From: Pseudoalteromonas sp. GCY
GTDB taxonomy: Bacteria; Pseudomonadota; Gammaproteobacteria; Enterobacterales; Alteromonadaceae
NCBI RefSeq assembly: GCF_016695175.1
Contig: NZ_CP068023.1
Coordinates: 174,501 to 238,500, forward strand
Length of the DNA: 64,000 nucleotides
Direction of reading: 5' to 3'
Shown here: positions 1 to 64,000 of the stretch, piece by piece
Position numbering within the stretch: the stretch's first letter is position 1
Layout: each line of letters begins with the position of its first letter
Notes under the pieces: model-generated
What the model saw: only the letters and a program-made list of their open reading frames with translations
What the model was told of the DNA's origin: nothing
The model's database searches: none
Made by a program: the position numbers and the translations under genes

Positions 1-2
1 AT

Positions 3-971
3 ATGCATTTTTTTGGTGTGTTCGACAGCATTGTGTCTTATTACTTGGTTTTGCTATTTGCCATTCCGCTATGCGTATCCACGATTAGTGCTTTGTATTT
101 GTATCGAGGCTGGTGGAAAAAGTTTTTTACGCTAAAGCTTAGCGGCGATACTCGCGCTAAGGTCGCAAGCTCACACAAATTAGCTGGAGTATGGAGTTTG
201 TGGTTAGCAGTGGTGATTGCAATAACCAGTATGTGGTACTTGTTTGAGTTTGTCAGAATGGACTTGGCTGATGGTAAAACTGCGTTTACTGATGTTGGTG
301 ATTTTGCTGTGAACCCCTTACCTGCATTGCAACCACAAGATAAGCCTCAGCTCTCTGTTGTGGCGCTTGCTGCAAAAGTCAGAGAAGCGAGACCAGATCT
401 GGAAATTAGAGCGATTAGATATTCCGGAGGGTATTTTTATGTTGAAGGCCAATCCAGTGACTTATTGGTTAGGGACAGAGCAAATAAGGTGTATGTGAAT
501 CCCTATACTGGGGAAGTCGTATATAGCCAAACTGCGTCTAGTCAGGGAATATATTGGCGTTTATCTGATACCGCGGATCCTTTGCATTTTGGTAATTTTG
601 CCGGCATATGGGTAAAAATATTGTGGTGCATCTTTGGGGTTGTACTTTCATTTTTGGTGCTTAGCGGTACCTATATGTATGTTAAACGCCAGCTCAAGCT
701 GCGCCGAAAAGAAGATCTACGAGGCGTGAAAGCTTCTTTGGTTTTTAGTTTAAGCCTTTTGGTATGTGTTGCTTACTACGCCTATCAAACGCTTATGAAC
801 TATGGAGTCGCAGGCCAGTTTCCTGTGCTACCAACAGGTTCGGTGCTGTTTTTATCGATTTGGACGTTAGTCACGTGCTTTATCATTGTTGTATGGGGAG
901 GCGCGTTACTTAACTTATGTCGCGAAGCAACGCTTATTAGTAAACCTAAAGTGTCGCACCACCATCTATAG
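3..971 (+). CDS. PepSY-associated transmembrane protein (probably 5'-truncated)
   Basis: Inner-membrane protein of the PepSY_TM type, a family often found beside siderophore uptake genes and thought to take part in periplasmic iron-siderophore reduction. Hydrophobic segments lie near residues 10-32, 60-82, 205-225, 243-262 and 280-305. Between them is a periplasmic PepSY-like stretch ending in VYVNPYTGEVVYSQ. The second helix is preceded by HKLAGVWSLWL, resembling the family's His-containing helix motif. The first codon sits 3 bases into the window and family members are usually longer at the N-terminus, so the true start is probably outside. The 3' end overlaps the convergent entA-like gene by 26 bp. 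The siderophore role is inferred from the neighbours. Confidence 0.75.
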   Translation: MHFFGVFDSIVSYYLVLLFAIPLCVSTISALYLYRGWWKKFFTLKLSGDTRAKVASSHKLAGVWSLWLAVVIAITSMWYLFEFVRMDLADGKTAFTDVGDFAVNPLPALQPQDKPQLSVVALAAKVREARPDLEIRAIRYSGGYFYVEGQSSDLLVRDRANKVYVNPYTGEVVYSQTASSQGIYWRLSDTADPLHFGNFAGIWVKILWCIFGVVLSFLVLSGTYMYVKRQLKLRRKEDLRGVKASLVFSLSLLVCVAYYAYQTLMNYGVAGQFPVLPTGSVLFLSIWTLVTCFIIVVWGGALLNLCREATLISKPKVSHHHL

Positions 972-1710
972 TGATCACTTGCATGGTGGTATGTGAGCTT
1001 AGGGATGAGGCATAAAATAGCACCGAGTGGGCGATTTCTTCAGGGGTTGCCAGTTTTTGCAATGGGATCCCAAGTTTATATTGGCTAGGAAACCCTTTGA
1101 TCACTTGCTCTGCACCTGAGCTATCTCGCCACATACCAGTTTGCATTGGCGTTAACGTAGAGCCTGGAGCAATCACATTAGCGCGTATGCCATATTCAGC
1201 CAATTCTAACCCTGCTGTAAGGGTTAATTGGGTTGAGGCTGATTTCGACGCGCAATAGGCTGCCATATTTTGGCGGGGCGTATGGCTCGCATTGGAGCTA
1301 ACCGTCACTATGCTGCCACTACGTTGCTGTTTGAAATGAGTTGCACAAGACTTCAGGAAAACAAATACGGCGCCAGCGTTAACATGCTGGCAGTGCTGCC
1401 ACTGCTCAAGTGATAATGTCTCTAGCGCGCCAAGTTCGAGTACGCCCGCAACATTAATTAAGCTATATGGAGCGAGGTCTTGCTGTACTAATGCTGCCAG
1501 CGTATGCTCCAATGTTGCGAGGTCTGCTAAATTACAGTGTATGGCTTTAAATAGCGGTTCTGTAGTTGCAAACTGCTTATCGAAACCCACGACACGAGCG
1601 CCTAGCTGCGCAAATTTCTTTGCGACACCGAGTCCTATGCCTTGTCCTGCACCAGTCACCCAAACAATTTTGTTGTGATACTCTTGCTGGAGGCTGTCAT
1701 CGAAGCACAT
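946..1710 (-). CDS. entA: 2,3-dihydro-2,3-dihydroxybenzoate dehydrogenase (EntA/VibA type)
   Basis: Short-chain dehydrogenase expected to oxidise 2,3-dihydro-2,3-dihydroxybenzoate to 2,3-dihydroxybenzoate (DHB) with NAD+, the last step of catechol formation. The N-terminal Rossmann motif is VTGAGQGIG, and the catalytic Ser, Tyr and Lys lie in VTVSSNASH and AAYCASKSA. The length (254 aa) is normal for EntA. The start has a clear GAGGA box 7 bases upstream and overlaps the end of the VibH-like gene by 14 bp, indicating translational coupling. It is the last gene of the entC-entE-entB-vibH-entA unit. Sequence alone cannot exclude another SDR substrate, but the operon makes EntA very likely. Confidence 0.9.
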   Translation of the reverse strand: MCFDDSLQQEYHNKIVWVTGAGQGIGLGVAKKFAQLGARVVGFDKQFATTEPLFKAIHCNLADLATLEHTLAALVQQDLAPYSLINVAGVLELGALETLSLEQWQHCQHVNAGAVFVFLKSCATHFKQQRSGSIVTVSSNASHTPRQNMAAYCASKSASTQLTLTAGLELAEYGIRANVIAPGSTLTPMQTGMWRDSSGAEQVIKGFPSQYKLGIPLQKLATPEEIAHSVLFYASSLSSHTTMQVITIDGGATL

Positions 1711-3004
1711 TGTTCATTTCCTCTATGACGGAGAGATAAGGCAAAGACGGTGTGTCCGACCAGACATTAGCAGCTTCCTGCATTGCTTCTGCAATAGATA
1801 CAACCAGCTCTGGGGAGTACCTTGCTGGATTGTAATCAATATCAAACTGCACGGGATCATCACCATTTAAATAAATTTGCAGCATAAAGTCGTCCGTCGT
1901 TCCAGCACTAAGAATATGGCTGCGACTTTTGACTTCGCCATAGCGTGGGTGGCTAGTAAAGGGCAAAATATTTACTGTCGGGCCGCTAACTTCAATCGCT
2001 TTACCTTGTTGTTTGCGGTCTCGTTTCAACTGTTCAACACGATAGCATTGCAATGGCTTCACGCGTTTTATCTGCCTATTGATGTACTTGGCCACATCTG
2101 CCAATCCTCCTGACGTTGGCAAAGTTAGCGGCAGTGGTAATACATTGCTTTGTACGGTGGGGCATGAAAATTCCACTGGGGCTTGGCGATTCATCATCAC
2201 CAATCCTAATGTCACTTTATGGCTGTTGCATTTAGCCGCTAACACTATGGCAACTACACTTAGCAGTATTTCACTGGGGGTGACTTGAACTAGATTTGCT
2301 GCCGATTGTAACGTTTGCCACTGAGTTCGAGCTAACGCGAAATGGTAGCGTTGATTTGGTTCGGTAATCGCAGCTTTGCTGTCACTAAAGCTTTGCGCCA
2401 CAGGGTATTCATCAAGCCATTCGTTCAGGGAGCTTGCGGCCTCAGATAGTTGTTTTTGATAGTGTTCACCACCATGCAGATCTAGCAGTTGTTGCTGTGA
2501 AGCAAAATAGCAATTTGGCAGAGGTTTCCCTGTGTTTAAAGCCTGATAACTGCGACTTAACGCTTGATGAAATAAACCAAAGCCAAAGCCATCAAGGACA
2601 ATGTGATGGGCAACAATAAAGCAATAATCTTGGCTAGGGGTACGCACCAATTTAAATCGCATCAAGCAACCATTGGTTAAGTCAAAAGCTTTGGCAAGCT
2701 CATGCGCCACCTGTTGTGGCATAAACTCAGCTAGAGAAGTAATATCATGATCAAGGTATTCGGTGATCAGCTGAGGCAGCGATTGTCCAACCACAATACT
2801 TGGAATAAAATCGTCATTATGGATAAAGTTACTGCGCAGCAAATCACTTTGCCCAAAGACATGGTGGAGTGCGACGGAAAATTGCTCGGCATCGATTTTA
2901 CCTTGAAATTCCAAGCACTCTGCGACGTTAAATAAGTTGCCTTGGCCACTAATCGTGTGCAGTAGCCACATCGCGTGTTGAGAAGCGGTTAATGGCAATG
3001 CCAT
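1697..3004 (-). CDS. vibH: stand-alone NRPS condensation enzyme, VibH-like
   Basis: A free-standing condensation domain of 435 aa, close to the size of VibH. The catalytic HHxxxDG motif is seen as HHIVLDGFG, with the two His at residues 133-134 and Asp138. A conserved NILPF stretch lies in the C-terminal half. VibH transfers DHB from the aryl carrier protein VibB to a free amine of norspermidine. By homology this enzyme should acylate a soluble polyamine or diamine rather than a carrier-bound amino acid. Its ATG overlaps the stop codon of the entB-like gene (TAATG). No amino-acid adenylation module is visible nearby, so the amine acceptor is unknown. Confidence 0.85.
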   Translation of the reverse strand: MALPLTASQHAMWLLHTISGQGNLFNVAECLEFQGKIDAEQFSVALHHVFGQSDLLRSNFIHNDDFIPSIVVGQSLPQLITEYLDHDITSLAEFMPQQVAHELAKAFDLTNGCLMRFKLVRTPSQDYCFIVAHHIVLDGFGFGLFHQALSRSYQALNTGKPLPNCYFASQQQLLDLHGGEHYQKQLSEAASSLNEWLDEYPVAQSFSDSKAAITEPNQRYHFALARTQWQTLQSAANLVQVTPSEILLSVVAIVLAAKCNSHKVTLGLVMMNRQAPVEFSCPTVQSNVLPLPLTLPTSGGLADVAKYINRQIKRVKPLQCYRVEQLKRDRKQQGKAIEVSGPTVNILPFTSHPRYGEVKSRSHILSAGTTDDFMLQIYLNGDDPVQFDIDYNPARYSPELVVSIAEAMQEAANVWSDTPSLPYLSVIEEMNNVLR

Positions 3005-3870
3005 TATTCTGCCATCCGAGATTCAATTAGCTCGACCCAGGCTGCGAGAGTAGGCATTTGTGCTAGCTCAATAAAGTTAGTTTCAATACCTTGTTGTTGC
3101 CATAATGAAATCAAGTTCATCACTTGCACTGAATCTAGACCGTAATCAATCAAGCTTTCATGTTCATCAAACTCATCTGGCTCACAGTCGATCAAAGGCA
3201 AAATGAATGCTTTAAGTCCCGCGAGCGTAGTCAGGTCAATACTTGGTTCGCCAACCACTTCTGCTGTCGTGATCACTTTTCCTGCTCGTTGACCTATGAT
3301 GTGTAGTGCCATCATATGCTCGTCTTTGGTGAAGTCTGCAATTGCATCAGCGACAACGAAAGGCTGTATGTCACGCATAAATGCATCAATAGCTGTGGTC
3401 ATCACGCCAATATGGCCGTAAATACCGACAATCAAAAGTTGGTCTCGTTGCTGTGCTTTTAGCTGCGCTTCGAAATCACATTTTTGAAAAGCGCTATATC
3501 GCCACTTTGTCAGGACAATATCCTGTTCGGTTGGCGCTAATGCGTCAACTATGGGCTGTTGACTCGGATCTTGTAGTCCAGCTCCCCACATGTCTAGCAG
3601 TAACCCTCGTTCATTGCGACCTTGTTTGATCGGCTGGGCGGTATAATAGACCGGAATATCATGTTGGTAACAATACGCTTTAATTCGCTGAATGTGTTCT
3701 ATCATGGTTTGTACTAGCGGATTATCTGCACCATAAAAAGAGACGAAGTAATGTTGCACATCATGGATAAGTAACGCAGCGCGTTGCGAGTCAAGTTGCC
3801 AATCCACTCGATTTGGCGCAAGTTCAGCAGCGCGAGGTAAAGAATAGTGATTTAATTTAGGTATAGTCAT
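3004..3870 (-). CDS. entB: isochorismatase with C-terminal aryl carrier domain (EntB/VibB)
   Basis: Bifunctional protein. Residues 1 to about 205 form an isochorismatase domain (LLIHDVQHYFV, and GIYGHIGVM, equivalent to the EntB YAHIG region) that converts isochorismate to 2,3-dihydro-2,3-dihydroxybenzoate. Residues about 215-288 form an aryl carrier protein, with the phosphopantetheine attachment Ser247 in the DYGLDSVQ motif. The length of 288 aa matches EntB/VibB. It would receive DHB from the EntE-like ligase and present it to the VibH-like condensation enzyme encoded immediately downstream. It lies 9 bp after entE and abuts vibH, so it is clearly part of the operon. Confidence 0.93.
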   Translation of the reverse strand: MTIPKLNHYSLPRAAELAPNRVDWQLDSQRAALLIHDVQHYFVSFYGADNPLVQTMIEHIQRIKAYCYQHDIPVYYTAQPIKQGRNERGLLLDMWGAGLQDPSQQPIVDALAPTEQDIVLTKWRYSAFQKCDFEAQLKAQQRDQLLIVGIYGHIGVMTTAIDAFMRDIQPFVVADAIADFTKDEHMMALHIIGQRAGKVITTAEVVGEPSIDLTTLAGLKAFILPLIDCEPDEFDEHESLIDYGLDSVQVMNLISLWQQQGIETNFIELAQMPTLAAWVELIESRMAE

Positions 3871-3879
3871 TTTACTTCT

Positions 3880-5496
3880 CTAAAGTTGAATGGATTTTTG
3901 CAGTGCTTCAGTTTCGCTACGGAGCTGTTTTTTATCGACTTTACCCACGGGAGTCAGTGGTAAGTTATCTATAAACTTAAACTTATCCGGTACCTTGTAA
4001 TCTGCAATTCCCTGTTCACGTAAGTATTTGCGAATGGCTAATGGTTTAAGCGGTATACCGGTCAGGAAAGCGAAACTTTTTTCTCCCAAGGTTGGGTCTG
4101 GCATTGCAACAATGGCGGCTTGTTGAATATTTGGGTGGCTGAGTAAAAGGTTTTCAACTTCTTCCGCTGCTATTTTTTCCCCGCCTCGGTTGATTTGATC
4201 TTTGACGCGACCTGTAACGATTAAATGTCCTGATGGCAGACGCTTTACCAAATCTCCAGAACTATAAAACCCCTGCTCATCAAATGCAGTTTGGTTGTGC
4301 TCTGGCGAGCGATAATACCCTCGAATCGTATAGGGTCCTCGTGTCAACAATCGCCCCACTTCGCCATCGGGCACGGGGTTGCCGTGCTCATCCACGACTC
4401 TGATTTCATCATCTTCACTAATTGGACATCCTTGAGTATTGAGAATGTGCCATAGGTCATCATTGTAACGTGTGTAGTTAACTAGCCCCTCAGCCATGCC
4501 AAAAACTTGTTGCAACTGGCAGCCAAGAACAGGCTTGACTTGTTGTGCAATCGTTAAACTTAATTTGGCGCCACCCACTTGAATGACATCAAGGCTGTCT
4601 AGGCGGTATTGGCTTTTGGGGGCATGTTGTAACCATAGCTGCAAAGCTGGAGGAACCAACGCTGTGTGTGTTACTTGATATTTTTCAATCAAACTAAAGC
4701 AGCTGCTTGGGCTTGGGTCTGGGGCTAAGACAACGGTGCCGCCGGCAGCAAAAAAACCCAAGGCTCCCGGAGAGCTAAGTGGAAAGTTATGTGGGGCAGG
4801 TAGAGCACAAAGATAAACATGTTGCTCCGTCAATTCACAAATGTCTTTACTTGCCACCACGGAATATAAGTAGTCATTGTGAGTTCTTGGGATCAACTTT
4901 GGCGTGCCAGTACTTCCACCTGATAGCTGGAAAAATGCTACCTGAGTCGGGTCTAAGTCTGGCGCAGAAAATGGTCGCGGTTGCAAGTAAGCTTGTTTAA
5001 GCTGGCTATTACCTTTTGGGTGATCTATCAGTGTTGCCCGTATGCTAGGGTAGTCTTTTTGTAACGATAATATGAACTGCTCATCTCGGTACAATTCATG
5101 CGCTGAAGAAACGATTAACACCTTAGGTGCTAGCTGTTCACAGTAACTTCTAATTTCAGTCTGTTTATGGCTGAATAGTGCGCACACTGGGGCTGCGCCA
5201 AGCTTGAGAAGTGCGAATAAGCTGATATAAAATTCGACTTGATTAGCCAACTGGATAAGCGCAGTGTCTCCTTGTTGAACCCCTTGCGCTGAGAGATAAG
5301 CAGCTAAGTGATTGCTATATTGATCAAGCTCCAAATAAGTTAAGCTCCGATGTTCATCAATGACAGCAGGCTTGTTTGCATGCTGTATTAATTGTTCGCT
5401 AATTACACAAGTTAGCGGTAGGTCTTGCCAATAACCCTTTTCGCGGTAGCGCTCGGCTAATTCAGCTGGCCAAGGAGTAAAATCAATTTGCTTCAT
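3880..5496 (-). CDS. entE: 2,3-dihydroxybenzoate-AMP ligase (EntE/VibE)
   Basis: Adenylate-forming enzyme that activates DHB with ATP and loads it on the carrier domain of EntB. The P-loop-like core motif is QLSGGSTGTPKLIPRTH, the acceptor motif is YSSGDLVKR and the C-terminal catalytic Lys region is PVGKVDKKQLR. The length of 538 aa is typical. Its start overlaps the end of the entC-like gene by 14 bp, indicating coupling. The alternative of a salicylate ligase cannot be excluded from sequence, but the presence of entA and entB in the same unit points to DHB. Confidence 0.93.
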   Translation of the reverse strand: MKQIDFTPWPAELAERYREKGYWQDLPLTCVISEQLIQHANKPAVIDEHRSLTYLELDQYSNHLAAYLSAQGVQQGDTALIQLANQVEFYISLFALLKLGAAPVCALFSHKQTEIRSYCEQLAPKVLIVSSAHELYRDEQFILSLQKDYPSIRATLIDHPKGNSQLKQAYLQPRPFSAPDLDPTQVAFFQLSGGSTGTPKLIPRTHNDYLYSVVASKDICELTEQHVYLCALPAPHNFPLSSPGALGFFAAGGTVVLAPDPSPSSCFSLIEKYQVTHTALVPPALQLWLQHAPKSQYRLDSLDVIQVGGAKLSLTIAQQVKPVLGCQLQQVFGMAEGLVNYTRYNDDLWHILNTQGCPISEDDEIRVVDEHGNPVPDGEVGRLLTRGPYTIRGYYRSPEHNQTAFDEQGFYSSGDLVKRLPSGHLIVTGRVKDQINRGGEKIAAEEVENLLLSHPNIQQAAIVAMPDPTLGEKSFAFLTGIPLKPLAIRKYLREQGIADYKVPDKFKFIDNLPLTPVGKVDKKQLRSETEALQKSIQL

Positions 5497-6697
5497 GGAA
5501 TGTATTTCTCATTGCGTAATATGCTTGCTTTGTTTCGAGTGCGTTTAGCATGGTATTGAGTTTGGCTTCTGTTTCTAGCCATTCAGAGCGCGGGTTTGAT
5601 GCTGCGACAATACCCGCTCCAGCAAATAACTTTGCGGTCTTATCGCGTAATTCTGCGCAGCGGATCACCACTACCCATTCGCCATTGCCGTGCTTATCAA
5701 ACCAGCCAATGATCCCCGAAAACAAGCCTCTGCTTTGCTGTTCTAGCTCTGCTATTTTGGGATAAGCATCAGCAGTTGGCTTACCACAGAGTGCGGGTGT
5801 TGGATGCAATTGGTTTGCAATTGCTAAGCTATGGGTTGCTGATTCTTTTAAGACACCTGAAATGACTGTAGATAAATGCCACATAGTGGCTGTGCTCAAC
5901 AGCTCAGGTTGAGCTGGAATATGTAGTGCACGGCAAAGTGGCGTCAATACTTGCTGAATGTCTTCAATGACAACGGCATGCTCATATCTATCTTTTTTAG
6001 AGGCAAATAATACACTGCGGCGGTGCGCTTCTTCCTTTGGACAAGTATCCCTTGGAATTGAACCTGCCAGCGGGTTAGTGGTTAATTTCTCAGCTTGCTT
6101 GCGCAGTAATAGCTCGGGGCTGACACCCATGAGAATTGCGTTGTCGGTTGTAGGGAATGAAAAGTGGTAGCCAGATTGACTTTGTTGTAGCAAATTACGC
6201 AGCACGACTTGGGAATTAATTGGCTCTGCAAAGCGCAGTTGAGTCTGTTTACTCAAAACAATTTTATTTAGTAGCCCGGTATCAAATAGCTGTTTGGCTT
6301 GAGAAACTGCGTTTTCAAATTGAGCCTGAGGCTGTAAATCGGTAATTTCTAATAGCGAGTTTGGTACGCCTTGGCATGACGCTAACTCAGCGTCAAACCA
6401 AGCACTGAACGCCGCTTTTTCCCAACGAGAAACTTGCTCTGGAATAATAATTTGCGCGTGCTCTGTTTTGCAAAATGGCAAAGCGGCAAAGGCGATAGTG
6501 TTGTCTGGCTCATTATGCATGTGAGAGTCAATTGCAGCGACTAAATCCTTTGTATCACCAATAGGTAAAGTGACGCGTTTCTTGATCCCTTGACTAACTA
6601 AGCAATGCGTACCCGTTGTAAACAGGCAGTTGTTCTCCGGGTTAAATTGCGTGGCTTTTGCATATTGTTCGAGTTGAATAACTTGGCTAAAGTCCAT
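5483..6697 (-). CDS. entC: isochorismate synthase (EntC/VibC)
   Basis: Chorismate-binding enzyme that isomerises chorismate to isochorismate, the committed step to DHB. Conserved segments include NPLAGSIPRD near the middle, LHPTPALCGKPT, and the C-terminal FAGAGIVAASNP characteristic of the isochorismate/anthranilate synthase fold. I place the start at the ATG at 6697 because AAGGTG lies 5 bases upstream. A GTG two codons earlier overlaps that ribosome-binding site. It heads the entC-entE-entB-vibH-entA unit. I could not recognise a convincing Fur box in the 79 bp upstream. Confidence 0.92.
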   Translation of the reverse strand: MDFSQVIQLEQYAKATQFNPENNCLFTTGTHCLVSQGIKKRVTLPIGDTKDLVAAIDSHMHNEPDNTIAFAALPFCKTEHAQIIIPEQVSRWEKAAFSAWFDAELASCQGVPNSLLEITDLQPQAQFENAVSQAKQLFDTGLLNKIVLSKQTQLRFAEPINSQVVLRNLLQQSQSGYHFSFPTTDNAILMGVSPELLLRKQAEKLTTNPLAGSIPRDTCPKEEAHRRSVLFASKKDRYEHAVVIEDIQQVLTPLCRALHIPAQPELLSTATMWHLSTVISGVLKESATHSLAIANQLHPTPALCGKPTADAYPKIAELEQQSRGLFSGIIGWFDKHGNGEWVVVIRCAELRDKTAKLFAGAGIVAASNPRSEWLETEAKLNTMLNALETKQAYYAMRNTFHEAN

Positions 6698-6776
6698 AAG
6701 CACACCTTGCTGATATCACAGCAGTGAAAACGAATTAATTGAAATCAAGACGAAGGTAAACAATAAAGATTTAGAT

Positions 6777-7532
6777 TTATATCGAGTTTGTTAAAACAGC
6801 CCTGCGCAAAGTTCGTTGTTGTTGATGGGCGTCAAAGTGATGAGGGTGCTTTGGACAGTCGCGACAAAGCTTGCCATCGCTTGTTTTGTGTAACAGGCAG
6901 CATGACTCCCTCAGTTGATAGGGGCCACGCTCGTCACAGAGTTGCAGCTTTGGGGTATAAAAAGGGTTTACATGTTCCCCAATCTTCACTGCCTGAGATA
7001 AAGTGTGATAGTCATCGTTTACCTTAGGGCGTTCGCCGACATAATGAATGATGGTTGGAAAAAACTGCCTCAAGCGAAAAGCGCAATTACTCGATAAAAC
7101 GTGCTCAGCAATCCCAAATTGCTGATTCAAAAAGGCATGTAAGGGAGCTAAATGCGCGTCAATAAACTCGGCATAGTGAGTAGCCGTATCGTGATACTCC
7201 ACTGCTCTCCCTTGATTGGGCAGCTGTAGTTGCCAGCTCTCCATGTCGATCACGACTTTATCTAAAGCCAATGGGAGTACACGGCCCAACACACTGTGTG
7301 TAAATAAAATAGCGGGCATGATACGTAGTATGTAGTGCATGTGCCAAACTGAGGCCTGCGCCTTTTTATTCGTCACTCCCTTTGTTGAACTAAAGCGAGA
7401 GATCGCGTCACTTAAGGAGGTTATATTTTTGATTTGTTGAGCAAAAGAGGGTTTATCACCAGAAATAAGTGCAACACCTCTAGCATAGTTATCAAGCGGT
7501 GGTGACAGATAAGGTTTAAGAATTGGCAACAT
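6777..7532 (-). CDS. siderophore ferric-iron reductase, FhuF-like
   Basis: A protein of about 251 aa whose C-terminus carries C-C-x10-C-x2-C (SCC, ten residues, then CRDC), the motif that binds a [2Fe-2S] cluster in FhuF-type ferric-siderophore reductases. The rest is weakly conserved, as is usual for this family. It would release iron from the imported siderophore in the cytoplasm by reducing Fe(III). It is on the same strand as entC, 79 bp upstream, and diverges from the exporter gene, so it may share a promoter region with both. The start is uncertain: an ATG at 7532 or a TTG two codons earlier, neither with a good ribosome-binding site. Confidence 0.78.
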   Translation of the reverse strand: MLPILKPYLSPPLDNYARGVALISGDKPSFAQQIKNITSLSDAISRFSSTKGVTNKKAQASVWHMHYILRIMPAILFTHSVLGRVLPLALDKVVIDMESWQLQLPNQGRAVEYHDTATHYAEFIDAHLAPLHAFLNQQFGIAEHVLSSNCAFRLRQFFPTIIHYVGERPKVNDDYHTLSQAVKIGEHVNPFYTPKLQLCDERGPYQLRESCCLLHKTSDGKLCRDCPKHPHHFDAHQQQRTLRRAVLTNSI

Positions 7533-7631
7533 AGTCAAGGTTGTTGAGTTTTTAATATAAGACGCGATCCAAGTGAATTTTTTTAGTTCAAAGTCGTCCT
7601 GTAAGGGATTTGATCATCCTTGGGAGAAATC

Positions 7632-9266
7632 GTGTTAGTTTTTCTGATAAAAAAGACTTGGCAACGCTTTGTGGCCACTGCGCTGAGCAGCGTTGTATTC
7701 GGCATTATTAGTGTTTCACTGGTGGCACTTATTAACGAAATAATAAATGCTAAAGGCGAGCGTCAGACAGAGTTCTTTTGGGTTTTTGCGGCGCTGGCAA
7801 TATCAGGGGTCGTGGTACAGCTAATTTCTAAATTAGTTGCTGAACAGTTGAGTGAGCATAGCCAAGCCGAGTTAAGAAAACTGGTTGCTGATAAAACGAT
7901 AGAAGCAAAAATTAGTCACATAGAGTTACAGGGAGACGCGAAGATCAAATCTTGCTTAACAGAGCATAGTTTAAAGGTGGCAGGGTTTTTCATGAGTATG
8001 CCGGGTATATTGACGAATGCCATGATAGTACTTGGTGCTTTCGTATATATGGCTTGGTTAGACTGGTTAATATTTCTTTTTGCATTACTGACCTTGGTTT
8101 TAGGTTCGGTGAGCTATAGTTTTGCAAACAATGTTGCTTTTAAAAAAATAGCGAACGCTGCTGCGATGCAAGATGGCCTTTTTCAACAATTTGATGCGAT
8201 CACTGACGGCATCAAAGAGCTTAAACTAAATCGCAGTAAGCGAGCGTTCTTCAAGTTAGAGGTACTGCATCCCGCTATAGACGCCTTAAGAAAAGAACGT
8301 ATTGAGGGCGTTTCTATTCTGCATATGGCCTCCTCTTGGGGTGGCTTTTTGATTTTTACCTTCATTGGTGGGGCGTTATATTTTTTATCTCAGCAAACTG
8401 GTGAAGAGAGTCAGCGCATTATGTCTGGCTTTGCACTGTTATTTCTCTATATGCTAACGCCATTAGAAACCTTACTGGCAAATATACCCAGAGCTTTCGC
8501 CGCGCAAGCCTCAGCGAATACCATCAAAACATTAACCGATGAGTTGATGAGTGATGATGGAAATAGTGTGCAAGTTTTTAAGCAGTTTAACAGTATCCAA
8601 TTACACGCACTGTGTCACCGTTACTATCACGAGCAAAGCGACGATATATTTTCACTGAAACCAATAGATCTTGAGTTTAAGCAAGGCGAACTCATTTATC
8701 TTGTTGGTGGCAATGGTAGTGGCAAAACAACCTTCGCTAAAGTGCTGTGCGGTTTGTATGAAGCAGACGAAGGAGAGATCGTAGTAGATAACCAGCCGAT
8801 TAGCGGCGCTGGATTAGATGCTTATCGCCAGCTTTTTAGTACGGTGTTTGGTGATTATTACTTATTCGATCGTTTGTTAAATGTGCCTTGCGATCAGCTG
8901 GAGCGAAAAGGGAATGAGCTAATTCGCAAGCTTAATTTACACCATAAAGTGAGTATTGAATCGGGCCGCTTCACAACACAACGTCTATCACAAGGCCAGC
9001 GAAAGCGTCTTGCATTAGTTGTTGCCTACCTTGAAGATAGGCCATTTTATCTCTTTGATGAGTGGGCAGCGGACCAAGACCCGGTCTTTAAAGATGTATT
9101 TTATCGAGAGCTTCTGCCTGAATTAAGAAACAAAGGAAAAACGATTTTGGTGATCACCCATGATGATAAATACTTCTCATTGGCTGACAGGTTATTAAAA
9201 ATGGAAAATGGCTGCCTAACCGAAGTCACCCAACTCCCAGTAACTCAAACTCATGTATTAGCCTAA
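7632..9266 (+). CDS. cyclic-peptide/siderophore export ABC transporter, PvdE/SyrD type
   Basis: Fused membrane and ATPase subunit of the family that includes PvdE and SyrD. The N-terminal half has about six helices. The C-terminal half has Walker A GGNGSGKTT, signature RLSQGQRKRLAL and Walker B PFYLFDEWAADQDP, all typical of this family. It probably exports the catechol siderophore or a precursor across the inner membrane, an inference from its position next to the ent genes. I prefer the GTG at 7632, which has GGGAGA 5 bases upstream, over the TTG four codons earlier that overlaps this box. It diverges from the FhuF-like gene. Confidence 0.88.
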   Translation: MLVFLIKKTWQRFVATALSSVVFGIISVSLVALINEIINAKGERQTEFFWVFAALAISGVVVQLISKLVAEQLSEHSQAELRKLVADKTIEAKISHIELQGDAKIKSCLTEHSLKVAGFFMSMPGILTNAMIVLGAFVYMAWLDWLIFLFALLTLVLGSVSYSFANNVAFKKIANAAAMQDGLFQQFDAITDGIKELKLNRSKRAFFKLEVLHPAIDALRKERIEGVSILHMASSWGGFLIFTFIGGALYFLSQQTGEESQRIMSGFALLFLYMLTPLETLLANIPRAFAAQASANTIKTLTDELMSDDGNSVQVFKQFNSIQLHALCHRYYHEQSDDIFSLKPIDLEFKQGELIYLVGGNGSGKTTFAKVLCGLYEADEGEIVVDNQPISGAGLDAYRQLFSTVFGDYYLFDRLLNVPCDQLERKGNELIRKLNLHHKVSIESGRFTTQRLSQGQRKRLALVVAYLEDRPFYLFDEWAADQDPVFKDVFYRELLPELRNKGKTILVITHDDKYFSLADRLLKMENGCLTEVTQLPVTQTHVLA

Positions 9267-9294
9267 TTAGATTTCTTTATACACGAAACATCAA

Positions 9295-9322
9295 CCTAGC
9301 CGCAGTGAGTAACGCGGCTAGG
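9295..9322. terminator. stem-loop after exporter gene
   Basis: Perfect 9-bp inverted repeat CCTAGCCGC / GCGGCTAGG with a 10-base loop, 28 bp after the exporter stop codon. No T-tract follows, so it may be a transcript-end stabiliser or a weak terminator rather than a canonical intrinsic one. The remaining roughly 150 bp up to the next gene contain no ORF I can support. Confidence 0.45.
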
Positions 9323-9471
9323 CGTAGCCCTTCATTAAGATTTCATCAAACCTCTCACATTAATGGCTGGCTCAGGTCGCCGTAAGGAAAAACCACCGTT
9401 AGAGAACAGGTTACTATTCCGAGCTCAGGCGAGATCAGTTACCCTGTAAATAATATCAAGCAAACTCGGTC

Positions 9472-10158
9472 ATGAGCATGAAAGTATTCGAAAAAATTTA
9501 TCATAGGGCTGCCGAGCGTAAAGGCTCTGAGGCGGCGCTAAAAGCTAAGCTTAATCAACCCTTGAGCACGGAATCGCTATTGGCATTAAGTGATGATCAA
9601 TGGCTAGAAGAATTTACGCGCAAGATATTCCAAAGCGGGTTTTATTGGGCGGTGGTTGATAATAAGTGGGACGGTTTTAGAGAAGTATTTTGGCAATTCT
9701 CAATTGAGAAGCTGTTAATGATGTCTCCAGAAATGTACGAGCAACGTGGTCAGGATGAACGGATCATTCGTAATGCTCAAAAGGTAAAAAGTATTGCTGA
9801 CAATTGCCATATGATTTTTGAAGTGCAACAACAGCATGGCCGCTTTAGTGAATTCGTCGCAAACTGGCCTGAAGACAATATTGTTGGTTTGTGGCTGTAC
9901 TTAAAAAAGCATGGCTCGAGACTCGGTGGGAATACCGGCCCTTACGCGCTTCGTGTGTTAGGTAAAGATACGTTTTTACTGAGTAAAGATGTCGAAACGG
10001 TACTGCGTGCAGAGGAGATCATAGACGGTGGCTTACAAAGTCAGAAGTCACTGCAAGCGGCGCAGCAGTTTTTCAATGAAATGCATCAATATAGCGGGCT
10101 TAGTCTACAAGAGTTAAGTCAAATTGTGTCAATGAGCGTTGGTGATAATATTCGCTAG
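9472..10158 (+). CDS. DNA-3-methyladenine glycosylase I family protein
   Basis: A 228-aa helix-hairpin-helix-type glycosylase related to Tag. The region FTRKIFQSGFYWAVVDNKWDGFREVFW matches the Tag core, and NTGPYALRVLGKD follows later. Tag removes 3-methyladenine from alkylated DNA. This variant lacks the usual N-terminal CxW zinc-site region of E. coli Tag, so it belongs to a divergent branch and its substrate is inferred. It is followed directly by selO (the stop codon overlaps a possible GTG), suggesting cotranscription. No strong ribosome-binding site is seen, and a second in-frame ATG lies two codons in. Confidence 0.8.
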   Translation: MSMKVFEKIYHRAAERKGSEAALKAKLNQPLSTESLLALSDDQWLEEFTRKIFQSGFYWAVVDNKWDGFREVFWQFSIEKLLMMSPEMYEQRGQDERIIRNAQKVKSIADNCHMIFEVQQQHGRFSEFVANWPEDNIVGLWLYLKKHGSRLGGNTGPYALRVLGKDTFLLSKDVETVLRAEEIIDGGLQSQKSLQAAQQFFNEMHQYSGLSLQELSQIVSMSVGDNIR

Positions 10159-10187
10159 TGAAACGCGCTAAAAATGGAGATGACCGC

Positions 10188-11609
10188 ATGGTATTTTTTC
10201 AGCCCTATCAAGGCTCTGCTTTGCTCTTTAAGGAGCAACCTGCGAGATTTAATCAGCCCACATTACTACTATCCAATACGCCGTTGCTACATCAGCTTGA
10301 GCTAGAGGAATACGACACAGCAGGGCTTGCTGAGCTATTATGCGGCCAGCGTCCATTAGGTGATATTGAACCTACGAGCTTAGCCTACAGTGGTCATCAG
10401 TTTGGGCAATTTAACCCGTTACTTGGTGATGGCCGAGCGCATTTAATTGGTGGGGTGAAACTTGATGACGGACGTCAATACGACCTGCACTTGAAAGGCT
10501 CTGGAGCGACGCGATTTTCTCGAGGCGGTGATGGTTTTTGTGCGCTAGGGCCTGCAGTACGCGAGTTCATCATGAGCCAAGCTATGGTTGGCTTGGGTGT
10601 TCCAACTACGGAATGCCTTGCTGTTGTAACCACTGGACACCATGTTTATCGCCAAGGTGAAGTACCTGGCGCGGTCGTATGTCGTGTGGCAAAAAGTCAT
10701 ATCCGCATCGGTACTTTGCAATATCTGGCTACACAGCAAAATAAAGATGAGCTATGGAGCCTGCTTAACTTGCTGGGCGAGCAATTATTTGAGGGATTTA
10801 AAGTTGAGACCGAACAGGATGTACTCGAATTGTTTCGTGAAGTGTGTGAACAGTTAGTTGACTTAGTCGTCGAGTGGATGCGGGTAGGCTTTATTCATGG
10901 CGTGATGAATACCGACAATATTTTGCTCAGTGGCGAAACGATAGACTTTGGCCCTTGCGCGATGATGGAAAAGTTTGATTTTAACGCCGTGTTTAGCTCT
11001 ATCGACCGCCAAGGCCGCTATGCGTTTGGGAATCAGCCAAACATCATGAATTGGAACTGTGCTCGACTTGCCGAGGCCTTATTGGTGTTGTGGCAAGATG
11101 AGCAAGCGGGAGTTGAAGCATTTAGTCAAATTTTAGCGGAGTTTTCTGAATCGTTTAATCGCAAGTACAAAGATATGTGGGCGGCTAAGCTTGGTATTGA
11201 TGAGTGGAACGACGCAGACGATATTCTGCTTAGTGATTTACTCAAGTTGATGACGGAGCATGAACTAGACTTTACCAATACTTTTGCGGCACTAACCAAT
11301 ATTTTGCTTGGTCACCCAAACAAAGCCTTATCAGTGCCAACGGAATTGGAGAGCTGGCAGCAGCAGTGGGCACAAAGGCGAGCTCCCGATGATGTTGCGG
11401 CTAACTTGATGAGTCAAGCTAACCCAATACTTATCCCTCGTAATGCGTTGGTGGAGGCTGAGATTGCGCTGTTTAATCAGCAAGGCATGAGTCAAACGCT
11501 AGAGGATTGGCTAACGGCGTTGACGTCGCCCTATGATTACAAAGATTATCCTGAATCGTGGACCAGCGCGTCTACACCGGCCCACTATCAAACTTTTTGT
11601 GGAACCTAA
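10188..11609 (+). CDS. selO: protein adenylyltransferase SelO (YdiU family)
   Basis: Pseudokinase-fold enzyme that transfers AMP from ATP to Ser/Thr/Tyr of target proteins, linked in other bacteria to redox control. Diagnostic segments are YSGHQFGQFNPLLGDGRA, LKGSGATRFSRGGDG, GLGVPTTECL and the metal-binding MNTDNILLSGETIDFGPC. With the ATG at 10188 (TGGAGA upstream) the protein is 473 aa, close to E. coli YdiU. A GTG at 10158 overlapping the previous stop would add ten residues that do not resemble the family. The C-terminus lacks the Cys-x-x-Sec/Cys ending that I would look for in longer members. Confidence 0.93.
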   Translation: MVFFQPYQGSALLFKEQPARFNQPTLLLSNTPLLHQLELEEYDTAGLAELLCGQRPLGDIEPTSLAYSGHQFGQFNPLLGDGRAHLIGGVKLDDGRQYDLHLKGSGATRFSRGGDGFCALGPAVREFIMSQAMVGLGVPTTECLAVVTTGHHVYRQGEVPGAVVCRVAKSHIRIGTLQYLATQQNKDELWSLLNLLGEQLFEGFKVETEQDVLELFREVCEQLVDLVVEWMRVGFIHGVMNTDNILLSGETIDFGPCAMMEKFDFNAVFSSIDRQGRYAFGNQPNIMNWNCARLAEALLVLWQDEQAGVEAFSQILAEFSESFNRKYKDMWAAKLGIDEWNDADDILLSDLLKLMTEHELDFTNTFAALTNILLGHPNKALSVPTELESWQQQWAQRRAPDDVAANLMSQANPILIPRNALVEAEIALFNQQGMSQTLEDWLTALTSPYDYKDYPESWTSASTPAHYQTFCGT

Positions 11610-13388
11610 ATGGCAGAGCAGCAGCTTTCTTGGCAAGAAATTAAACGTAAAGTCCTTGAGCACAAACGGCCGCTTATAAAGGCGCATATCATCGCCTTAT
11701 TTGCCGCGTTGGTGAGTGTCCCTATCCCTTTGATGATGCCGTTGCTGGTAGATGAAGTCTTACTAGACGCACCCGGCAGAGCGGTGGCTTGGATGAACTC
11801 AGTATTACCCGAGCAATGGCATGGCCCCAGTGGCTATATCGTGGTCATTTTATTTGCTGTGATAGCGATGCGCTTGGCCAGTTTGGTGTTAGGGGTGATG
11901 CAGTCACGCCAGTTTACTATTATTGGCAAGGACATTAGTTATCAAATCCGTGAGCGCTTACTTACGCATTTACCTAAAGTTCAACTTAAGGAGTACGAAA
12001 GCCAAGGTGGTGCAGCAATTAGCTCTCGCTGTATTACCGATGTGGAAACCTTGGATAAATTTATCAGCCAAACTTTGTCACGATTTTTAATCGGTTTACT
12101 CACAATCATTGGCACTGCGGCGATTTTGCTTTGGATTGATTGGATGTTGGGGTTGGTGATCCTGTTGCTCAATCCGGCGGTCATCTATTTTTCTCGGCAG
12201 TTTGGCAAACATGTTAAAGAGCTGAAAAAGGAAGAGAATGCTGCATTTGAGGCACTGCAAACTTCACTAGTCGAGACGCTAGATGCTATTTCTCAGCTAA
12301 AAGCCGTTCGTCGAGAGGGTAACTACTTTGCACAGGTTAAAGTAGCCGCCAAAGATCTCAAACATTACGCGGTACAGTCACAATGGAAAACGGACGCGGT
12401 TAACCGCTTAAGCTTTACCGTGTTTTTGGTGGGGTTCGAGTTTTTCCGTGCTGTCGCTATGTTTATGGTGGTGTTTTCTGATTTAACGGTCGGCCAAATA
12501 TTTGCGGTATTTGGTTACCTTTGGTTCATGATGGGACCCGTGCAGGAAATTCTTGGTATTCAATATGCTTACTATGGCGCCTCGGCGGCGCTTGGTAGGT
12601 TAAACCAGGTTTTTAACTTTGCGACAGAAGCACAATATCCCGCTACAAAAACCGTCTTTGATTCATCTCAGGTTGATATCAAATTTGCCAATATAGACTT
12701 CGCTTACGTTGCAGAGCAACCCGTGCTCAAGCAGGTGTCTTTGCATATTCCAGCAGGGAAGAAAGTAGCATTAGTAGCGGTGTCCGGAGGTGGTAAATCT
12801 ACTTTGGTGCAATTGCTTTTGGGATTGTATGAAAAGCAAAGTGGCGAGATTCATATAAATGACACGCCAGTAGAGCAAATTGGTTATGAAGCAGTGCGAG
12901 ATAATATAGTGACCGTACTGCAGCAGCCGATACTCTTTAATACCAGCATCCGTGAAAACCTAGCAATGGGGCGAGAGGTATCTGACCAATTACTTTGGCA
13001 GGCACTCCGAGTTGCAGAGCTAGCCGATACCGTACTTGCTCTGGCCGACAAATTAGATGCGCAAGTCGGTCGCAACGGGATTAAATTGTCTGGAGGACAG
13101 AAGCAAAGGTTGGCTATTGCTAGAATGGTTGTTGCTGATCCTAAAGTGGTGGTGTTGGATGAAGCAACCTCGGCACTTGATATTGAGACTGAGGCAAAAA
13201 TTCATCGCAATTTGCAAGCGTTTTTGGCTGATAGAACGACTTTGATTATTGCACATCGATTGAGCGCAATAAAACAAGCCGACTTAATTTATGTTTTAGA
13301 TGATGGTGAAGTGTCCCAGTATGGAGAACATAAGGATTTGTTAAAGGAGCAAGGTCTGTATCAAATCCTATTTGGTCATCAAAATTAA
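11610..13388 (+). CDS. ABC transporter, fused permease and ATPase (MsbA-like exporter)
   Basis: A 592-aa half-transporter with an N-terminal six-helix exporter domain (residues about 20-330) and a C-terminal ATPase domain. Walker A is AVSGGGKSTLV, the signature is LSGGQKQRLAIAR, Walker B is VVVLDEATSALD and the switch His is in IIAHRLSA. It starts immediately after the selO stop codon, so it is probably cotranscribed with it. The substrate cannot be read from sequence: lipid, drug and peptide exporters all share this architecture. It is unlike the PvdE-type exporter upstream. Confidence 0.88.
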   Translation: MAEQQLSWQEIKRKVLEHKRPLIKAHIIALFAALVSVPIPLMMPLLVDEVLLDAPGRAVAWMNSVLPEQWHGPSGYIVVILFAVIAMRLASLVLGVMQSRQFTIIGKDISYQIRERLLTHLPKVQLKEYESQGGAAISSRCITDVETLDKFISQTLSRFLIGLLTIIGTAAILLWIDWMLGLVILLLNPAVIYFSRQFGKHVKELKKEENAAFEALQTSLVETLDAISQLKAVRREGNYFAQVKVAAKDLKHYAVQSQWKTDAVNRLSFTVFLVGFEFFRAVAMFMVVFSDLTVGQIFAVFGYLWFMMGPVQEILGIQYAYYGASAALGRLNQVFNFATEAQYPATKTVFDSSQVDIKFANIDFAYVAEQPVLKQVSLHIPAGKKVALVAVSGGGKSTLVQLLLGLYEKQSGEIHINDTPVEQIGYEAVRDNIVTVLQQPILFNTSIRENLAMGREVSDQLLWQALRVAELADTVLALADKLDAQVGRNGIKLSGGQKQRLAIARMVVADPKVVVLDEATSALDIETEAKIHRNLQAFLADRTTLIIAHRLSAIKQADLIYVLDDGEVSQYGEHKDLLKEQGLYQILFGHQN

Positions 13389-13539
13389 TTCATAAATAGC
13401 AAAAATTCCTTATGTAACGTTAAGTAAACATTAATAGACGAGCTAATATTATCTATGCAACGTAATCGGTAGACGCATTTTCTGATAGACTATCCGAGTC
13501 GATACTCAATGCGTAAACTAACAGAGATGGGAAGGAATG

Positions 13540-14589
13540 ATGAAAATTAAAACTTTGAGCTTACTAGTTGCGATGGCAGTAACAGCCAATGCAAATGCAA
13601 ATACTACTGAGCCTACAGAAGGTGTATATCTTGGTGTATTCGGTGATTACTATGATGCTGACTGGCAAAATCACCGCGATATGGCTGGTCTAGATGTAGA
13701 AGACTCTACAGGTTGGGGCGCTGAAATCGGCTACCGTTTTGACAAATTCTGGAGTGGTCGTATCGAATATGCAGATATGGACTTTGACCTTGGTGGTATC
13801 AGCAATGGTTCACTAGATGCAGAGCGTTACGGTATCGACGGTTTGTATCATTTTGATGGTGGTCCATTCTATGGTCTAGTGGGTATCAAGAAGATGAACC
13901 TAGATGTAATCTCAGATAACACCTTTGCTAACGTAGGTGCTGGTGTTCGTCATTACTTCACCGATCACTTGTTCGTGAATGCAGAAGCGGCAGTTTACCA
14001 AGGCCTAGAAGCTGGTTTTACTGATGTTGGTGGTAAAATCGGTATTAACTACTCGTTTGGTAGCGCTGGTAAGTCGGAAGAGGTTGCCCCAGCCCCAGCA
14101 CCTGTAGTTGCAGAAGCACCACAAGACAGTGACAAAGACGGTGTTGTGGATAGCGAAGACAAATGTGCTAATACACCAATGACGGATGCTGTTGATGCGT
14201 CTGGTTGTACTTTGTACGAGACTAAAGAAGACAAAGTAAGCCTACTAGTTCGTTTCCCGCATGACGATGCTTCTTTCTCACAGCAATATGTTGATGATAT
14301 CAACGCGGTTGCTAAGTTCCTGCAAGAACATAAGAATGCAGATGTTGTGATTGAAGGTCACGCGTCGGCTGTGGGTGATGCTGATTACAACCAAAAGCTT
14401 TCTGAGCGCCGTGCGAAAAACGTTGCTGAAAAACTCGTTGATATGGGTGTAGATTCAATGCGTATTACCACGGTTGGTTACGGTGAAGAGCGTTTGAAAA
14501 ACCCAGCAAACACGCTTGAAGCGCACGCTGAAAACCGTCGCGTGGAAGCGCACGTTTCCTCTAAAGAGAAAGTAAAAGTTAAGCGTTAA
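13540..14589 (+). CDS. OmpA-family outer membrane protein
   Basis: Outer membrane porin-like protein. A signal peptide covers residues 1 to about 20 (TLSLLVAMAVTANANA). An eight-strand beta-barrel domain of about 150 residues follows, then a Pro/Ala linker (EVAPAPAPVVAEAP), a thrombospondin type-3 calcium-binding-like repeat (DSDKDGVVDSEDKC) and a C-terminal OmpA peptidoglycan-binding domain (VIEGHASAVGDADYNQKLSE). The gene is preceded by GGGAAGGA and two adjacent ATG codons; the second gives better spacing. The 148 bp upstream are AT-rich and probably hold its promoter. Its terminator has been split by an insertion sequence. Confidence 0.92.
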   Translation: MKIKTLSLLVAMAVTANANANTTEPTEGVYLGVFGDYYDADWQNHRDMAGLDVEDSTGWGAEIGYRFDKFWSGRIEYADMDFDLGGISNGSLDAERYGIDGLYHFDGGPFYGLVGIKKMNLDVISDNTFANVGAGVRHYFTDHLFVNAEAAVYQGLEAGFTDVGGKIGINYSFGSAGKSEEVAPAPAPVVAEAPQDSDKDGVVDSEDKCANTPMTDAVDASGCTLYETKEDKVSLLVRFPHDDASFSQQYVDDINAVAKFLQEHKNADVVIEGHASAVGDADYNQKLSERRAKNVAEKLVDMGVDSMRITTVGYGEERLKNPANTLEAHAENRRVEAHVSSKEKVKVKR

Positions 14590-14609
14590 TTTTTACTTAA
14601 CTTATGCAA

Positions 14610-14631
14610 AAAGGCTCCTTCAGGAGCCTTT
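14610..14631. repeat. left copy of 22-bp target duplication (ompA terminator stem)
   Basis: Near-perfect palindrome, AAAGGCTCC-TTCA-GGAGCCTTT, that forms the stem of an intrinsic terminator just after ompA. The identical 22 bp recur at 16233-16254 on the other side of the insertion sequence. This left copy is followed by CAGATT, the IS end, rather than by the T-tract, so as a terminator it is disarmed. Confidence 0.9.
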
Positions 14632-14643
14632 CAGATTGATGAT

Positions 14644-14675
14644 AAACCCCGCTTTTTTAAGCGGGGTTTATTTTT
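14644..14675 (+). terminator. intrinsic terminator inside the left end of the IS
   Basis: Perfect 11-bp stem AAACCCCGCTT / AAGCGGGGTTT with a TTTT loop, followed by ATTTTT on the plus strand. It would stop transcription entering from ompA before it reads antisense through the transposase, and replaces the ompA terminator that the insertion broke. Confidence 0.85.
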
Positions 14676-14810
14676 CCCAGTTGTTGGAGCAGTTTTCTCT
14701 GCCGTAAGTTTCAGCGTTGGTTTTTTTGTGTTGGCTAGGCTAATTATTATGATTTGGTGTGTCCAAGGTCGTTTTGAGGGCTTTTAGGGGGGAGTTTTCG
14801 AGGTTTTTTG

Positions 14811-16157
14811 CTAGTGTGCAGCCATGAGCGCCATTTTCTTCATATTTTGACATGCCGCTGCTAACAAGCACTGCGCGGTCACTTTTGGCAGGCCTCTATA
14901 TCTGCAGTAGCGATGTCCATGATGTTGTTTCGCATCAGCGAAGCTTCTTTCCACCGTTTCGGCTCGTCGTCGATAGAGCTTTTTACCCCAGTCGCTCAGC
15001 CTAATCGCATTGGCGTTTTCTACGCTTGATTGCCAAACATGCCGCGTTATAACTTTGGTTTGATTTTTACTGGCTGTGCATTGATTTCTGACTGGACAGC
15101 GTCCACATTTTCTTGAGTCGGAATGATAGTGACGATAGCCTGTTCGGCTTGTTGTTTTGTAGATTAGAGTTTCACCTTGCGGGCACAGGTAAGTATCTGT
15201 ATCGGCTTGATATTGATACTCACGTTTGGCGAAGTAGCCTTTCTTTTTATTTGGTCTTCGGTATCCCAGCACGCCAACTAATTGCCTTTCTTCCAGATTG
15301 TGGCATACCGCGGCGGTAAAATAGCCTGCATCTAGCCCAACCGCGATAGGGTTTATCTCAAAGGTATCGAGCGCTCTGTCGAGTCGACAGATAATAGGTT
15401 GTGAGTCATGGACATTGCCTGCGGTGGCGTGTGTGTCAACAATAATGCCGTGTTTACCATCCACAATTCGATGGTCTAGATAGAAGAACCCTTTTGGCTT
15501 TTCATCCCGTACCATAAACCCGCTATCTGGGTCGGTGCGGCTGACTTTGGTTGGTTTTGTGCAAGGTGTTTCTTCCTTACACTTCAGGGGCTTTTTTCCT
15601 TCATCCTCCCGGTCTTGCAGTACCGCTTCGTTCAATTGCTCTACATACACTGAAGGACTGACTTTTAAGTCTTCTATGTCATAGCGCTTTTTATTGGCAT
15701 TGGCTTTGAGGTGTGTACTGTCAGCAAATAAGCTATAGCCACCTATGAGTTTTTGCTTCATCGCTTGGCGGACAATGTTATCGAAGATGGATTGATAAAT
15801 GTTGCTGTCTTTAAAGCGCTTTATGCGGTTTTGGCTTAGCGTCGAGTGGTGGATGACATCTTCAGCTAGTCCCATACCTAAAAACCAACGATATGCGACA
15901 TTGACTTGGATTTCCTTAATCAAGCGACGCTCGCTTTGAATGCCAAACAGGTATCCAAGAAATAAAATCTTGAACATTCGCACTGGGTCAACCGCTGGGC
16001 GACCATTGTTTTTACAGTAGAGATGGGTGACTTCATCGCGGATGAATTCGAAATCAATCGCAAGGTCAATCAGGCGAACTAAATGGTCTTTTGGAACCAA
16101 TTGGTCGATAGCGACCATTTCTAGTTCATATTGCTGAGGGGTTTTGTCTTTAAGCAT
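14811..16157 (-). CDS. IS1182-family transposase (DDE type)
   Basis: A 448-aa transposase. The N-terminal DUF772-type region contains HLVRLIDLAIDF and GRPAVDPVRMFKILFLGYLFGI. DDE catalytic residues are plausible in LFADSTHLKAN, VGLDAGYFTA and RRAETVERSFADAKQHHG. A Cys-rich stretch with CGRCPVRNQC (a zinc-knuckle-like segment of the DDE_Tnp_1 family) lies before the last motif. The reading frame is intact and full length for IS1182 elements. It sits on the minus strand between ompA and acnB. Confidence 0.93.
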   Translation of the reverse strand: MLKDKTPQQYELEMVAIDQLVPKDHLVRLIDLAIDFEFIRDEVTHLYCKNNGRPAVDPVRMFKILFLGYLFGIQSERRLIKEIQVNVAYRWFLGMGLAEDVIHHSTLSQNRIKRFKDSNIYQSIFDNIVRQAMKQKLIGGYSLFADSTHLKANANKKRYDIEDLKVSPSVYVEQLNEAVLQDREDEGKKPLKCKEETPCTKPTKVSRTDPDSGFMVRDEKPKGFFYLDHRIVDGKHGIIVDTHATAGNVHDSQPIICRLDRALDTFEINPIAVGLDAGYFTAAVCHNLEERQLVGVLGYRRPNKKKGYFAKREYQYQADTDTYLCPQGETLIYKTTSRTGYRHYHSDSRKCGRCPVRNQCTASKNQTKVITRHVWQSSVENANAIRLSDWGKKLYRRRAETVERSFADAKQHHGHRYCRYRGLPKVTAQCLLAAACQNMKKMALMAAH

Positions 16158-16192
16158 GGTGAACTCCCTAAACTCACTACGCTTATTAGATC

Positions 16193-16225
16193 AAAGGGCT
16201 AGATCTGTGTCCAGCCCTTTTTCAA
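16193..16225 (+). terminator. hairpin inside the right end of the IS
   Basis: Stem AAAGGGCT / AGCCCTTT with a 12-base loop, followed by TTTTT including stem bases. It lies between the transposase start and the right terminus, so it can insulate the element from outside transcription on the plus strand. Confidence 0.65.
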
Positions 16226-16232
16226 CAGTCTG

Positions 16233-16258
16233 AAAGGCTCCTTCAGGAGCCTTTTTTG
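16233..16258 (+). terminator. right copy of 22-bp target duplication, with intact T-tract
   Basis: The same palindrome as at 14610-14631, here followed by TTTTTT. This is the original distal half of the ompA terminator, now stranded about 1.6 kb from its gene. Confidence 0.88.
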
Positions 16259-16286
16259 ATCCCATCAAGCATACCTTTTCGCAAAA

Positions 16287-16305
16287 TTAAAATGATTCTC
16301 GTTTG
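16287..16305. promoter_or_regulatory. possible Fur-like site upstream of acnB
   Basis: ATTAAAATGATTCTCGTTT resembles half of the gammaproteobacterial Fur box (AATGATTCTC). The match is partial and the site lies about 220 bp from the acnB start, so this is a weak candidate. The 268 bp between the IS and acnB contain no convincing ORF and presumably hold the acnB promoter. Confidence 0.25.
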
Positions 16306-16522
16306 ACTAATATTCATCAAAATATACTTGTTTCCACATGCTTATTCATTGTATTTATAGTGACTATAAGGCGAGGTATCGCATGCAAGATTTTCATCTA
16401 TACTCAAAGACCTTATAATTGTTCATTATATTTTATGGTCAAGGGAATGGTTCAGCCGATTGCATCAATAATCGCAGCCAGATCATTTACTTGTCTGTCC
16501 ACGTCACCAAGAGGGCAATATT

Positions 16523-19120
16523 GTGCTTCAAGAATATCGTAAACACGTAGAAGAGCGTGCCGCGCAAGGTATCGTGCCTAAGCCGTTAGACGCGCAGCAA
16601 ACTGCTGACCTTATCGAATTACTAAAAACTCCACCTGCAGGTGAAGAAGAGTTCATCGTTGATCTATTTATCAACCGTGTACCGCCAGGTGTAGATGATG
16701 CCGCTTACGTAAAAGCAGGCTTTTTGGCTGCAGTAGCGAAAGGCGAAGCGGAATCACCGCTCATTTCAAGAGAGTATGCAGCTGAACTACTTGGCACTAT
16801 GCTTGGTGGTTACAACATCGCGCCGATGATCGACCTGCTAGACGACGCAGCACTTGCACCTATCGTTGCTAAAGGTTTGTCTCACACGCTACTGATGTTT
16901 GACGCATTCTACGATGTAGAAGAAAAAGCAAAAGCGGGCAATGAGTTTGCTAAGCAAGTGATTGAGTCATGGGCAAACGCAGAATGGTTCCTTGAGAAGC
17001 CAGCCGTTGCAGACAAGATTTCAGTGACTGTATTTAAAGTAACTGGCGAAACAAATACGGACGACTTGTCTCCAGCACCAGATGCTTGGTCTCGTCCTGA
17101 TATCCCATTACACGCGTTGGCTATGCTTAAAAACGAGCGTGATGGTATCAACCCTGATAAGCCTGGGGAAGTAGGTCCAATTGCACAACTTGAAGCGCTT
17201 AATGGTAAAGGTTTACCGCTAGCGTACGTAGGTGACGTTGTTGGTACGGGTTCATCTCGTAAATCTGCAACTAACTCTGTACTTTGGTTCATGGGTGATG
17301 ACATTCCATTCGTACCAAACAAGCGCGTTGGCGGTGTGTGTCTAGGTGGCAAGATTGCGCCTATATTCTTCAACACTATGGAAGATTCTGGTGCATTACC
17401 GATTGAGCTTCCAGTTGACGAACTAAACATGGGCGACCAAATCGACATCTTCCCTTACGAAGGTGTGGTTAAGCGTCACGGTACTGACGAAGTTATTTCA
17501 ACGTTCTCACTGAAATCAGACGTAATTCTAGATGAAGTGCGTGCTGGCGGCCGTATTCCTCTGATCATCGGTCGTGGCCTGACAGACAAAGCTCGTACGT
17601 CTCTTGGTCTTGAAGCTGAAGATATCTTCCGTAAGCCTAAGTTAGTGGCTGATTCTGGTAAAGGCTTTACGCTTGCACAGAAGATGGTTGGTAAAGCATG
17701 TAACATGGCAGGCGTACGCCCAGGCCAATACTGTGAGCCAACAATGACAACGGTAGGTTCTCAGGATACCACGGGTCCTATGACGCGTGATGAGCTTAAA
17801 GATCTTGCTTGTCTTGGCTTCTCTGCTGACTTGACAATGCAGTCATTCTGCCACACATCAGCTTATCCTAAGCCAATCGACGTAAACACACACCACACAC
17901 TTCCTGATTTCATCATGAACCGTGGCGGTGTATCGTTACGTCCAGGTGACGGTGTTATTCACTCGTGGCTAAACCGTATGCTATTACCTGATACAGTAGG
18001 TACAGGTGGTGACTCACATACTCGTTTCCCGCTAGGTATTTCATTCCCTGCAGGTTCAGGTGCGGTAGCATTCGCAGCGGCAACGGGTGTAATGCCGTTG
18101 GATATGCCTGAGTCAATCCTTGTTCGTTTTAAAGGTGAAATGCAGCCGGGTATCACATTACGTGACCTAGTACACGCTATCCCTTACTATGCAATCCAGC
18201 AAGGTTTATTGACGGTTGAGAAAAAAGGCAAGATCAACGAATTCTCTGGTCGTATCCTTGAGATCGAAGGTGTTGAGCACCTAACAGTTGAGCAAGCGTT
18301 CGAACTATCTGACGCGTCTGCAGAGCGTAGTGCGGCAGGTTGTACCGTTAAGCTTTCACAAGCGTCTATCGAAGAGTACCTAAACTCTAACATCGTGATG
18401 CTTAAGTGGATGATCTCTGAAGGCTATGGTGATGTACGTACTATTGAGCGTCGTATCACTAAGATGGAAGAGTGGCTAGCAAACCCTGAGCTAATGACTG
18501 CTGACGCGGATGCAGAATACGCGCATACCATTGAGATTGATCTTGCTGATATCAAAGAGCCAATCCTTTGTGCACCGAATGACCCTGATGACGCACGTCT
18601 ACTTTCAGCGGTAACAGGTGAAAAGATCGACGAAGTGTTCATTGGTTCTTGTATGACTAACATCGGTCACTTCCGTGCAGCTGGTAAACTACTGGATAAC
18701 TTCGGTGGTCGTCTACCAACGCAACTATGGGTTGCTCCACCAACGAAGATGGACCGCGATCAGTTAACTGACGAAGGTTACTACGGTATTTACGGTCGTG
18801 TAGGTGCACGTATCGAAACTCCTGGATGTTCACTATGTATGGGTAACCAGGCACGTGTTGCTGATAAAGCAACGGTTGTTTCTACCTCGACTCGTAACTT
18901 TCCTAACCGTTTAGGTACAGGTGCAAACGTATTCCTTGCATCAGCAGAGCTTGCAGCGGTAGCTGCTATTCTTGGCAAACTACCAACGCCTGCTGAATAT
19001 CAAGAGTATGCTGAGAAGATCAATGCAACGGCTGCGGACACGTACCGTTACTTGAACTTCCACAAGATGCCTCAGTACACTAAAAAGGCAGACTCAGTGA
19101 TCATTCAACAAGCGGTTTAA
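16523..19120 (+). CDS. acnB: aconitate hydratase B
   Basis: TCA-cycle aconitase B interconverting citrate and isocitrate through a [4Fe-4S] cluster. The protein is 865 aa and starts [16 protein letters not shown], nearly identical to E. coli AcnB. The HEAT-like N-terminal domain includes [18 protein letters not shown]. Cluster ligands are in [10 protein letters not shown] and [11 protein letters not shown]. It starts at GTG (16523), with AAGAGGG about 8 bases upstream; alignment with E. coli supports this start. Codon use is highly biased, as expected for an abundant enzyme. It is monocistronic with its own terminator. Confidence 0.97.
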
Positions 19121-19150
19121 TCACTCGCTCTAGAATACATTGAAAGAGAA

Positions 19151-19175
19151 AAGTCAGCGCATGCTGGCTTTTTTT
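19151..19175 (+). terminator. acnB terminator
   Basis: AAGTCAGC-GCAT-GCTGGCTT hairpin with one G-T wobble, followed by a run of T residues, 30 bp after the acnB stop. Confidence 0.85.
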
Positions 19176-19365
19176 ATGCACATAAAGCACTCAAGTTAAA
19201 TGGTGTTATCAAGCATTATTTTAAACCTAGATAAGTAATCTATTAAAGTGGCTATAAGTGGGTTTTTATTGCGTTTTGGTTGTTAAAATCCCGTTTTTTT
19301 AAACAGTAATTTTCTCTGGTTTTATTAGAATTGTCGGCAAATTCTCATCAATGGGCGAGAGGATC

Positions 19366-19998
19366 ATGACAACAGTAAACAACCAGAATTTATTACAACT
19401 ACGCTTTTTACCGCAGTCACATATCGACGCAGTTAAGCCTTTTTTCAATCAACTTCCAGATAACCCTTATGCCGACGGTGCATTCAGAAAGCGCCGTTAT
19501 TCTGTGGTTAAATTCACTGGCGGCGAAGTGACATTGCAGCCGACTAAGGCTTTCGTTCAAGACGATTCAATTAATACTTTCCAAGGTAATATTGAGCGTG
19601 TTTACGAAAACCTTGAGCCGGACATGTTAAACACCGATGGCTTTAAGCATATGCTTGCTGAATTCAAAGCCATGACAGGAATTGCAGACGATACCAGCAT
19701 AGAAGTGCATCAGTTTCGCATGTTAGCGATTGAAAGCGATACCCCTCCTGCGCCTGAAGGTGTGCACCAAGATGGTTTTGACCATGTGTGTGTTTGCGGT
19801 GTTTCTCACGAAAATATCGCCGGTGGTGAGCTATTGGTTTATGAGCACAAAGAAGCTGAGCCCTGTTTCAAAATGGAAATCAAAGATGGTTTATTTGCAC
19901 TGGTGAATGACCGTGAAGTGTGGCATAACGCAACACCGATGAACAAGCTAGATGCCGAGCAAGTTGGTTATCTAGACTGCTTCGTATTTACAGCCTAA
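19366..19998 (+). CDS. 2-oxoglutarate/Fe(II)-dependent dioxygenase family protein
   Basis: A protein of about 210 aa of the 2OG-Fe dioxygenase family that includes the amino-acid hydroxylase IDO of Bacillus. The iron ligands are plausible in the HxD motif of EGVHQDGFDHV and in the distal His of REVWHNATPM. I chose the ATG at 19366, with GAGAGG immediately upstream, over an ATG five codons earlier. The gene is followed 9 bp later by a class V aminotransferase-like gene, forming a two-gene unit closed by a terminator. A free amino acid is the likeliest substrate by homology, but this is inference. The 230 bp upstream of it are AT-rich, without other features. Confidence 0.82.
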   Translation: MTTVNNQNLLQLRFLPQSHIDAVKPFFNQLPDNPYADGAFRKRRYSVVKFTGGEVTLQPTKAFVQDDSINTFQGNIERVYENLEPDMLNTDGFKHMLAEFKAMTGIADDTSIEVHQFRMLAIESDTPPAPEGVHQDGFDHVCVCGVSHENIAGGELLVYEHKEAEPCFKMEIKDGLFALVNDREVWHNATPMNKLDAEQVGYLDCFVFTA

Positions 19999-20007
19999 GA
20001 GGGTAGT

Positions 20008-21243
20008 ATGGATTTAAATCAAGTGCGTCGTCAGTTCCCTGCGCTTATGCAAAGTATTGGTGGAACCGCGCCAATTTTCCTTGATGGCCCGGGTGGCTCT
20101 CAAGTCCCGCAGTCCGTGTTGAGCGCGATGTCTGCTTACCTTGGTTATTTTAACTCTAACTTAGGTGGGGCATTTTTCTCGAGCGATAAGACCGTCAGTT
20201 TGATGAGTGAAGCGCGCCAAGCGGTTGCGGATTTACTCAATGCGCCAAGTGCAGATCAAATTGTATTTGGTGCCAACATGACCAGCTTAACCTTTAGCTT
20301 TAGCCGTGCACTATCTCGCGAATGGCAAGCGGGTGATGAAGTCATTGTGACCAATGCCGATCACTATTCAAACGTTTCTTCATGGCGTCAAGCCGCCGAA
20401 GATAAAGGTGCGACGGTGCATGCGGTGCGTGTTAATGAAACCGATTGCACGCTTGATCTTGCACACTTCGAGTCATTGTTAAATAACAATACCAAGTTAG
20501 TCGCTGTGACTTATGCATCAAATACCACGGGTTCAATCAACGATATTCAGCGTATTGTGGAGCTTGCACACCAAGTTGGTGCATTGGTATATGTTGATGC
20601 TGTGCATTATGCACCTCATGAGCTAATCGATGTACAAGGTTTGGATTGCGACTTCCTTGCGTGCTCTGCCTATAAGTTCTTTGGTCCGCATGTCGGCATT
20701 GTGTATGGTAAGCGTGAGCATTTAGAAGGTTTTACTCCGTACAAGGTGGAGCCGGCAAAAGACATTATTCCAGGCCGCTGGGAAACTGGTACGCAGAGTT
20801 TCGAAGGGCTAGCGGGTGTTGTTGCGGCGATTGACTACATTGCTTCACTAAGCGAGATGAGTGCAGATACCCCACGCCGTGAGAAACTGGTTGAGGCGTT
20901 TGCACGCACAAAAGCGCATGAGATGCAGCTTAGCCAACACTTTTTAACGCGTTTAGCCGAATTTAAAAAGATTAAACTTTTTGGTATCGAGTCACGTGAG
21001 CGACTTGCTGAGCGTACACCAACGTTTGCTTTGATATTTGATGGCATCGAGCCACGTACCGTGTCGGAATTCTTAGGTAAAAAGCACATGTGCGTATGGG
21101 ATGGCAATTTCTACGCCCAAGGGCTTTGCGAGCAGCTAGGGGTCATGGATAAAGGTGGGGTTGTTCGCATCGGTTGTATGCATTACAACACCATAGAAGA
21201 ACTAGATAGCTTGTTTGATGCATTCAGTGAGCTATTAGCATAA
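20008..21243 (+). CDS. cysteine desulfurase-like aminotransferase class V protein
   Basis: PLP-dependent fold-type I enzyme of 411 aa, resembling the VC1184-type subfamily of cysteine desulfurase-like proteins. Key parts are VYVDAVHYAPHELIDVQ (PLP-binding Asp and neighbouring His), CSAYKFFGPHVGI (Schiff-base Lys) and RWETGTQSFEGLAG. It lacks an obvious mobile-loop catalytic Cys environment like that of IscS, so a lyase or aminotransferase activity other than sulfur donation is possible. It is coupled to the 2OG dioxygenase gene, and an isc or suf cluster is absent from the window. Confidence 0.85.
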   Translation: MDLNQVRRQFPALMQSIGGTAPIFLDGPGGSQVPQSVLSAMSAYLGYFNSNLGGAFFSSDKTVSLMSEARQAVADLLNAPSADQIVFGANMTSLTFSFSRALSREWQAGDEVIVTNADHYSNVSSWRQAAEDKGATVHAVRVNETDCTLDLAHFESLLNNNTKLVAVTYASNTTGSINDIQRIVELAHQVGALVYVDAVHYAPHELIDVQGLDCDFLACSAYKFFGPHVGIVYGKREHLEGFTPYKVEPAKDIIPGRWETGTQSFEGLAGVVAAIDYIASLSEMSADTPRREKLVEAFARTKAHEMQLSQHFLTRLAEFKKIKLFGIESRERLAERTPTFALIFDGIEPRTVSEFLGKKHMCVWDGNFYAQGLCEQLGVMDKGGVVRIGCMHYNTIEELDSLFDAFSELLA

Positions 21244-21250
21244 TAAAAAG

Positions 21251-21277
21251 TGGGAGCTACGGCTCCCATTTCTTCTC
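21251..21277 (+). terminator. terminator of the dioxygenase/aminotransferase pair
   Basis: TGGGAGC-TACG-GCTCCCA hairpin followed by TTTCTTCT, 7 bp after the stop codon. Confidence 0.75.
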
Positions 21278-21373
21278 GCAACAATCAGGTTCTCTTGTAA
21301 CTTTACTTCTGTTTCGATACAGCTTTTTAATAGTATACTTTAATTATATGTATTACATTAGCTGGAGGAAATT

Positions 21374-21718
21374 GTGGAAAGGACTACTGGTGGCGTGATA
21401 CGAATTACTATTATTCCTCTGTTTTGTTGGCTTCTATCACTGATATTTATTTATGTATATCAGTTTCCTGTCCCCATGGTTGGTATGGTCAATGAAACGG
21501 ACTTAACGAGTCCACACTTCTGGTGGACGGCAACACTAAGTTATCTCTTTTACGGATTTATCTGCTTTACTATCCCGCTGATGATGCTTATTCAGTATGT
21601 CATTTCAAAGTCAAAGTGGATTACAAATCACAGCGGGCAAGACAAGCTGCTTTGGTGTAGTGCCATTCTTTTATGTTTTGCTTGGGCTACTTTACTTAGT
21701 CAGTTACACCTTCAATAA
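21374..21718 (+). CDS. small inner-membrane protein of unknown function
   Basis: A 114-aa protein with three predicted helices (residues about 10-30, 52-76 and 93-110) and charged loops. It starts with GTG preceded by GGAGGA 5 bases upstream, a strong ribosome-binding site that supports a real gene. I recognise no family. Its 3' end overlaps the convergent cNMP-binding gene by 23 bp. Confidence 0.65.
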   Translation: MERTTGGVIRITIIPLFCWLLSLIFIYVYQFPVPMVGMVNETDLTSPHFWWTATLSYLFYGFICFTIPLMMLIQYVISKSKWITNHSGQDKLLWCSAILLCFAWATLLSQLHLQ

Positions 21719-22157
21719 ATGCATTGAGCTTAGCAATGCGATGGCTCATACCTTCAATAAGCTTGTCTTTGATTTTTTCCCGGATCACATTGGGCAAGCG
21801 TGTTAGTGCATCTGGGGCTATTGCCAATATAATGCTGTCTTTTAACGCTTGTGCGCTAGTACTGCGTTCTCGGTTAGTGATAAATGCGCCTTCACCTAAA
21901 AATTCACCAGGACCAACCTTACCTAAATCATGGGCCGCATCTTGTTTAAAAATCAAAAATTCACCGCTTAACACAATATACAGGCGATTGTCTTTTTCAA
22001 AACGTTTGAAGGCGTGACGCTCTTGCTGCACCAGATATAAGTGACCAAAAGACTCGAGTAACACCTGGCGCTCGGCAAGCGTAAATTCTTTAAAAAACGC
22101 TAAGCGATTGATGATCTCTAGTTGTTTAAACAGTGGGACATTTTCAAGCAGTTTCAC
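21696..22157 (-). CDS. cyclic nucleotide-binding domain protein
   Basis: A 153-aa protein made almost entirely of one CAP-type cNMP-binding domain (residues about 10-125), with a phosphate-binding cassette GPGEFLGEGAF followed by RSTSAQA. There is no helix-turn-helix, so it is not a Crp-like regulator. The C-terminal helix IREKIKDKLIEGMSHRIAKL could dimerise. The ligand is unknown; the cassette has Arg-Ser-Thr-Ser, compatible with a cyclic mononucleotide. It is transcribed toward the small membrane protein gene. Confidence 0.82.
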   Translation of the reverse strand: MKLLENVPLFKQLEIINRLAFFKEFTLAERQVLLESFGHLYLVQQERHAFKRFEKDNRLYIVLSGEFLIFKQDAAHDLGKVGPGEFLGEGAFITNRERSTSAQALKDSIILAIAPDALTRLPNVIREKIKDKLIEGMSHRIAKLNAFIEGVTD

Positions 22158-22218
22158 AGGCTTACATAAGTTAGTACATTGTCTTTATTAAATAGTGGCG
22201 ACTTTTTTTGATTAGAGC

Positions 22219-22317
22219 AATGATTTTTTATTGTCGCTTACACCAATCTACTTGATTATGTCGCCAACTATTTATGTGGATTGGTATATAACGATAAGCG
22301 ACATGAGTTAAATCATT
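22219..22317. repeat. 99-bp interrupted palindrome next to the peptide gene
   Basis: Matching arms are AATGATTT / AAATCATT at the outer ends, then TGTCGCTTA / TAAGCGACA and ACCAATC / GATTGGT further in, around a loop of about 30 bases. It abuts the stop codon of the short peptide gene. It could fold into a long hairpin and act as its terminator, or be a small non-autonomous repeat element. Confidence 0.7.
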
Positions 22318-22494
22318 CTAGCAAGCGGGATCGTACGGCGAAGTAGGGCATGTCATCCCCTGATAGCTGATACAGCCTTTATTGTGTGGTGAGGTAACAT
22401 CATAACCACCAGCAGCTTGCGGTGTAAGCTCATTTGCTAGCTTCTTGCTGTTAGATAAATGTTTTAGTGGTTTTTTATTCAATGTAATTTTCAT
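22318..22494 (-). CDS. short peptide with double-glycine leader, probable RiPP precursor
   Basis: A 58-aa ORF not overlapped by any other gene. It starts at ATG with AAGGA six bases upstream. The N-terminal half, MKITLNKKPLKHLSNSKK followed by LANELTPQAAGG, resembles class I lanthipeptide-type leaders of marine gammaproteobacteria (LNKK...L...LT..GG), with a Gly-Gly cleavage motif at residues 29-30. The 28-residue core that would remain holds three Cys (41, 49 and 58, the last at the C-terminus) and six Ser/Thr. No LanB, LanC, LanM or peptidase-transporter gene lies nearby, so it would be an orphan precursor. The gene call is well supported by ribosome-binding site and isolation; the RiPP interpretation is inference. 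Confidence 0.7.
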   Translation of the reverse strand: MKITLNKKPLKHLSNSKKLANELTPQAAGGYDVTSPHNKGCISYQGMTCPTSPYDPAC

Positions 22495-22519
22495 AGCGAT
22501 TCCTTTACAAAATGTAAGT

Positions 22520-22545
22520 TATGCCGAGTCACAAGATACGGCATA
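22520..22545. promoter_or_regulatory. inverted repeat upstream of the peptide gene
   Basis: TATGCCG / CGGCATA separated by 12 bases, starting 26 bp upstream of the peptide gene ATG. It could be an operator or a leader-RNA hairpin. Nothing else is recognisable in this stretch. Confidence 0.4.
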
Positions 22546-22618
22546 GTCCAAGCTACTGGTTGTTTGTGTGATTTTCAATCAGATATTATTCATTTTGGGA
22601 ACTGGAGTGGTAGGGGAA

Positions 22619-22642
22619 AAGCTGAGTCATAATACTCAGCTT
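22619..22642 (-). terminator. ntrC terminator
   Basis: Perfect 9-bp stem AAGCTGAGT / ACTCAGCTT with a 6-base loop, 5 bp after the ntrC stop codon. On the minus strand it is followed by TTCCCC, so the T-tract is short. Confidence 0.65.
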
Positions 22643-22647
22643 GTCGT

Positions 22648-24045
22648 CTAATCTTGAATATTTCTCTCTTTTAGCTTTCTGGTCAACGTATTGCGCCCCC
22701 AACCTATCTTTAACGCCGCATCTTGCTTATGACCATGGCAGGCATTGAGTGCGGATTTGATCAGTCGTGTTTCTAATTGTGCCTGTACATCGGGCCAAAT
22801 ATGGTCTTTTCCTTTACGTAACTCTGAGTCTAACCAAGTTTGGAATGCGTCCAGCCAATTGCCATGCTCTAAGGCGTCAATCTGTTGTGGTTTTTCTAGC
22901 TCTTCGGGCAGATCCGCTGGGGTAACAAGTTCGCCCGGCGCCATTACCGTTAACCAACGGCAGGTGTTTTCCAGTTGTCTAACGTTGCCTGGCCAATGAT
23001 ACGCTTGCATTTTTTGCAGGGCATGTTTGGAGATGATTTTTGGCTCGGCTTTTAGCTCCTTTGCGCTTTTTGCAAGAAAGTGATCGCACAGTGCGGCGAT
23101 ATCTTCAGGGCGTTCACGTAAGGCTGGTAGTTTTAACCTGACTACATTTAGACGGTGAAACAAGTCTTCACGAAATTTACCTTGCTTGACCAGTGTCTCT
23201 AAGTCTTGATGGGTAGCCGCGACAATACGGACATCGACTTTCACGCTGTTGTGACCACCAACCCGATAAAACTCACCATCGGCGAGTACGCGCAATAGCC
23301 GAGTTTGTACGTCCAGTGGCATATCACCGATCTCATCTAAAAATAAGGTGCCACCGTCGGCTTGCTCAAAGCGGCCACGGCGCATACTGTCAGCACCAGT
23401 AAAAGCGCCTTTTTCATGGCCGAACAACTCAGACTCAACGAGATCTTTGGGGATGGCGGCCATATTGAGCGCAATAAAAGAAGCGTCTTTGCGCGGGCTG
23501 TGATTGTGCAGCGCGCCTGCCACAAGCTCTTTACCCGTGCCCGATTCGCCGTTAATCAATACACTCATGCTTGAAGCGGAAAGTTTACCAATGGCGCGGA
23601 ACACCTCCTGCATCGCCGGGGCTTCACCAATAATGTCGGGGCTATTGGCTTTTTCACTGTGGCGCTTTTGCTTTTTAGTTTGCTGGCCTGCACGAAATGC
23701 ACGTTGTACAAGGGAAACGGCCTCGTTTAAGTCGAAAGGTTTGGCGAGGTATTCAAACGCCCCTTTTTTAAATGCGTTGACCGCAGAGTCTAAGTCCGAG
23801 TGCGCGGTCATAATGATCACCGGCAGGTTAGGGTAGAGCCCTGCTATTTTATCTAGTAAGGCCATGCCATCGATACCAGGCATACGTACATCTGAGATAA
23901 GCACCGCAGGTTGCTCATATTCAAGCGCCGTCAATACATCTTGACCACTGGCGAAGCTCTCGGTTTCAAACTCAGCTCGCTTTAATGCCTTTTCTAAAAC
24001 AAATCGGATTGAAGCGTCATCATCGACTAACCAAACTGATTTCAT
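22648..24045 (-). CDS. glnG: nitrogen regulation response regulator NtrC (GlnG)
   Basis: Sigma-54-dependent activator of nitrogen-limitation genes. Residues 1-120 are a receiver domain with phospho-acceptor Asp52 (LISDVRMPGIDG). The AAA+ domain has Walker A GESGTGKEL, the sigma-54 contact loop GAFTGA and Walker B GGTLFLDEIGDM. A Fis-type helix-turn-helix lies at the C-terminus (AALKIGWGRNTLTRKLKE). The length of 465 aa is typical. Its ATG overlaps the ntrB stop (4 bp), so the two are coupled. NtrC boxes are visible upstream of ntrB and glnA. Confidence 0.96.
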   Translation of the reverse strand: MKSVWLVDDDASIRFVLEKALKRAEFETESFASGQDVLTALEYEQPAVLISDVRMPGIDGMALLDKIAGLYPNLPVIIMTAHSDLDSAVNAFKKGAFEYLAKPFDLNEAVSLVQRAFRAGQQTKKQKRHSEKANSPDIIGEAPAMQEVFRAIGKLSASSMSVLINGESGTGKELVAGALHNHSPRKDASFIALNMAAIPKDLVESELFGHEKGAFTGADSMRRGRFEQADGGTLFLDEIGDMPLDVQTRLLRVLADGEFYRVGGHNSVKVDVRIVAATHQDLETLVKQGKFREDLFHRLNVVRLKLPALRERPEDIAALCDHFLAKSAKELKAEPKIISKHALQKMQAYHWPGNVRQLENTCRWLTVMAPGELVTPADLPEELEKPQQIDALEHGNWLDAFQTWLDSELRKGKDHIWPDVQAQLETRLIKSALNACHGHKQDAALKIGWGRNTLTRKLKERNIQD

Positions 24046-25124
24046 TGCACGTTTCCTGTTTCGGTGTTGTCAAAGGGAAGGTAGATACTGAACTCAGTGT
24101 GTCCTGGCCAACTATCGCATTCGATAAACCCTTGGTGTTGCTCTACCAAAGTTTGTGCGATAGAGAGCCCAAGTCCAGAGCCTCCTTCTTTATTTGTGAT
24201 CATCGGAAAGAACAATGTCTCTTTTACCTCATCGGCGATCCCCGGACCGTTGTCGCTGATACGGATGAGTAAAGCTTTTTTCAATAGTCGCTCACCATGA
24301 TGAAGACGGTGTTTAATGCGCGTTGTTATGGTGATCGTACCGTCATGTTGTAGTGCTTGTTGAGCATTGCGCAGCATATTCAGCAGAACCTGCTGAATTT
24401 TGGCTTGATCTATCACGATGGCCGGAATACTGGGATCATAATCTTTTACCAAGGTGATATCCGCATCACGCTCCAAGGTGGTTAACTTAATCACCGATTC
24501 TAACGCCTGATGGATATTACACGGCTCTTTTTGTGGTAACTGATTGGGTCCAAGCAATCTATCTACCAACTCGCGCAATCTATCTGCTTGCTCAATAATG
24601 AGCGTGGCACATTCTTCCCGTTCTTGTTGATCAGTTTCGTACTGCAATAATTGCGCCGCACCGCGGATCCCACCAAGTGGATTTTTTATTTCATGGGCAA
24701 GACCGCGAATGAGGTTTCGAGCTGCCTGAAATTGGTGCATTTGATTGGATGCTTGGTCATAACGCAGGGCATCATCAACACGGCGACATTCCACTAAAAT
24801 ATACGCCTTTTCTGCAAGGTAAACTCGTCTGGCATGCAGACTTAGTGTCGCGACACGATTATCTACAAATACCACGTCTACCCTGTGTTGCTGGCAGTCT
24901 ACGCCATCTTGTAACACGTATTTAGAGAGCCGTGGCAGGTCTATATGATGATGATTAAACACACTATCAATTGCCAGTCCAACAAGCCGTTTAGTGCTTA
25001 GTCCCAGCAGTTCACTACTGCTGTAATTGGCATAGTGGATCAATAAATTTTGATCGAGCACTAAAATCGCGGTTGAGAGAGATTGCCAAACTTTATCCAA
25101 GTCAATCGAGTTATGTTGATCCAT
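24042..25124 (-). CDS. glnL: nitrogen regulation sensor kinase NtrB (GlnL)
   Basis: Cytoplasmic two-component kinase that phosphorylates or dephosphorylates NtrC under control of PII. An N-terminal PAS domain (residues about 10-120) is followed by the H-box GLAHEIKNPLGGIRGAAQLL, N-box NMLRNAQQAL, G1 DNGPGI and G2 GGSGLGLSIA. There are no membrane segments. The length of 360 aa is typical. A perfect NtrC-type palindrome lies just upstream of its start, so the ntrB-ntrC pair is probably autoregulated. Confidence 0.96.
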   Translation of the reverse strand: MDQHNSIDLDKVWQSLSTAILVLDQNLLIHYANYSSSELLGLSTKRLVGLAIDSVFNHHHIDLPRLSKYVLQDGVDCQQHRVDVVFVDNRVATLSLHARRVYLAEKAYILVECRRVDDALRYDQASNQMHQFQAARNLIRGLAHEIKNPLGGIRGAAQLLQYETDQQEREECATLIIEQADRLRELVDRLLGPNQLPQKEPCNIHQALESVIKLTTLERDADITLVKDYDPSIPAIVIDQAKIQQVLLNMLRNAQQALQHDGTITITTRIKHRLHHGERLLKKALLIRISDNGPGIADEVKETLFFPMITNKEGGSGLGLSIAQTLVEQHQGFIECDSWPGHTEFSIYLPFDNTETGNVQ

Positions 25125-25136
25125 ATATGTTCACCG

Positions 25137-25153
25137 TGCACCAATGTGGTGCA
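25137..25153. promoter_or_regulatory. NtrC-binding site upstream of ntrB
   Basis: TGCACCAATGTGGTGCA, a palindrome matching the NtrC consensus (TGCAC-N7-GTGCA), centred about 21 bp from the ntrB start. In enterics an NtrC site at the equivalent glnL promoter represses it; the same role is inferred here. Confidence 0.85.
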
Positions 25154-25288
25154 ATGAGAATAGCATAGCTTTGCATCCATTGAAGTAAATTATTACCTAA
25201 GCTCAGAAACTAGGGGTTTTCGAACTCGTATCCTAAACTTGTTATTAATAAAGCATGCCAACTCTAAGGTGCCCACATTATTAATGCT

Positions 25289-25660
25289 TTGTTTCAAAAA
25301 ATACATCTAGCTCGCGTTTGCGGGGGGAGCCTTTTTGTCGCGTTCTGCATGAGCGGTTGTGACTTTCAAAGCGCTAAGTACGTTACCGAACAGATTGACT
25401 GCTTCCCTCCTCAAATCGCTAATTTACATCGGTCTATGAATAGCGAGAAAACCACCCTTACAGGTAGGATGCGGGTCGTCCAACCTAACTGGCGAGATAA
25501 ATATTTATTGCGAACAAAGGCTGAGGCCTACTATCAAGTTCAGGTTGGTGAGCAAAGGTTGTGGATTGAACACAATGAAATGTCGAGTTTGGCCTCCTCA
25601 ATACCAGAGGGAATGAGTATGGTGTGTTTGCAACTACTGATTGAAAGTCAGTGTAGGTAA
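25289..25660 (+). CDS. small putative lipoprotein of unknown function
   Basis: A 123-aa protein with a short Lys/Arg-containing N-terminus, a hydrophobic stretch (GGSLFVAFCMSGC) and a lipobox-like MSGC, so probably lipidated at Cys24. The rest is soluble with several Cys and no domain I recognise. The only in-frame start is TTG with no clear ribosome-binding site, which weakens the start call. It is convergent with the DUF4124 gene, 11 bp apart. Confidence 0.5.
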   Translation: MFQKIHLARVCGGSLFVAFCMSGCDFQSAKYVTEQIDCFPPQIANLHRSMNSEKTTLTGRMRVVQPNWRDKYLLRTKAEAYYQVQVGEQRLWIEHNEMSSLASSIPEGMSMVCLQLLIESQCR

Positions 25661-25671
25661 GCAATATCATT

Positions 25672-26229
25672 TTAATTATTCACGGTATTGCGGTGCAAAA
25701 AGAACTTATGAGCATCGCTTTGGGCAACTAACGTACCTTTTTGATTAAACACTTTCATAACCACAGAATGTTCGCCGCGATCAATGCCCCGCAAAGAAAA
25801 CTGAGTATTACTTTGTTTTGGCCCTGTGGCTGTTCCATTGAGAAAGAGTTGCACGCTTAATCCTTGGGTAAATCTTGGCTCTATGGTGCCTGTTACGTAT
25901 ACGCTGCCGCTATTATCACGGATAGTTTGCTCGTGCTCAGGAGAAGTGATTTTAGCTGTATATTGGATAGTTGGTGTCGTGCCCGTTTGCTCAAGAATTT
26001 TAGTATCAACACTTGGCATGGTTAAGGCATTGGCATTGAGTTTGACTTCTTTCGAACCAGGCTGCGGGACGTCCGAATAGACCCAATGACCGTTTTTGTC
26101 TTTCCAGCGATAGATTTTTGGATTGGACTCTGCTGCAGCATCAATGCTTGTTAGGGCTAGCGTCATGCTAACCGACATTATAAGAAACCACTGACGCACC
26201 ACAACTCTCCACAGTAAACTACTGTTCAT
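25672..26229 (-). CDS. DUF4124-domain periplasmic protein
   Basis: A 185-aa exported protein. The signal peptide ends near ALTSIDAAAES. A DUF4124 motif follows (YRWKDKNGHWVYSDVPQPGS), and residues about 95-180 look like an Ig-like or bacterial surface fold (IRDNSGSVYVTGTIEP). DUF4124 proteins near glnA/ntrBC are common in gammaproteobacteria, with function unknown. The promoter would lie in the AT-rich segment at 26230-26330. Confidence 0.8.
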   Translation of the reverse strand: MNSSLLWRVVVRQWFLIMSVSMTLALTSIDAAAESNPKIYRWKDKNGHWVYSDVPQPGSKEVKLNANALTMPSVDTKILEQTGTTPTIQYTAKITSPEHEQTIRDNSGSVYVTGTIEPRFTQGLSVQLFLNGTATGPKQSNTQFSLRGIDRGEHSVVMKVFNQKGTLVAQSDAHKFFLHRNTVNN

Positions 26230-26316
26230 ACTTTAGTATAGTGTTGTTGGAATTGCGAGTTACAAATGAGTAACTCCGATAATAAATTTATTCGAGATAT
26301 TTAATTTAACCTTTTG

Positions 26317-26336
26317 AATTAAATTAAATTAAATTA
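26317..26336. repeat. four tandem AATTA pentamers
   Basis: Exact 5-bp repeat, four copies, running directly into the A-run of the glnA terminator. A possible slippage site upstream of the DUF4124 gene. Confidence 0.8.
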
Positions 26337-26359
26337 AAAAAGCCCGTAATTACGGGCTT
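26336..26359 (-). terminator. glnA terminator
   Basis: Perfect 20-bp palindrome AAGCCCGTAATTACGGGCTT, followed on the minus strand by TTTT. It lies about 95 bases after the glnA stop codon. Confidence 0.85.
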
Positions 26360-26454
26360 GAGAACACATATGATTAAGAGTGCCAGAAACGCATAATGAG
26401 TTTTGGCTCTACAAGCTCAATACCGAAGTACTGAGCGTAGTAGTCTGTTAGCGA

Positions 26455-27861
26455 TTAAACGCTATAGTACATTTCGAACTCAACTGGGTGAGTTGTCATG
26501 TTTAATTTTTCAACTTCTTTCGACTTAAGTGTGATGTACGCATCGATTAGGTCGTCAGTGAATACGCCACCTTGAGTTAAGAACTCACGGTCAGCATCTA
26601 GAGAAGCAAGGGCTTCATCAAGTGATGCTGCAACAGTTGGGATTTCTGCTGCTTCTTCCGCTGGTAGGTCGTATAAATCTTTATCCATTGCATCACCAGG
26701 GTGGATCTTGTTGCGGATACCGTCAAGACCAGCCATCAACTGCGCTGCGAAAGCTAGGTATGGGTTAGCCGCAGGATCTGGGAAGCGTACTTCGATACGA
26801 CGACCTTTCTCTGATGGGATCACAGGGATACGGATTGATGCTGAGCGGTTACGTGCTGAGTATGCAAGCATAACTGGCGCTTCAAACCCTGGTACTAGAC
26901 GCTTATAAGAGTTTGTTGCTGGGTTAGTGAATGCATTGATTGCTTTAGCATGCTTAATGATACCACCAATGTAGTATAGCGCTTCTTCAGATAGACCGCC
27001 GTACTTGTCGCCTGCGAAGATGTTCTTGCCGTCTTTAGCAAGTGATTGGTGGCAGTGCATGCCTGACCCGTTATCACCAACGATTGGCTTAGGCATAAAG
27101 GTTGCTGTCTTACCGTATAGGTGAGCCATGTTGTGGATAACGTACTTCATCTCTTGGATTTCGTCTGCTTTAGTCACCATAGTATTAAAGCGAGTAGCAA
27201 TCTCATTTTGACCAGCAGTTGCTACTTCGTGGTGGTGCGCTTCAACAACGTGGCCCATTTCTTCAAGTACTAAACAAGTAGCTGCACGCCAATCATTAGA
27301 CGAATCTACTGGTGCTACTGGGAAGTAACCACCTTTTACGCCAGGACGGTGACCTGTGTTGCCGCCTTCGTAGTGCTTGTCTGAGTTCCAAGCTGCTTCT
27401 TCAGCATCGATTTTGTACATTGAGCCAGACATGTCAGTTTTAAATTTAACATCGTCAAACAAGAAGAACTCTGGCTCTGGACCGAATAATACGGTGTCTG
27501 CAATACCCGTTGAACGCATGAACTCTTCAGCGCGTTTAGCTACTGAACGTGGGTCACGCTCGTAACCTTGGTGTGTGTTTGGTTCAACCACGTCACAACG
27601 GACGATAAGGGTTGTTTCTTCTGCGAATGGGTCTAGTTTAGCACTTTCTGCGTCAGGCATAAGTACCATGTCAGATTCGTTGATGCCTTTCCAACCAGCG
27701 ATAGATGAGCCATCAAACATTTTGCCGTCTTCAAAGAAGTCTTCATCGGCTTGATGATGCGGGATCGATACGTGTTGTTCTTTACCTTTTGTATCTGTGA
27801 AACGTAAATCAACAAATTTTACGTCGTGCTCTTTAATAAAATCTAAAACCGATTGTGACAT
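26455..27861 (-). CDS. glnA: glutamine synthetase type I
   Basis: Ammonia-assimilating enzyme (glutamate + NH3 + ATP to glutamine), a cytoplasmic dodecamer. With the ATG at 27861 (GGAGG 5 bases upstream) it is 468 aa, the length of E. coli GlnA, and begins [20 protein letters not shown]. Active-site segments include [23 protein letters not shown] and [10 protein letters not shown]. The adenylylated Tyr is in the loop near KEEALYYIG and NLYDLPAEE equivalents. An upstream extension of 18 codons to 27915 runs across the leader and is not plausible. It is driven by a sigma-54 promoter with two NtrC boxes. Confidence 0.97.
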
Positions 27862-27920
27862 GTGTCCTCCGACTCGTTGGGTTATTTTTTGCTGCAATGT
27901 ACTGCAATTGCACACAGATA

Positions 27921-27936
27921 AGCTTGATCTGTGCCA
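27921..27936 (-). promoter_or_regulatory. glnA sigma-54 promoter
   Basis: On the minus strand TGGCACAGATCAAGCTT, with GG and GC exactly 10 bases apart, the -24/-12 signature. It lies about 60 bp upstream of the glnA ATG. Confidence 0.85.
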
Positions 27937-27998
27937 TGTTTTTAAGTTTTTGATAAATATTGATTTTTAACTTTTTGGAAATTTACGGGTTAGCTTGG

Positions 27999-28015
27999 TG
28001 CACTAATTTGGTGCG
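27999..28015. promoter_or_regulatory. NtrC-binding site 1 upstream of glnA
   Basis: TGCACTAATTTGGTGCG matches the NtrC consensus with one terminal mismatch. It sits about 65 bp upstream of the -24 element. Confidence 0.85.
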
Positions 28016-28032
28016 TAAATGTTTCATTATGG

Positions 28033-28049
28033 TGCGCAATGTTGGTGCA
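28033..28049. promoter_or_regulatory. NtrC-binding site 2 upstream of glnA
   Basis: TGCGCAATGTTGGTGCA, an imperfect NtrC palindrome centred 34 bp from site 1. The pair forms a typical enhancer. The following 120 bp up to the next terminator hold no recognisable gene. Confidence 0.75.
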
Positions 28050-28173
28050 AGCGATTCTCTGCGATAGTCACTTTATCTTCGAGTAAGTGTTTGGAGTATT
28101 GGTATAGATTATGAAGTGCAACAAAGCAAAAATTAATTTAATCCGATAGCTGGGATCAGGGTCGTGTTTTAAT

Positions 28174-28193
28174 AAAAAAAGCAAGGCGCCTTG
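28174..28193 (-). terminator. probable terminator of the export operon
   Basis: Palindrome CAAGGCGCCTTG followed on the minus strand by GC and a run of seven T. It is about 40 bp after the stop of the shortened permease gene. Confidence 0.6.
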
Positions 28194-28233
28194 AGGGAGA
28201 CGCTCTGCCTTCAGGGAGTTAATTTTATCGAAG

Positions 28234-29247
28234 CTAGTGACTTCTCAGCGAGTATAATGCGGGTTTGGTAATAACCCCGCTGGCTGCTAATACAGTTGTT
28301 GCAGCGGTAATTCCGATGATAAGCGACAGCGGCAATACGAATCCAAGCAGGGAGACACTAAACATGACCTCCGAGCTTGCCAGCCAAGCCATCGCTGCAA
28401 CGGTTGCAAATGTCACACATCCAAGAGCCGTACAGATCACTTTGGTATTTTCTCCTAGTAATCCCAGTACAATACTTTTTGGCGACGCACCAATTGCTAT
28501 ACGCACTCCGAGTTCATAGCGACGCATAGAAACACCGTAATTAAGTACGCCATATATGCCAATTAGTGCGATCAGTAAGGTGATCCCCCAGTGTTGAGCA
28601 TCACGGCGTTGAAATGAATAATAATCCCAAGGCAACCATACGTCAGTCAGACGGCCCGGAGTAAGCATTTCAGGTTCGCGATTTTGCTCTGATAGCACAC
28701 CAATGATTTTAAAATTCACTTGGTCTATTTGAATAGATTGTCCGACGATATCGGCTGCTTGACCATAATATTTTTGCCAAGCTTGATAGGACAATACCGC
28801 GACTGGCTGCATTGAGTTAAGGCCTTCGTCTGTGCTCGGTCCACGACCTAAGTGAAAGGTAAATCCAAGCATCGGCATAAATTCAGGGGTGGTGTAAGTG
28901 GTATTGACTTGCGGCGTTTCAACTTTACTTCTAATCACTTCTTCGGAGTAGCCAAATAGGGCGGTTTGTGACTCCGGCGTTTTTTCATTTTCATAGATCT
29001 CAAGCAGCATAGGTATCGGAGTGAAATCATCAAACTCCACTCTATCCTTGATATAGTGCACTGTTTTTGAAACGTAAAGCTGCTCAGCATTGAGGTAAGG
29101 CAACGACGCAGAGAGAATAGTAAAGTTTAAATTAAACATCGCCACGAGCGTACCTAGTGTGAGTGCTAGCGTAGAGATAATCGTGATGGTAAATACTTTT
29201 ACTTTACTCAGAGAGTACAGACTGGCACTCATGTCTTTGACAAGCAT
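28234..29247 (-). CDS. MacB/FtsX-type ABC permease with large internal deletion
   Basis: A 337-aa protein homologous to both ends of the 821-aa permease encoded at 34106-36571, but lacking the middle. Residues 1 to about 216 match the N-terminal helix and periplasmic MacB core (EGLNSMQPVAVLSYQAWQKYYG). From about residue 222 it continues directly with the last FtsX module (GIYGVLNYGVSMRRYELGVRIAIGASP). About 480 residues, including the first FtsX core helices and the second periplasmic domain, are absent and the frame is kept. Start ATG has GAGGA upstream. It ends the MFP-ATPase-permease operon. It may be a decayed permease or a reduced partner. Confidence 0.8.
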   Translation of the reverse strand: MLVKDMSASLYSLSKVKVFTITIISTLALTLGTLVAMFNLNFTILSASLPYLNAEQLYVSKTVHYIKDRVEFDDFTPIPMLLEIYENEKTPESQTALFGYSEEVIRSKVETPQVNTTYTTPEFMPMLGFTFHLGRGPSTDEGLNSMQPVAVLSYQAWQKYYGQAADIVGQSIQIDQVNFKIIGVLSEQNREPEMLTPGRLTDVWLPWDYYSFQRRDAQHWGITLLIALIGIYGVLNYGVSMRRYELGVRIAIGASPKSIVLGLLGENTKVICTALGCVTFATVAAMAWLASSEVMFSVSLLGFVLPLSLIIGITAATTVLAASGVITKPALYSLRSH

Positions 29248-29273
29248 ATTACTTTCCTCGTTTCCATCATGGA

Positions 29274-29996
29274 CTAAAACGTGTCAACGACTGCGTTGGC
29301 GTTAGCGTGTGATTGAGGGGCCAGTATTTTGCCATCTAGAAGGTGTAGTTTGCGTGTCGCCATATCGGCATATCTAGGGTCGTGCGTCACCATACATAAT
29401 GTGGTCCCTTCTAGGTTTAGCGTTTTCAACATGTCCATAACGGCATCACCATTTTTTGAGTCAAGGTTACCTGTAGGTTCGTCAACAAGCAGTAATGCGG
29501 GGTTGCCGACGAGTGCACGGGCAATAGCAATCCTTTGCTGTTGCCCGCCTGAGAGCTGGTTTGGGCGATGTTTTGCGCGGTGTGCCATATCTACTTTTGT
29601 CAGACAACTCATTACAGCGTGATCAATATCGGCATTGCTCATCGGGGTTTTACGATAACGCAATGGCAGCGCGATATTATCGTAGACTGTCAGCTCATCA
29701 ATTAAGTTGAATGACTGAAAGATAAAGCCAATTTTTTCGTTTCGAATATGTGCAGCAGCCGCTAAAGTTAATTGGCTAACCTCAAGATCTTCAATTTTAT
29801 AGCTACCATCTGTTGGCATGTCTAGCAGACCAAGAATTGACAGCAGGGTAGATTTACCACATCCAGAAGGGCCACAAATTGACACGAAATCACCCTTATA
29901 TATTTCCAAGTCAATCCCACGCAATGCGTGAGTTTCCATTTCTTCGGTACTAAAAACTTTGGTGATCCCTGACATGGTTAAAATAGTTTCTTTCAT
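29274..29996 (-). CDS. ABC transporter ATPase, MacB/LolD type
   Basis: A 240-aa ATP-binding subunit. Walker A is GPSGCGKSTLLS, Q-loop IFQSFNLID, signature LSGGQQQRIAIARAL, Walker B LLLVDEPTGNLD and switch His VTHDP. The QSFNLI plus GNLDSKNG combination is typical of the LolD/MacB export class. It lies between the membrane fusion protein and the shortened permease, and probably energises the MacB-type permeases of this locus. Confidence 0.93.
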   Translation of the reverse strand: MKETILTMSGITKVFSTEEMETHALRGIDLEIYKGDFVSICGPSGCGKSTLLSILGLLDMPTDGSYKIEDLEVSQLTLAAAAHIRNEKIGFIFQSFNLIDELTVYDNIALPLRYRKTPMSNADIDHAVMSCLTKVDMAHRAKHRPNQLSGGQQQRIAIARALVGNPALLLVDEPTGNLDSKNGDAVMDMLKTLNLEGTTLCMVTHDPRYADMATRKLHLLDGKILAPQSHANANAVVDTF

Positions 29997-30019
29997 AATC
30001 GTATCCTAATGATGATTTA

Positions 30020-31270
30020 TTATTGAATGATCCGTACTTGTTTAGCGTTTTTATAAGTACTTGTATCAGAGAGTATGATTTGTTGATTTGGGGTGACACC
30101 GCTTTCAATTTGCAAGAATTTGCCTGCATCAATACCAAATGACACTATCTGAGGGGTTGCGATGTCATTGTTTAACACAAAGAGCGTCTGCTGGCTGTGT
30201 GATTGAGTGTTACTTGGACGTTCAACATACAGTGCGTTCTTCAACTGATGTGTGCTAATTTGCGCATCTACGTTAAGTTCTGGACGCGCAGAATCAGGAA
30301 CGCCATTGACAAAAGTGAGCTCAACTTCAATGGTGCCCTCTTGTACTTGCGGGCTGATCCTTGTGACTTTTGCTGGCACTTGTTCGCGGCGTGTATTGAC
30401 CATAGCAAATTGACCTACCTGAATTTGTTCTGCTTTAGACTGAGATACTCTGACCAGTGCTTGAAGGTCGTTGGTACTACCAACTTGAGCAAGTTCTTGG
30501 CCGGCTACAACACTTTGTCCAAGTTCAACTGCGAGCCGTTGCAACACGCCTTCTGTACCTGCTCGGACTGTTAGTTTCGCTTCTCTTTCTTTTAACCGGG
30601 CGAAAAGAGACTGAGCTTGGTTGATCAGTTCTTGCGAGATGGTTAAATCTTCTGAATGTAATAGCTTTAGCTGTTCTATACGTGTTTGCTGTAGTTGTAC
30701 TCTTTCTGACAGCTGCTGTTCTTCAAGCTCTGCGGTTTTTACATCAATGGCGGGGACAACGCCTTGGTCTCTGAGTGTTTGCTGAGCTTCTCGGCGCATG
30801 ACTAACGATTGATGCTCACTGGTAAGTTCGGCAAGGGTGGCGACTTCCATTAATAACTCGCGCTGGTTTGCGAGCTTTTGTCTGCGAAAGTTTGCTTGTT
30901 GACGGTTTAGCTCCATTTCAGCACTTTCTAATTGCTGTAAGAGATCAGGGTCTTGCATCTTCAAAATGATGGTATCAGGCTGAACTTCACCACCGGGGCG
31001 TACTAAGATTTCATAGACCGTAGCTGGGTCTTGTGTGGTGATCAGTTTTTGTTTATTAGAGCGAAGCACACCATAGCCGTCAACGCTAACATCTAAATCA
31101 CCTTGCTTAACTTGTCCAACAATGATCGCTTGTCTTGGTAATTTGAACTCGTCCGATGTTGAGAATAGCTTAAGGCTAAGCCAAGCGAATATCAGCACTA
31201 GGGGGATTGCGATTACAAGTCCTAGCTTATGTAGCGGCTTCGCTTGTTTTTGTTTTAATACGTCCATCAT
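30020..31270 (-). CDS. periplasmic adaptor (membrane fusion protein, HlyD/MacA type)
   Basis: A 416-aa protein anchored by one N-terminal helix (LVIAIPLVLIFAWLSLKLF). Lipoyl halves flank a long coiled-coil hairpin (residues about 95-240, rich in Gln, Glu and Leu), followed by a beta-barrel domain. This is the usual layout of adaptors linking an inner-membrane exporter to TolC. It is the first gene of its operon and lies behind a sigma-54 promoter. No TolC-type gene is in the window. Confidence 0.9.
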   Translation of the reverse strand: MMDVLKQKQAKPLHKLGLVIAIPLVLIFAWLSLKLFSTSDEFKLPRQAIIVGQVKQGDLDVSVDGYGVLRSNKQKLITTQDPATVYEILVRPGGEVQPDTIILKMQDPDLLQQLESAEMELNRQQANFRRQKLANQRELLMEVATLAELTSEHQSLVMRREAQQTLRDQGVVPAIDVKTAELEEQQLSERVQLQQTRIEQLKLLHSEDLTISQELINQAQSLFARLKEREAKLTVRAGTEGVLQRLAVELGQSVVAGQELAQVGSTNDLQALVRVSQSKAEQIQVGQFAMVNTRREQVPAKVTRISPQVQEGTIEVELTFVNGVPDSARPELNVDAQISTHQLKNALYVERPSNTQSHSQQTLFVLNNDIATPQIVSFGIDAGKFLQIESGVTPNQQIILSDTSTYKNAKQVRIIQ

Positions 31271-31303
31271 CAGTTACCTTACTTTAATCGGTTAACTAAT
31301 GAG

Positions 31304-31319
31304 AGCAAACGATATGCCA
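31304..31319 (-). promoter_or_regulatory. sigma-54 promoter of the adaptor operon
   Basis: On the minus strand TGGCATATCGTTTGCT, with GG-N10-GC spacing exact. It lies 34 bp upstream of the adaptor start codon. Confidence 0.85.
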
Positions 31320-31371
31320 AATTTTATCCTATTGTTTTTATTGGTATTTAATGTTTTTGTTTTACCGAAAG

Positions 31372-31406
31372 GTCCGATTGTGGACTTGAGAATTCAAAAA
31401 CTGGAC
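31372..31406. promoter_or_regulatory. paired activator sites upstream of the adaptor operon
   Basis: GTCCGATTGTGGAC at 31372-31385 is a GTCC-N6-GGAC palindrome. A second, degenerate copy (TTCAAAAACTGGAC) lies at 31393-31406, exactly 21 bp away. The reverse complement of the first differs by one base from the site upstream of the 821-aa permease gene. Probable enhancer for the response regulator encoded in this locus. Confidence 0.75.
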
Positions 31407-31419
31407 TGAGCATATAGGG

Positions 31420-32724
31420 TCAGTTAAGTTGCACAGGAAAGGCGAGTTGGCAAATCGCTCCCTGTTTATCCTGACGATTGGTTAGGCTAATGGAGCCAGA
31501 CATTTGCTCGACAAAATAGCGGCTAAGATAAAGGCCAATACCTTCCCCCGTTTGTTTGGTGGAGTAAAATGGCACAAATAAGTTATCGTGGTTGGCAACG
31601 CCGGTACCTTCATCAAGCACCTCCAAGATAGCAATATTGTCTTTGGTATATAGCTTCAGTGTAAGCACAGAGCCCGCGGGGCTCGCTTCTATGGCGTTCT
31701 TGATGATATTGATTAGCACTTGATTAAATAGGGTTGGGTCAACATGGAAGTAGACCGGAGAAAGTTCAATTTGCCACGCTACATCTGTGAAAAGGCCTTG
31801 AACGGTTTTGCTTACTTCTAACCCCGACAGACGTTTGATCTCTACTTTTATTGGTTGGTTGAGCTGGCTGTACTTATGGATAAAATCCTGCAAATGGAAG
31901 CACCGCTCAAGTACGATATTAAATGCTTCGTGATCCCTTGGGTCTTTTGCGCGAGTTTGTAGGCGTTCCAATATGGCAGACACTGGGGTGAGGGAATTTC
32001 TTATTTCATGGCTAATCACTCGGATCAAGCGTTGCCAAGCTTGAAGCTCCTGATCGCGCAGTGCTTGCTGAATATCGATACAGACGACAAGATGATATGA
32101 CTGACTCTGCTGAGTAAAGGTGCTGTGTCTCACTTGCCAGCGCTTGTTGTTCTGTATATCGATAAAGTGCCACTGTGGAGAAGGAGTTAACCCTATCGCC
32201 TCTGGGTGGCTATATCGTAGGGTTTGCCATGGCCTTTGAAATAATTGAAAGCAGGCGTCATTGCCAAAGCACAGTTGCATACGCTGGTCGAAAATAAGCA
32301 TCGGGGTATTTAACACGCTGATCAGTTCAGCAACGAGGAAAGATTGCATATCTTCATCGGTTTTTTCATTTTGTAGCATATCGGAGAGCGCATTCAGCTG
32401 ATTGTGCAGCTGGGCGACAACGCCCGAAGAAAATGTCGGTTTGGCTTTTAGGCTAAAGTCGCGCTTAAGCCACGCTTCGGCTTGGTAGCCACAGCGTTCA
32501 AACGATAGCTTACAACGATTGTAAAGCTGTTTTAGTAATAGTCCTTGGCAGACAATCAGGCCAACGATTAAGAGTAAGGTGGGTAGAGGCATGGAAATAG
32601 GTATGTTAACTCCCATTTGCCAACTGACGACACACACTCCCGCAATTTCGATGGCGATGAGTAGCAAAAACTTACCTACGAAATAGCGCGCCAAGGGTTC
32701 TTTAAATAAGTGCATATTTTTCAA
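31420..32724 (-). CDS. membrane-bound sensor histidine kinase
   Basis: A 434-aa kinase. Two N-terminal helices (residues about 14-37 and 44-66) have almost no periplasmic loop, implying intramembrane or cytoplasmic sensing. A PAS-like region (residues about 135-215) precedes the H-box VISHEIRNSLTPVSAIL, N-box NQVLINIIKNAIEAS, G1 VLDEGTG and G2 GEGIGLYLSRYF. It overlaps the response regulator gene by 23 bp, so the two are a cognate pair. The signal is unknown; the shared promoter architecture implies that it controls the export genes around it. Confidence 0.92.
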   Translation of the reverse strand: MKNMHLFKEPLARYFVGKFLLLIAIEIAGVCVVSWQMGVNIPISMPLPTLLLIVGLIVCQGLLLKQLYNRCKLSFERCGYQAEAWLKRDFSLKAKPTFSSGVVAQLHNQLNALSDMLQNEKTDEDMQSFLVAELISVLNTPMLIFDQRMQLCFGNDACFQLFQRPWQTLRYSHPEAIGLTPSPQWHFIDIQNNKRWQVRHSTFTQQSQSYHLVVCIDIQQALRDQELQAWQRLIRVISHEIRNSLTPVSAILERLQTRAKDPRDHEAFNIVLERCFHLQDFIHKYSQLNQPIKVEIKRLSGLEVSKTVQGLFTDVAWQIELSPVYFHVDPTLFNQVLINIIKNAIEASPAGSVLTLKLYTKDNIAILEVLDEGTGVANHDNLFVPFYSTKQTGEGIGLYLSRYFVEQMSGSISLTNRQDKQGAICQLAFPVQLN

Positions 32725-34063
32725 GGCGTCGGTAGAGTGATTGCTTGGTGATCCCCAGTAACTCAGCTGCTTGTTGTTTGTTTCCTGCCGTATTAGTCAA
32801 AGCCTGAGCAATCAGTTGTTGTTCTGCTTGCTCCAATGTGATGAGTGGCAGCGACATGGAATTATTCGCACTTGGCTGTGAAGGCGTGCTCATATGTAAT
32901 TGCTCGGGGCCGATTTCACCCGTTTGTGTTAGTAGCACGGCGCGTTCGAGCAAGTGACCAAGCTCTCTGGTATTACCTGGCCAATCGTACTGTTTTAGCT
33001 GATTTAGTGCCGTGGGTGTGAGCCAGCATTGTGTTTTTCCATATCGCTGACCATGGGTTTTGATAAAGTGTTCCGCTAATAATTCAATGTCTTCAGGGCG
33101 TGTACGCAAGGGGGGGATTTCGATTGTGAAGGTATTGATGCGGTAGAAAAGATCTTGGCGAAATTCTGCTTGAGCGATTAACTGCTCTAATTTTGCATTC
33201 GTTGCACTGATGAGCCTCACGTCTGCGACTTCAGTGATGCTTGAGCCGACTGCTTCATATTCTCGAGACTCTAGCACCCGCAGCAACTTACTTTGTTGTG
33301 CAAGCGGAAGAGTGCCAATTTCATCCAAAAATAAGGTACCAAGATCCGCCAATTTAAACCGTCCTGCACGGTCTGATTTGGCGTCAGTAAATGCGCCTTT
33401 GGTATGACCAAAAAGCTCACTCTCAAACAGTTGCTCAGGGATGGTTGCCATGTTGACGGAAATAAATGGCTGCGCTGCTCGCAGCGAGTGTTGATGTACC
33501 CATTGGGCTATTAAGCTTTTGCCAACTCCATTCTCTCCGGTTAACAGAATATTGGCATCCGTGGGAGCCATGACTTCTAATTGCGTCATCAGGTGTTGCA
33601 TGGCTTTGCTGCGCCATAACACAGGTTTAGCATCTCCAGCGAGTGCATGCTGAAGAGCTTGGCTTTTATTTTTTAGTTTATTGAGTTGTAACTGGCCCCT
33701 AATAACTTGTTCAAAGCGCTGGTTTTTCCATGGCTTTTCTAGAAAATCTGCCGCGCCCAGTTGCATGGCTTGAACCACAAGCTCAGTATGTGACCATGCC
33801 GTCATAGCTACAATAGGGGTGGTATTGCCATGTTGCTGTTGCTGTCGTAGAAACCTGAGTCCCTCTTGCCCCGATGTAGAGTCTAACTCAAAGTTCATAT
33901 CGAGTAGGATCAAGCTAGGCTGGTGTTGTTCAAGAAAGCTGAGTGCTTGCACTGGATTTTCGACTTCTTCGACGGCTAGACCTAAATCTTCCAATACAAA
34001 TCGCGCAGCTAATCTTACTTCTCTGTTGTCTTCTATCAGCAATATTTGTGGTTTAGCACTCAC
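32702..34063 (-). CDS. sigma-54-dependent response regulator (NtrC family)
   Basis: A 453-aa activator. The receiver domain (residues 1-120) has Asp55 in LILLDMNFE. The AAA+ domain has Walker A TGENGVGKSLIA, a sigma-54 contact loop GAFTDA (canonical GAFTGA with Asp for Gly), Walker B GTLFLDEIGTLP and arginine-finger region. A Fis-type helix-turn-helix ends the protein (AAELLGITKQSLYRRLEKY). It lies between the 821-aa permease and its cognate kinase. It probably binds the GTCC-N6-GGAC sites. The Asp in the contact loop is unusual but occurs in some family members. Confidence 0.93.
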   Translation of the reverse strand: MSAKPQILLIEDNREVRLAARFVLEDLGLAVEEVENPVQALSFLEQHQPSLILLDMNFELDSTSGQEGLRFLRQQQQHGNTTPIVAMTAWSHTELVVQAMQLGAADFLEKPWKNQRFEQVIRGQLQLNKLKNKSQALQHALAGDAKPVLWRSKAMQHLMTQLEVMAPTDANILLTGENGVGKSLIAQWVHQHSLRAAQPFISVNMATIPEQLFESELFGHTKGAFTDAKSDRAGRFKLADLGTLFLDEIGTLPLAQQSKLLRVLESREYEAVGSSITEVADVRLISATNAKLEQLIAQAEFRQDLFYRINTFTIEIPPLRTRPEDIELLAEHFIKTHGQRYGKTQCWLTPTALNQLKQYDWPGNTRELGHLLERAVLLTQTGEIGPEQLHMSTPSQPSANNSMSLPLITLEQAEQQLIAQALTNTAGNKQQAAELLGITKQSLYRRLEKYALI

Positions 34064-34105
34064 AGTAAGCTTCCTTGATTTATTATTATCATCTCAATCG
34101 CTCTA

Positions 34106-36571
34106 TTACTCTCCGCGTAGTGCATGTAATGCAGGGCGGGCAATAATATTTCTTGAAGATAGTAGCGTAACACCTGTGACTAAGGTGATAACAGTGGCAA
34201 GTGAAATTAACCAGTGGATAGCGCTATCTAGTGTAATAGGTACAAGCGTATCTTGAAGTATCGCAATACTCAATAACACCAAGATAGAAGCGCACGATGC
34301 TGCAATAACAGGGCGCAAATTATCTTGTAATACCAGTTTAAACACGGCAAACGGTGTTGCACCAACCGACATTCTCACGCCTAACTCAAACCGACGTAAC
34401 GCTACGCTGTACTTACATACACCGTAAATACCAAGTGCCGCAAGCGCAAGTGCAAATATCGATAGCATCAAAGTGAACATGCTAATGACACGAGCTTGCT
34501 GTAAGTGCGTAGCTAAAAGCATGGTCGTGGACTGAAAGTTATAGACGCGCATTTGCGGGTGGATACCTGTGAGTGCCTGATTTATTTCCGCTCGACTAAT
34601 TGTGGTATGTGCGTGAGTTTCAATTAACACAAAGGGGTAACCAGTTGGCACTGAGGGGATGAAAACCCTTGCAATATTAGATTGTTTGGGAAGATAAATA
34701 TCCTCGACAACACCAATCACCTCAACGCTTTGTTGGCCATTTCGGGGGTATAGTTTGGCGCCCAATACTTGCCCTTGCTGGCGTAATTGCGTCGCTAGGG
34801 TCTGATTGACAATGACAACGGGCGCATTATTAATGGCTTCCTCATGAGTAAAAGCCCTACCGTCGATAAGTGTTGCCCCAAAAGTATCAAAGTATGGCCA
34901 AGTACCAGCCGTACTTTGATATTCAAACGAGTTTTTTTCTATACCTGGTTCAAATTGCATTTGACGATTTGAAAAGCCCGGCAGCCAATAGGAAAAAGGG
35001 GGGTAGCCGCCAATGCCTACTTTGGTTACCTGCGGTAACTTTGCTAACGAGTCAACGGCAGATAAAAGCAGTTGTGAACGCTCCTCGCGGCTCATCTGCT
35101 GTAGCAAAGTACCTAAGTTTAGTGCTACTTGATAGGTATTGTGTTCTCGTATCCCTGTATCACGCTGCAAATTTTGCCAGCTTGTTTGGAGTATCCCAAG
35201 ACAAACAGTGAGTAGTGACAGGCAAACAAATAATTGGAATGATATTAATAAAGTGCGGGTCATCGCGGAAATCTGAACGCCAGTGCCTTTACCACTGCTT
35301 TGCAGCTGTTGAATAATATGACGGTAGTTAAGTTGACGGCTTACTATCCAAGAAAGTAATAAACATAATAAGGTACTGACGGTAAAGGCGAAAGCAATAG
35401 TATGTGCTTCGAGTTGTAGCTCTTGCAACCGAGCGAGCGGGCCGACAACCCCTGATTTTAGTAGCCCTATGACCCCCTCTGCGATTAAAAGCGATAATGC
35501 TGCTGCGCTGATGAATAACAGCCCTAATTCTATCGCAATGTGGAAAAATAGATGATTAGGCTTGGCACCCAAAGCGGCCTGAACGGCAAAGCTTTTTTGT
35601 TGCTCGGCGGCACGTGAAAGCACTAAATTACAAATATTACTTAATGCGATTAATAGTAATACTGTGCTTCCGAGTAGCATCATTATACTCACTTGTGATG
35701 CTTCACCAATTATACGAGTTTTTATCGGTACAAATTCAAGTTGTACTTTACTATTAGCGAAAGTTTGCTCGCCAGCGGTTTGTTGTTGTAGTTGTTCATT
35801 CAGCCAGTTTTCAAGAGAAAGCTTTGCACGACGTGCATGTTGCAAATCATGTAACTTTAGCAATTGATATGTCTGGATATTATTCCTTTGCCATGTTGGC
35901 GTTGGAGAATCATTATAGTCGTAACTGATCCATACATCAGTGTGCCAGTTTGGTGTGGATAATACCGGTTCAATGAATCGCTCGCCGGTGACGCCAACAA
36001 TTTTGAAACTCACCCCTTTAAATACCAATGTTTGGTCTAGAACGTTTGTATTTCCGCCGAAATAACGTTGCCACACTTGGTACGAAACGATCGCGACAGG
36101 TTGTTGGCTATCTATCCCTTCATCTACTGAAAAGTACCGTCCCAATGCCAGTGGTACATTGAGTATCGACATAAACTCGGGGGTGATCGCGCCAGTATTA
36201 AATGTTGGGCTGCTCGGTAAACTTTGTTCAACATCAATACTGATATTCTGAATAGCCATCACTTCGATATCAGAAAATTGTGCTTGCTTGTCATACGCCT
36301 CTATGCTGCCTGCATGAGGAATAAAATTGCTTTGCTTAACTTCATTATTGTCATCAACCAACGCGCCACGCATTAATACCAAGCGCTCTGCATCTGGATA
36401 TGGGAGCGGAGCTGCGAGCAATTGATAGTTTAGGTTATACATCGCTACCAGCGCACCGAGTGTCAGCGCGAGAGTAATTATTATTGTTAGGGTGTAACTG
36501 ACATGGCAGCGCAGTTTTTGCCAGGCCATTTTAAGTGAATGTGTTACCATGTTTACTCCAAATCCGCTCAC
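34106..36571 (-). CDS. MacB/FtsX-type ABC permease, full length
   Basis: An 821-aa double-module permease. It has an N-terminal helix (residues about 20-45), a periplasmic MacB core (DSQQPVAIVSYQVWQRYFGG), three FtsX helices near residues 285-410, a further helix near 435-455, a second periplasmic domain and three C-terminal FtsX helices (ALGIYGVCKYSVALRRFELGVRMSVGATP). This architecture belongs to exporters that couple to a MacA-type adaptor. It leads the permease-regulator-kinase unit behind its own sigma-54 promoter. No ATPase gene accompanies it, so it presumably uses the one at 29274. Confidence 0.9.
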   Translation of the reverse strand: MSGFGVNMVTHSLKMAWQKLRCHVSYTLTIIITLALTLGALVAMYNLNYQLLAAPLPYPDAERLVLMRGALVDDNNEVKQSNFIPHAGSIEAYDKQAQFSDIEVMAIQNISIDVEQSLPSSPTFNTGAITPEFMSILNVPLALGRYFSVDEGIDSQQPVAIVSYQVWQRYFGGNTNVLDQTLVFKGVSFKIVGVTGERFIEPVLSTPNWHTDVWISYDYNDSPTPTWQRNNIQTYQLLKLHDLQHARRAKLSLENWLNEQLQQQTAGEQTFANSKVQLEFVPIKTRIIGEASQVSIMMLLGSTVLLLIALSNICNLVLSRAAEQQKSFAVQAALGAKPNHLFFHIAIELGLLFISAAALSLLIAEGVIGLLKSGVVGPLARLQELQLEAHTIAFAFTVSTLLCLLLSWIVSRQLNYRHIIQQLQSSGKGTGVQISAMTRTLLISFQLFVCLSLLTVCLGILQTSWQNLQRDTGIREHNTYQVALNLGTLLQQMSREERSQLLLSAVDSLAKLPQVTKVGIGGYPPFSYWLPGFSNRQMQFEPGIEKNSFEYQSTAGTWPYFDTFGATLIDGRAFTHEEAINNAPVVIVNQTLATQLRQQGQVLGAKLYPRNGQQSVEVIGVVEDIYLPKQSNIARVFIPSVPTGYPFVLIETHAHTTISRAEINQALTGIHPQMRVYNFQSTTMLLATHLQQARVISMFTLMLSIFALALAALGIYGVCKYSVALRRFELGVRMSVGATPFAVFKLVLQDNLRPVIAASCASILVLLSIAILQDTLVPITLDSAIHWLISLATVITLVTGVTLLSSRNIIARPALHALRGE

Positions 36572-36619
36572 CTTGTGTATCGGTATGCTGTGATAATTAT
36601 TCTACTCTACAGGGGAAAC

Positions 36620-36635
36620 AGCAACGCCTATGCCA
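36620..36635 (-). promoter_or_regulatory. sigma-54 promoter of the permease/regulator operon
   Basis: On the minus strand TGGCATAGGCGTTGCT, with exact GG-N10-GC spacing. It shares TGGCAT and TTGCT with the promoter at 31304, and lies about 49 bp upstream of the permease start. Confidence 0.85.
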
Positions 36636-36686
36636 AACTTACCTTATTGATATTAATGACATTTGTATTTTATTTACAGGTGTTCA

Positions 36687-36721
36687 GTCCATAATCGGAC
36701 GATAAAAGGCCATAAATGGAC
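36687..36721. promoter_or_regulatory. paired activator sites upstream of the permease/regulator operon
   Basis: GTCCATAATCGGAC at 36687-36700 and GGCCATAAATGGAC at 36708-36721, 21 bp apart. The first differs by one base from the reverse complement of the site at 31372. The distance to the -24 element is 52 bp, against 53 bp at the other operon. Confidence 0.8.
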
Positions 36722-36934
36722 TATAGCCGCAATAGGGTTGTGCTGAAGCGACTCTAGGTTGTTGATTTATGCGCGCTCCGATCAGGATTATTGAAAAAAA
36801 TGTTGGATAAACTTTCATCTGTCACATTAATAGTAGATAATACGCGACCTTTAATTCTCAATCGGGCAATCTCAACGCGCATTTTTGCGTAGATCGACTA
36901 GGATCACTGAGGGCCAACTTCACTGAGTAATAAT

Positions 36935-38755
36935 ATGAGCATCGAAAAGTTAAGAAATATCGCGATTATCGCGCACGTAGACCACGGTAAAACAACGCTT
37001 GTAGACAAGCTACTTGAGCAATCAGGTACACTACAGCAGCGCGGTGGTAATGAAGAGCGAGTGATGGACTCAAACGATCTTGAAAGAGAGCGTGGTATCA
37101 CCATCCTTGCAAAAAATACCGCAATCAAGTGGAACGACTACCGTATCAATATCGTAGATACTCCGGGACACGCCGATTTCGGTGGTGAAGTAGAACGTGT
37201 TCTTTCGATGGCTGACTCAGTATTACTACTAGTTGACGCACAAGAAGGTCCGATGCCACAAACGCGTTTCGTAACGCAAAAGGCGTTTGCTCAGGGTCTT
37301 AAGCCAATTGTTGTAATCAACAAAATCGACAAGCCGGGCGCTCGTCCTGATTGGGTAATGGATCAAGTTTTCGATCTATTTGATAACTTAGGTGCAACTG
37401 ACGAACAGCTAGACTTTAAAGTGATCTACGCATCAGCAATCAACGGCTGGGCAACACTTGACCTAGATGAGCCGTCTGACAACATGGAACCAATGTTCAA
37501 GGCTATCGTAGACGAAGTTGAAGCGCCTAACGCGGATCCTGAAGGTCCGTTCCAGATGCAAATTTCTCAGCTTGATTACAACTCATATGTTGGTGTTATC
37601 GGTGTTGGCCGTGTCACGCGTGGTTCAGTTAAACCTAACCAACAAGTGACTATCGTGGGAGCTGATGGTAAGACGCGTAACGGTAAAGTTGGCCAAGTAC
37701 TGGGTTACTTAGGTCTTGACCGTCACGAAGTTGAGCTAGCAACGGCGGGTGATATCATCGCAATCACAGGTCTTGGTGAGCTGAAAATCTCTGACACTAT
37801 CTGTTGTCAGAATAATGTTGAAGCACTACCACCACTGTCTGTTGATGAACCAACAGTAACAATGACTTTCTCTGTAAACACGTCTCCATTCTCAGGCCAA
37901 GAAGGTAAATACGTAACTTCTCGTAATATCCTTGAGCGTCTAGAAGCAGAGCTTGTGCACAACGTTGCATTACGTGTTGAAGAAACGGATAACCCAGATA
38001 GCTTCCGTGTATCTGGTCGTGGTGAACTTCACTTAGGTATTCTTATTGAGAACATGCGTCGTGAAGGCTACGAGATTGCTGTATCTCGTCCAGAAGTAAT
38101 CTTGCGCCATGTTGATGGTCAGCTAGAAGAACCTTACGAAACAGTGACAATTGACTGTCAAGACGAGCACCAAGGTTCTATCATGGAACAGCTTGGTCTG
38201 CGTAAAGCAGAAATGACTGACATGTCTCCAGACGGCAAAGGCCGTGTGCGTATGGACTTCATGATGCCTGCACGTGGTCTAATTGGTTTCCAAACTGAAT
38301 TTATGACGTTAACGTCTGGTTCTGGTTTGATGTACCACACGTTCTCACATTACGGTCCACACAAAGGCGGTAACATCGGCCAGCGTAAGAACGGTGTACT
38401 AATCGCTAACGCAGCAGGTAAAGCGCTAACAAACGCACTATTTAACCTACAAGAGCGTGGTCGCCTATTCATCGGTCACGGTGTTGAAGTGTACGAAGGT
38501 ATGGTTATTGGTATTCACAGCCGTGATAACGACCTAACGGTAAACGCGCTTAAAGGTAAGCAGTTAACCAACGTACGTGCATCTGGTACTGATGAAGCAC
38601 AAAACCTTGTGCCACCTGTTGTTATGTCTTTAGAGCAAGCGCTTGAGTTCATCGATGACGACGAGCTTGTAGAAGTAACGCCTGAAAGCATCCGTATTCG
38701 TAAGAAATTATTGACTGAAAGCGAGCGTAAACGCGCAAGCCGCCAAGCTAAGTAA
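36935..38755 (+). CDS. typA: ribosome-associated GTPase TypA/BipA
   Basis: Translational GTPase of 606 aa involved in ribosome assembly and stress adaptation. G1 is [11 protein letters not shown]2 is in [13 protein letters not shown]3 [12 protein letters not shown]4 [10 protein letters not shown] and G5 ASAINGW. Domains II, III, V and the TypA-specific C-terminus follow ([15 protein letters not shown]). Codon bias is strong. It is preceded by about 210 bp that separate it from the divergent permease promoter, probably including its own promoter. Confidence 0.97.
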
Positions 38756-38782
38756 CCTGAGCTTCGGATAATTAATGCCTTT

Positions 38783-38881
38783 CTAGCAGCCAGTTTTAGC
38801 GCTAACTGCGTTGAATTCACTTCCAATAGCCAGCTATTGGTGCGTAAATTCGCCTTGTTATCCCCAAAACTCTCTGGCTAG
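38783..38881. repeat. 99-bp imperfect palindrome, possible dispersed repeat
   Basis: The outer ends read CTAGCAGCCAGTTTT and, on the other strand, CTAGCCAGAGAGTTTT. The centre is a perfect CCAATAGC-CA-GCTATTGG hairpin with further loosely matching arms. No ORF is present. It looks like a REP/MITE-type element inserted after typA. The remaining 130 bp to the terminator show nothing recognisable. Confidence 0.6.
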
Positions 38882-39011
38882 ATAAGGGTATAATTTAATG
38901 TGGGCTTAAAAACAATGAGTTAGCTCATTCCTTATCCAAACCTCAGGTTAAGTAATAGTTGACCTTGACTTGGGGTAACAACTTATCTCAAGAACGGGTT
39001 ACTTAGAATAC

Positions 39012-39044
39012 AAAAAACGCCGCAATTTTTGTGGCGTTTTTTTT
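39012..39044. terminator. bidirectional terminator between typA and the CheW-CZB gene
   Basis: AAAAAACGCCGCA / TGTGGCGTTTTTT stem (one wobble) around an ATTTT loop, followed by T-rich sequence on the plus strand and preceded by an A-run, so it can serve both convergent genes. Confidence 0.85.
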
Positions 39045-39062
39045 GTGCTCCATTTACTAACT

Positions 39063-39911
39063 CTAAAACAAGCCGTACTCTTCCGTTTCTTCTGGCTCAT
39101 AATTTTGTAAATGTTCAGGGCGGAAAATGGCGCTAGGGTCAATCAATACGCTGTGGCGTTTACCCATCTTGACCAAGCCTTTCATCAATTTTTTGGTTTG
39201 GGCATCTATTTCAAAACCAATACTGGTCATTTCCTGCAGTGATTTAATATCGCTTTCGTCACAGTGAACGTTATCTTCTACCTTATCGACAAGCAAACCG
39301 ATATGCGGACTTTGACCATCTTGAGTGGTAAAGACGATGATAGGTTTATGGTCGAGCATGATCTGATCACGAGCGGATTCAAATAATCGCATGAGTTTAT
39401 TAAAAGTGGTGCTCTTTTCACGAGCGAGAGTATCTATAGCCTCTTGCTTATGTCCCTGTGTGCACATCAATAATAGTTTATCTGCTAATGAATGTAGTTT
39501 TGCATGCGGTTCTTCGAAGCGTTTTAGGAGCGCTTTGAGGTCATCATTTTCAGTTTTGAAGCCGTAATACCACTGCCCAAAAGCACATTGTTTTGGATCT
39601 TTGGCTTTAGTGAAGGGGACATCGTTAAAAATGCTTGCTTCGAGTGCGGCAAGCCATTCTTTATGATCTTGCTCTCGCTGCTTTAGCATGCTGACCAATT
39701 CTTGATTGGTTTCATAGGACGAGCGTTTGTTCAATATGATCCCTAAATCAAAAATAGGGGTCGGTACGCCCATGTAATCTTTGACGCCCAAAAAGCTGGG
39801 GTTGTCATTGGGTAAATCCGTTAAATTTTCTTCGTAGCGTTCAGTTAATAGAATATCGAGGATTTGCAGTGATATTGTTTTTTTCCCGACGCGAAAGTTA
39901 ATTAAATCCAT
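39063..39911 (-). CDS. CheW-like protein with inserted CZB zinc-binding domain
   Basis: A 282-aa chemotaxis coupling protein. The first part of a CheW fold (residues 1 to about 65: DLINFRVGKKTISLQILDIL) is followed by a CZB domain (about 80-180). The zinc-site residues are visible as His in QDHKEW, Cys in the CAFGQWYYG motif and two His in EEPHAKLHSL. The remaining CheW half (IVFTTQDGQSPHIGLLVDKVEDNV) ends the protein. CZB domains sense zinc or oxidants such as hypochlorous acid in other bacteria. I prefer the ATG at 39911 (GAGG 6 bases upstream) to an upstream TTG. It is 41 bp downstream of a binding-protein gene. Confidence 0.85.
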   Translation of the reverse strand: MDLINFRVGKKTISLQILDILLTERYEENLTDLPNDNPSFLGVKDYMGVPTPIFDLGIILNKRSSYETNQELVSMLKQREQDHKEWLAALEASIFNDVPFTKAKDPKQCAFGQWYYGFKTENDDLKALLKRFEEPHAKLHSLADKLLLMCTQGHKQEAIDTLAREKSTTFNKLMRLFESARDQIMLDHKPIIVFTTQDGQSPHIGLLVDKVEDNVHCDESDIKSLQEMTSIGFEIDAQTKKLMKGLVKMGKRHSVLIDPSAIFRPEHLQNYEPEETEEYGLF

Positions 39912-39952
39912 GTCAGCCTCGCATATGGTCAGTATCAACTAAGCATAGAACA

Positions 39953-41053
39953 TTATTGGAAAAAGGAACGGTAAACTGGCAATTTCTTTTGCGCTGGCTG
40001 GAGCATAAATACTTCCCGAATAACAGTGTTATGCTCCAACTCCTGTTGTAATGCGTTTAGCAGACAATCACTATCAATGGGCAGCTCACATTGCTGGATA
40101 GCAGTCGTCAATAAATAGGCATTGAGATAGCCCTCAAAAACCTGTTCGTTATGGGAAAGCGTGGAATTGCGAACTGCCTCGCGGAAAGTATCACAAAGCT
40201 TGCCTTTGCAAATCACAGGGTCGGGTACAACTTCGGTGACTAAAACTTTGGGCTTACCTTTGAGTCTAGCAAACAGCTCATTTGAGGAAGCAAATGAAAC
40301 TGTTGCGTATTGTGTTTCAAGGCCAACCTCCATGGCACGATTAATAAACTTAGACAGTGGCGTATAGGTGCCAACCATAGCCAAGCCTTCAATTTTATAA
40401 CGCTGCGCTTGTTCAAGCGCTCGTTCAATATCATCAGTATTACGTCTAAAGCGTGTTATTACAACGGGCTTAAATCCACGTTCCGCAAGCGCGTTGGTGA
40501 GGCTTTTTTCTACGGTTAGACCAAATTCATCGGCTTGTATGAGCAAAGCCACCCGCTTTAATTTTTGTTCATCGACAAAGTAGCGGACGATATCTTGTGC
40601 TTCTTTATTGTAGCTAGTGCGGAGGTTGAAGACGTTAAATGTATGCGGTTCTTGAAGAAACTCAGCGCCAGTATATGGCATAAGAAAGGGAACCTTAGAG
40701 TGCTCTAAAATCGGCTTTATGGCATAAGACGTGGGCGTGCCCATTACGCCAAACAATGCATCGACCTTATTTTCGTATACCAGCTTACGCGCATTGGTTA
40801 CGGTTTTGTGTGGCTCATAGCTATCATCCAACACCTGCAACTCAATCGTAGCTGCGTCATCCGCTTTGTGCTGGTTATAAAAGTTAAAATGTAGTTCGGC
40901 CCCCGCTTTTAGTTGTTGACCAATCTCTTTTGCAGGCCCTGAGAGTGCGGTAGACATGCCAATTTTTACCACAGGTTGAGCGGATGCTGTAAAATTCAGT
41001 ACAGTAGAAGCAAACACTAATAATAGTAAAAATTTAACACCGAAAATACTCAT
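39953..41053 (-). CDS. periplasmic binding protein, branched-chain amino-acid type
   Basis: A 366-aa exported protein with signal peptide (LLLLVFASTVLNFTASAQP) and a Leu/Ile/Val-type periplasmic binding fold (VKIGMSTALSGPAKEIGQQLKAGAELHF). No permease or ATPase of the LIV type is nearby, so it is an orphan. Its partner downstream is a CheW-CZB protein, suggesting delivery of a ligand signal to chemotaxis rather than uptake; this is inference. It overlaps the end of tmcA by 20 bp. Confidence 0.87.
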   Translation of the reverse strand: MSIFGVKFLLLLVFASTVLNFTASAQPVVKIGMSTALSGPAKEIGQQLKAGAELHFNFYNQHKADDAATIELQVLDDSYEPHKTVTNARKLVYENKVDALFGVMGTPTSYAIKPILEHSKVPFLMPYTGAEFLQEPHTFNVFNLRTSYNKEAQDIVRYFVDEQKLKRVALLIQADEFGLTVEKSLTNALAERGFKPVVITRFRRNTDDIERALEQAQRYKIEGLAMVGTYTPLSKFINRAMEVGLETQYATVSFASSNELFARLKGKPKVLVTEVVPDPVICKGKLCDTFREAVRNSTLSHNEQVFEGYLNAYLLTTAIQQCELPIDSDCLLNALQQELEHNTVIREVFMLQPAQKKLPVYRSFFQ

Positions 41054-43103
41054 ATACTTGCTGCACTGTCTCTCTTAGCGTTGTGGTGAGGGCTTTTTTA
41101 CCTGATATTCCAAGCAAATTAAGTACGACTTGGGTCGAATGTTGCTGTAATATTAGACGAATTACTAACGCTTTGGAAACTTTAGTTAAGTTTTTAAGCA
41201 ATCGAGGATCGGTTGTGATCAGCTGCCATATAAAAGGACATACTTGTTGCTCAACCGGATTGCTGTTACGTAAATACTGCAAATAATCCAGCTGCTCGTT
41301 AGTTATGTGTTCAAAGGGCAAGGTCGCCAATATAGCGGTAACCACCTCAGTATCTAGTTGTTGATAGTGCGAGCGTAACTGATAGAAAAAAGCTTGTTTG
41401 AATACTCGAGTATAGCTGTTGTCTAAGTCGCCTCGGACTTTTTTAAGCATCAAAACCGCATACTCGCCACTGGCCTTATCTTGCTTAAACCCCAGTTTCA
41501 TTGGCTGATAGTGTCGTTGCGACCAAAACGAAAGTAATGACGCTGTGAGGCCAAAACTGGTTCCTATGTAACTGATATCTTCTGGTAATGTGGTTTCAAA
41601 GGACGTCAGTAGGCGGCGGCCAATTCCTTGCTGTTGTACATTCGGGTGTACGGCTATTCTAACGATTCTTGCGCTTTTTTCGGTGACAAACTGGCTATCA
41701 CCAAAGCTTGTCGTTAGCTGCTGCGCCATGAGATGACCTGCGGGTCTTCGCTTTCCTGCTAGAATATCTTCTGCGAGATCTGAAGCGAGTCCGCCTTCGA
41801 TGACAGCAAGGCAAATTCCTACTAGCTCGTTATTGCAAAATGCACCTCGTAAGTACAGATCGGGTGCATCTAACAATTGCCTTAAATCATCCACGCTGGT
41901 TTGATAATGCGCTAATACGAGCAGTGAAAAAACTTGCTCAAGTAACGGACTATTTTCTACCAACTCACTCTGGGAAATAGCACGCATTGTGGTCGGTGAA
42001 GTGAGTATGGGTGATGTCGCTTTGCACTCGAGTACAAATAAATCTCTGATCTGCTGCTCCAGTGGATCATTCGATGCGTAGCGAATAGGAGTCGACAAGG
42101 TGAAATCAAGATAACTTGGGTAATGTGATTCTAAGTAGCGTTTAAACCGTAACGTGTAGCCTCTACCATTACCCTCATAACCTACTAAGGTGCTGGAAAA
42201 AATGCAGCGAAAACCAAGTTGAGCAACTTGTATTAAAAATGGAACTGGCAGGGCGGCTGCCTCATCCACCAAAATAACCGTATTGCTATCAAGTGTAGAG
42301 GCTTGTTGTAGTAACGCATCTGGCGCCATATAGCTGAGATTAGCCAGCTTCTTCGTTTTTACATCAACCTCGGTATTGAATGCTTGAGCAAGCATGCTAA
42401 AGCAACTATGCAGAGCATGAAAATGGCGGCTACAAATAACAAATTGTTGCGTAGGGTGCTTTGATGCCAAGAGGCCCAATAACGCGCTCTTCCCCCGACC
42501 CCTATCTGCGCTCAGTAATACAGGTGTTTGCTGGTTTTCTAATGTTGTGGAGAGTTGTGCCAGTACGTTTTGTTGCTCCTCAACACCGCAAACCGCCGAA
42601 CTTGCAGCAAGATACGCTGAGGGCAGTTGAACCCCAAAGTGTTCACTGATATGCCAAGCTGGTTGTTGCTGCCAGAGTTGCTGCCACCTTTTTAAAAAAT
42701 AGCTGTGTTTGGGCGTTTGCCCCTCTGAGCACCAGCGGGTAATTGCAGGGTCTAGCCAGTGGTCGAGTTCATCTAATTCGGGAAGTAACAATAGGAGTAA
42801 GCCGCCTGCTTTTACCGTGCCCGCTGCCGCTGCGATTTTGTTAGGCACAATACCACTAAAGCCGTCGTAGACTAGGTTGCTAAATTCTTGTCCGAGTATT
42901 TGGTGTAAATGCTCGGGCCAAACGGCATTTTCTAATGTCTTACTGCTACTTAGGATAAGATTATCGTTTGAGTTTGCTAATAGCTGCTGACACTGTGTGT
43001 AACACCAAGCTTGGCTGCCAGTGATAAGCAAGAGTTGCCGATGGTGTGCATCGGCAAGCTGAGAGAGTAATAGTGGCAGATTAGAGTGCTTGAAGTCTTG
43101 CAT
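41034..43103 (-). CDS. tmcA: tRNA(Met) cytidine acetyltransferase TmcA
   Basis: A 689-aa enzyme forming N4-acetylcytidine at the wobble base of elongator tRNA-Met. The RNA helicase-like module has Walker A SADRGRGKSALLG and Walker B VILVDEAAALPVPFL. The GNAT acetyltransferase domain has VRIAVHPNVQQQGIGRRLL. A C-terminal tRNA-binding region follows. It overlaps uvrD by 23 bp upstream and the binding-protein gene downstream, indicating tight packing. Confidence 0.93.
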   Translation of the reverse strand: MQDFKHSNLPLLLSQLADAHHRQLLLITGSQAWCYTQCQQLLANSNDNLILSSSKTLENAVWPEHLHQILGQEFSNLVYDGFSGIVPNKIAAAAGTVKAGGLLLLLLPELDELDHWLDPAITRWCSEGQTPKHSYFLKRWQQLWQQQPAWHISEHFGVQLPSAYLAASSAVCGVEEQQNVLAQLSTTLENQQTPVLLSADRGRGKSALLGLLASKHPTQQFVICSRHFHALHSCFSMLAQAFNTEVDVKTKKLANLSYMAPDALLQQASTLDSNTVILVDEAAALPVPFLIQVAQLGFRCIFSSTLVGYEGNGRGYTLRFKRYLESHYPSYLDFTLSTPIRYASNDPLEQQIRDLFVLECKATSPILTSPTTMRAISQSELVENSPLLEQVFSLLVLAHYQTSVDDLRQLLDAPDLYLRGAFCNNELVGICLAVIEGGLASDLAEDILAGKRRPAGHLMAQQLTTSFGDSQFVTEKSARIVRIAVHPNVQQQGIGRRLLTSFETTLPEDISYIGTSFGLTASLLSFWSQRHYQPMKLGFKQDKASGEYAVLMLKKVRGDLDNSYTRVFKQAFFYQLRSHYQQLDTEVVTAILATLPFEHITNEQLDYLQYLRNSNPVEQQVCPFIWQLITTDPRLLKNLTKVSKALVIRLILQQHSTQVVLNLLGISGKKALTTTLRETVQQVYEYFRC

Positions 43104-45246
43104 AGGCGGTAACTAACCACTTACTACCAACATCATCAAAGCTAACTTGGATGCGTGACTGAGCACCTGCACCTTCATAGTTAAGCACTGTGCCTGCACC
43201 AAATTTGGCATGGAGGACACGCTGGCCTAAATTAAAGCCACTATCTTCAAAGGTCGCGTGACTGATTGATGGGCTGAATCGACCCGAGTTAGCCGGACGA
43301 GAAATTTGCGTTTTAATCCGAATTTCTTCCATACAATCTTCAGGAATTTCACGTAAGAACCTTGAAGGGCTGTGATGTTTTTCTTGACCATACAAGCGAC
43401 GACTTTCTGCGTGGCTAATGTAAAGCTTATCCATGGCACGCGTCATACCGACGTAGCACAAGCGGCGCTCTTCTTCCAAGCGACCCGACTCTTCATTACT
43501 TTGCTGTGATGGGAACATACCTTCTTCCACCCCAACCATAAAGACCAATGGGAATTCGAGACCTTTGGCCGAGTGCAGCGTCATCATTTGTACCGCATCT
43601 TCGTGCTCGTCAGCCTGGCCTTCGCCTGCCTCCAAAGAGGTATAGGCTAAAAAGCCTTGTAATGGTGAAGTGAAATCTTCATCGATAGGCAGCTCATACT
43701 GACCACAAGCACTGATCAATTCTTCCAAGTTTTCCACTCGAGCGCGGCCTTTTTCGCCCTTTTCGGCTTGATACATTGCCATGAGACCTGACTGCTCAAT
43801 GGCTGTCTGCGCTTGTTGTGCCAGTTCAAGCTCGGCAATTTTATCGTCGAGCTGCTCGACTAATTCAATAAATTTTGTCACCGCGGTAGCTGCTCTTCCC
43901 GCTAAATGCTTTTGCGCAAGCACGGCTTTGGCAGCATCCCAAAGTGAGAGTGATTCGTGACGCGCACAATCGCGAATATGGCTTAACGTTTTATCACCAA
44001 TACCACGGGCAGGCGTGTTTATCACACGCTCAAATGCCGCGTCATCATTGCGATTGCTGATTATACGAAGGTAAGACAGGGCATCTTTAATCTCTTGGCG
44101 CTCGAAGAAGCGCATACCGCCATAAATACGGTATTTTAACCCTTCTTGAAGTAGGGCTTCTTCTAACACGCGGGACTGTGCGTTGTTTCTGTAGAGTACG
44201 GCGCTGTCGCTGAGCGCATTGCCAGACTGTAGCCAAGATTTAATTTTGCCAACCACAAAGCGTGCTTCATCAAGTTCATTAAAAGCGGCGTAAATTGAAA
44301 TTGGCTCGCCTTGGTTACCGTCGGTCCAGAGACTTTTACCCATTCGCTCCGCGTTGTTTTCAATGAGCGCATTGGATGCTTTTAGAATGGTTGCGGTAGA
44401 ACGATAATTTTGTTCAAGACGGATCGTTTCGGCGCTAAAGTCGTCCAGAAAACGTTTGATGTTTTCTATTTTTGCACCACGCCAGCCGTAAATACTCTGG
44501 TCGTCATCCCCTACGATCATGATATTGTTGTCACTACCTGCAAGCAGGCGTAGCCACAAATATTGAATGCTGTTGGTATCTTGGAACTCGTCCACTAGCA
44601 TATGGCGGAAGCGTTGTTGGTAGTGGCGCAGTAAGGTAGGTTGTTGCTGTAATAACTCGTAGCAGCGCAATAGGATCTCAGCAAAGTCAACAAGACCGGC
44701 TCTATCACAGGCATCTTGGTAAGCACTATATACATTCAACATCAGCTGTTCATTGACATCGTATGCTTGGATATCTTTTGGTCTTAATCCTTCGTCTTTA
44801 CGCGCGCTGATGTACCAGCTTAGTTGCTTTGGTGGCCACTTTTTTTCATCGATATTCATGGCTTTGAGCAAGCGGCGGATCATCCGTTGCTGATCATCGC
44901 TATCTAGAATTTGAAATGATTCTGGTAATTTAGCTTCACGGTGATGGGCGCGTAACATGCGGTGGGCAAGGCCGTGGAAGGTGCCTATCCACATGCCACC
45001 AACAGGGCCATTGAGCGTTGCTTCAACACGAGCACGCATTTCTTTGGCTGCCTTATTGGTAAAGGTTACCGCGAAGATACTAAATGGAGAGGCGTGCTCA
45101 ACTTGCATAAGCCAAGCAATACGATGAACGAGTACTCGTGTTTTACCTGACCCCGCACCTGCGAGCACTAACATGTTTTGCAGAGGCGCGGCGACTGCAT
45201 CGCGCTGTTTGTCGTTGAGGCCGTCGAGTAATTCTGATACGTCCAT
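43081..45246 (-). CDS. uvrD: DNA helicase II UvrD
   Basis: SF1A helicase for nucleotide excision and mismatch repair. From the ATG at 45246 it is 721 aa, matching E. coli UvrD, starting MDVSELLDGLNDKQRDAVAA. Motifs: GAGSGKTRVLVHRI, LLVDEFQDTNSIQYLW, VGDDDQSIYGWRGA, LEQNYRS, MTLHSAKGLEFPLVF and VGMTRA. A 23-codon extension upstream lacks similarity and is rejected. The C-terminal Tudor-like end (GQRVLHAKFGAGTVLNYEG) is present. Confidence 0.96.
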   Translation of the reverse strand: MDVSELLDGLNDKQRDAVAAPLQNMLVLAGAGSGKTRVLVHRIAWLMQVEHASPFSIFAVTFTNKAAKEMRARVEATLNGPVGGMWIGTFHGLAHRMLRAHHREAKLPESFQILDSDDQQRMIRRLLKAMNIDEKKWPPKQLSWYISARKDEGLRPKDIQAYDVNEQLMLNVYSAYQDACDRAGLVDFAEILLRCYELLQQQPTLLRHYQQRFRHMLVDEFQDTNSIQYLWLRLLAGSDNNIMIVGDDDQSIYGWRGAKIENIKRFLDDFSAETIRLEQNYRSTATILKASNALIENNAERMGKSLWTDGNQGEPISIYAAFNELDEARFVVGKIKSWLQSGNALSDSAVLYRNNAQSRVLEEALLQEGLKYRIYGGMRFFERQEIKDALSYLRIISNRNDDAAFERVINTPARGIGDKTLSHIRDCARHESLSLWDAAKAVLAQKHLAGRAATAVTKFIELVEQLDDKIAELELAQQAQTAIEQSGLMAMYQAEKGEKGRARVENLEELISACGQYELPIDEDFTSPLQGFLAYTSLEAGEGQADEHEDAVQMMTLHSAKGLEFPLVFMVGVEEGMFPSQQSNEESGRLEEERRLCYVGMTRAMDKLYISHAESRRLYGQEKHHSPSRFLREIPEDCMEEIRIKTQISRPANSGRFSPSISHATFEDSGFNLGQRVLHAKFGAGTVLNYEGAGAQSRIQVSFDDVGSKWLVTAYARLQAL

Positions 45247-45391
45247 TGCTTTGCCTATTTGCTCAAATGATGGCAAGTATACCGAGTCGTTGCCGTAAAT
45301 CCCAGCATATCGCAAAGCAAACCTAACCGAGTAAAGGTAAGATTATGATTTATAAAGAAACATAAACTGGTTTTTTATACAGTGTTTATAT

Positions 45392-46336
45392 TTATTTTTG
45401 CAAAACGTCCTTCAACCGATTTTGTACCTCCGTTACCAATAAATCGGGTTGGAATTTTGATAAAAACGCATTACAACCCACTTTTTCGACCATGGCATGA
45501 TTAAAGCTGCCACTGAGTGAGGTATTGAGAATGACATAAAGGTCTTTTAGGCGACTGTCGTTGCGAATTTCATAGGTGAGTCGATAACCATCCATAACTG
45601 GCATTTCGGCATCGGTGATCACCGCAAGTAATTCTTTTTGTACGTCGATACCTTCGTCAGCCCAGTGCTTTAACACATTGAGCGCCTCTTGGCCGTCAGT
45701 TGCTGGGATGATTTCTATGCCCAATTGTGCCAAGGTATCGGCAACTTGACGACGAGCGGTCGGCGAGTCATCGGCATGTAGAATTTTGCGGCCATGAAAC
45801 TCGTTGATGATATCTTTATCTAGAATGTCTTGCGGGATCTCAACTTTGTACTCAACGATTTCGGCAAGTACCTTTTCTACATCGATAATTTCAACGATGT
45901 GTTCAACGCCATCACGTTTGATTTTGGTCAGTGCGGTGAGGTAGTGATTGCGGCCAACAGACTTAGGGGTTGGCATAATATCGGACCACGTAGTATTGAC
46001 GATTTGGTCAACTTTACCAACTAAGAAGGCCTGCACTGAGCGATTGTATTCTGTGATCACTAGGTTGCAGTCTTTGTCTCGGTCGCATGGCGGCATGCAT
46101 ATCGCTTGTCGTAAATCGATAACCGGAATAGACTCGCCACGAATATTGGTTACCCCACATACTTTAGGGTGTGCATTGGGCATTTTGTTAAGATGAGGGA
46201 GTTTAACAACTTCTTTTACTTTGAAGACGTTGAGCGCAAAAAAGTGGCGGCTATGAAGATGAAACAATAGCAACTCAAGGCGGTTTTCACCCACCAGTTG
46301 TGTGCGTTGATCTACTGAGGCCAATACGCCAGCCAT
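45392..46336 (-). CDS. cheV: chemotaxis protein CheV
   Basis: A 314-aa protein with an N-terminal CheW domain (residues about 20-165, MAGVLASVDQRTQLVGENRL start) and a C-terminal receiver domain whose phospho-acceptor Asp is in AVITDAEMPVMDGYRL. It couples receptors to CheA and adapts by phosphorylation. Monocistronic. The 76 bp between its stop codon and the uvrD upstream region show nothing else. Confidence 0.93.
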   Translation of the reverse strand: MAGVLASVDQRTQLVGENRLELLLFHLHSRHFFALNVFKVKEVVKLPHLNKMPNAHPKVCGVTNIRGESIPVIDLRQAICMPPCDRDKDCNLVITEYNRSVQAFLVGKVDQIVNTTWSDIMPTPKSVGRNHYLTALTKIKRDGVEHIVEIIDVEKVLAEIVEYKVEIPQDILDKDIINEFHGRKILHADDSPTARRQVADTLAQLGIEIIPATDGQEALNVLKHWADEGIDVQKELLAVITDAEMPVMDGYRLTYEIRNDSRLKDLYVILNTSLSGSFNHAMVEKVGCNAFLSKFQPDLLVTEVQNRLKDVLQK

Positions 46337-46458
46337 GTTAACCCCTCATTACTTCTTGTAACCTTTTCTAAGACTATATCAAAGAAGTCGATATGTCGTG
46401 TTGTTTTTTGGCTAAAATTTGCAGTAAGGTAGCAGTATGTATTTGATAGGGAAGCAAT

Positions 46459-47538
46459 ATGCCTATAATTTTTAAGCATTTAGTTGTTTTGATGCGGGCT
46501 CATGTGGATAAGGCCAGCTGGCAACTGTTATTTATGGCAACGCTCATTCATATGTCGGTGACTTGGGGGTTGTTATGGCTCAGCAATGAATCGGCATTAT
46601 TGCCACTGAGCACGTTCTTTTATTACTACGTAGTGACGACTTCAACAGTTGGCTACGGAGACTTTAGTGCAACAACGGATTTTGGTCGTTTAGTCGTTGC
46701 CATTATACAGATCCCATTTGGCCTTGCGCTATTTGGTGTGTTATTGGGAAAAGCAGGACAATTTGTGACGTATTGGGTGAGAAGAGGCATGACAGGGGAA
46801 AAAGACTTTGCACATTTGCAAAACCACATCGTAATTTTTGGTTGGCATGATGTGAGAACGAAAAAAATGGTGGACTACATTTTAGGTGACAATAAACGCG
46901 AAGATAGAAAAATCGTATTGGCCGTCACCGAGGCCATGGAGCATCCGCTGTTGAGTTATCCGGAAGTCGCATTTGCGCGTTTAACCAGCTTTACTGATGA
47001 CGAACAGTTAAGTCGGATTAACATCGAGCGGGCTGACAAAATCATCATTGATGGCGATGATGACAACCAGACATTTACTACCGCGCTAAAGCTTAGCCGG
47101 GTAGTAAAACCCGAAGCGCATATTAGCGCGCACTTCTTGGACGATAGCAAAGCACTTCTTTTAAGAGAGCATTGTAAAAATGTTGAATGCTCTGCATCTA
47201 TGTCTGCGGAAATCTTAGTGCGGGCCATGCAAGACCCTGGCTCAAGCCGAGTACAAGAGGAATTACTGTCGACGCTACACGGCGATACGCAATTCAGCTT
47301 AGCCTTACCTGCAGAGGTAAGCTGTTTAACCTTTGGTGATATTTTTGGTTATTTTAAACAGCATCATGATGCGACGTTGCTCGGTGTTGCGCACGATATA
47401 AATGCGCTAGACATGGATCTAAACCCACCTTTGGATTACAACATCACAGGGGGAGATATTTTGCACTATATTGCACCACAGCGAGTGCTTGCATCAGAAG
47501 TTGACTGGTCATCACTATGTTCGAAGAACTCTTCTTGA
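46459..47538 (+). CDS. two-helix potassium channel with RCK/TrkA-N domain
   Basis: A 359-aa ion channel subunit. Helix 1 is near residues 22-42, a pore loop with selectivity filter TVGYGD near 63-68, and helix 2 near 77-98. A cytoplasmic NAD-binding RCK domain follows from about residue 110 (HIVIFGWHDVRTKKMVDYIL). GGGAAG precedes the ATG. It resembles Kch-type channels. The following small membrane protein gene overlaps by 22 bp. Confidence 0.9.
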   Translation: MPIIFKHLVVLMRAHVDKASWQLLFMATLIHMSVTWGLLWLSNESALLPLSTFFYYYVVTTSTVGYGDFSATTDFGRLVVAIIQIPFGLALFGVLLGKAGQFVTYWVRRGMTGEKDFAHLQNHIVIFGWHDVRTKKMVDYILGDNKREDRKIVLAVTEAMEHPLLSYPEVAFARLTSFTDDEQLSRINIERADKIIIDGDDDNQTFTTALKLSRVVKPEAHISAHFLDDSKALLLREHCKNVECSASMSAEILVRAMQDPGSSRVQEELLSTLHGDTQFSLALPAEVSCLTFGDIFGYFKQHHDATLLGVAHDINALDMDLNPPLDYNITGGDILHYIAPQRVLASEVDWSSLCSKNSS

Positions 47539-47720
47539 TGATTGCCGTTGTGTGCGCTTACTTACTTCCTGTAGCTTTAGTTGCTGGAAGCAAGCGCAGC
47601 AAAGGGCATGAAAAAAACGGCTGGCTGATAGGAACGCTACTATTTTCTTGGGTCGCTTTGCTGCTATATATCAGCATTGTGCCTAAACAAGGGCGACAAA
47701 AAGGCAAAGCAAAACGTTAG
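47517..47720 (+). CDS. small membrane protein overlapping the K+ channel gene
   Basis: A 67-aa protein with two hydrophobic segments (residues about 4-22 and 37-55) separated by a basic loop SKRSKGHEKNGW, and a basic C-terminus. It overlaps the channel gene by 22 bp and shares a TTAG with the convergent EVE gene. The overlap suggests translational coupling with the channel. No family recognised. Confidence 0.6.
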   Translation: MFEELFLMIAVVCAYLLPVALVAGSKRSKGHEKNGWLIGTLLFSWVALLLYISIVPKQGRQKGKAKR

Positions 47721-48178
47721 CTTTGCCCCGACATCTCTAAAATAACCTGCCACTCAGGTTCGATGATGGGCATGATGGATAATCTCCCCCCTTTTTTTAG
47801 AGCCAGCTCTGTGAGCGCAGTGTTGGCTTTTATCGCCTGCAGGGTCACCGGGCGTAGGTGCTGCTCGTATGCTAGAGTGACGCCTACCCAGCGAGGGTTA
47901 TCGGTGCTTGATTTGGCATCATAATAATCACTGCTTAAGTCAAATTGGTATGGATCTGGCTCTGCTGCTTTCACTACTTTGGCAATACCGACAACCGCAG
48001 GTACTTTACAGCTTGAGTGATAAATAAACACTGAGTCACCCACCTTAACCTCGTCGCGCAGGAAGTTTCTTGCCTGATAATTACGAATTCCTTCCCAAAA
48101 AGTTTGCTGCTCAGGCGCGTTTTTTAAGTCATCAATGGAAAATGCATCGGGTTCTGTTTTAAACAGCCAATAAGCCAT
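47717..48178 (-). CDS. EVE-domain protein
   Basis: A 153-aa single-domain protein of the EVE/PUA-like fold, starting MAYWLFKTEPDAFSIDDL, with WEGIRNYQARNFLRDEVKVGD and PRWVGVTLAYE. EVE domains bind modified bases in DNA or RNA. The single-domain form is a common chromosomal protein. It overlaps the small membrane protein gene by 4 bp at the stop codons. Confidence 0.92.
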   Translation of the reverse strand: MAYWLFKTEPDAFSIDDLKNAPEQQTFWEGIRNYQARNFLRDEVKVGDSVFIYHSSCKVPAVVGIAKVVKAAEPDPYQFDLSSDYYDAKSSTDNPRWVGVTLAYEQHLRPVTLQAIKANTALTELALKKGGRLSIMPIIEPEWQVILEMSGQS

Positions 48179-48331
48179 ATGGGTTAGTCCAATAGTTTGA
48201 GTTATGATGTATTATACTCATTTGAGCAATGTACTTGGTTTGCTACCAGTCCGTGTCTTACTTGGATTTGGTAAAAGTATTATCTCATTATAACGACTAT
48301 CGCCAGTTCTACTAGACGTTCGGAGTGCAAC

Positions 48332-49189
48332 ATGAGTCAAGTGTTACAAAATCTGTTGGATTTACTCAGCCTTGAAGAAATTGAGCAAGGGATATATCGA
48401 GGTCAAAGCCAAGACCTTGGTTTTCCTCAAGTGTTTGGAGGTCAGGTGATGGGGCAGGCGTTGTCCGCAGCAAAATACACCTTACCAGAAGGGCGCTTTG
48501 TTAACTCGCTGCACTCTTACTTTTTGCGTCCTGGTGATGCGAGCAAGCCCATTGTCTACGATGTCGAAAACATTCGTGATGGTCGCAGTTTTAGCACTCG
48601 TAGGATCAGTGCCATTCAATATGGTAAGCCGATATTTTACATGACAGCCTCTTTCCAAGGGGATGAGCCGGGCGTTTCTCATCAATCTTTGATGCCGGAT
48701 GTGCCAGAGCCTGAAACGTTAAAGTCATCACTCCACTTTTATCAAGAACATGCAGACCTCATTCCAGAATCACTTCGAGCTAAATTTACGCAAGAAATGC
48801 CGCTGGATATGCGTCCTGTAAACTTTCAAAATCCATTCAAACCCAAAAAACAGGACCCGGTGAGAAATGTTTGGTTTAAAGCCAATGGTGACATGCCGGA
48901 CGACAGAAGGATCCACAACTATTTGCTGGCTTATGCCTCTGATTTTGAATTTTTACCAACAGCACTACAACCACATGGTTTGTCGTTTATGCAGTCGAAT
49001 ATGCAAGTCGCGACAATAGACCACGCGATGTGGTTCCATCGTCCGTTTAGAATGGATGAATGGATTTTATATAGCGTTGATAGTCCGAGCGCGTCTAATG
49101 GCCGAGGCCTAGTACGTGGCCAATTTTTCAACCGCCAAGGTGAGTTAGTTGCGTCAACTATTCAAGAAGGCGTGATGCGTCAACGCTAA
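48332..49189 (+). CDS. tesB: acyl-CoA thioesterase II
   Basis: A 285-aa double hot-dog thioesterase hydrolysing medium- and long-chain acyl-CoA. Typical segments: [41 protein letters not shown], catalytic Asp in [13 protein letters not shown] and [10 protein letters not shown]. The length is the same as E. coli TesB. It is divergent from the EVE gene, with 153 bp between them for both promoters. Confidence 0.95.
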
Positions 49190-49227
49190 TTTGTTGGAAA
49201 GTGTATGGCGCTTTTTAACAGTAATCT

Positions 49228-49255
49228 TGCTTGGTGCTTTGTGCAGCACTAAGCA
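49228..49255. terminator. possible stem-loop after tesB
   Basis: TGCTTGGTGC / GCACTAAGCA with one wobble and an 8-base loop, 38 bp after the tesB stop. No T-tract, so termination is doubtful. The next 260 bp are AT-rich and contain no ORF I can support; they probably hold the promoter of the CsgG-like operon. Confidence 0.4.
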
Positions 49256-49515
49256 AATCATAAAATTATAACTGTTTGTTTATAAAGGGGTTGTCGGTTT
49301 GTTTATGGCCGTTCCTAAAGTTGTCTGCACTACTTTTTCCGGTGCTGTACTCGGTTTGATTTTGCACTATCTTTAAAATTCTATTTAGATGTAGCGTGAT
49401 TGCATTTTTCCCAAACAAAAATTAACACTAAAGTCAGCTAAATTTATCTACATTGTTATTAACAAAACGAATCGTCGCGTCACAGACAGACGCATATGAC
49501 TCTAGGAGAATGATA

Positions 49516-50184
49516 ATGAATAAACCGCTCGCCACAGTAATTGCATTGACGTTTGTCGGATTAACCGCGGGTTGCGCAACGGAAGCATCAAGAACGGTAG
49601 AAGCACCAAAAGTGGCCTCATATAATCAAGCTTACAATGGCCCAAAAAGTCAGTTAGCGGTTGGTAAATTACAAAACCGTTCAGCTTTTCACAATGGTGT
49701 ATTTAGTTCAGGACCGGACCGCTTGGGCTCTCAGGCAAAAACTATTCTGACCACCCATTTACAGCAGAGTAATCGCTTTATTGTTTTAGATAGAGAAAAC
49801 ATGACAGAGATTGCCCAAGAAGCTGGATTTGCTGGCGCAAAACAAAGTATTAAGGGTGCTAACTTTGTGATCACGGGAGATGTTTCTGAGTTTGGTCGAA
49901 AAGAAGTAGGTGATAAACAATTATTCGGCATTCTAGGTAAAGGAAAATCGCAAATTGCTTACGCTAAGGTAAATCTGAATATTGTTGATGTGACTAGTTC
50001 AGAAGTTGTTTACTCAGTGCAAGGTGCTGGAGAATACAGTTTATCTAATCGCGAAGTGGTTGGTTTTGGTGGCACTGCGGGGTATGACTCAACGCTAAAT
50101 GGCAAGGTACTTGATTTAGCCATTCGTGAGGCCGTCAATAACTTGGTTAGCGGCATCGAGAAAGGCGACTGGAAGCCTTTATAG
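49516..50184 (+). CDS. CsgG-family lipoprotein
   Basis: A 222-aa protein with lipoprotein signal peptide (lipobox LTAGC) and a CsgG/HfaB-type domain (LAVGKLQNRSAFHNGVFSSGPDRLG, LQQSNRFIVLDRENMTEIAQEA). CsgG proteins form outer-membrane pores, but here there are no curli genes. The start is the ATG at 49516 with AGGAGA upstream. It is the first gene of a trio with DUF4810 and DUF799 lipoproteins, an arrangement also known around GNA1162 of Neisseria. Function unknown, perhaps envelope stress or surface assembly. Confidence 0.87.
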   Translation: MNKPLATVIALTFVGLTAGCATEASRTVEAPKVASYNQAYNGPKSQLAVGKLQNRSAFHNGVFSSGPDRLGSQAKTILTTHLQQSNRFIVLDRENMTEIAQEAGFAGAKQSIKGANFVITGDVSEFGRKEVGDKQLFGILGKGKSQIAYAKVNLNIVDVTSSEVVYSVQGAGEYSLSNREVVGFGGTAGYDSTLNGKVLDLAIREAVNNLVSGIEKGDWKPL

Positions 50185-50219
50185 ACAATCCCACAGCTAA
50201 TTTATACCTCAGGTAAATT

Positions 50220-50564
50220 ATGAAGCAAACGATATTTGTGGCGACTTTACTGTTAATATTGTCTGGGTGTCAGAATACGACACCACAATATTATTACGGT
50301 TCTTACGAACGTAACCTCTATGAGTTCTTTCGAGGTGATGGGCAGTCCCTTGAGGAGCAGATCAGTCAGTTAGAGTCAAGCATAGCGCGCGCCGAAGTAA
50401 AGCAGATCAGTCCAGCACCAGGCATGTATGCGCATCTCGGTTACTTATACTTGATGCAAGGGGATAATGGCAAAGGGGTTGCGTATTTTGAACAGGAAAA
50501 ACAACTGTATCCTGAGTCTCGGCAATATATCGACTTTTTACTAAAAAATGCGCAGGGAGAGTAA
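50220..50564 (+). CDS. DUF4810 lipoprotein
   Basis: A 114-aa protein with lipobox LSGCQ and the DUF4810 pattern YYYGSYERNLYEFFRGDG, followed by a TPR-like segment (MYAHLGYLYLMQGDNGKGVAYFEQEKQ). Second gene of the CsgG/DUF4810/DUF799 operon, 35 bp after csgG-like and 1 bp before the third gene. Confidence 0.87.
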   Translation: MKQTIFVATLLLILSGCQNTTPQYYYGSYERNLYEFFRGDGQSLEEQISQLESSIARAEVKQISPAPGMYAHLGYLYLMQGDNGKGVAYFEQEKQLYPESRQYIDFLLKNAQGE

Positions 50565-50565
50565 G

Positions 50566-51225
50566 ATGAAATGGATTAAAGCGAGCTTGGTGCTTTTGAC
50601 TTTTGCCTTATTGAATGGCTGTGCGACAGCGCCTAAACAGGATTATAGTGCCTTTATCCAAAGCGATCCCAAGTCGATACTGGTGTTACCGCCTATCAAT
50701 AATTCCAATGAAGTTGTTGCACCTTTTGGGGTAATGGCGACGGTGGTGAAGCCACTTACAGACTCTGGCTATTATGTTTTTCCAGTGTCTTTGGTAAATG
50801 AGACTTTTAAAAATAATGGCTTAAGTGTGGCTCATGATGTTCACAATGTCGCGATAGACAAGCTCTATGAAATCTTTGCTGCCGACGCTGCTTTATACAT
50901 AGAGATTCAAGATTATGGTACGTCATACGTTGTATTAGATAGTGACACTACCGTAGCGCTATCGGCAAGGTTGGTTGATTTAAAAACTGGCCAAGTAATT
51001 TGGCGTGGTAAGTCAAAAGCGTCAAGTAGTGAAGACAGAGATGACCGTGATAACAGTTTGGCTGGAGCATTGATTGGCGCGGTACTAAATCAAGTGATTG
51101 AAAGCACTTCTGATAAAGGTTTTGAGGTGTCACAGAAAGCATCACAAAGATTATTATCAGCGGACTCAAGCAATGGTTTGCTTTATGGCGTGCGCTCACC
51201 TAAGTATGGGCAAATTGAAAAATAA
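50566..51225 (+). CDS. DUF799 lipoprotein (GNA1162-like)
   Basis: A 219-aa protein with lipobox LNGCA, followed by the DUF799 domain (DPKSILVLPPINNSNEVVAP, ADAALYIEIQDYGTSYVVLD, LVDLKTGQVIWRGKS). GNA1162 is structurally similar to the TolB N-terminal domain and is thought to take part in an envelope transport complex. ATG at 50566 with GGGAGAG upstream. Last gene of the trio. Confidence 0.87.
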   Translation: MKWIKASLVLLTFALLNGCATAPKQDYSAFIQSDPKSILVLPPINNSNEVVAPFGVMATVVKPLTDSGYYVFPVSLVNETFKNNGLSVAHDVHNVAIDKLYEIFAADAALYIEIQDYGTSYVVLDSDTTVALSARLVDLKTGQVIWRGKSKASSSEDRDDRDNSLAGALIGAVLNQVIESTSDKGFEVSQKASQRLLSADSSNGLLYGVRSPKYGQIEK

Positions 51226-51300
51226 GCCATATTTTGACTATGCTTTCTTATCGGCTGATTGCTGCTATATTCATTAGACTTTGATTGACAGGTGATCCCC

Positions 51301-52101
51301 ATGGCAATAATTAGTGAATTTAGAACCGGTTATTTTTGTTGGATTGAATTGTGTTCAAGCGACTGGCAGTCAGCAAAGCCCTTCTATAGCCAACTATTTG
51401 ATTGGCAAATTCTTGACCAACCCATTGGTGAAGATTGTTATTACACCATGTTGCAAAAAGAAGCCGATGATGTTGCAGCTATGTATCAGATGACCGCTGA
51501 GCAACAACAAGGAGGCATGCCTAGTCACTGGCTTGCTTATGTGGCGGTAGACAATGTCGATGAATGTCTAAACAAAGCCAACGAACTCGGTGCTGAAGTG
51601 CTTGCAGGCCCTCACGATGTCACAGGGGCAGGGCGGATGGTAATGTTAAAGGAGCCAGGTGGAGCGGTTTTTGCGTTATGGCAAGAGGGTGGCCATATTG
51701 GGACGCAACGTCATCTTGAAGCGAATACCCCTTATTGGTTTGAACTAGTGAGTAAAAACAGCGCCAAAAGTCGAGACTTTTATTCTGTATTATTTGGGTG
51801 GCAGGTTGAAGTCAAAGACATGGGAAATATGGACTACACCTTGTTCAAAGTAAATGAGCAACCCGTCGCTGGCATGTTAGAAATGACGGCAGAGTGGGGT
51901 GAAGACATCCCTCCGCACTGGATGATTTACATTGCGGTATTGGACTGCGATAGTAAAGCTGAATATGCCCAAAAACTTGGCGGAGAAATTTGTGTACCGC
52001 CGACAGATATACCAGAAGTAGGTCGCTTTAGCGTGATAACCGACCCTCAAGGGGCGGTATTCTCTATCATAGAATCTGCTATGGATGATATTTCAACTTA
52101 A
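51301..52101 (+). CDS. VOC-family (glyoxalase-like) two-domain protein
   Basis: A 266-aa protein of two tandem vicinal-oxygen-chelate modules. Module 1: GYFCWIELCSSDWQSAKPFY to about residue 125. Module 2: PYWFELVSKNSAKSRDFYSVLFGW to the end. Each ends with a DPQGAVFSI- or EPGGAVFALW-type strand. Such proteins are metal-dependent isomerases or dioxygenases, or binding proteins. Substrate unknown. The ATG at 51301 has AGGTGA 5 bases upstream. It ends on a shared TTAA with the convergent SBP gene. Confidence 0.88.
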   Translation: MAIISEFRTGYFCWIELCSSDWQSAKPFYSQLFDWQILDQPIGEDCYYTMLQKEADDVAAMYQMTAEQQQGGMPSHWLAYVAVDNVDECLNKANELGAEVLAGPHDVTGAGRMVMLKEPGGAVFALWQEGGHIGTQRHLEANTPYWFELVSKNSAKSRDFYSVLFGWQVEVKDMGNMDYTLFKVNEQPVAGMLEMTAEWGEDIPPHWMIYIAVLDCDSKAEYAQKLGGEICVPPTDIPEVGRFSVITDPQGAVFSIIESAMDDIST

Positions 52102-52826
52102 TGCATTTCTAATTCAATTACTTTGCCATGGCAAGTGGCAAAGTGGTCAGAGAGGCGGTTTAGAATAGTATCGCGCTCGCCACTACTATTTAGCTGCTTG
52201 ATAGACGCTGTTAATTTCGACAGTAGGTCTTGGTGTTTGCGATTGATATAGTGATAAATAGGATAACTTGCATCTCGTAGCCTACGCACATAAACCGCGG
52301 CGAGTCCTGACTGACATAGCGCACCAAGCGCAAATAAGTCATCAGCTAAAATTTGTTCTACATGACCTTTTTCAAGCGCTTGAAACGCAGAAACGTCGTT
52401 AGAGACCGCATTACAGGTCAATTTTTTACGCTGACAAACTTGCTCCGTTATTAAACTGCCTTGTATTACCACATAGTCTTGCCGGGTCGACAAAGTACAA
52501 TGCTCCTTCTTGAGACAAAACACGGCCATTTGCACGGTTGCAAGTGGTTCGGGTATTTGCAGTAAGTTAGGATAGGCATTTGCAATAGCGCTAGTGCGTC
52601 CTGCTTCCGCATCATAAAACCCTTGATCTACATATTCTAATCCGCGCTCACTAGGTAACACGACAAGTGTGGGCGTGATATCCAAAGGTGCGTATATCTT
52701 TTGCATGAGTTGTGCGATTTGCTGTTGGCCAAGCTGATAAGCGACCAGCTCACTGACATTGATTTGGTAGGCGAACGCCGCCTTGTGGATAAAGAAAAGC
52801 AAGAGGGTGCTAAGTGTGAGTTTCAC
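52098..52826 (-). CDS. periplasmic solute-binding-like protein (SBP family 3)
   Basis: A 242-aa protein with signal peptide (LSTLLLFFIHKAAFA) and a weakly conserved SBP_bac_3-type fold (LPSERGLEYVDQGFYDAEAGR). No transport genes are adjacent. Such orphan proteins are abundant in Pseudoalteromonas-like genomes, and their function is unclear. Confidence 0.7.
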   Translation of the reverse strand: MKLTLSTLLLFFIHKAAFAYQINVSELVAYQLGQQQIAQLMQKIYAPLDITPTLVVLPSERGLEYVDQGFYDAEAGRTSAIANAYPNLLQIPEPLATVQMAVFCLKKEHCTLSTRQDYVVIQGSLITEQVCQRKKLTCNAVSNDVSAFQALEKGHVEQILADDLFALGALCQSGLAAVYVRRLRDASYPIYHYINRKHQDLLSKLTASIKQLNSSGERDTILNRLSDHFATCHGKVIELEMH

Positions 52827-52984
52827 AACATATCCTTACGGTTGTCAGAGTTATAACTGTAGCAAAGTTGTCAGAAAGTGAAAAAGGCGCGTAATAAAAA
52901 TGAATTCAGTTAGGATTGACCTTGAGTTTAGTAAACTTATACCAATTGTAATAGTTTGAGCATAGAAATCGTGAGGAGAAGGAT

Positions 52985-53650
52985 ATGACACTACATGTTT
53001 TGGTGACCGGTGCTAACCGTGGGATCGGATTAGAATTTTGTAAGCAGTACCAATCTCTAGGCTGTAAAGTGACTGCGGTTGTTCGCAAAGCGTCGGCAGA
53101 ACTAGAATCTCTAGGCGTGGATATCATTGAAGATATAGATGTTGCAACAGAAAATGGCGCGAAAAAGCTGTTAGCGGCATTGGGCACGGAGAAAATAGAC
53201 ATTCTTATTAATAACGCTGGGGTATTTCACAATGAAACGCTAGCGGAAATGGATTTTGAAAATATCGACCACCAGTTTAGTGTTAATGCGTTAGGACCAA
53301 TTCGAGTCACCCATGCACTACTCGATAACCTCAAAGCAGGTAGTAAAGTTGCCATGATCACAAGTCGTATGGGCTCGATTGCAGATAATGGTTCTGGTGG
53401 TTACATTGGCTATAGAATGTCGAAGGCCGCGCTGAACGCGGCGAGTGTGAGTATGGCTCACGAGCTGAAAAACCAAGATATCGCTGTTGGACTATTCCAT
53501 CCTGGCTTTGTACAAACGCAGATGGTGGGATTTGCAGGTGATATTGGTCCAGATGTTGCGGCGGAACGTTTAATTAAGAGAATTGAACACCTAACTATCG
53601 AAAACAGTGGTGGCTTTTGGCACTCCAATGGAGACACGCTTCCTTGGTAA
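52985..53650 (+). CDS. short-chain dehydrogenase/reductase
   Basis: A 221-aa SDR with cofactor motif TGANRGIG, INNAGVFHNE, Tyr-Lys catalytic pair in YRMSKAALNA and catalytic Ser in MITSRMGS. GAGGAGA upstream of the ATG. Similar to C-factor-like SDRs of unknown substrate. Monocistronic. Confidence 0.88.
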   Translation: MTLHVLVTGANRGIGLEFCKQYQSLGCKVTAVVRKASAELESLGVDIIEDIDVATENGAKKLLAALGTEKIDILINNAGVFHNETLAEMDFENIDHQFSVNALGPIRVTHALLDNLKAGSKVAMITSRMGSIADNGSGGYIGYRMSKAALNAASVSMAHELKNQDIAVGLFHPGFVQTQMVGFAGDIGPDVAAERLIKRIEHLTIENSGGFWHSNGDTLPW

Positions 53651-53736
53651 TCAAGTTGGGCGCATCGTCGCCCCTTTTCAGCCATCAGCCATCTAACTGT
53701 GCTAATATAAAGCAAATACTCAGATGGTAACCTTTG

Positions 53737-54108
53737 ATGGAATTACAACAAGATACCCCATTATCACTGCCACTTTTTTTGTTAGACGACAACATCGAAA
53801 ATCGTGATATCGACTCTCCAGATGCTGAAGTATCAGTGATGTTGAGTGAGAACCTCCTTGCTCATTTGTGCCAAAACCCAAAAGAAGATGAGAATATTAG
53901 CTTGCATATTGATGACTATGCGCTCAACAACATTAGTACGACAGTGACTGAGTTGATAGGGGCAGAGCATCAGTTGCAATTGCTCATTAATCGTGGACCG
54001 ATTCTCAGTGCTGTGCTGAGTACCAGTAGCGATGCATTGTTTGTCTCGCCTCCAGTAGAAATGATGCCGACTTTTGATCTTGGGCTAGATGACGACGAGG
54101 ACGAGTAA
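53737..54108 (+). CDS. acidic protein of unknown function upstream of cti
   Basis: A 123-aa soluble acidic protein ending DLGLDDDEDE, with no Cys-rich or membrane features. Its stop codon is directly followed by the cti ATG, so it is cotranscribed with it. No family recognised. The ATG at 53737 is preceded by a weak ribosome-binding site. Confidence 0.6.
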   Translation: MELQQDTPLSLPLFLLDDNIENRDIDSPDAEVSVMLSENLLAHLCQNPKEDENISLHIDDYALNNISTTVTELIGAEHQLQLLINRGPILSAVLSTSSDALFVSPPVEMMPTFDLGLDDDEDE

Positions 54109-56442
54109 ATGTCTAAACGTGCATTGTTTTGTGCGGTGGTTGTCGCCGTGCTTTCTGGCTGTGTGGCTTTGGGCGTGTCTAAATATGATGATATGTTTGG
54201 ACCAGAGCAACCCCAAGCACGAATCGAACAATATCACCAAGGCGGTGCACGTTACTTACAAAGCGTGAAGCCCATTTTGGAGTCGCGTTGTGTGGTTTGC
54301 CATGGTTGTTATGATGCACCCTGCCAGCTCAAACTGTCATCTCCAGAAGGAATAGATAGGGGATTGTCGAAGGAATTAGTGTATGACGGCACGCGGTTGT
54401 TAGCACAAACACCAACCCGACTGTTATTCGACGCCCAAACCACGACACAGTGGCGTGAGCGTGGTTTTACCCCAGTGCTGAATGAGCGCCATCAATCTGA
54501 ATACAACAACCTAGCTGGAAGTGTGCTTTATAATAGCTTGCTGTTAAAAATGTCTCATCGTTTTCCTGAGCAAGGCATCTTGGGTAAAGAGTTTGATTTC
54601 TCTTTAGATCGAACGCAGTCTTGCCCAACCATGGATGAATTTTCTAGCCTTGCGAAACAACAGCCTCATGCGGGTATGCCCTACGGCTTACCAGCGCTCA
54701 CGCATGATGAATTCAAAACCTTGGAAGCATGGCTGCAAAGTGGCAGTAAAATGAGCCAGATTGCGAAGCCAAGTGTTGCAGCACAAAAAGAAGTGAAAAA
54801 GTGGGAACAATTTCTTAATCAGGACTCCAATAAACACCGCCTTGCCGCGCGTTATATATTTGAGCATTGGTATTTAGCCCATATCCACTTCCCTCATCTG
54901 GATGATCCTGCGTTTTTTCAATTGGTACGCTCAAGCACGCCGCCTGGCCAGCCAATCGCACTGGTGAGCTCGGTACGTCCGTTTGACGATCCTGAGATCG
55001 ATAGGGTGTATTATCGATTGATGCAAGTGCGTAGTACCATTTTGTCAAAAACTCACATGCCACTGGCATTGAACGACGCTAAGCTATCACGGTTACATCA
55101 GCAATTTTATGCAGCGGATTATCACGTGGATGAACTGCCAGGTTATGAGCCAGAGCTTGCAGCAAACCCATTTAAGGTATTCAAAGATATTCCGGTTAAT
55201 TCTCGTTATCAATTTATGCTGGATGAGGCCGAGTTAATTGTAAAAGGCTTTATCAAAGGCCCTGTATGTCGAGGCCAAATAGCGCTTAACGTCATTAACG
55301 ACCATTTTTGGGTGGCGTTTGTTGATCCTGAAAAAAATAGCAATGAAGCGGTGAACCAGCTGCTGCTTAAACATGATGAAGATTTGGTGCTACCTGCGGC
55401 TGAGCAAAGTAATGCGTTACCACTTTCCAGTTGGGCTAAATATGCCACTAAGCAGCAGGATTACTTACGTGCTAAAACAGAGCTTGCAGATAAGATGTTT
55501 GCCGATGGGAAACGTCTCAATATGGACTTGATTTGGCGTGGTGAGGGGGAAAACCCGAATGCAGCATTAACTATCTTCCGTCATTTTGATAGCGCAACGG
55601 TGGTTAAAGGTTTTATTGGCCAGCCTCCCAAAACAGCTTGGGTATTAGACTATGCCTTGTTCGAGCGCATTCATTACTTGCTGGTGGCGGGCTTTGACGT
55701 GTATGGCAACATTGGTCATCAGCTGATCACACGCTTATATATGGACTTTTTGAGGCTTGAAGGTGAGCAAAACTTTTTAAATCTGTTGCCACTTAGTCAT
55801 CGTCAGGAAATTAAACGCTATTGGTATCGTAAGTCACACTTGAGCTTAAGTGAGTTTATCAATCGCAAATCACTAATCGGTGCGCCAACGGGGATAAAAT
55901 ACGAAACGGACGATCCAAAGCAAGAGTTGTATGACAAACTGCATGCTGTGCTTAAGCCCGTTCTAAATAGGGATTATGACTATCAAGCCGTCGGCAAGCC
56001 ACTACAGGCACTCAATAGCATGTCCGTTAGGGCGATTAATTTGCTTCCTCAGGTCTCGTTTATTATTACTAAACAAAGCGACGGCTCACATCAAGCATTC
56101 TCGCTATTACACCATAATGCCCACTACAACATCTCCAGTTTGTTAAATGAAGAAGGGCAAAGAGCGTATACCGAAGACACAGCGACGATTGTGCCAGGCT
56201 TTATCGGAGATTATCCAGAGGCAATTTGGTATTTAGAAAGCGAGGCGGCACAAGAGGACTTCGTCTCGTCATTTAGCCAAATGAATAGTGAGTCGGATTA
56301 CCGAGCGCTACGAGCGCAATATGGGATCCGCAGGACTCACCCAGAGTTTTGGCGTTACAGTGATTTAATCCACGATATTGCCAAGCAAACACGTGGCGTT
56401 GAATATGGTTTATTTGACTATAACCGGTTAGAAAACCGCTAA
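54109..56442 (+). CDS. cti: fatty acid cis/trans isomerase
   Basis: A 777-aa periplasmic enzyme converting cis to trans unsaturated fatty acids in membrane phospholipids, a rapid solvent and heat response. The haem c motif CVVCH lies near residue 61 in RCVVCHGCYDAPC. A lipobox-like LSGC lies in the N-terminal signal. RFPEQGILGKEFDFSLDR and HAGMPYGLPALT are family segments. The length is close to Pseudomonas Cti. It follows an acidic protein gene without a gap. Confidence 0.93.
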   Translation: MSKRALFCAVVVAVLSGCVALGVSKYDDMFGPEQPQARIEQYHQGGARYLQSVKPILESRCVVCHGCYDAPCQLKLSSPEGIDRGLSKELVYDGTRLLAQTPTRLLFDAQTTTQWRERGFTPVLNERHQSEYNNLAGSVLYNSLLLKMSHRFPEQGILGKEFDFSLDRTQSCPTMDEFSSLAKQQPHAGMPYGLPALTHDEFKTLEAWLQSGSKMSQIAKPSVAAQKEVKKWEQFLNQDSNKHRLAARYIFEHWYLAHIHFPHLDDPAFFQLVRSSTPPGQPIALVSSVRPFDDPEIDRVYYRLMQVRSTILSKTHMPLALNDAKLSRLHQQFYAADYHVDELPGYEPELAANPFKVFKDIPVNSRYQFMLDEAELIVKGFIKGPVCRGQIALNVINDHFWVAFVDPEKNSNEAVNQLLLKHDEDLVLPAAEQSNALPLSSWAKYATKQQDYLRAKTELADKMFADGKRLNMDLIWRGEGENPNAALTIFRHFDSATVVKGFIGQPPKTAWVLDYALFERIHYLLVAGFDVYGNIGHQLITRLYMDFLRLEGEQNFLNLLPLSHRQEIKRYWYRKSHLSLSEFINRKSLIGAPTGIKYETDDPKQELYDKLHAVLKPVLNRDYDYQAVGKPLQALNSMSVRAINLLPQVSFIITKQSDGSHQAFSLLHHNAHYNISSLLNEEGQRAYTEDTATIVPGFIGDYPEAIWYLESEAAQEDFVSSFSQMNSESDYRALRAQYGIRRTHPEFWRYSDLIHDIAKQTRGVEYGLFDYNRLENR

Positions 56443-56470
56443 AAAATGGAGTCTTCGGACTCCATTTTTT
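56441..56470. terminator. terminator after cti
   Basis: 13-bp perfect stem AAAAAATGGAGTC / GACTCCATTTTTT with a TTCG tetraloop. It serves cti and the convergent peroxiredoxin gene. Confidence 0.93.
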
Positions 56471-56482
56471 TATGTGCTTTTC

Positions 56483-57109
56483 CTATAGTTGACTAGCTGC
56501 TTTTACCGCAGCTAGTAGCACGCTTTCATCCAATCTCACTTTGTAATTTGGGTTTGCGTATTGAAATTGGATCAAGCCTTTCTTATCGACTACAAATACC
56601 GCCGGCACCGGCAAGGCAACTTTATCGTTCCCCTCAAAATCAACAAAATTTACGCCCAACTTGTTGCGATAAGCAAGGGCTGTTTTATCATCAAGGAAAT
56701 AGGCGAGGCCTAACGCTTGACTCATACGCATTTCGTTATCAGACAACAGTTGGTAGTGAGGGGATTCAATTGTACTTTTTGCCAGCGCCTCAGGTGAGTC
56801 TGGTGCGATAGCAATAATTTGTGCTCCCATTTTAACAAGCTGTGGTTCAATTTCTTGGATCCCCGCGAGCTGTCTTGAACAGTATGGACACCAGCCACCA
56901 CGATAAACTACTAGTACGGTGATATTTTCTTTATAGCGTGTCGCGAGGTCGACAGTTTTACCCGACTTATCTTTGAGTTGTAATGCGGGGGCATCCATGC
57001 CTGGAAGGAGTGGGCTCACTTGCTCAGGTGCTGCGGCGATATTAGTGATTTCAGCTGCGCTGACAAAGGCTGAACAAGCCAAAGCGAGCGATAAAATAAA
57101 ATGACGCAT
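56483..57109 (-). CDS. exported peroxiredoxin-like protein (AhpC/TSA fold)
   Basis: A 208-aa thioredoxin-fold protein with signal peptide (ILSLALACSAFVSA) and active site GGWCPYCSRQL. The AhpC/TSA domain follows (APALQLKDKSGKTVDL, FVVDKKGLIQFQYANP). Likely a periplasmic thiol peroxidase or disulfide reductase. Divergent from the dUTPase gene with 114 bp between. Confidence 0.85.
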   Translation of the reverse strand: MRHFILSLALACSAFVSAAEITNIAAAPEQVSPLLPGMDAPALQLKDKSGKTVDLATRYKENITVLVVYRGGWCPYCSRQLAGIQEIEPQLVKMGAQIIAIAPDSPEALAKSTIESPHYQLLSDNEMRMSQALGLAYFLDDKTALAYRNKLGVNFVDFEGNDKVALPVPAVFVVDKKGLIQFQYANPNYKVRLDESVLLAAVKAASQL

Positions 57110-57223
57110 AAAAAGTTCCTAGGGTTTCAAGTTGATATCGACTCAGAAGACCTAAGCGCTGGCGAAAATCTTTCACTTCGGTATGATATCGCTCGTAATT
57201 GATTTCCATGAAGAGAGAGCACA

Positions 57224-57844
57224 ATGTCTGCAAACATCACTAAGCTTGTGGTTATGCTAGAAATGCAACATGCCATGAATACCAAAGTACACCAACAATG
57301 GTTTGAACAAGGGTTTGAATGGTACCGCGCAATTTGGGTTGAGTGTGCAGAAATGCTAGACCACTACGGTTGGAAATGGTGGAAAAAGCAAACGCCAGAT
57401 ACTGAGCAAGTGATTTTGGAGCTAGTGGATATTTTTCATTTTGGCTTATCTTTACGTATCGATGGCGAAACGTCATTTGAGCAACTAGCGACTCAATTAG
57501 AGGCTGAATTGGCAAAACCAACTACGGCAGAAGACTTCAAGGAAACCCTTGAATTACTTGCAAGTGCGGCTGTGACCAAACGCGAGTTTGATGCTCATGC
57601 GTTTGCGGGATGTATGCAGCAAATCGGGATGTCTATTGACGATCTATACCGTGGATATGTCGGTAAAAACACGCTTAACTTCTTCCGCCAAGACCATGGC
57701 TATAAAGATGGTTCTTACATCAAGGTATGGAATGGCCAAGAAGATAACGAGCACTTAGTCGAAGTGGTGAAAAGTCTTGATACAGCACACCCAGACTTTA
57801 AAACACAGGTGTACGACGGCTTAAAAGCTCGCTACCCAGCTTAA
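57224..57844 (+). CDS. dUTP diphosphatase, dimeric all-alpha type
   Basis: A 206-aa dimeric dUTPase of the MazG-like all-alpha NTP-pyrophosphatase fold, hydrolysing dUTP to dUMP. Metal-binding EcxE/D pattern: WVECAEMLDHYGWKWWK and ELVDIFHFGLSL. It is not the trimeric Dut. Overlaps the yrfG gene by 4 bp at the stop codons. Confidence 0.87.
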   Translation: MSANITKLVVMLEMQHAMNTKVHQQWFEQGFEWYRAIWVECAEMLDHYGWKWWKKQTPDTEQVILELVDIFHFGLSLRIDGETSFEQLATQLEAELAKPTTAEDFKETLELLASAAVTKREFDAHAFAGCMQQIGMSIDDLYRGYVGKNTLNFFRQDHGYKDGSYIKVWNGQEDNEHLVEVVKSLDTAHPDFKTQVYDGLKARYPA

Positions 57845-58506
57845 TCTATAATAGGTAGCAAGGTACGGTAATCGGAGACTGAGAGGTATTCAGTGATCTC
57901 TCGCTCTGGTTGCCGACTATCAGGATTAGCAACGGCAAGCAAATGGCCAATACCAAACTCTTTCGCAGCATTTAACACGCTAATGCTATCGTCCACAAAT
58001 AAAGTGCGGGACTTATCAAAGCCCAAATCACGCTCTACCTGTTGCCACAACATCTGACTTTCCTTACTTACGCCATATTCATGGGTTGAAACCAATTTGT
58101 CGAGATACTTATCGAATTGGGTACGCTCAACTTTCAAACTTAGACTGTTTGGGTGAGCGTTGGTTAACAAAATAAGCTGTTTTCCACTCTCTCTTAAGGC
58201 CTCTAAAAACGCTGGTACATCCTCACGAATTGAGATCAAGTGTTGTACTTCACGTTTAAGCTCCATAATGGGTAGCTGTAGTTGCTCCTGCCAATAATCT
58301 AGGCAATACCATTCTATCTGGCCCATTACCGCGTCATAACGCGCGAGGATGTCGGCCCTTACAGCCTCAAGGGTTAAGCCTTGACGTTTTGCATGTGCCT
58401 TAGGCACGACGTCGAGAAAAAAGTGATTATCAAAATGGAGGTCGAGTAATGTGCCATCCATATCTAACAAAACGGTATCGATATTTGACCAATTTAGCAT
58501 AGGCAT
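57841..58506 (-). CDS. yrfG: GMP/IMP nucleotidase YrfG (HAD family)
   Basis: A 221-aa HAD phosphatase with DxDGTLLDL (LLDMDGTLLDL), LLTNAHP and LFVDDSISVLNAA. Dephosphorylates GMP and IMP in E. coli. It diverges from nudE across 55 bp, an arrangement conserved in gammaproteobacteria. Confidence 0.93.
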   Translation of the reverse strand: MPMLNWSNIDTVLLDMDGTLLDLHFDNHFFLDVVPKAHAKRQGLTLEAVRADILARYDAVMGQIEWYCLDYWQEQLQLPIMELKREVQHLISIREDVPAFLEALRESGKQLILLTNAHPNSLSLKVERTQFDKYLDKLVSTHEYGVSKESQMLWQQVERDLGFDKSRTLFVDDSISVLNAAKEFGIGHLLAVANPDSRQPEREITEYLSVSDYRTLLPIID

Positions 58507-58561
58507 TTAACTTCAAAGGCTTTATGATTAAGTTATTCGCCATGATAGCAAATAATGATCT

Positions 58562-59125
58562 ATGTCACATAAAAAGCATCCCACACCACCAGAAATTTTA
58601 GCTTGCGACGTCGTGGCTAAAAGCAAATTGTTCACGGTAGAAGCACTTTCGTTATCTTTTTCGAATGGCGAGCAACGAGAATACGAAAGAGTCCGTGGCG
58701 GTGGCCGTGGCGCAGTAATGATCGTGCCCATAACTGCTGATAATGAGCTATTATTAGTGAGAGAATACTGTGCAGGAACACATGACTATCAACTCGGCTT
58801 TCCCAAAGGGCTAATTGACCCTGGCGAAACCCCGGTGGAAGCGGGTAACCGAGAGCTAAAAGAAGAAGTGGGTTTTGGTGCAAATGCTTTCTCTGAACTC
58901 AAAGTAGTGTCACTGGCACCGAGTTACTTTAATGCCAAAATGCATATTTTGGTCGCTAGTGAACTTTACCCTGAACAGCTTGAAGGTGATGAGCCAGAGC
59001 CTCTGGTAGTAGTGAAGTGGCCGCTAGACAAACTATATGACCTGTTACAGCAAGAGGACTTTACTGAAGCAAGAAGTGTCGCGGCACTACTGTTATTAAA
59101 AGCACATTTGAATCTGGAGGCGTAA
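58562..59125 (+). CDS. nudE: ADP compounds hydrolase NudE
   Basis: A 187-aa Nudix hydrolase with Nudix box GLIDPGETPVEAGNRELKEE. Hydrolyses ADP-ribose, Ap3A and NADH type substrates. Followed by cysQ after 1 bp. Start ATG at 58562. Confidence 0.93.
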   Translation: MSHKKHPTPPEILACDVVAKSKLFTVEALSLSFSNGEQREYERVRGGGRGAVMIVPITADNELLLVREYCAGTHDYQLGFPKGLIDPGETPVEAGNRELKEEVGFGANAFSELKVVSLAPSYFNAKMHILVASELYPEQLEGDEPEPLVVVKWPLDKLYDLLQQEDFTEARSVAALLLLKAHLNLEA

Positions 59126-59126
59126 A

Positions 59127-59930
59127 TTGCAGTCCTATTTAGAGCCTTGCATCGCACTGGCAAAACGTGCCGGTGAAGCCATTATGGCAATCTATCAAGC
59201 TGATGATATTGGTAAAAAAGAAAAGTCTGACCAGACTCCTGTCACTGCAGCAGATTTGGCATCTAATGAGATCTTAATGGCGGGTCTTGCTGAAATAGCA
59301 CCTGACATTCCGGTAATGTCTGAAGAAACACCAATTCCACCATTGAGTGAGCGACAAAGTTGGCAGCGCTACTGGTTACTCGATCCTATGGATGGCACTG
59401 GGGAGTTTATTCTTGAAAGCGGTGACTTTGCCGTCAATATTGCGCTAATCGAAAATAATCATCCTGTGTTAGGGGTCATTTATTGGCCATCTCAAGGGCT
59501 GACATATTACGCCAGCAAAGATGAAGGTGCGTTTAAACGTAGTGACTCAGGTGAAAGTAAACGTATTTTCGTCTCGCCAAGAGAAACGCTCACATTGGCT
59601 GTAAGTCGTAGACAAAAGCTTGAAGCGGTAAGTCAGTACTTGAATAGTCAGTTCGACACTGTTGCACTCGGGTCATGTTCATTAAAAGCCTGCATTATCG
59701 CAGAAGGTAAGGCGGATTGTTTTTTACGAGTAGGACCAACGGGTGAGTGGGATACAGGCGCGTCACAAATCATCGTCGAAGAAGCCGGAGGTTGTATTAC
59801 CGATGCTGAGTTTAACCCGCTGACCTACAATCGACGAGAAACTACCGAAAACCCAGACTTTATTGTTATGGGGCACCCCGATTGGCAATGGCAAAAGTTG
59901 ATCAGTCCACATCATCGAACGATAGAATAA
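59127..59930 (+). CDS. cysQ: 3'(2'),5'-bisphosphate nucleotidase CysQ
   Basis: A 267-aa inositol-monophosphatase-fold enzyme that hydrolyses 3'-phosphoadenosine 5'-phosphate. Metal sites are in EETPIPPLSERQ (Glu), DPMDGTGEF and EWDTGASQIIVEEAGG. The start is a TTG with GGAGG seven bases upstream. Downstream of nudE in one transcript. Confidence 0.93.
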   Translation: MQSYLEPCIALAKRAGEAIMAIYQADDIGKKEKSDQTPVTAADLASNEILMAGLAEIAPDIPVMSEETPIPPLSERQSWQRYWLLDPMDGTGEFILESGDFAVNIALIENNHPVLGVIYWPSQGLTYYASKDEGAFKRSDSGESKRIFVSPRETLTLAVSRRQKLEAVSQYLNSQFDTVALGSCSLKACIIAEGKADCFLRVGPTGEWDTGASQIIVEEAGGCITDAEFNPLTYNRRETTENPDFIVMGHPDWQWQKLISPHHRTIE

Positions 59931-59995
59931 ATAACGGTTTAAGTTGAAGGTTGTGGGATTTTTGCGCACTTGAATTGTTTTAAGCATTAAATCCC

Positions 59996-60023
59996 TTGCA
60001 ATAAAATTTTAATCCATTATTAT
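59996..60023 (+). promoter_or_regulatory. promoter of the initiator-tRNA array
   Basis: TTGCAA and TATTAT separated by 16 bp, followed by a GC-rich discriminator (GCGGCC), the pattern of stringently controlled stable-RNA promoters. It lies about 40 bp before the first tRNA-like segment. Confidence 0.65.
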
Positions 60024-60065
60024 AGCGGCCTCTTGAAAGGGAAGTCCTTTTTAAGAATATACAGG

Positions 60066-60157
60066 CGCGGGATGGAGCAGAATGATAAATCATTCGTCGG
60101 ACTCGCTAAACCTGGAAAGAATCGAAGGTCGTCGGTCCCCGACGAAGAATAGATTCA
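60066..60157 (+). other. degenerate tRNA-like segment, copy 1
   Basis: The first 15 bases (CGCGGGATGGAGCAG) equal the 5' end of the initiator tRNA, and a further stretch (CGAAGGTCGTCGGT) matches its variable/T-arm region. No anticodon arm or CCA end forms. Instead GAATGA/TCATTC and CGTCGG/CCGACG hairpins can pair. Confidence 0.65.
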
Positions 60158-60171
60158 CAAAAAAATACAGG

Positions 60172-60248
<77 letters not shown>

Positions 60249-60330
60249 ATACTTATTTGGCTTTAAAACCAGTATTTGTTGGATGTATAAAGTCTCAAGT
60301 ACAAGACTCAAAATTAAGTACAAATACAGG

Positions 60331-60422
60331 CGCGGGATAAAGCAGAATGATAAATCATTCGTCGGACTCGCTAAACCTGGAAAGAATCGAAGGTCGTCGG
60401 TCCCCGACGAAGAATAGATTCA
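60331..60422 (+). other. degenerate tRNA-like segment, copy 2
   Basis: Same as copy 1 except for AA in place of GG in the GATGGAGC region (GATAAAGC). Confidence 0.65.
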
Positions 60423-60435
60423 CAAAATATACAGG

Positions 60436-60512
<77 letters not shown>

Positions 60513-60594
60513 ATACTTATTTGGTTTTAAAACCATTATTTATTGGATGTATAAAGTCTCAAGTACAAGACTAAAAATTAAGTACAAATACAGG

Positions 60595-60686
60595 CGCGGG
60601 ATGGAGCAGAATGATAAATCATTCGTCGGACTCGCTAAACCTGGAAAGAATCGAAGGTCGTCGGTACCCGACGAAGAATAGATTCA
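60595..60686 (+). other. degenerate tRNA-like segment, copy 3
   Basis: Same as copy 1 except that TCCCC reads TACCC in the T-arm-like hairpin. Confidence 0.65.
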
Positions 60687-60699
60687 CAAAATATACAGG

Positions 60700-60776
<77 letters not shown>

Positions 60777-60966
60777 ATTCTTAATTGGACTGCACAATCT
60801 AAAACTCCCAAAACTTAATTCTATTGATTCTGAAACTGAGTATTTACTCACTAGATCATCGCCTCAAAATAGATCACTTACTTAAGCTAATTGGTATTAC
60901 GAATATTTGTCTATAAATCTTTATATGGTCTAGGCTTTTACTATTCCTTATTTGAGGTGTATAAAG

Positions 60967-62556
60967 ATGGATTTACATAGTATTCGAGTCAAAAGTTCGT
61001 TGCCTACGGCTATGTTGACAATAGTGCTGTTATTTGTGTTTTTTGGTTTTTCAGTGTTGCTCAATAAAGTGCAATCGGCACTTGAGATCCAAACCGAAAA
61101 CTATTTAAAAGCCGTGTCAGTGGTACTCAATGCAGATAGAGACTTTTATCAAGCTCAAGAAGCCTACCTAAGATTGTTAGCTGGTGAAGATAAGTGGGCG
61201 GATTTCGAAGAAAACGCCGAGCAGGTTAAACAGCGCTATCAAAAGTATATTCAGTTTATGTCACTCCACCAAAGTGAGATTGGTAGTTTTGCAACTTTTG
61301 ATGCAGATTTTCAAAGTTGGTATCGTGTGACTGTAGCGAGTATTGAGGCGCCGGCAGATAAAGCACTCCAAACTGAGTCGGCTAAGTTATTTAGTGCAGT
61401 TCGGGATGTGCTTGATAAAGCAGGTGAATTAGCCGATGAAAAATCTGCTGCAAGTCGTGCGATGGTGGTTTCTGAGGTCACCCAAATAAAGTGGGGACTT
61501 GGCGTTGGTGCCTTGAGCCTACTTGGTATTGCTTGTTGGATTGCCTATCGGATCCCTCGCCAGTTAGCAAAGCAGATAAATTTTGTGTCGGATAGGATCT
61601 CTGAAATAGCCTCTGGGGACGGAGATTTAACTGGTCGCATTGAAATTAAAGGAAATGATGAGTTCGCAAAGTTGTCGCTAAACTTTAATCATTTTCTCGA
61701 AAGTTTACAGGCAATGGTCACTGCACTTGTGAAAGATGGTGGCGAGCTGTCGAGTTTGTCGTCAAAACTCAGTCATTATGCCACGCAGTGTCATGATTTA
61801 ATCGACTCGCTTGGTAAGTCATCCCATACCATTGTTAGCGCGGTGCATCAACTAAGCCACTCAAGCCAAGAAGTCTCGTCGGTAGCAGAAAACTCATTGA
61901 AAGAAGCTGAAGCTTCACATCGCTACGCAGCACAAGGTAAAACGGTGTTGGCAGATTCAAAACAAAAAATCACTCATCTTGCTAATAATATGGAAGCGGC
62001 ACTTTCAAGTTCGTTAGCTTTACAAAAGAACTCTGAAAACATTAACCAAGTACTCGATGTCATTCGCGGGATCGCTGAGCAAACCAATTTATTAGCACTC
62101 AACGCGGCAATCGAAGCGGCAAGGGCTGGTGAGCAAGGTCGTGGATTCGCAGTGGTAGCTGATGAGGTTAGGTCATTGGCCACTCGAACACAAGACAGCA
62201 CCAATGATATTCAGAAGATGTTGGAAGCATTCTCACATAGCGTAGAAGATTCGCAAAAGACCATTGAAGATGGCAAGCAGTATGTTGATGTTGCGGTCGA
62301 AAGTTTTGTGAAGGCAACGGAGTTATTGGAGTTGATTGCGCAAAGTGCGGTAAAAGTGACTGAACTTTCCGAGCAAACAGCCCATGCAACTCAGCAGCAA
62401 AATGCTGTATCTACCGAGATTAGCTGTAATCTCACGGATTTAAATGACAGGGCATTGGATGGCGAGCGGTTGTCTGGAGAAACGCACCAAATTTCGGATG
62501 ATGTGCTGCGAGTCACCAGTAAATTGGTGGATGAATTATCTCAGTTTAAAGTCTAA
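60967..62556 (+). CDS. methyl-accepting chemotaxis protein
   Basis: A 529-aa chemoreceptor. Helix 1 is near residues 13-33 ([16 protein letters not shown]), a periplasmic helical sensor near 35-170, and helix 2 near 175-195. HAMP follows, then the signalling domain with the hairpin tip [32 protein letters not shown]. The ATG at 60967 has GAGGTG seven bases upstream. No CheW/CheR-binding pentapeptide is seen at the C-terminus. Confidence 0.93.
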
Positions 62557-62561
62557 GGTAT

Positions 62562-62591
62562 CATAAGGTGTGCCGTGCGGTACACCTTATG
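62562..62591. terminator. stem-loop between MCP and dipeptidase genes
   Basis: CATAAGGTGT / ACACCTTATG 10-bp stem extended inward by CCG/CGG, lying between two convergent genes. No T-tract on either strand, so it is a weak terminator candidate. Confidence 0.5.
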
Positions 62592-62610
62592 AAATTACAG
62601 GTTTGAGCAG

Positions 62611-63801
62611 TTATTTAGCAAACTTATTTGCGTAAGCCTCGGCTTGTTTCCACACGCGCAGGGTATTGCCACCTAAAATCTTTTTGATATCAGCGTCGCT
62701 GTAGCCTCTATCCAAGAGACCTTGCACAAGATTTGGATACGTTGATACGTCTTTCAGGCCAACCGGTAGTGAGTCACCCACACCATCGTAATCTGAACCA
62801 ATGCCTACATGATCTATCCCTATCAACTTAACGACGTGGTCAATGTGATCTAGCACTTGATCAAGTGTGGCAAATGGGAACGGATTTTTTGCTCTAAACG
62901 CGGCTCTGAAGTCGGTGCGATCTTTGTCTTTGTCTTTGGCTTCTTTTTGTGCTTCGTCACGCTTGTCATACCAAGCACCAGCTTTTGCCGTCACAAAGCT
63001 CGAGCCAAAGTTAATTTGGATCACACCGCCATTTTTTGCCAAGGCCTTTAGCATTTCGTCATCCATATTGCGTTCGAATCCTGGGGTGTATTTACGCAGG
63101 GATGAATGTGAAGCAACGACCGGTACTTTTGAAATGTCCATTACCTGATAAAAGGCGTCATCGGAAATATGTGATACATCAATGAGCATACCAATTTTGT
63201 TCATTTCAACCACAAGTTCTTTACCAAAGGGGCTTAAGCCTTTCCATTTACGGCGTACGTCATAAGAAGAGTCAGAAATATGGTTGCTTTGCGAGTGTGC
63301 TAAGGTGATATAGCGTACGCCACGGGCATAAAAATGTTTAAGGTTTTTCATCTCACCTTCAATGGGCGAGCCATTTTCCATACCCATCGCGATAGACATA
63401 ATACCATTGTCAAATTGTGCATAAATGTCGTCGGTATTGTAAGCCATTGCAAATTTATCTGGTGCGCGATGCGCTAAGGCTTCCATACCGTCAATCAGTT
63501 GGTTGGCGAGTTGATAGCTTTTACCCTTACCTTCAAATTCTAAATTAGCTGGAATATAAATAGACATAAATGGCGCATTAAGACCGCCTTTTACCGCGCG
63601 AGGGTAATCAAAATCACCGCCTTCGGTTGCTTGACTAACATCATCCCATTTACTTTGGATGCGGTATGGAACGTCGATGTGTGTATCAATTAGGATGTTA
63701 TCGTGAGCGAGTTTAACCGCGCGCTCAGAGGCTTTGTATTCAGTTGCATAAGCTGTAGAAACAGCCAGCGCTAGGGCGCAAAGAGCAGTGCCGAGCTTCA
63801 T
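62611..63801 (-). CDS. membrane dipeptidase (peptidase M19)
   Basis: A 396-aa exported zinc dipeptidase of the renal dipeptidase family. Signal peptide LCALALAVSTAYA. Metal ligands in LIDTHIDVPYR, bridging Glu in AMGMENGSP, and His in LIDVSHISD and VASHSSLRKY. IGIDHVGIGSDYDGVGD near the C-terminus is diagnostic. Confidence 0.94.
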   Translation of the reverse strand: MKLGTALCALALAVSTAYATEYKASERAVKLAHDNILIDTHIDVPYRIQSKWDDVSQATEGGDFDYPRAVKGGLNAPFMSIYIPANLEFEGKGKSYQLANQLIDGMEALAHRAPDKFAMAYNTDDIYAQFDNGIMSIAMGMENGSPIEGEMKNLKHFYARGVRYITLAHSQSNHISDSSYDVRRKWKGLSPFGKELVVEMNKIGMLIDVSHISDDAFYQVMDISKVPVVASHSSLRKYTPGFERNMDDEMLKALAKNGGVIQINFGSSFVTAKAGAWYDKRDEAQKEAKDKDKDRTDFRAAFRAKNPFPFATLDQVLDHIDHVVKLIGIDHVGIGSDYDGVGDSLPVGLKDVSTYPNLVQGLLDRGYSDADIKKILGGNTLRVWKQAEAYANKFAK

Positions 63802-63906
63802 AAAATTGCCTTTCCTTTATAGTTATAGAAATTTGATTGTAACAACTCCTGTCACTTCGACAACTGTTTACGATTAGCGCTAAATACAAAGAAAGCTGAA
63901 GGTTTT

Positions 63907-64000
63907 TTAATACTCGTAATCTTCTTGTGCTTGCATTGCTTGAAATTGTTGTTTGCTAACAATATTCACAGATTCATGTAATTCCGAGAAAACGATCAGC
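63907..64000 (-). CDS. C-terminal end of an unidentified protein (partial)
   Basis: An open frame on the minus strand entering from the right edge and ending with TAA at 63907. The visible 30 residues end in AMQAQEDYEY. The 105 bp between it and the dipeptidase start contain nothing else. Too short to identify. Confidence 0.5.
   Translation of the reverse strand, partial: LIVFSELHESVNIVSKQQFQAMQAQEDYEY

Follow-up and report, generated by a model that had tools for sequence, protein, structure and literature searches.

A short gene in a 64,000-nucleotide stretch of the Pseudoalteromonas sp. GCY genome (the window, meaning this whole stretch as analyzed) appears, judging from sequence, to encode a class I lanthipeptide precursor on which LanB, LanC and a C39 exporter encoded elsewhere act in trans, a reading to which we assign a probability of about 0.85. 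It draws on the gene itself, its conservation, its paralogues, an enzyme cluster and the co-occurrence of leader and LanB, and from these we infer modification, ring formation, export and a role for the product. Processing in trans is the most economical account. Class I lanthipeptides of this genus are already known, and the larger finding is the dispersed precursor family.

The precursor gene and its conservation

The ORF lies on the minus strand (22494-22318) and comprises 58 codons and a stop; the plus strand across 22318-22494 contains four stops. It was taken as a gene on the basis of its translation, matches in the genus, conserved neighbors and core dN/dS. The predicted peptide consists of the leader MKITLNKKPLKHLSNSKKLANELTPQAAGG (residues 1-30; 22405..22494, minus strand), which ends in TPQAAGG and is detected by the leader profile described below, and the core YDVTSPHNKGCISYQGMTCPTSPYDPAC (28 residues; 22321..22404, minus strand), with the predicted point of C39 cleavage directly after Gly29-Gly30. 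The core has Cys at core positions 11, 19 and 28, the last being C-terminal, and six Ser/Thr residues. A ribosome-binding site, AAAGGA (22501..22506, minus strand), is followed by ATG 6 nt further on, and AAGGA-type sites also precede the other precursor genes of the same genome. An earlier note on this DNA had described the ORF, its ribosome site, the Gly-Gly and the composition of the core, and these features are all present on the minus strand. It had also placed the gene between ntrC and a cNMP-binding gene, which Pfam matches of the neighbors bear out: a sigma-54 activator response regulator (ntrC-like; 22648-24045, minus strand) is located upstream, preceded by a PAS/histidine kinase gene (24042-25124, minus strand), and a cNMP-binding-domain gene (21696-22157, minus strand) is located downstream. 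The kinase and response regulator form an ntrBC-like pair, with a glutamine synthetase gene still further upstream. The peptide itself matched no Pfam or NCBIfam family at E <= 10. A match to NF038153-type leader models (lant_leader_L1a), against which the earlier note had proposed a search, was likewise absent at E <= 10, and only one of 12 relatives gave a hit (E 0.16).

Neither nutrient control, which the same note had suggested, nor control by NtrC/sigma-54 found support in the sequence: the best -24/-12-like site had 7/12 matches, and 300 shuffles gave this same best value most often. Three sigma-70-like sites were found vs 2.1 expected, thus no promoter above chance, and the terminator scan returned no site vs 0.4 expected. 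Between ntrC and the precursor gene, a 9-bp hairpin (22619..22642, minus strand; fold z -3.88) that is absent from the terminator-scan output suggests that the two genes are transcribed separately. When the upstream regions of the 16 leader-sharing genes of this genome (see below) were compared, the best 8-mer, with one mismatch allowed, occurred in 11 of 16 regions vs 9, 11 and 10 in three shuffles, and the ribosome site was the sole common element. Directly downstream of the precursor gene there is a segment rich in inverted repeats (22190-22317; GTCGCTTA...TAAGCGAC; fold z -2.74). Three longer or more specific repeat patterns were each single-copy across the window and the searched loci, a search that passed over eight loci holding the same place. 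A mobile element is not claimed here, as the longer repeats had no further copy within that scope.

The proposal of the earlier note depended on homologues in related genomes, and these were found: 47 of the 108 genus genomes gave a match at E <= 0.01, a count that takes in paralogues. A protein database search (E <= 1) returned three matches, which were the gene itself, a P. byunsanensis protein (80% in the matched region) and a variant of 46 residues. The latter agrees in the leader and the first residues of the core, differs at its end, and is possibly a disrupted copy. Neighboring genes were checked at 23 loci. Among the 15 closest (L020-L034), the cNMP gene was directly downstream in all 15, and ntrC was upstream in 12 within the fetched flank. 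A copy 98% identical to the gene occupies the same genomic place in P. flavipulchra NCIMB 2033. One locus (L035) had neither neighbor. At three others (L036, L037 and L038), a relative, shorter in its third ring region and oppositely oriented, is found on the far side of the cNMP gene, which suggests that linkage between peptide and cNMP gene is kept even where the position has moved. In one genome (G045:C1:3485181 and 3486351; L022), the precursor and cNMP genes are tandemly duplicated, 1170 bp apart.

The core is under purifying selection, with a pooled dN/dS of 0.119 at which synonymous sites are near saturation. This value comes from 10 pairs among five syntenic sequences (L001, L024, L025, L028 and L032). 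It leaves aside 13 close copies (L020-L023, L026, L027, L030, L033, L034, L037, L038, L042 and L043), two that were missed by the search pattern (L029 and L031) and the more distant L035 and L036, and adding both of the latter gave 0.111. In the leader, synonymous sites were saturated and dN/dS was not computable. The motif [ST]SP[HY]xxGC[IM][ST]YxG[MLW]TC fits all 12 aligned cores, and Cys11 and Cys19, each with Ser/Thr at -6, are kept in every one of them. For the third Cys, a Ser/Thr stands at -6 in nine of the 12 cores and is absent from that position in three. Core position 13 varies between Ser and Thr among orthologues, an exchange that fits a residue predicted to be dehydrated. Since conservation of the core extends over many species of the genus, the product probably has one fixed extracellular role, e.g., competition or signaling. 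It should be noted that the copy in G021 (L029) lacks the usual ATG and that the copy in G062 is interrupted by a stop, which indicates that the gene is not essential everywhere.

The enzyme cluster and the dispersed leader family

The source genome contains one match each for LanB, LanC and a C39-peptidase ABC exporter, all in a cluster at C2:4112441-4120694. The order is lanB, lanC, a precursor on the opposite strand (4117018), C39-ABC and an HlyD-like adaptor. LanB is a 1042-aa protein with both the glutamylation and the elimination domain (PF04738, 437 bits; PF14028, 213 bits) and matches NisB (E 8.6e-29). LanC, encoded directly 3' of lanB, is a stand-alone 401-aa protein with PF05147 that matches NisC. 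A second precursor (4109851) was found 2.4 kb past lanB with an oxidoreductase gene in between. The gene in the window sits outside this cluster; measured along the contig, 3.9 Mb separate it from lanB, a distance that shrinks to ~0.26 Mb should the contig be circular. A precursor inside the enzyme cluster is usual for class I lanthipeptides but does not strictly define them. Thus, the enzymes that the earlier note had placed elsewhere for a class I-type precursor, together with the C39 exporter and an HlyD-type adaptor, were indeed located away from the gene. Near the lantibiotic cluster, a long frame (L012:10446-14993) contains repeated adenylation/condensation-like modules and looks NRPS-like.

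A profile of 12 leaders (11 from the source genome and one from P. byunsanensis) detected 16 genes in the source genome at E <= 0.05, 13 on C2 and three on C1, so the further leader copies that the note had proposed to look for do exist. A 17th match (E 0.42) contains a stop and was excluded. Every one of the 16 encodes a core with at least two Cys, and 2/16 are located within 3 kb of lanB-lanC. The leaders are short, have the consensus form LNKK...TPxxAGG, and are 46.4% identical over 120 pairs. Identity of the cores over the same number of pairs is 24.5% vs 22.4% for shuffled cores. Similar leaders with unrelated cores are expected if a shared leader brings different cores to one set of enzymes. 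A protein search for leader relatives gave 78 database proteins, many of them nameless; those with names are hypothetical or uncharacterized, with the sole exception of one named 'Natural product' (P0011). They include proteins of P. citrea (P0060) and Thalassomonas (P0013 and P0034) and one Colwellia record.

We then compared the occurrence of leader and LanB over the genus. LanB was detected in 51 of 108 genomes and the leader (E <= 0.05) in 52. The leader was present in 51/51 genomes with LanB vs 1/57 without it, the exception being a single weak match (E 0.0014) in G095 (Fisher p 2.5e-30, genomes counted without correction for shared ancestry). LanC (E <= 0.001) was detected in 51/108, that is, in 50 LanB genomes plus one below-cut-off match in G017. 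G001, the remaining LanB genome, gave one leader and no LanC match. LanB genomes carry from 1 to at least 71 leader matches (median 21; total at least 1314 in the 51 genomes), with 10 or more in 41 and three or fewer in four. Counts in eight genomes are lower bounds because 75 candidates were scored there, and a separate search of one relative (G026) gave 73 matches, one with a stop. Among 394 genomes drawn from the order, five had the leader (E <= 0.001), namely G000, G012 and three outside the genus, as found with a profile built from Pseudoalteromonas that more distant leaders may escape. The three from outside the genus all have LanB, and a leader is ~1.6 kb from a LanB stretch; in one of them (G203), LanB occurs as two pieces on two contigs.

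Predicted processing and alternative explanations

In the proposed pathway, the single LanB of this genome would recognize the 30-residue leader and dehydrate Ser/Thr residues of the core. LanC would then close thioether rings by adding the three Cys, and these rings may be Ser5-Cys11, Ser13-Cys19 and Ser22-Cys28. The core has a calculated mass of 3034.26 Da when unmodified, which three dehydrations would lower to 2980.23 Da and six to 2926.20 Da. The C39-domain ABC exporter and the HlyD-like adaptor would cut after Gly-Gly and secrete the product. The same leader and enzymes would serve all 16 dispersed precursors, whose cores are mostly unrelated (about 70 precursors in one relative). The three residue pairs are equally spaced (permutation P 0.009 for this particular spacing, 0.05 when any shared spacing of 2-8 is allowed), and the ring pattern is therefore offered as a hypothesis only.

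It is also possible, but unlikely, that the peptide is an unmodified double-glycine product resembling class II microcins, which would use the C39 exporter only, keep its Cys as disulfides or free thiols and leave LanB and LanC to the adjacent precursors. In favor of this, there is a Gly-Gly leader as well as a C39 exporter, and the gene is far from lanB. LanB could indeed act on nearby precursors alone, which would be a point against shared enzymes, and the co-occurrence of leader and LanB would also be expected from dependence on C39 alone. However, near and far precursors belong to one leader family by their profile scores (62.9 and 55.3 bits for the two close to the cluster vs 58.1 bits for the gene studied here), the leader tracks LanB over the 108 genomes, and the alternation of Ser and Thr at position 13 among orthologues also speaks against an unmodified core.

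Much less probable is that the ORF is a relic or a chance frame that is out of use. Its isolation, a promoter not above chance and the apparently damaged copies in G021 and G062 would agree with this, but the low core dN/dS, with synonymous sites near saturation, and the conserved position do not. The lowest probability of all goes to modification as another RiPP class by the one YcaO-domain protein of the source genome: this protein is a 725-aa OsmC-YcaO fusion on the other contig (C1:348286), no leader match is close to it (the nearest on C1 is at 667023), and the distribution of the leader is explained by LanB. Among these explanations, we favor a class I precursor modified in trans.

Relation to known lanthipeptide systems

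Pseudorosins A-C are described in the accessible text of PMC12819058 as class I lanthipeptides of Pseudoalteromonas, and reportedly come from the PsfB system found in Pseudoalteromonas flavipulchra S16 (Wang et al. 2023, as cited). They share genus and class with the precursor reported here, and P. flavipulchra NCIMB 2033 is the strain that holds the nearly identical copy in place. PciA of Pseudoalteromonas citrea DSM 8771, in the available part of PMC9993889, belongs to a class I lanthipeptide cluster and was produced in E. coli without extra tRNA-Glu. By description it is of the same genus and class, and P. citrea encodes the leader relative P0060. The part of PMC11015633 available to us reports a P. 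viridis cluster of LanC-like, LanB, C39 and ABC-transporter genes, and names thalassomonasins A-B of Thalassomonas actiniarum as closest to this class I cluster. These are lanthipeptides of a related marine gammaproteobacterium, similar by description, and the leader relatives P0013 and P0034 come from Thalassomonas.

The closest parallel in layout is with the prochlorosins and synechococsins (PMC10783134 and PMC12328550, in their accessible parts), where one enzyme set faces many scattered precursors with a common leader and varied cores; 29 such precursors are given for ProcM and 79 for SyncM, both class II enzymes (PMC10783134). The same layout was found in our genome, with 16 dispersed leaders, one LanB and one LanC, and sharing of the enzymes is predicted. 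The difference is in the components, which are a class II LanM and a Nif11 leader in the cyanobacterial systems vs LanB, LanC and the short leader here: the sole LanC-domain protein encoded in the genome is a stand-alone enzyme next to LanB, and the peptide has no Pfam family at E <= 10. It seems likely that Pseudoalteromonas has a class I equivalent of the prochlorosin system, in which a single LanB/LanC pair with one C39 exporter would serve tens of scattered precursors (16 here, and 71-73 leader matches in one relative), mostly unrelated cores being mixed with lineage-wide conserved ones that would have a fixed role. In the accessible parts of the open-access literature (including PMC10885120, PMC10456417 and PMC10727000), a body of text in which subscription journals are little covered, we found no account of tens of dispersed substrates in a class I system. 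A large mining study was confined to genes near cyclases and, by its own account in the accessible text, for this reason missed distant prochlorosin precursors (PMC7268733).

Mining in the vicinity of enzymes would overlook 14 of the 16 precursors of the source genome. If one class I pair truly accepts tens of unrelated cores, these would be a naturally promiscuous LanB and LanC, of use in peptide engineering. The many-substrate strategy already described for class II enzymes in marine cyanobacteria would in that case exist in class I too. The member with a conserved core provides a defined molecule for asking what such peptides do. Several LanC-domain matches in the genus (G007:C2:466813, G052:C2:175119, G093:C22:184694 and others) are located in frames of ~890-930 aa, and these may be LanM-type class II enzymes that occur besides LanB.
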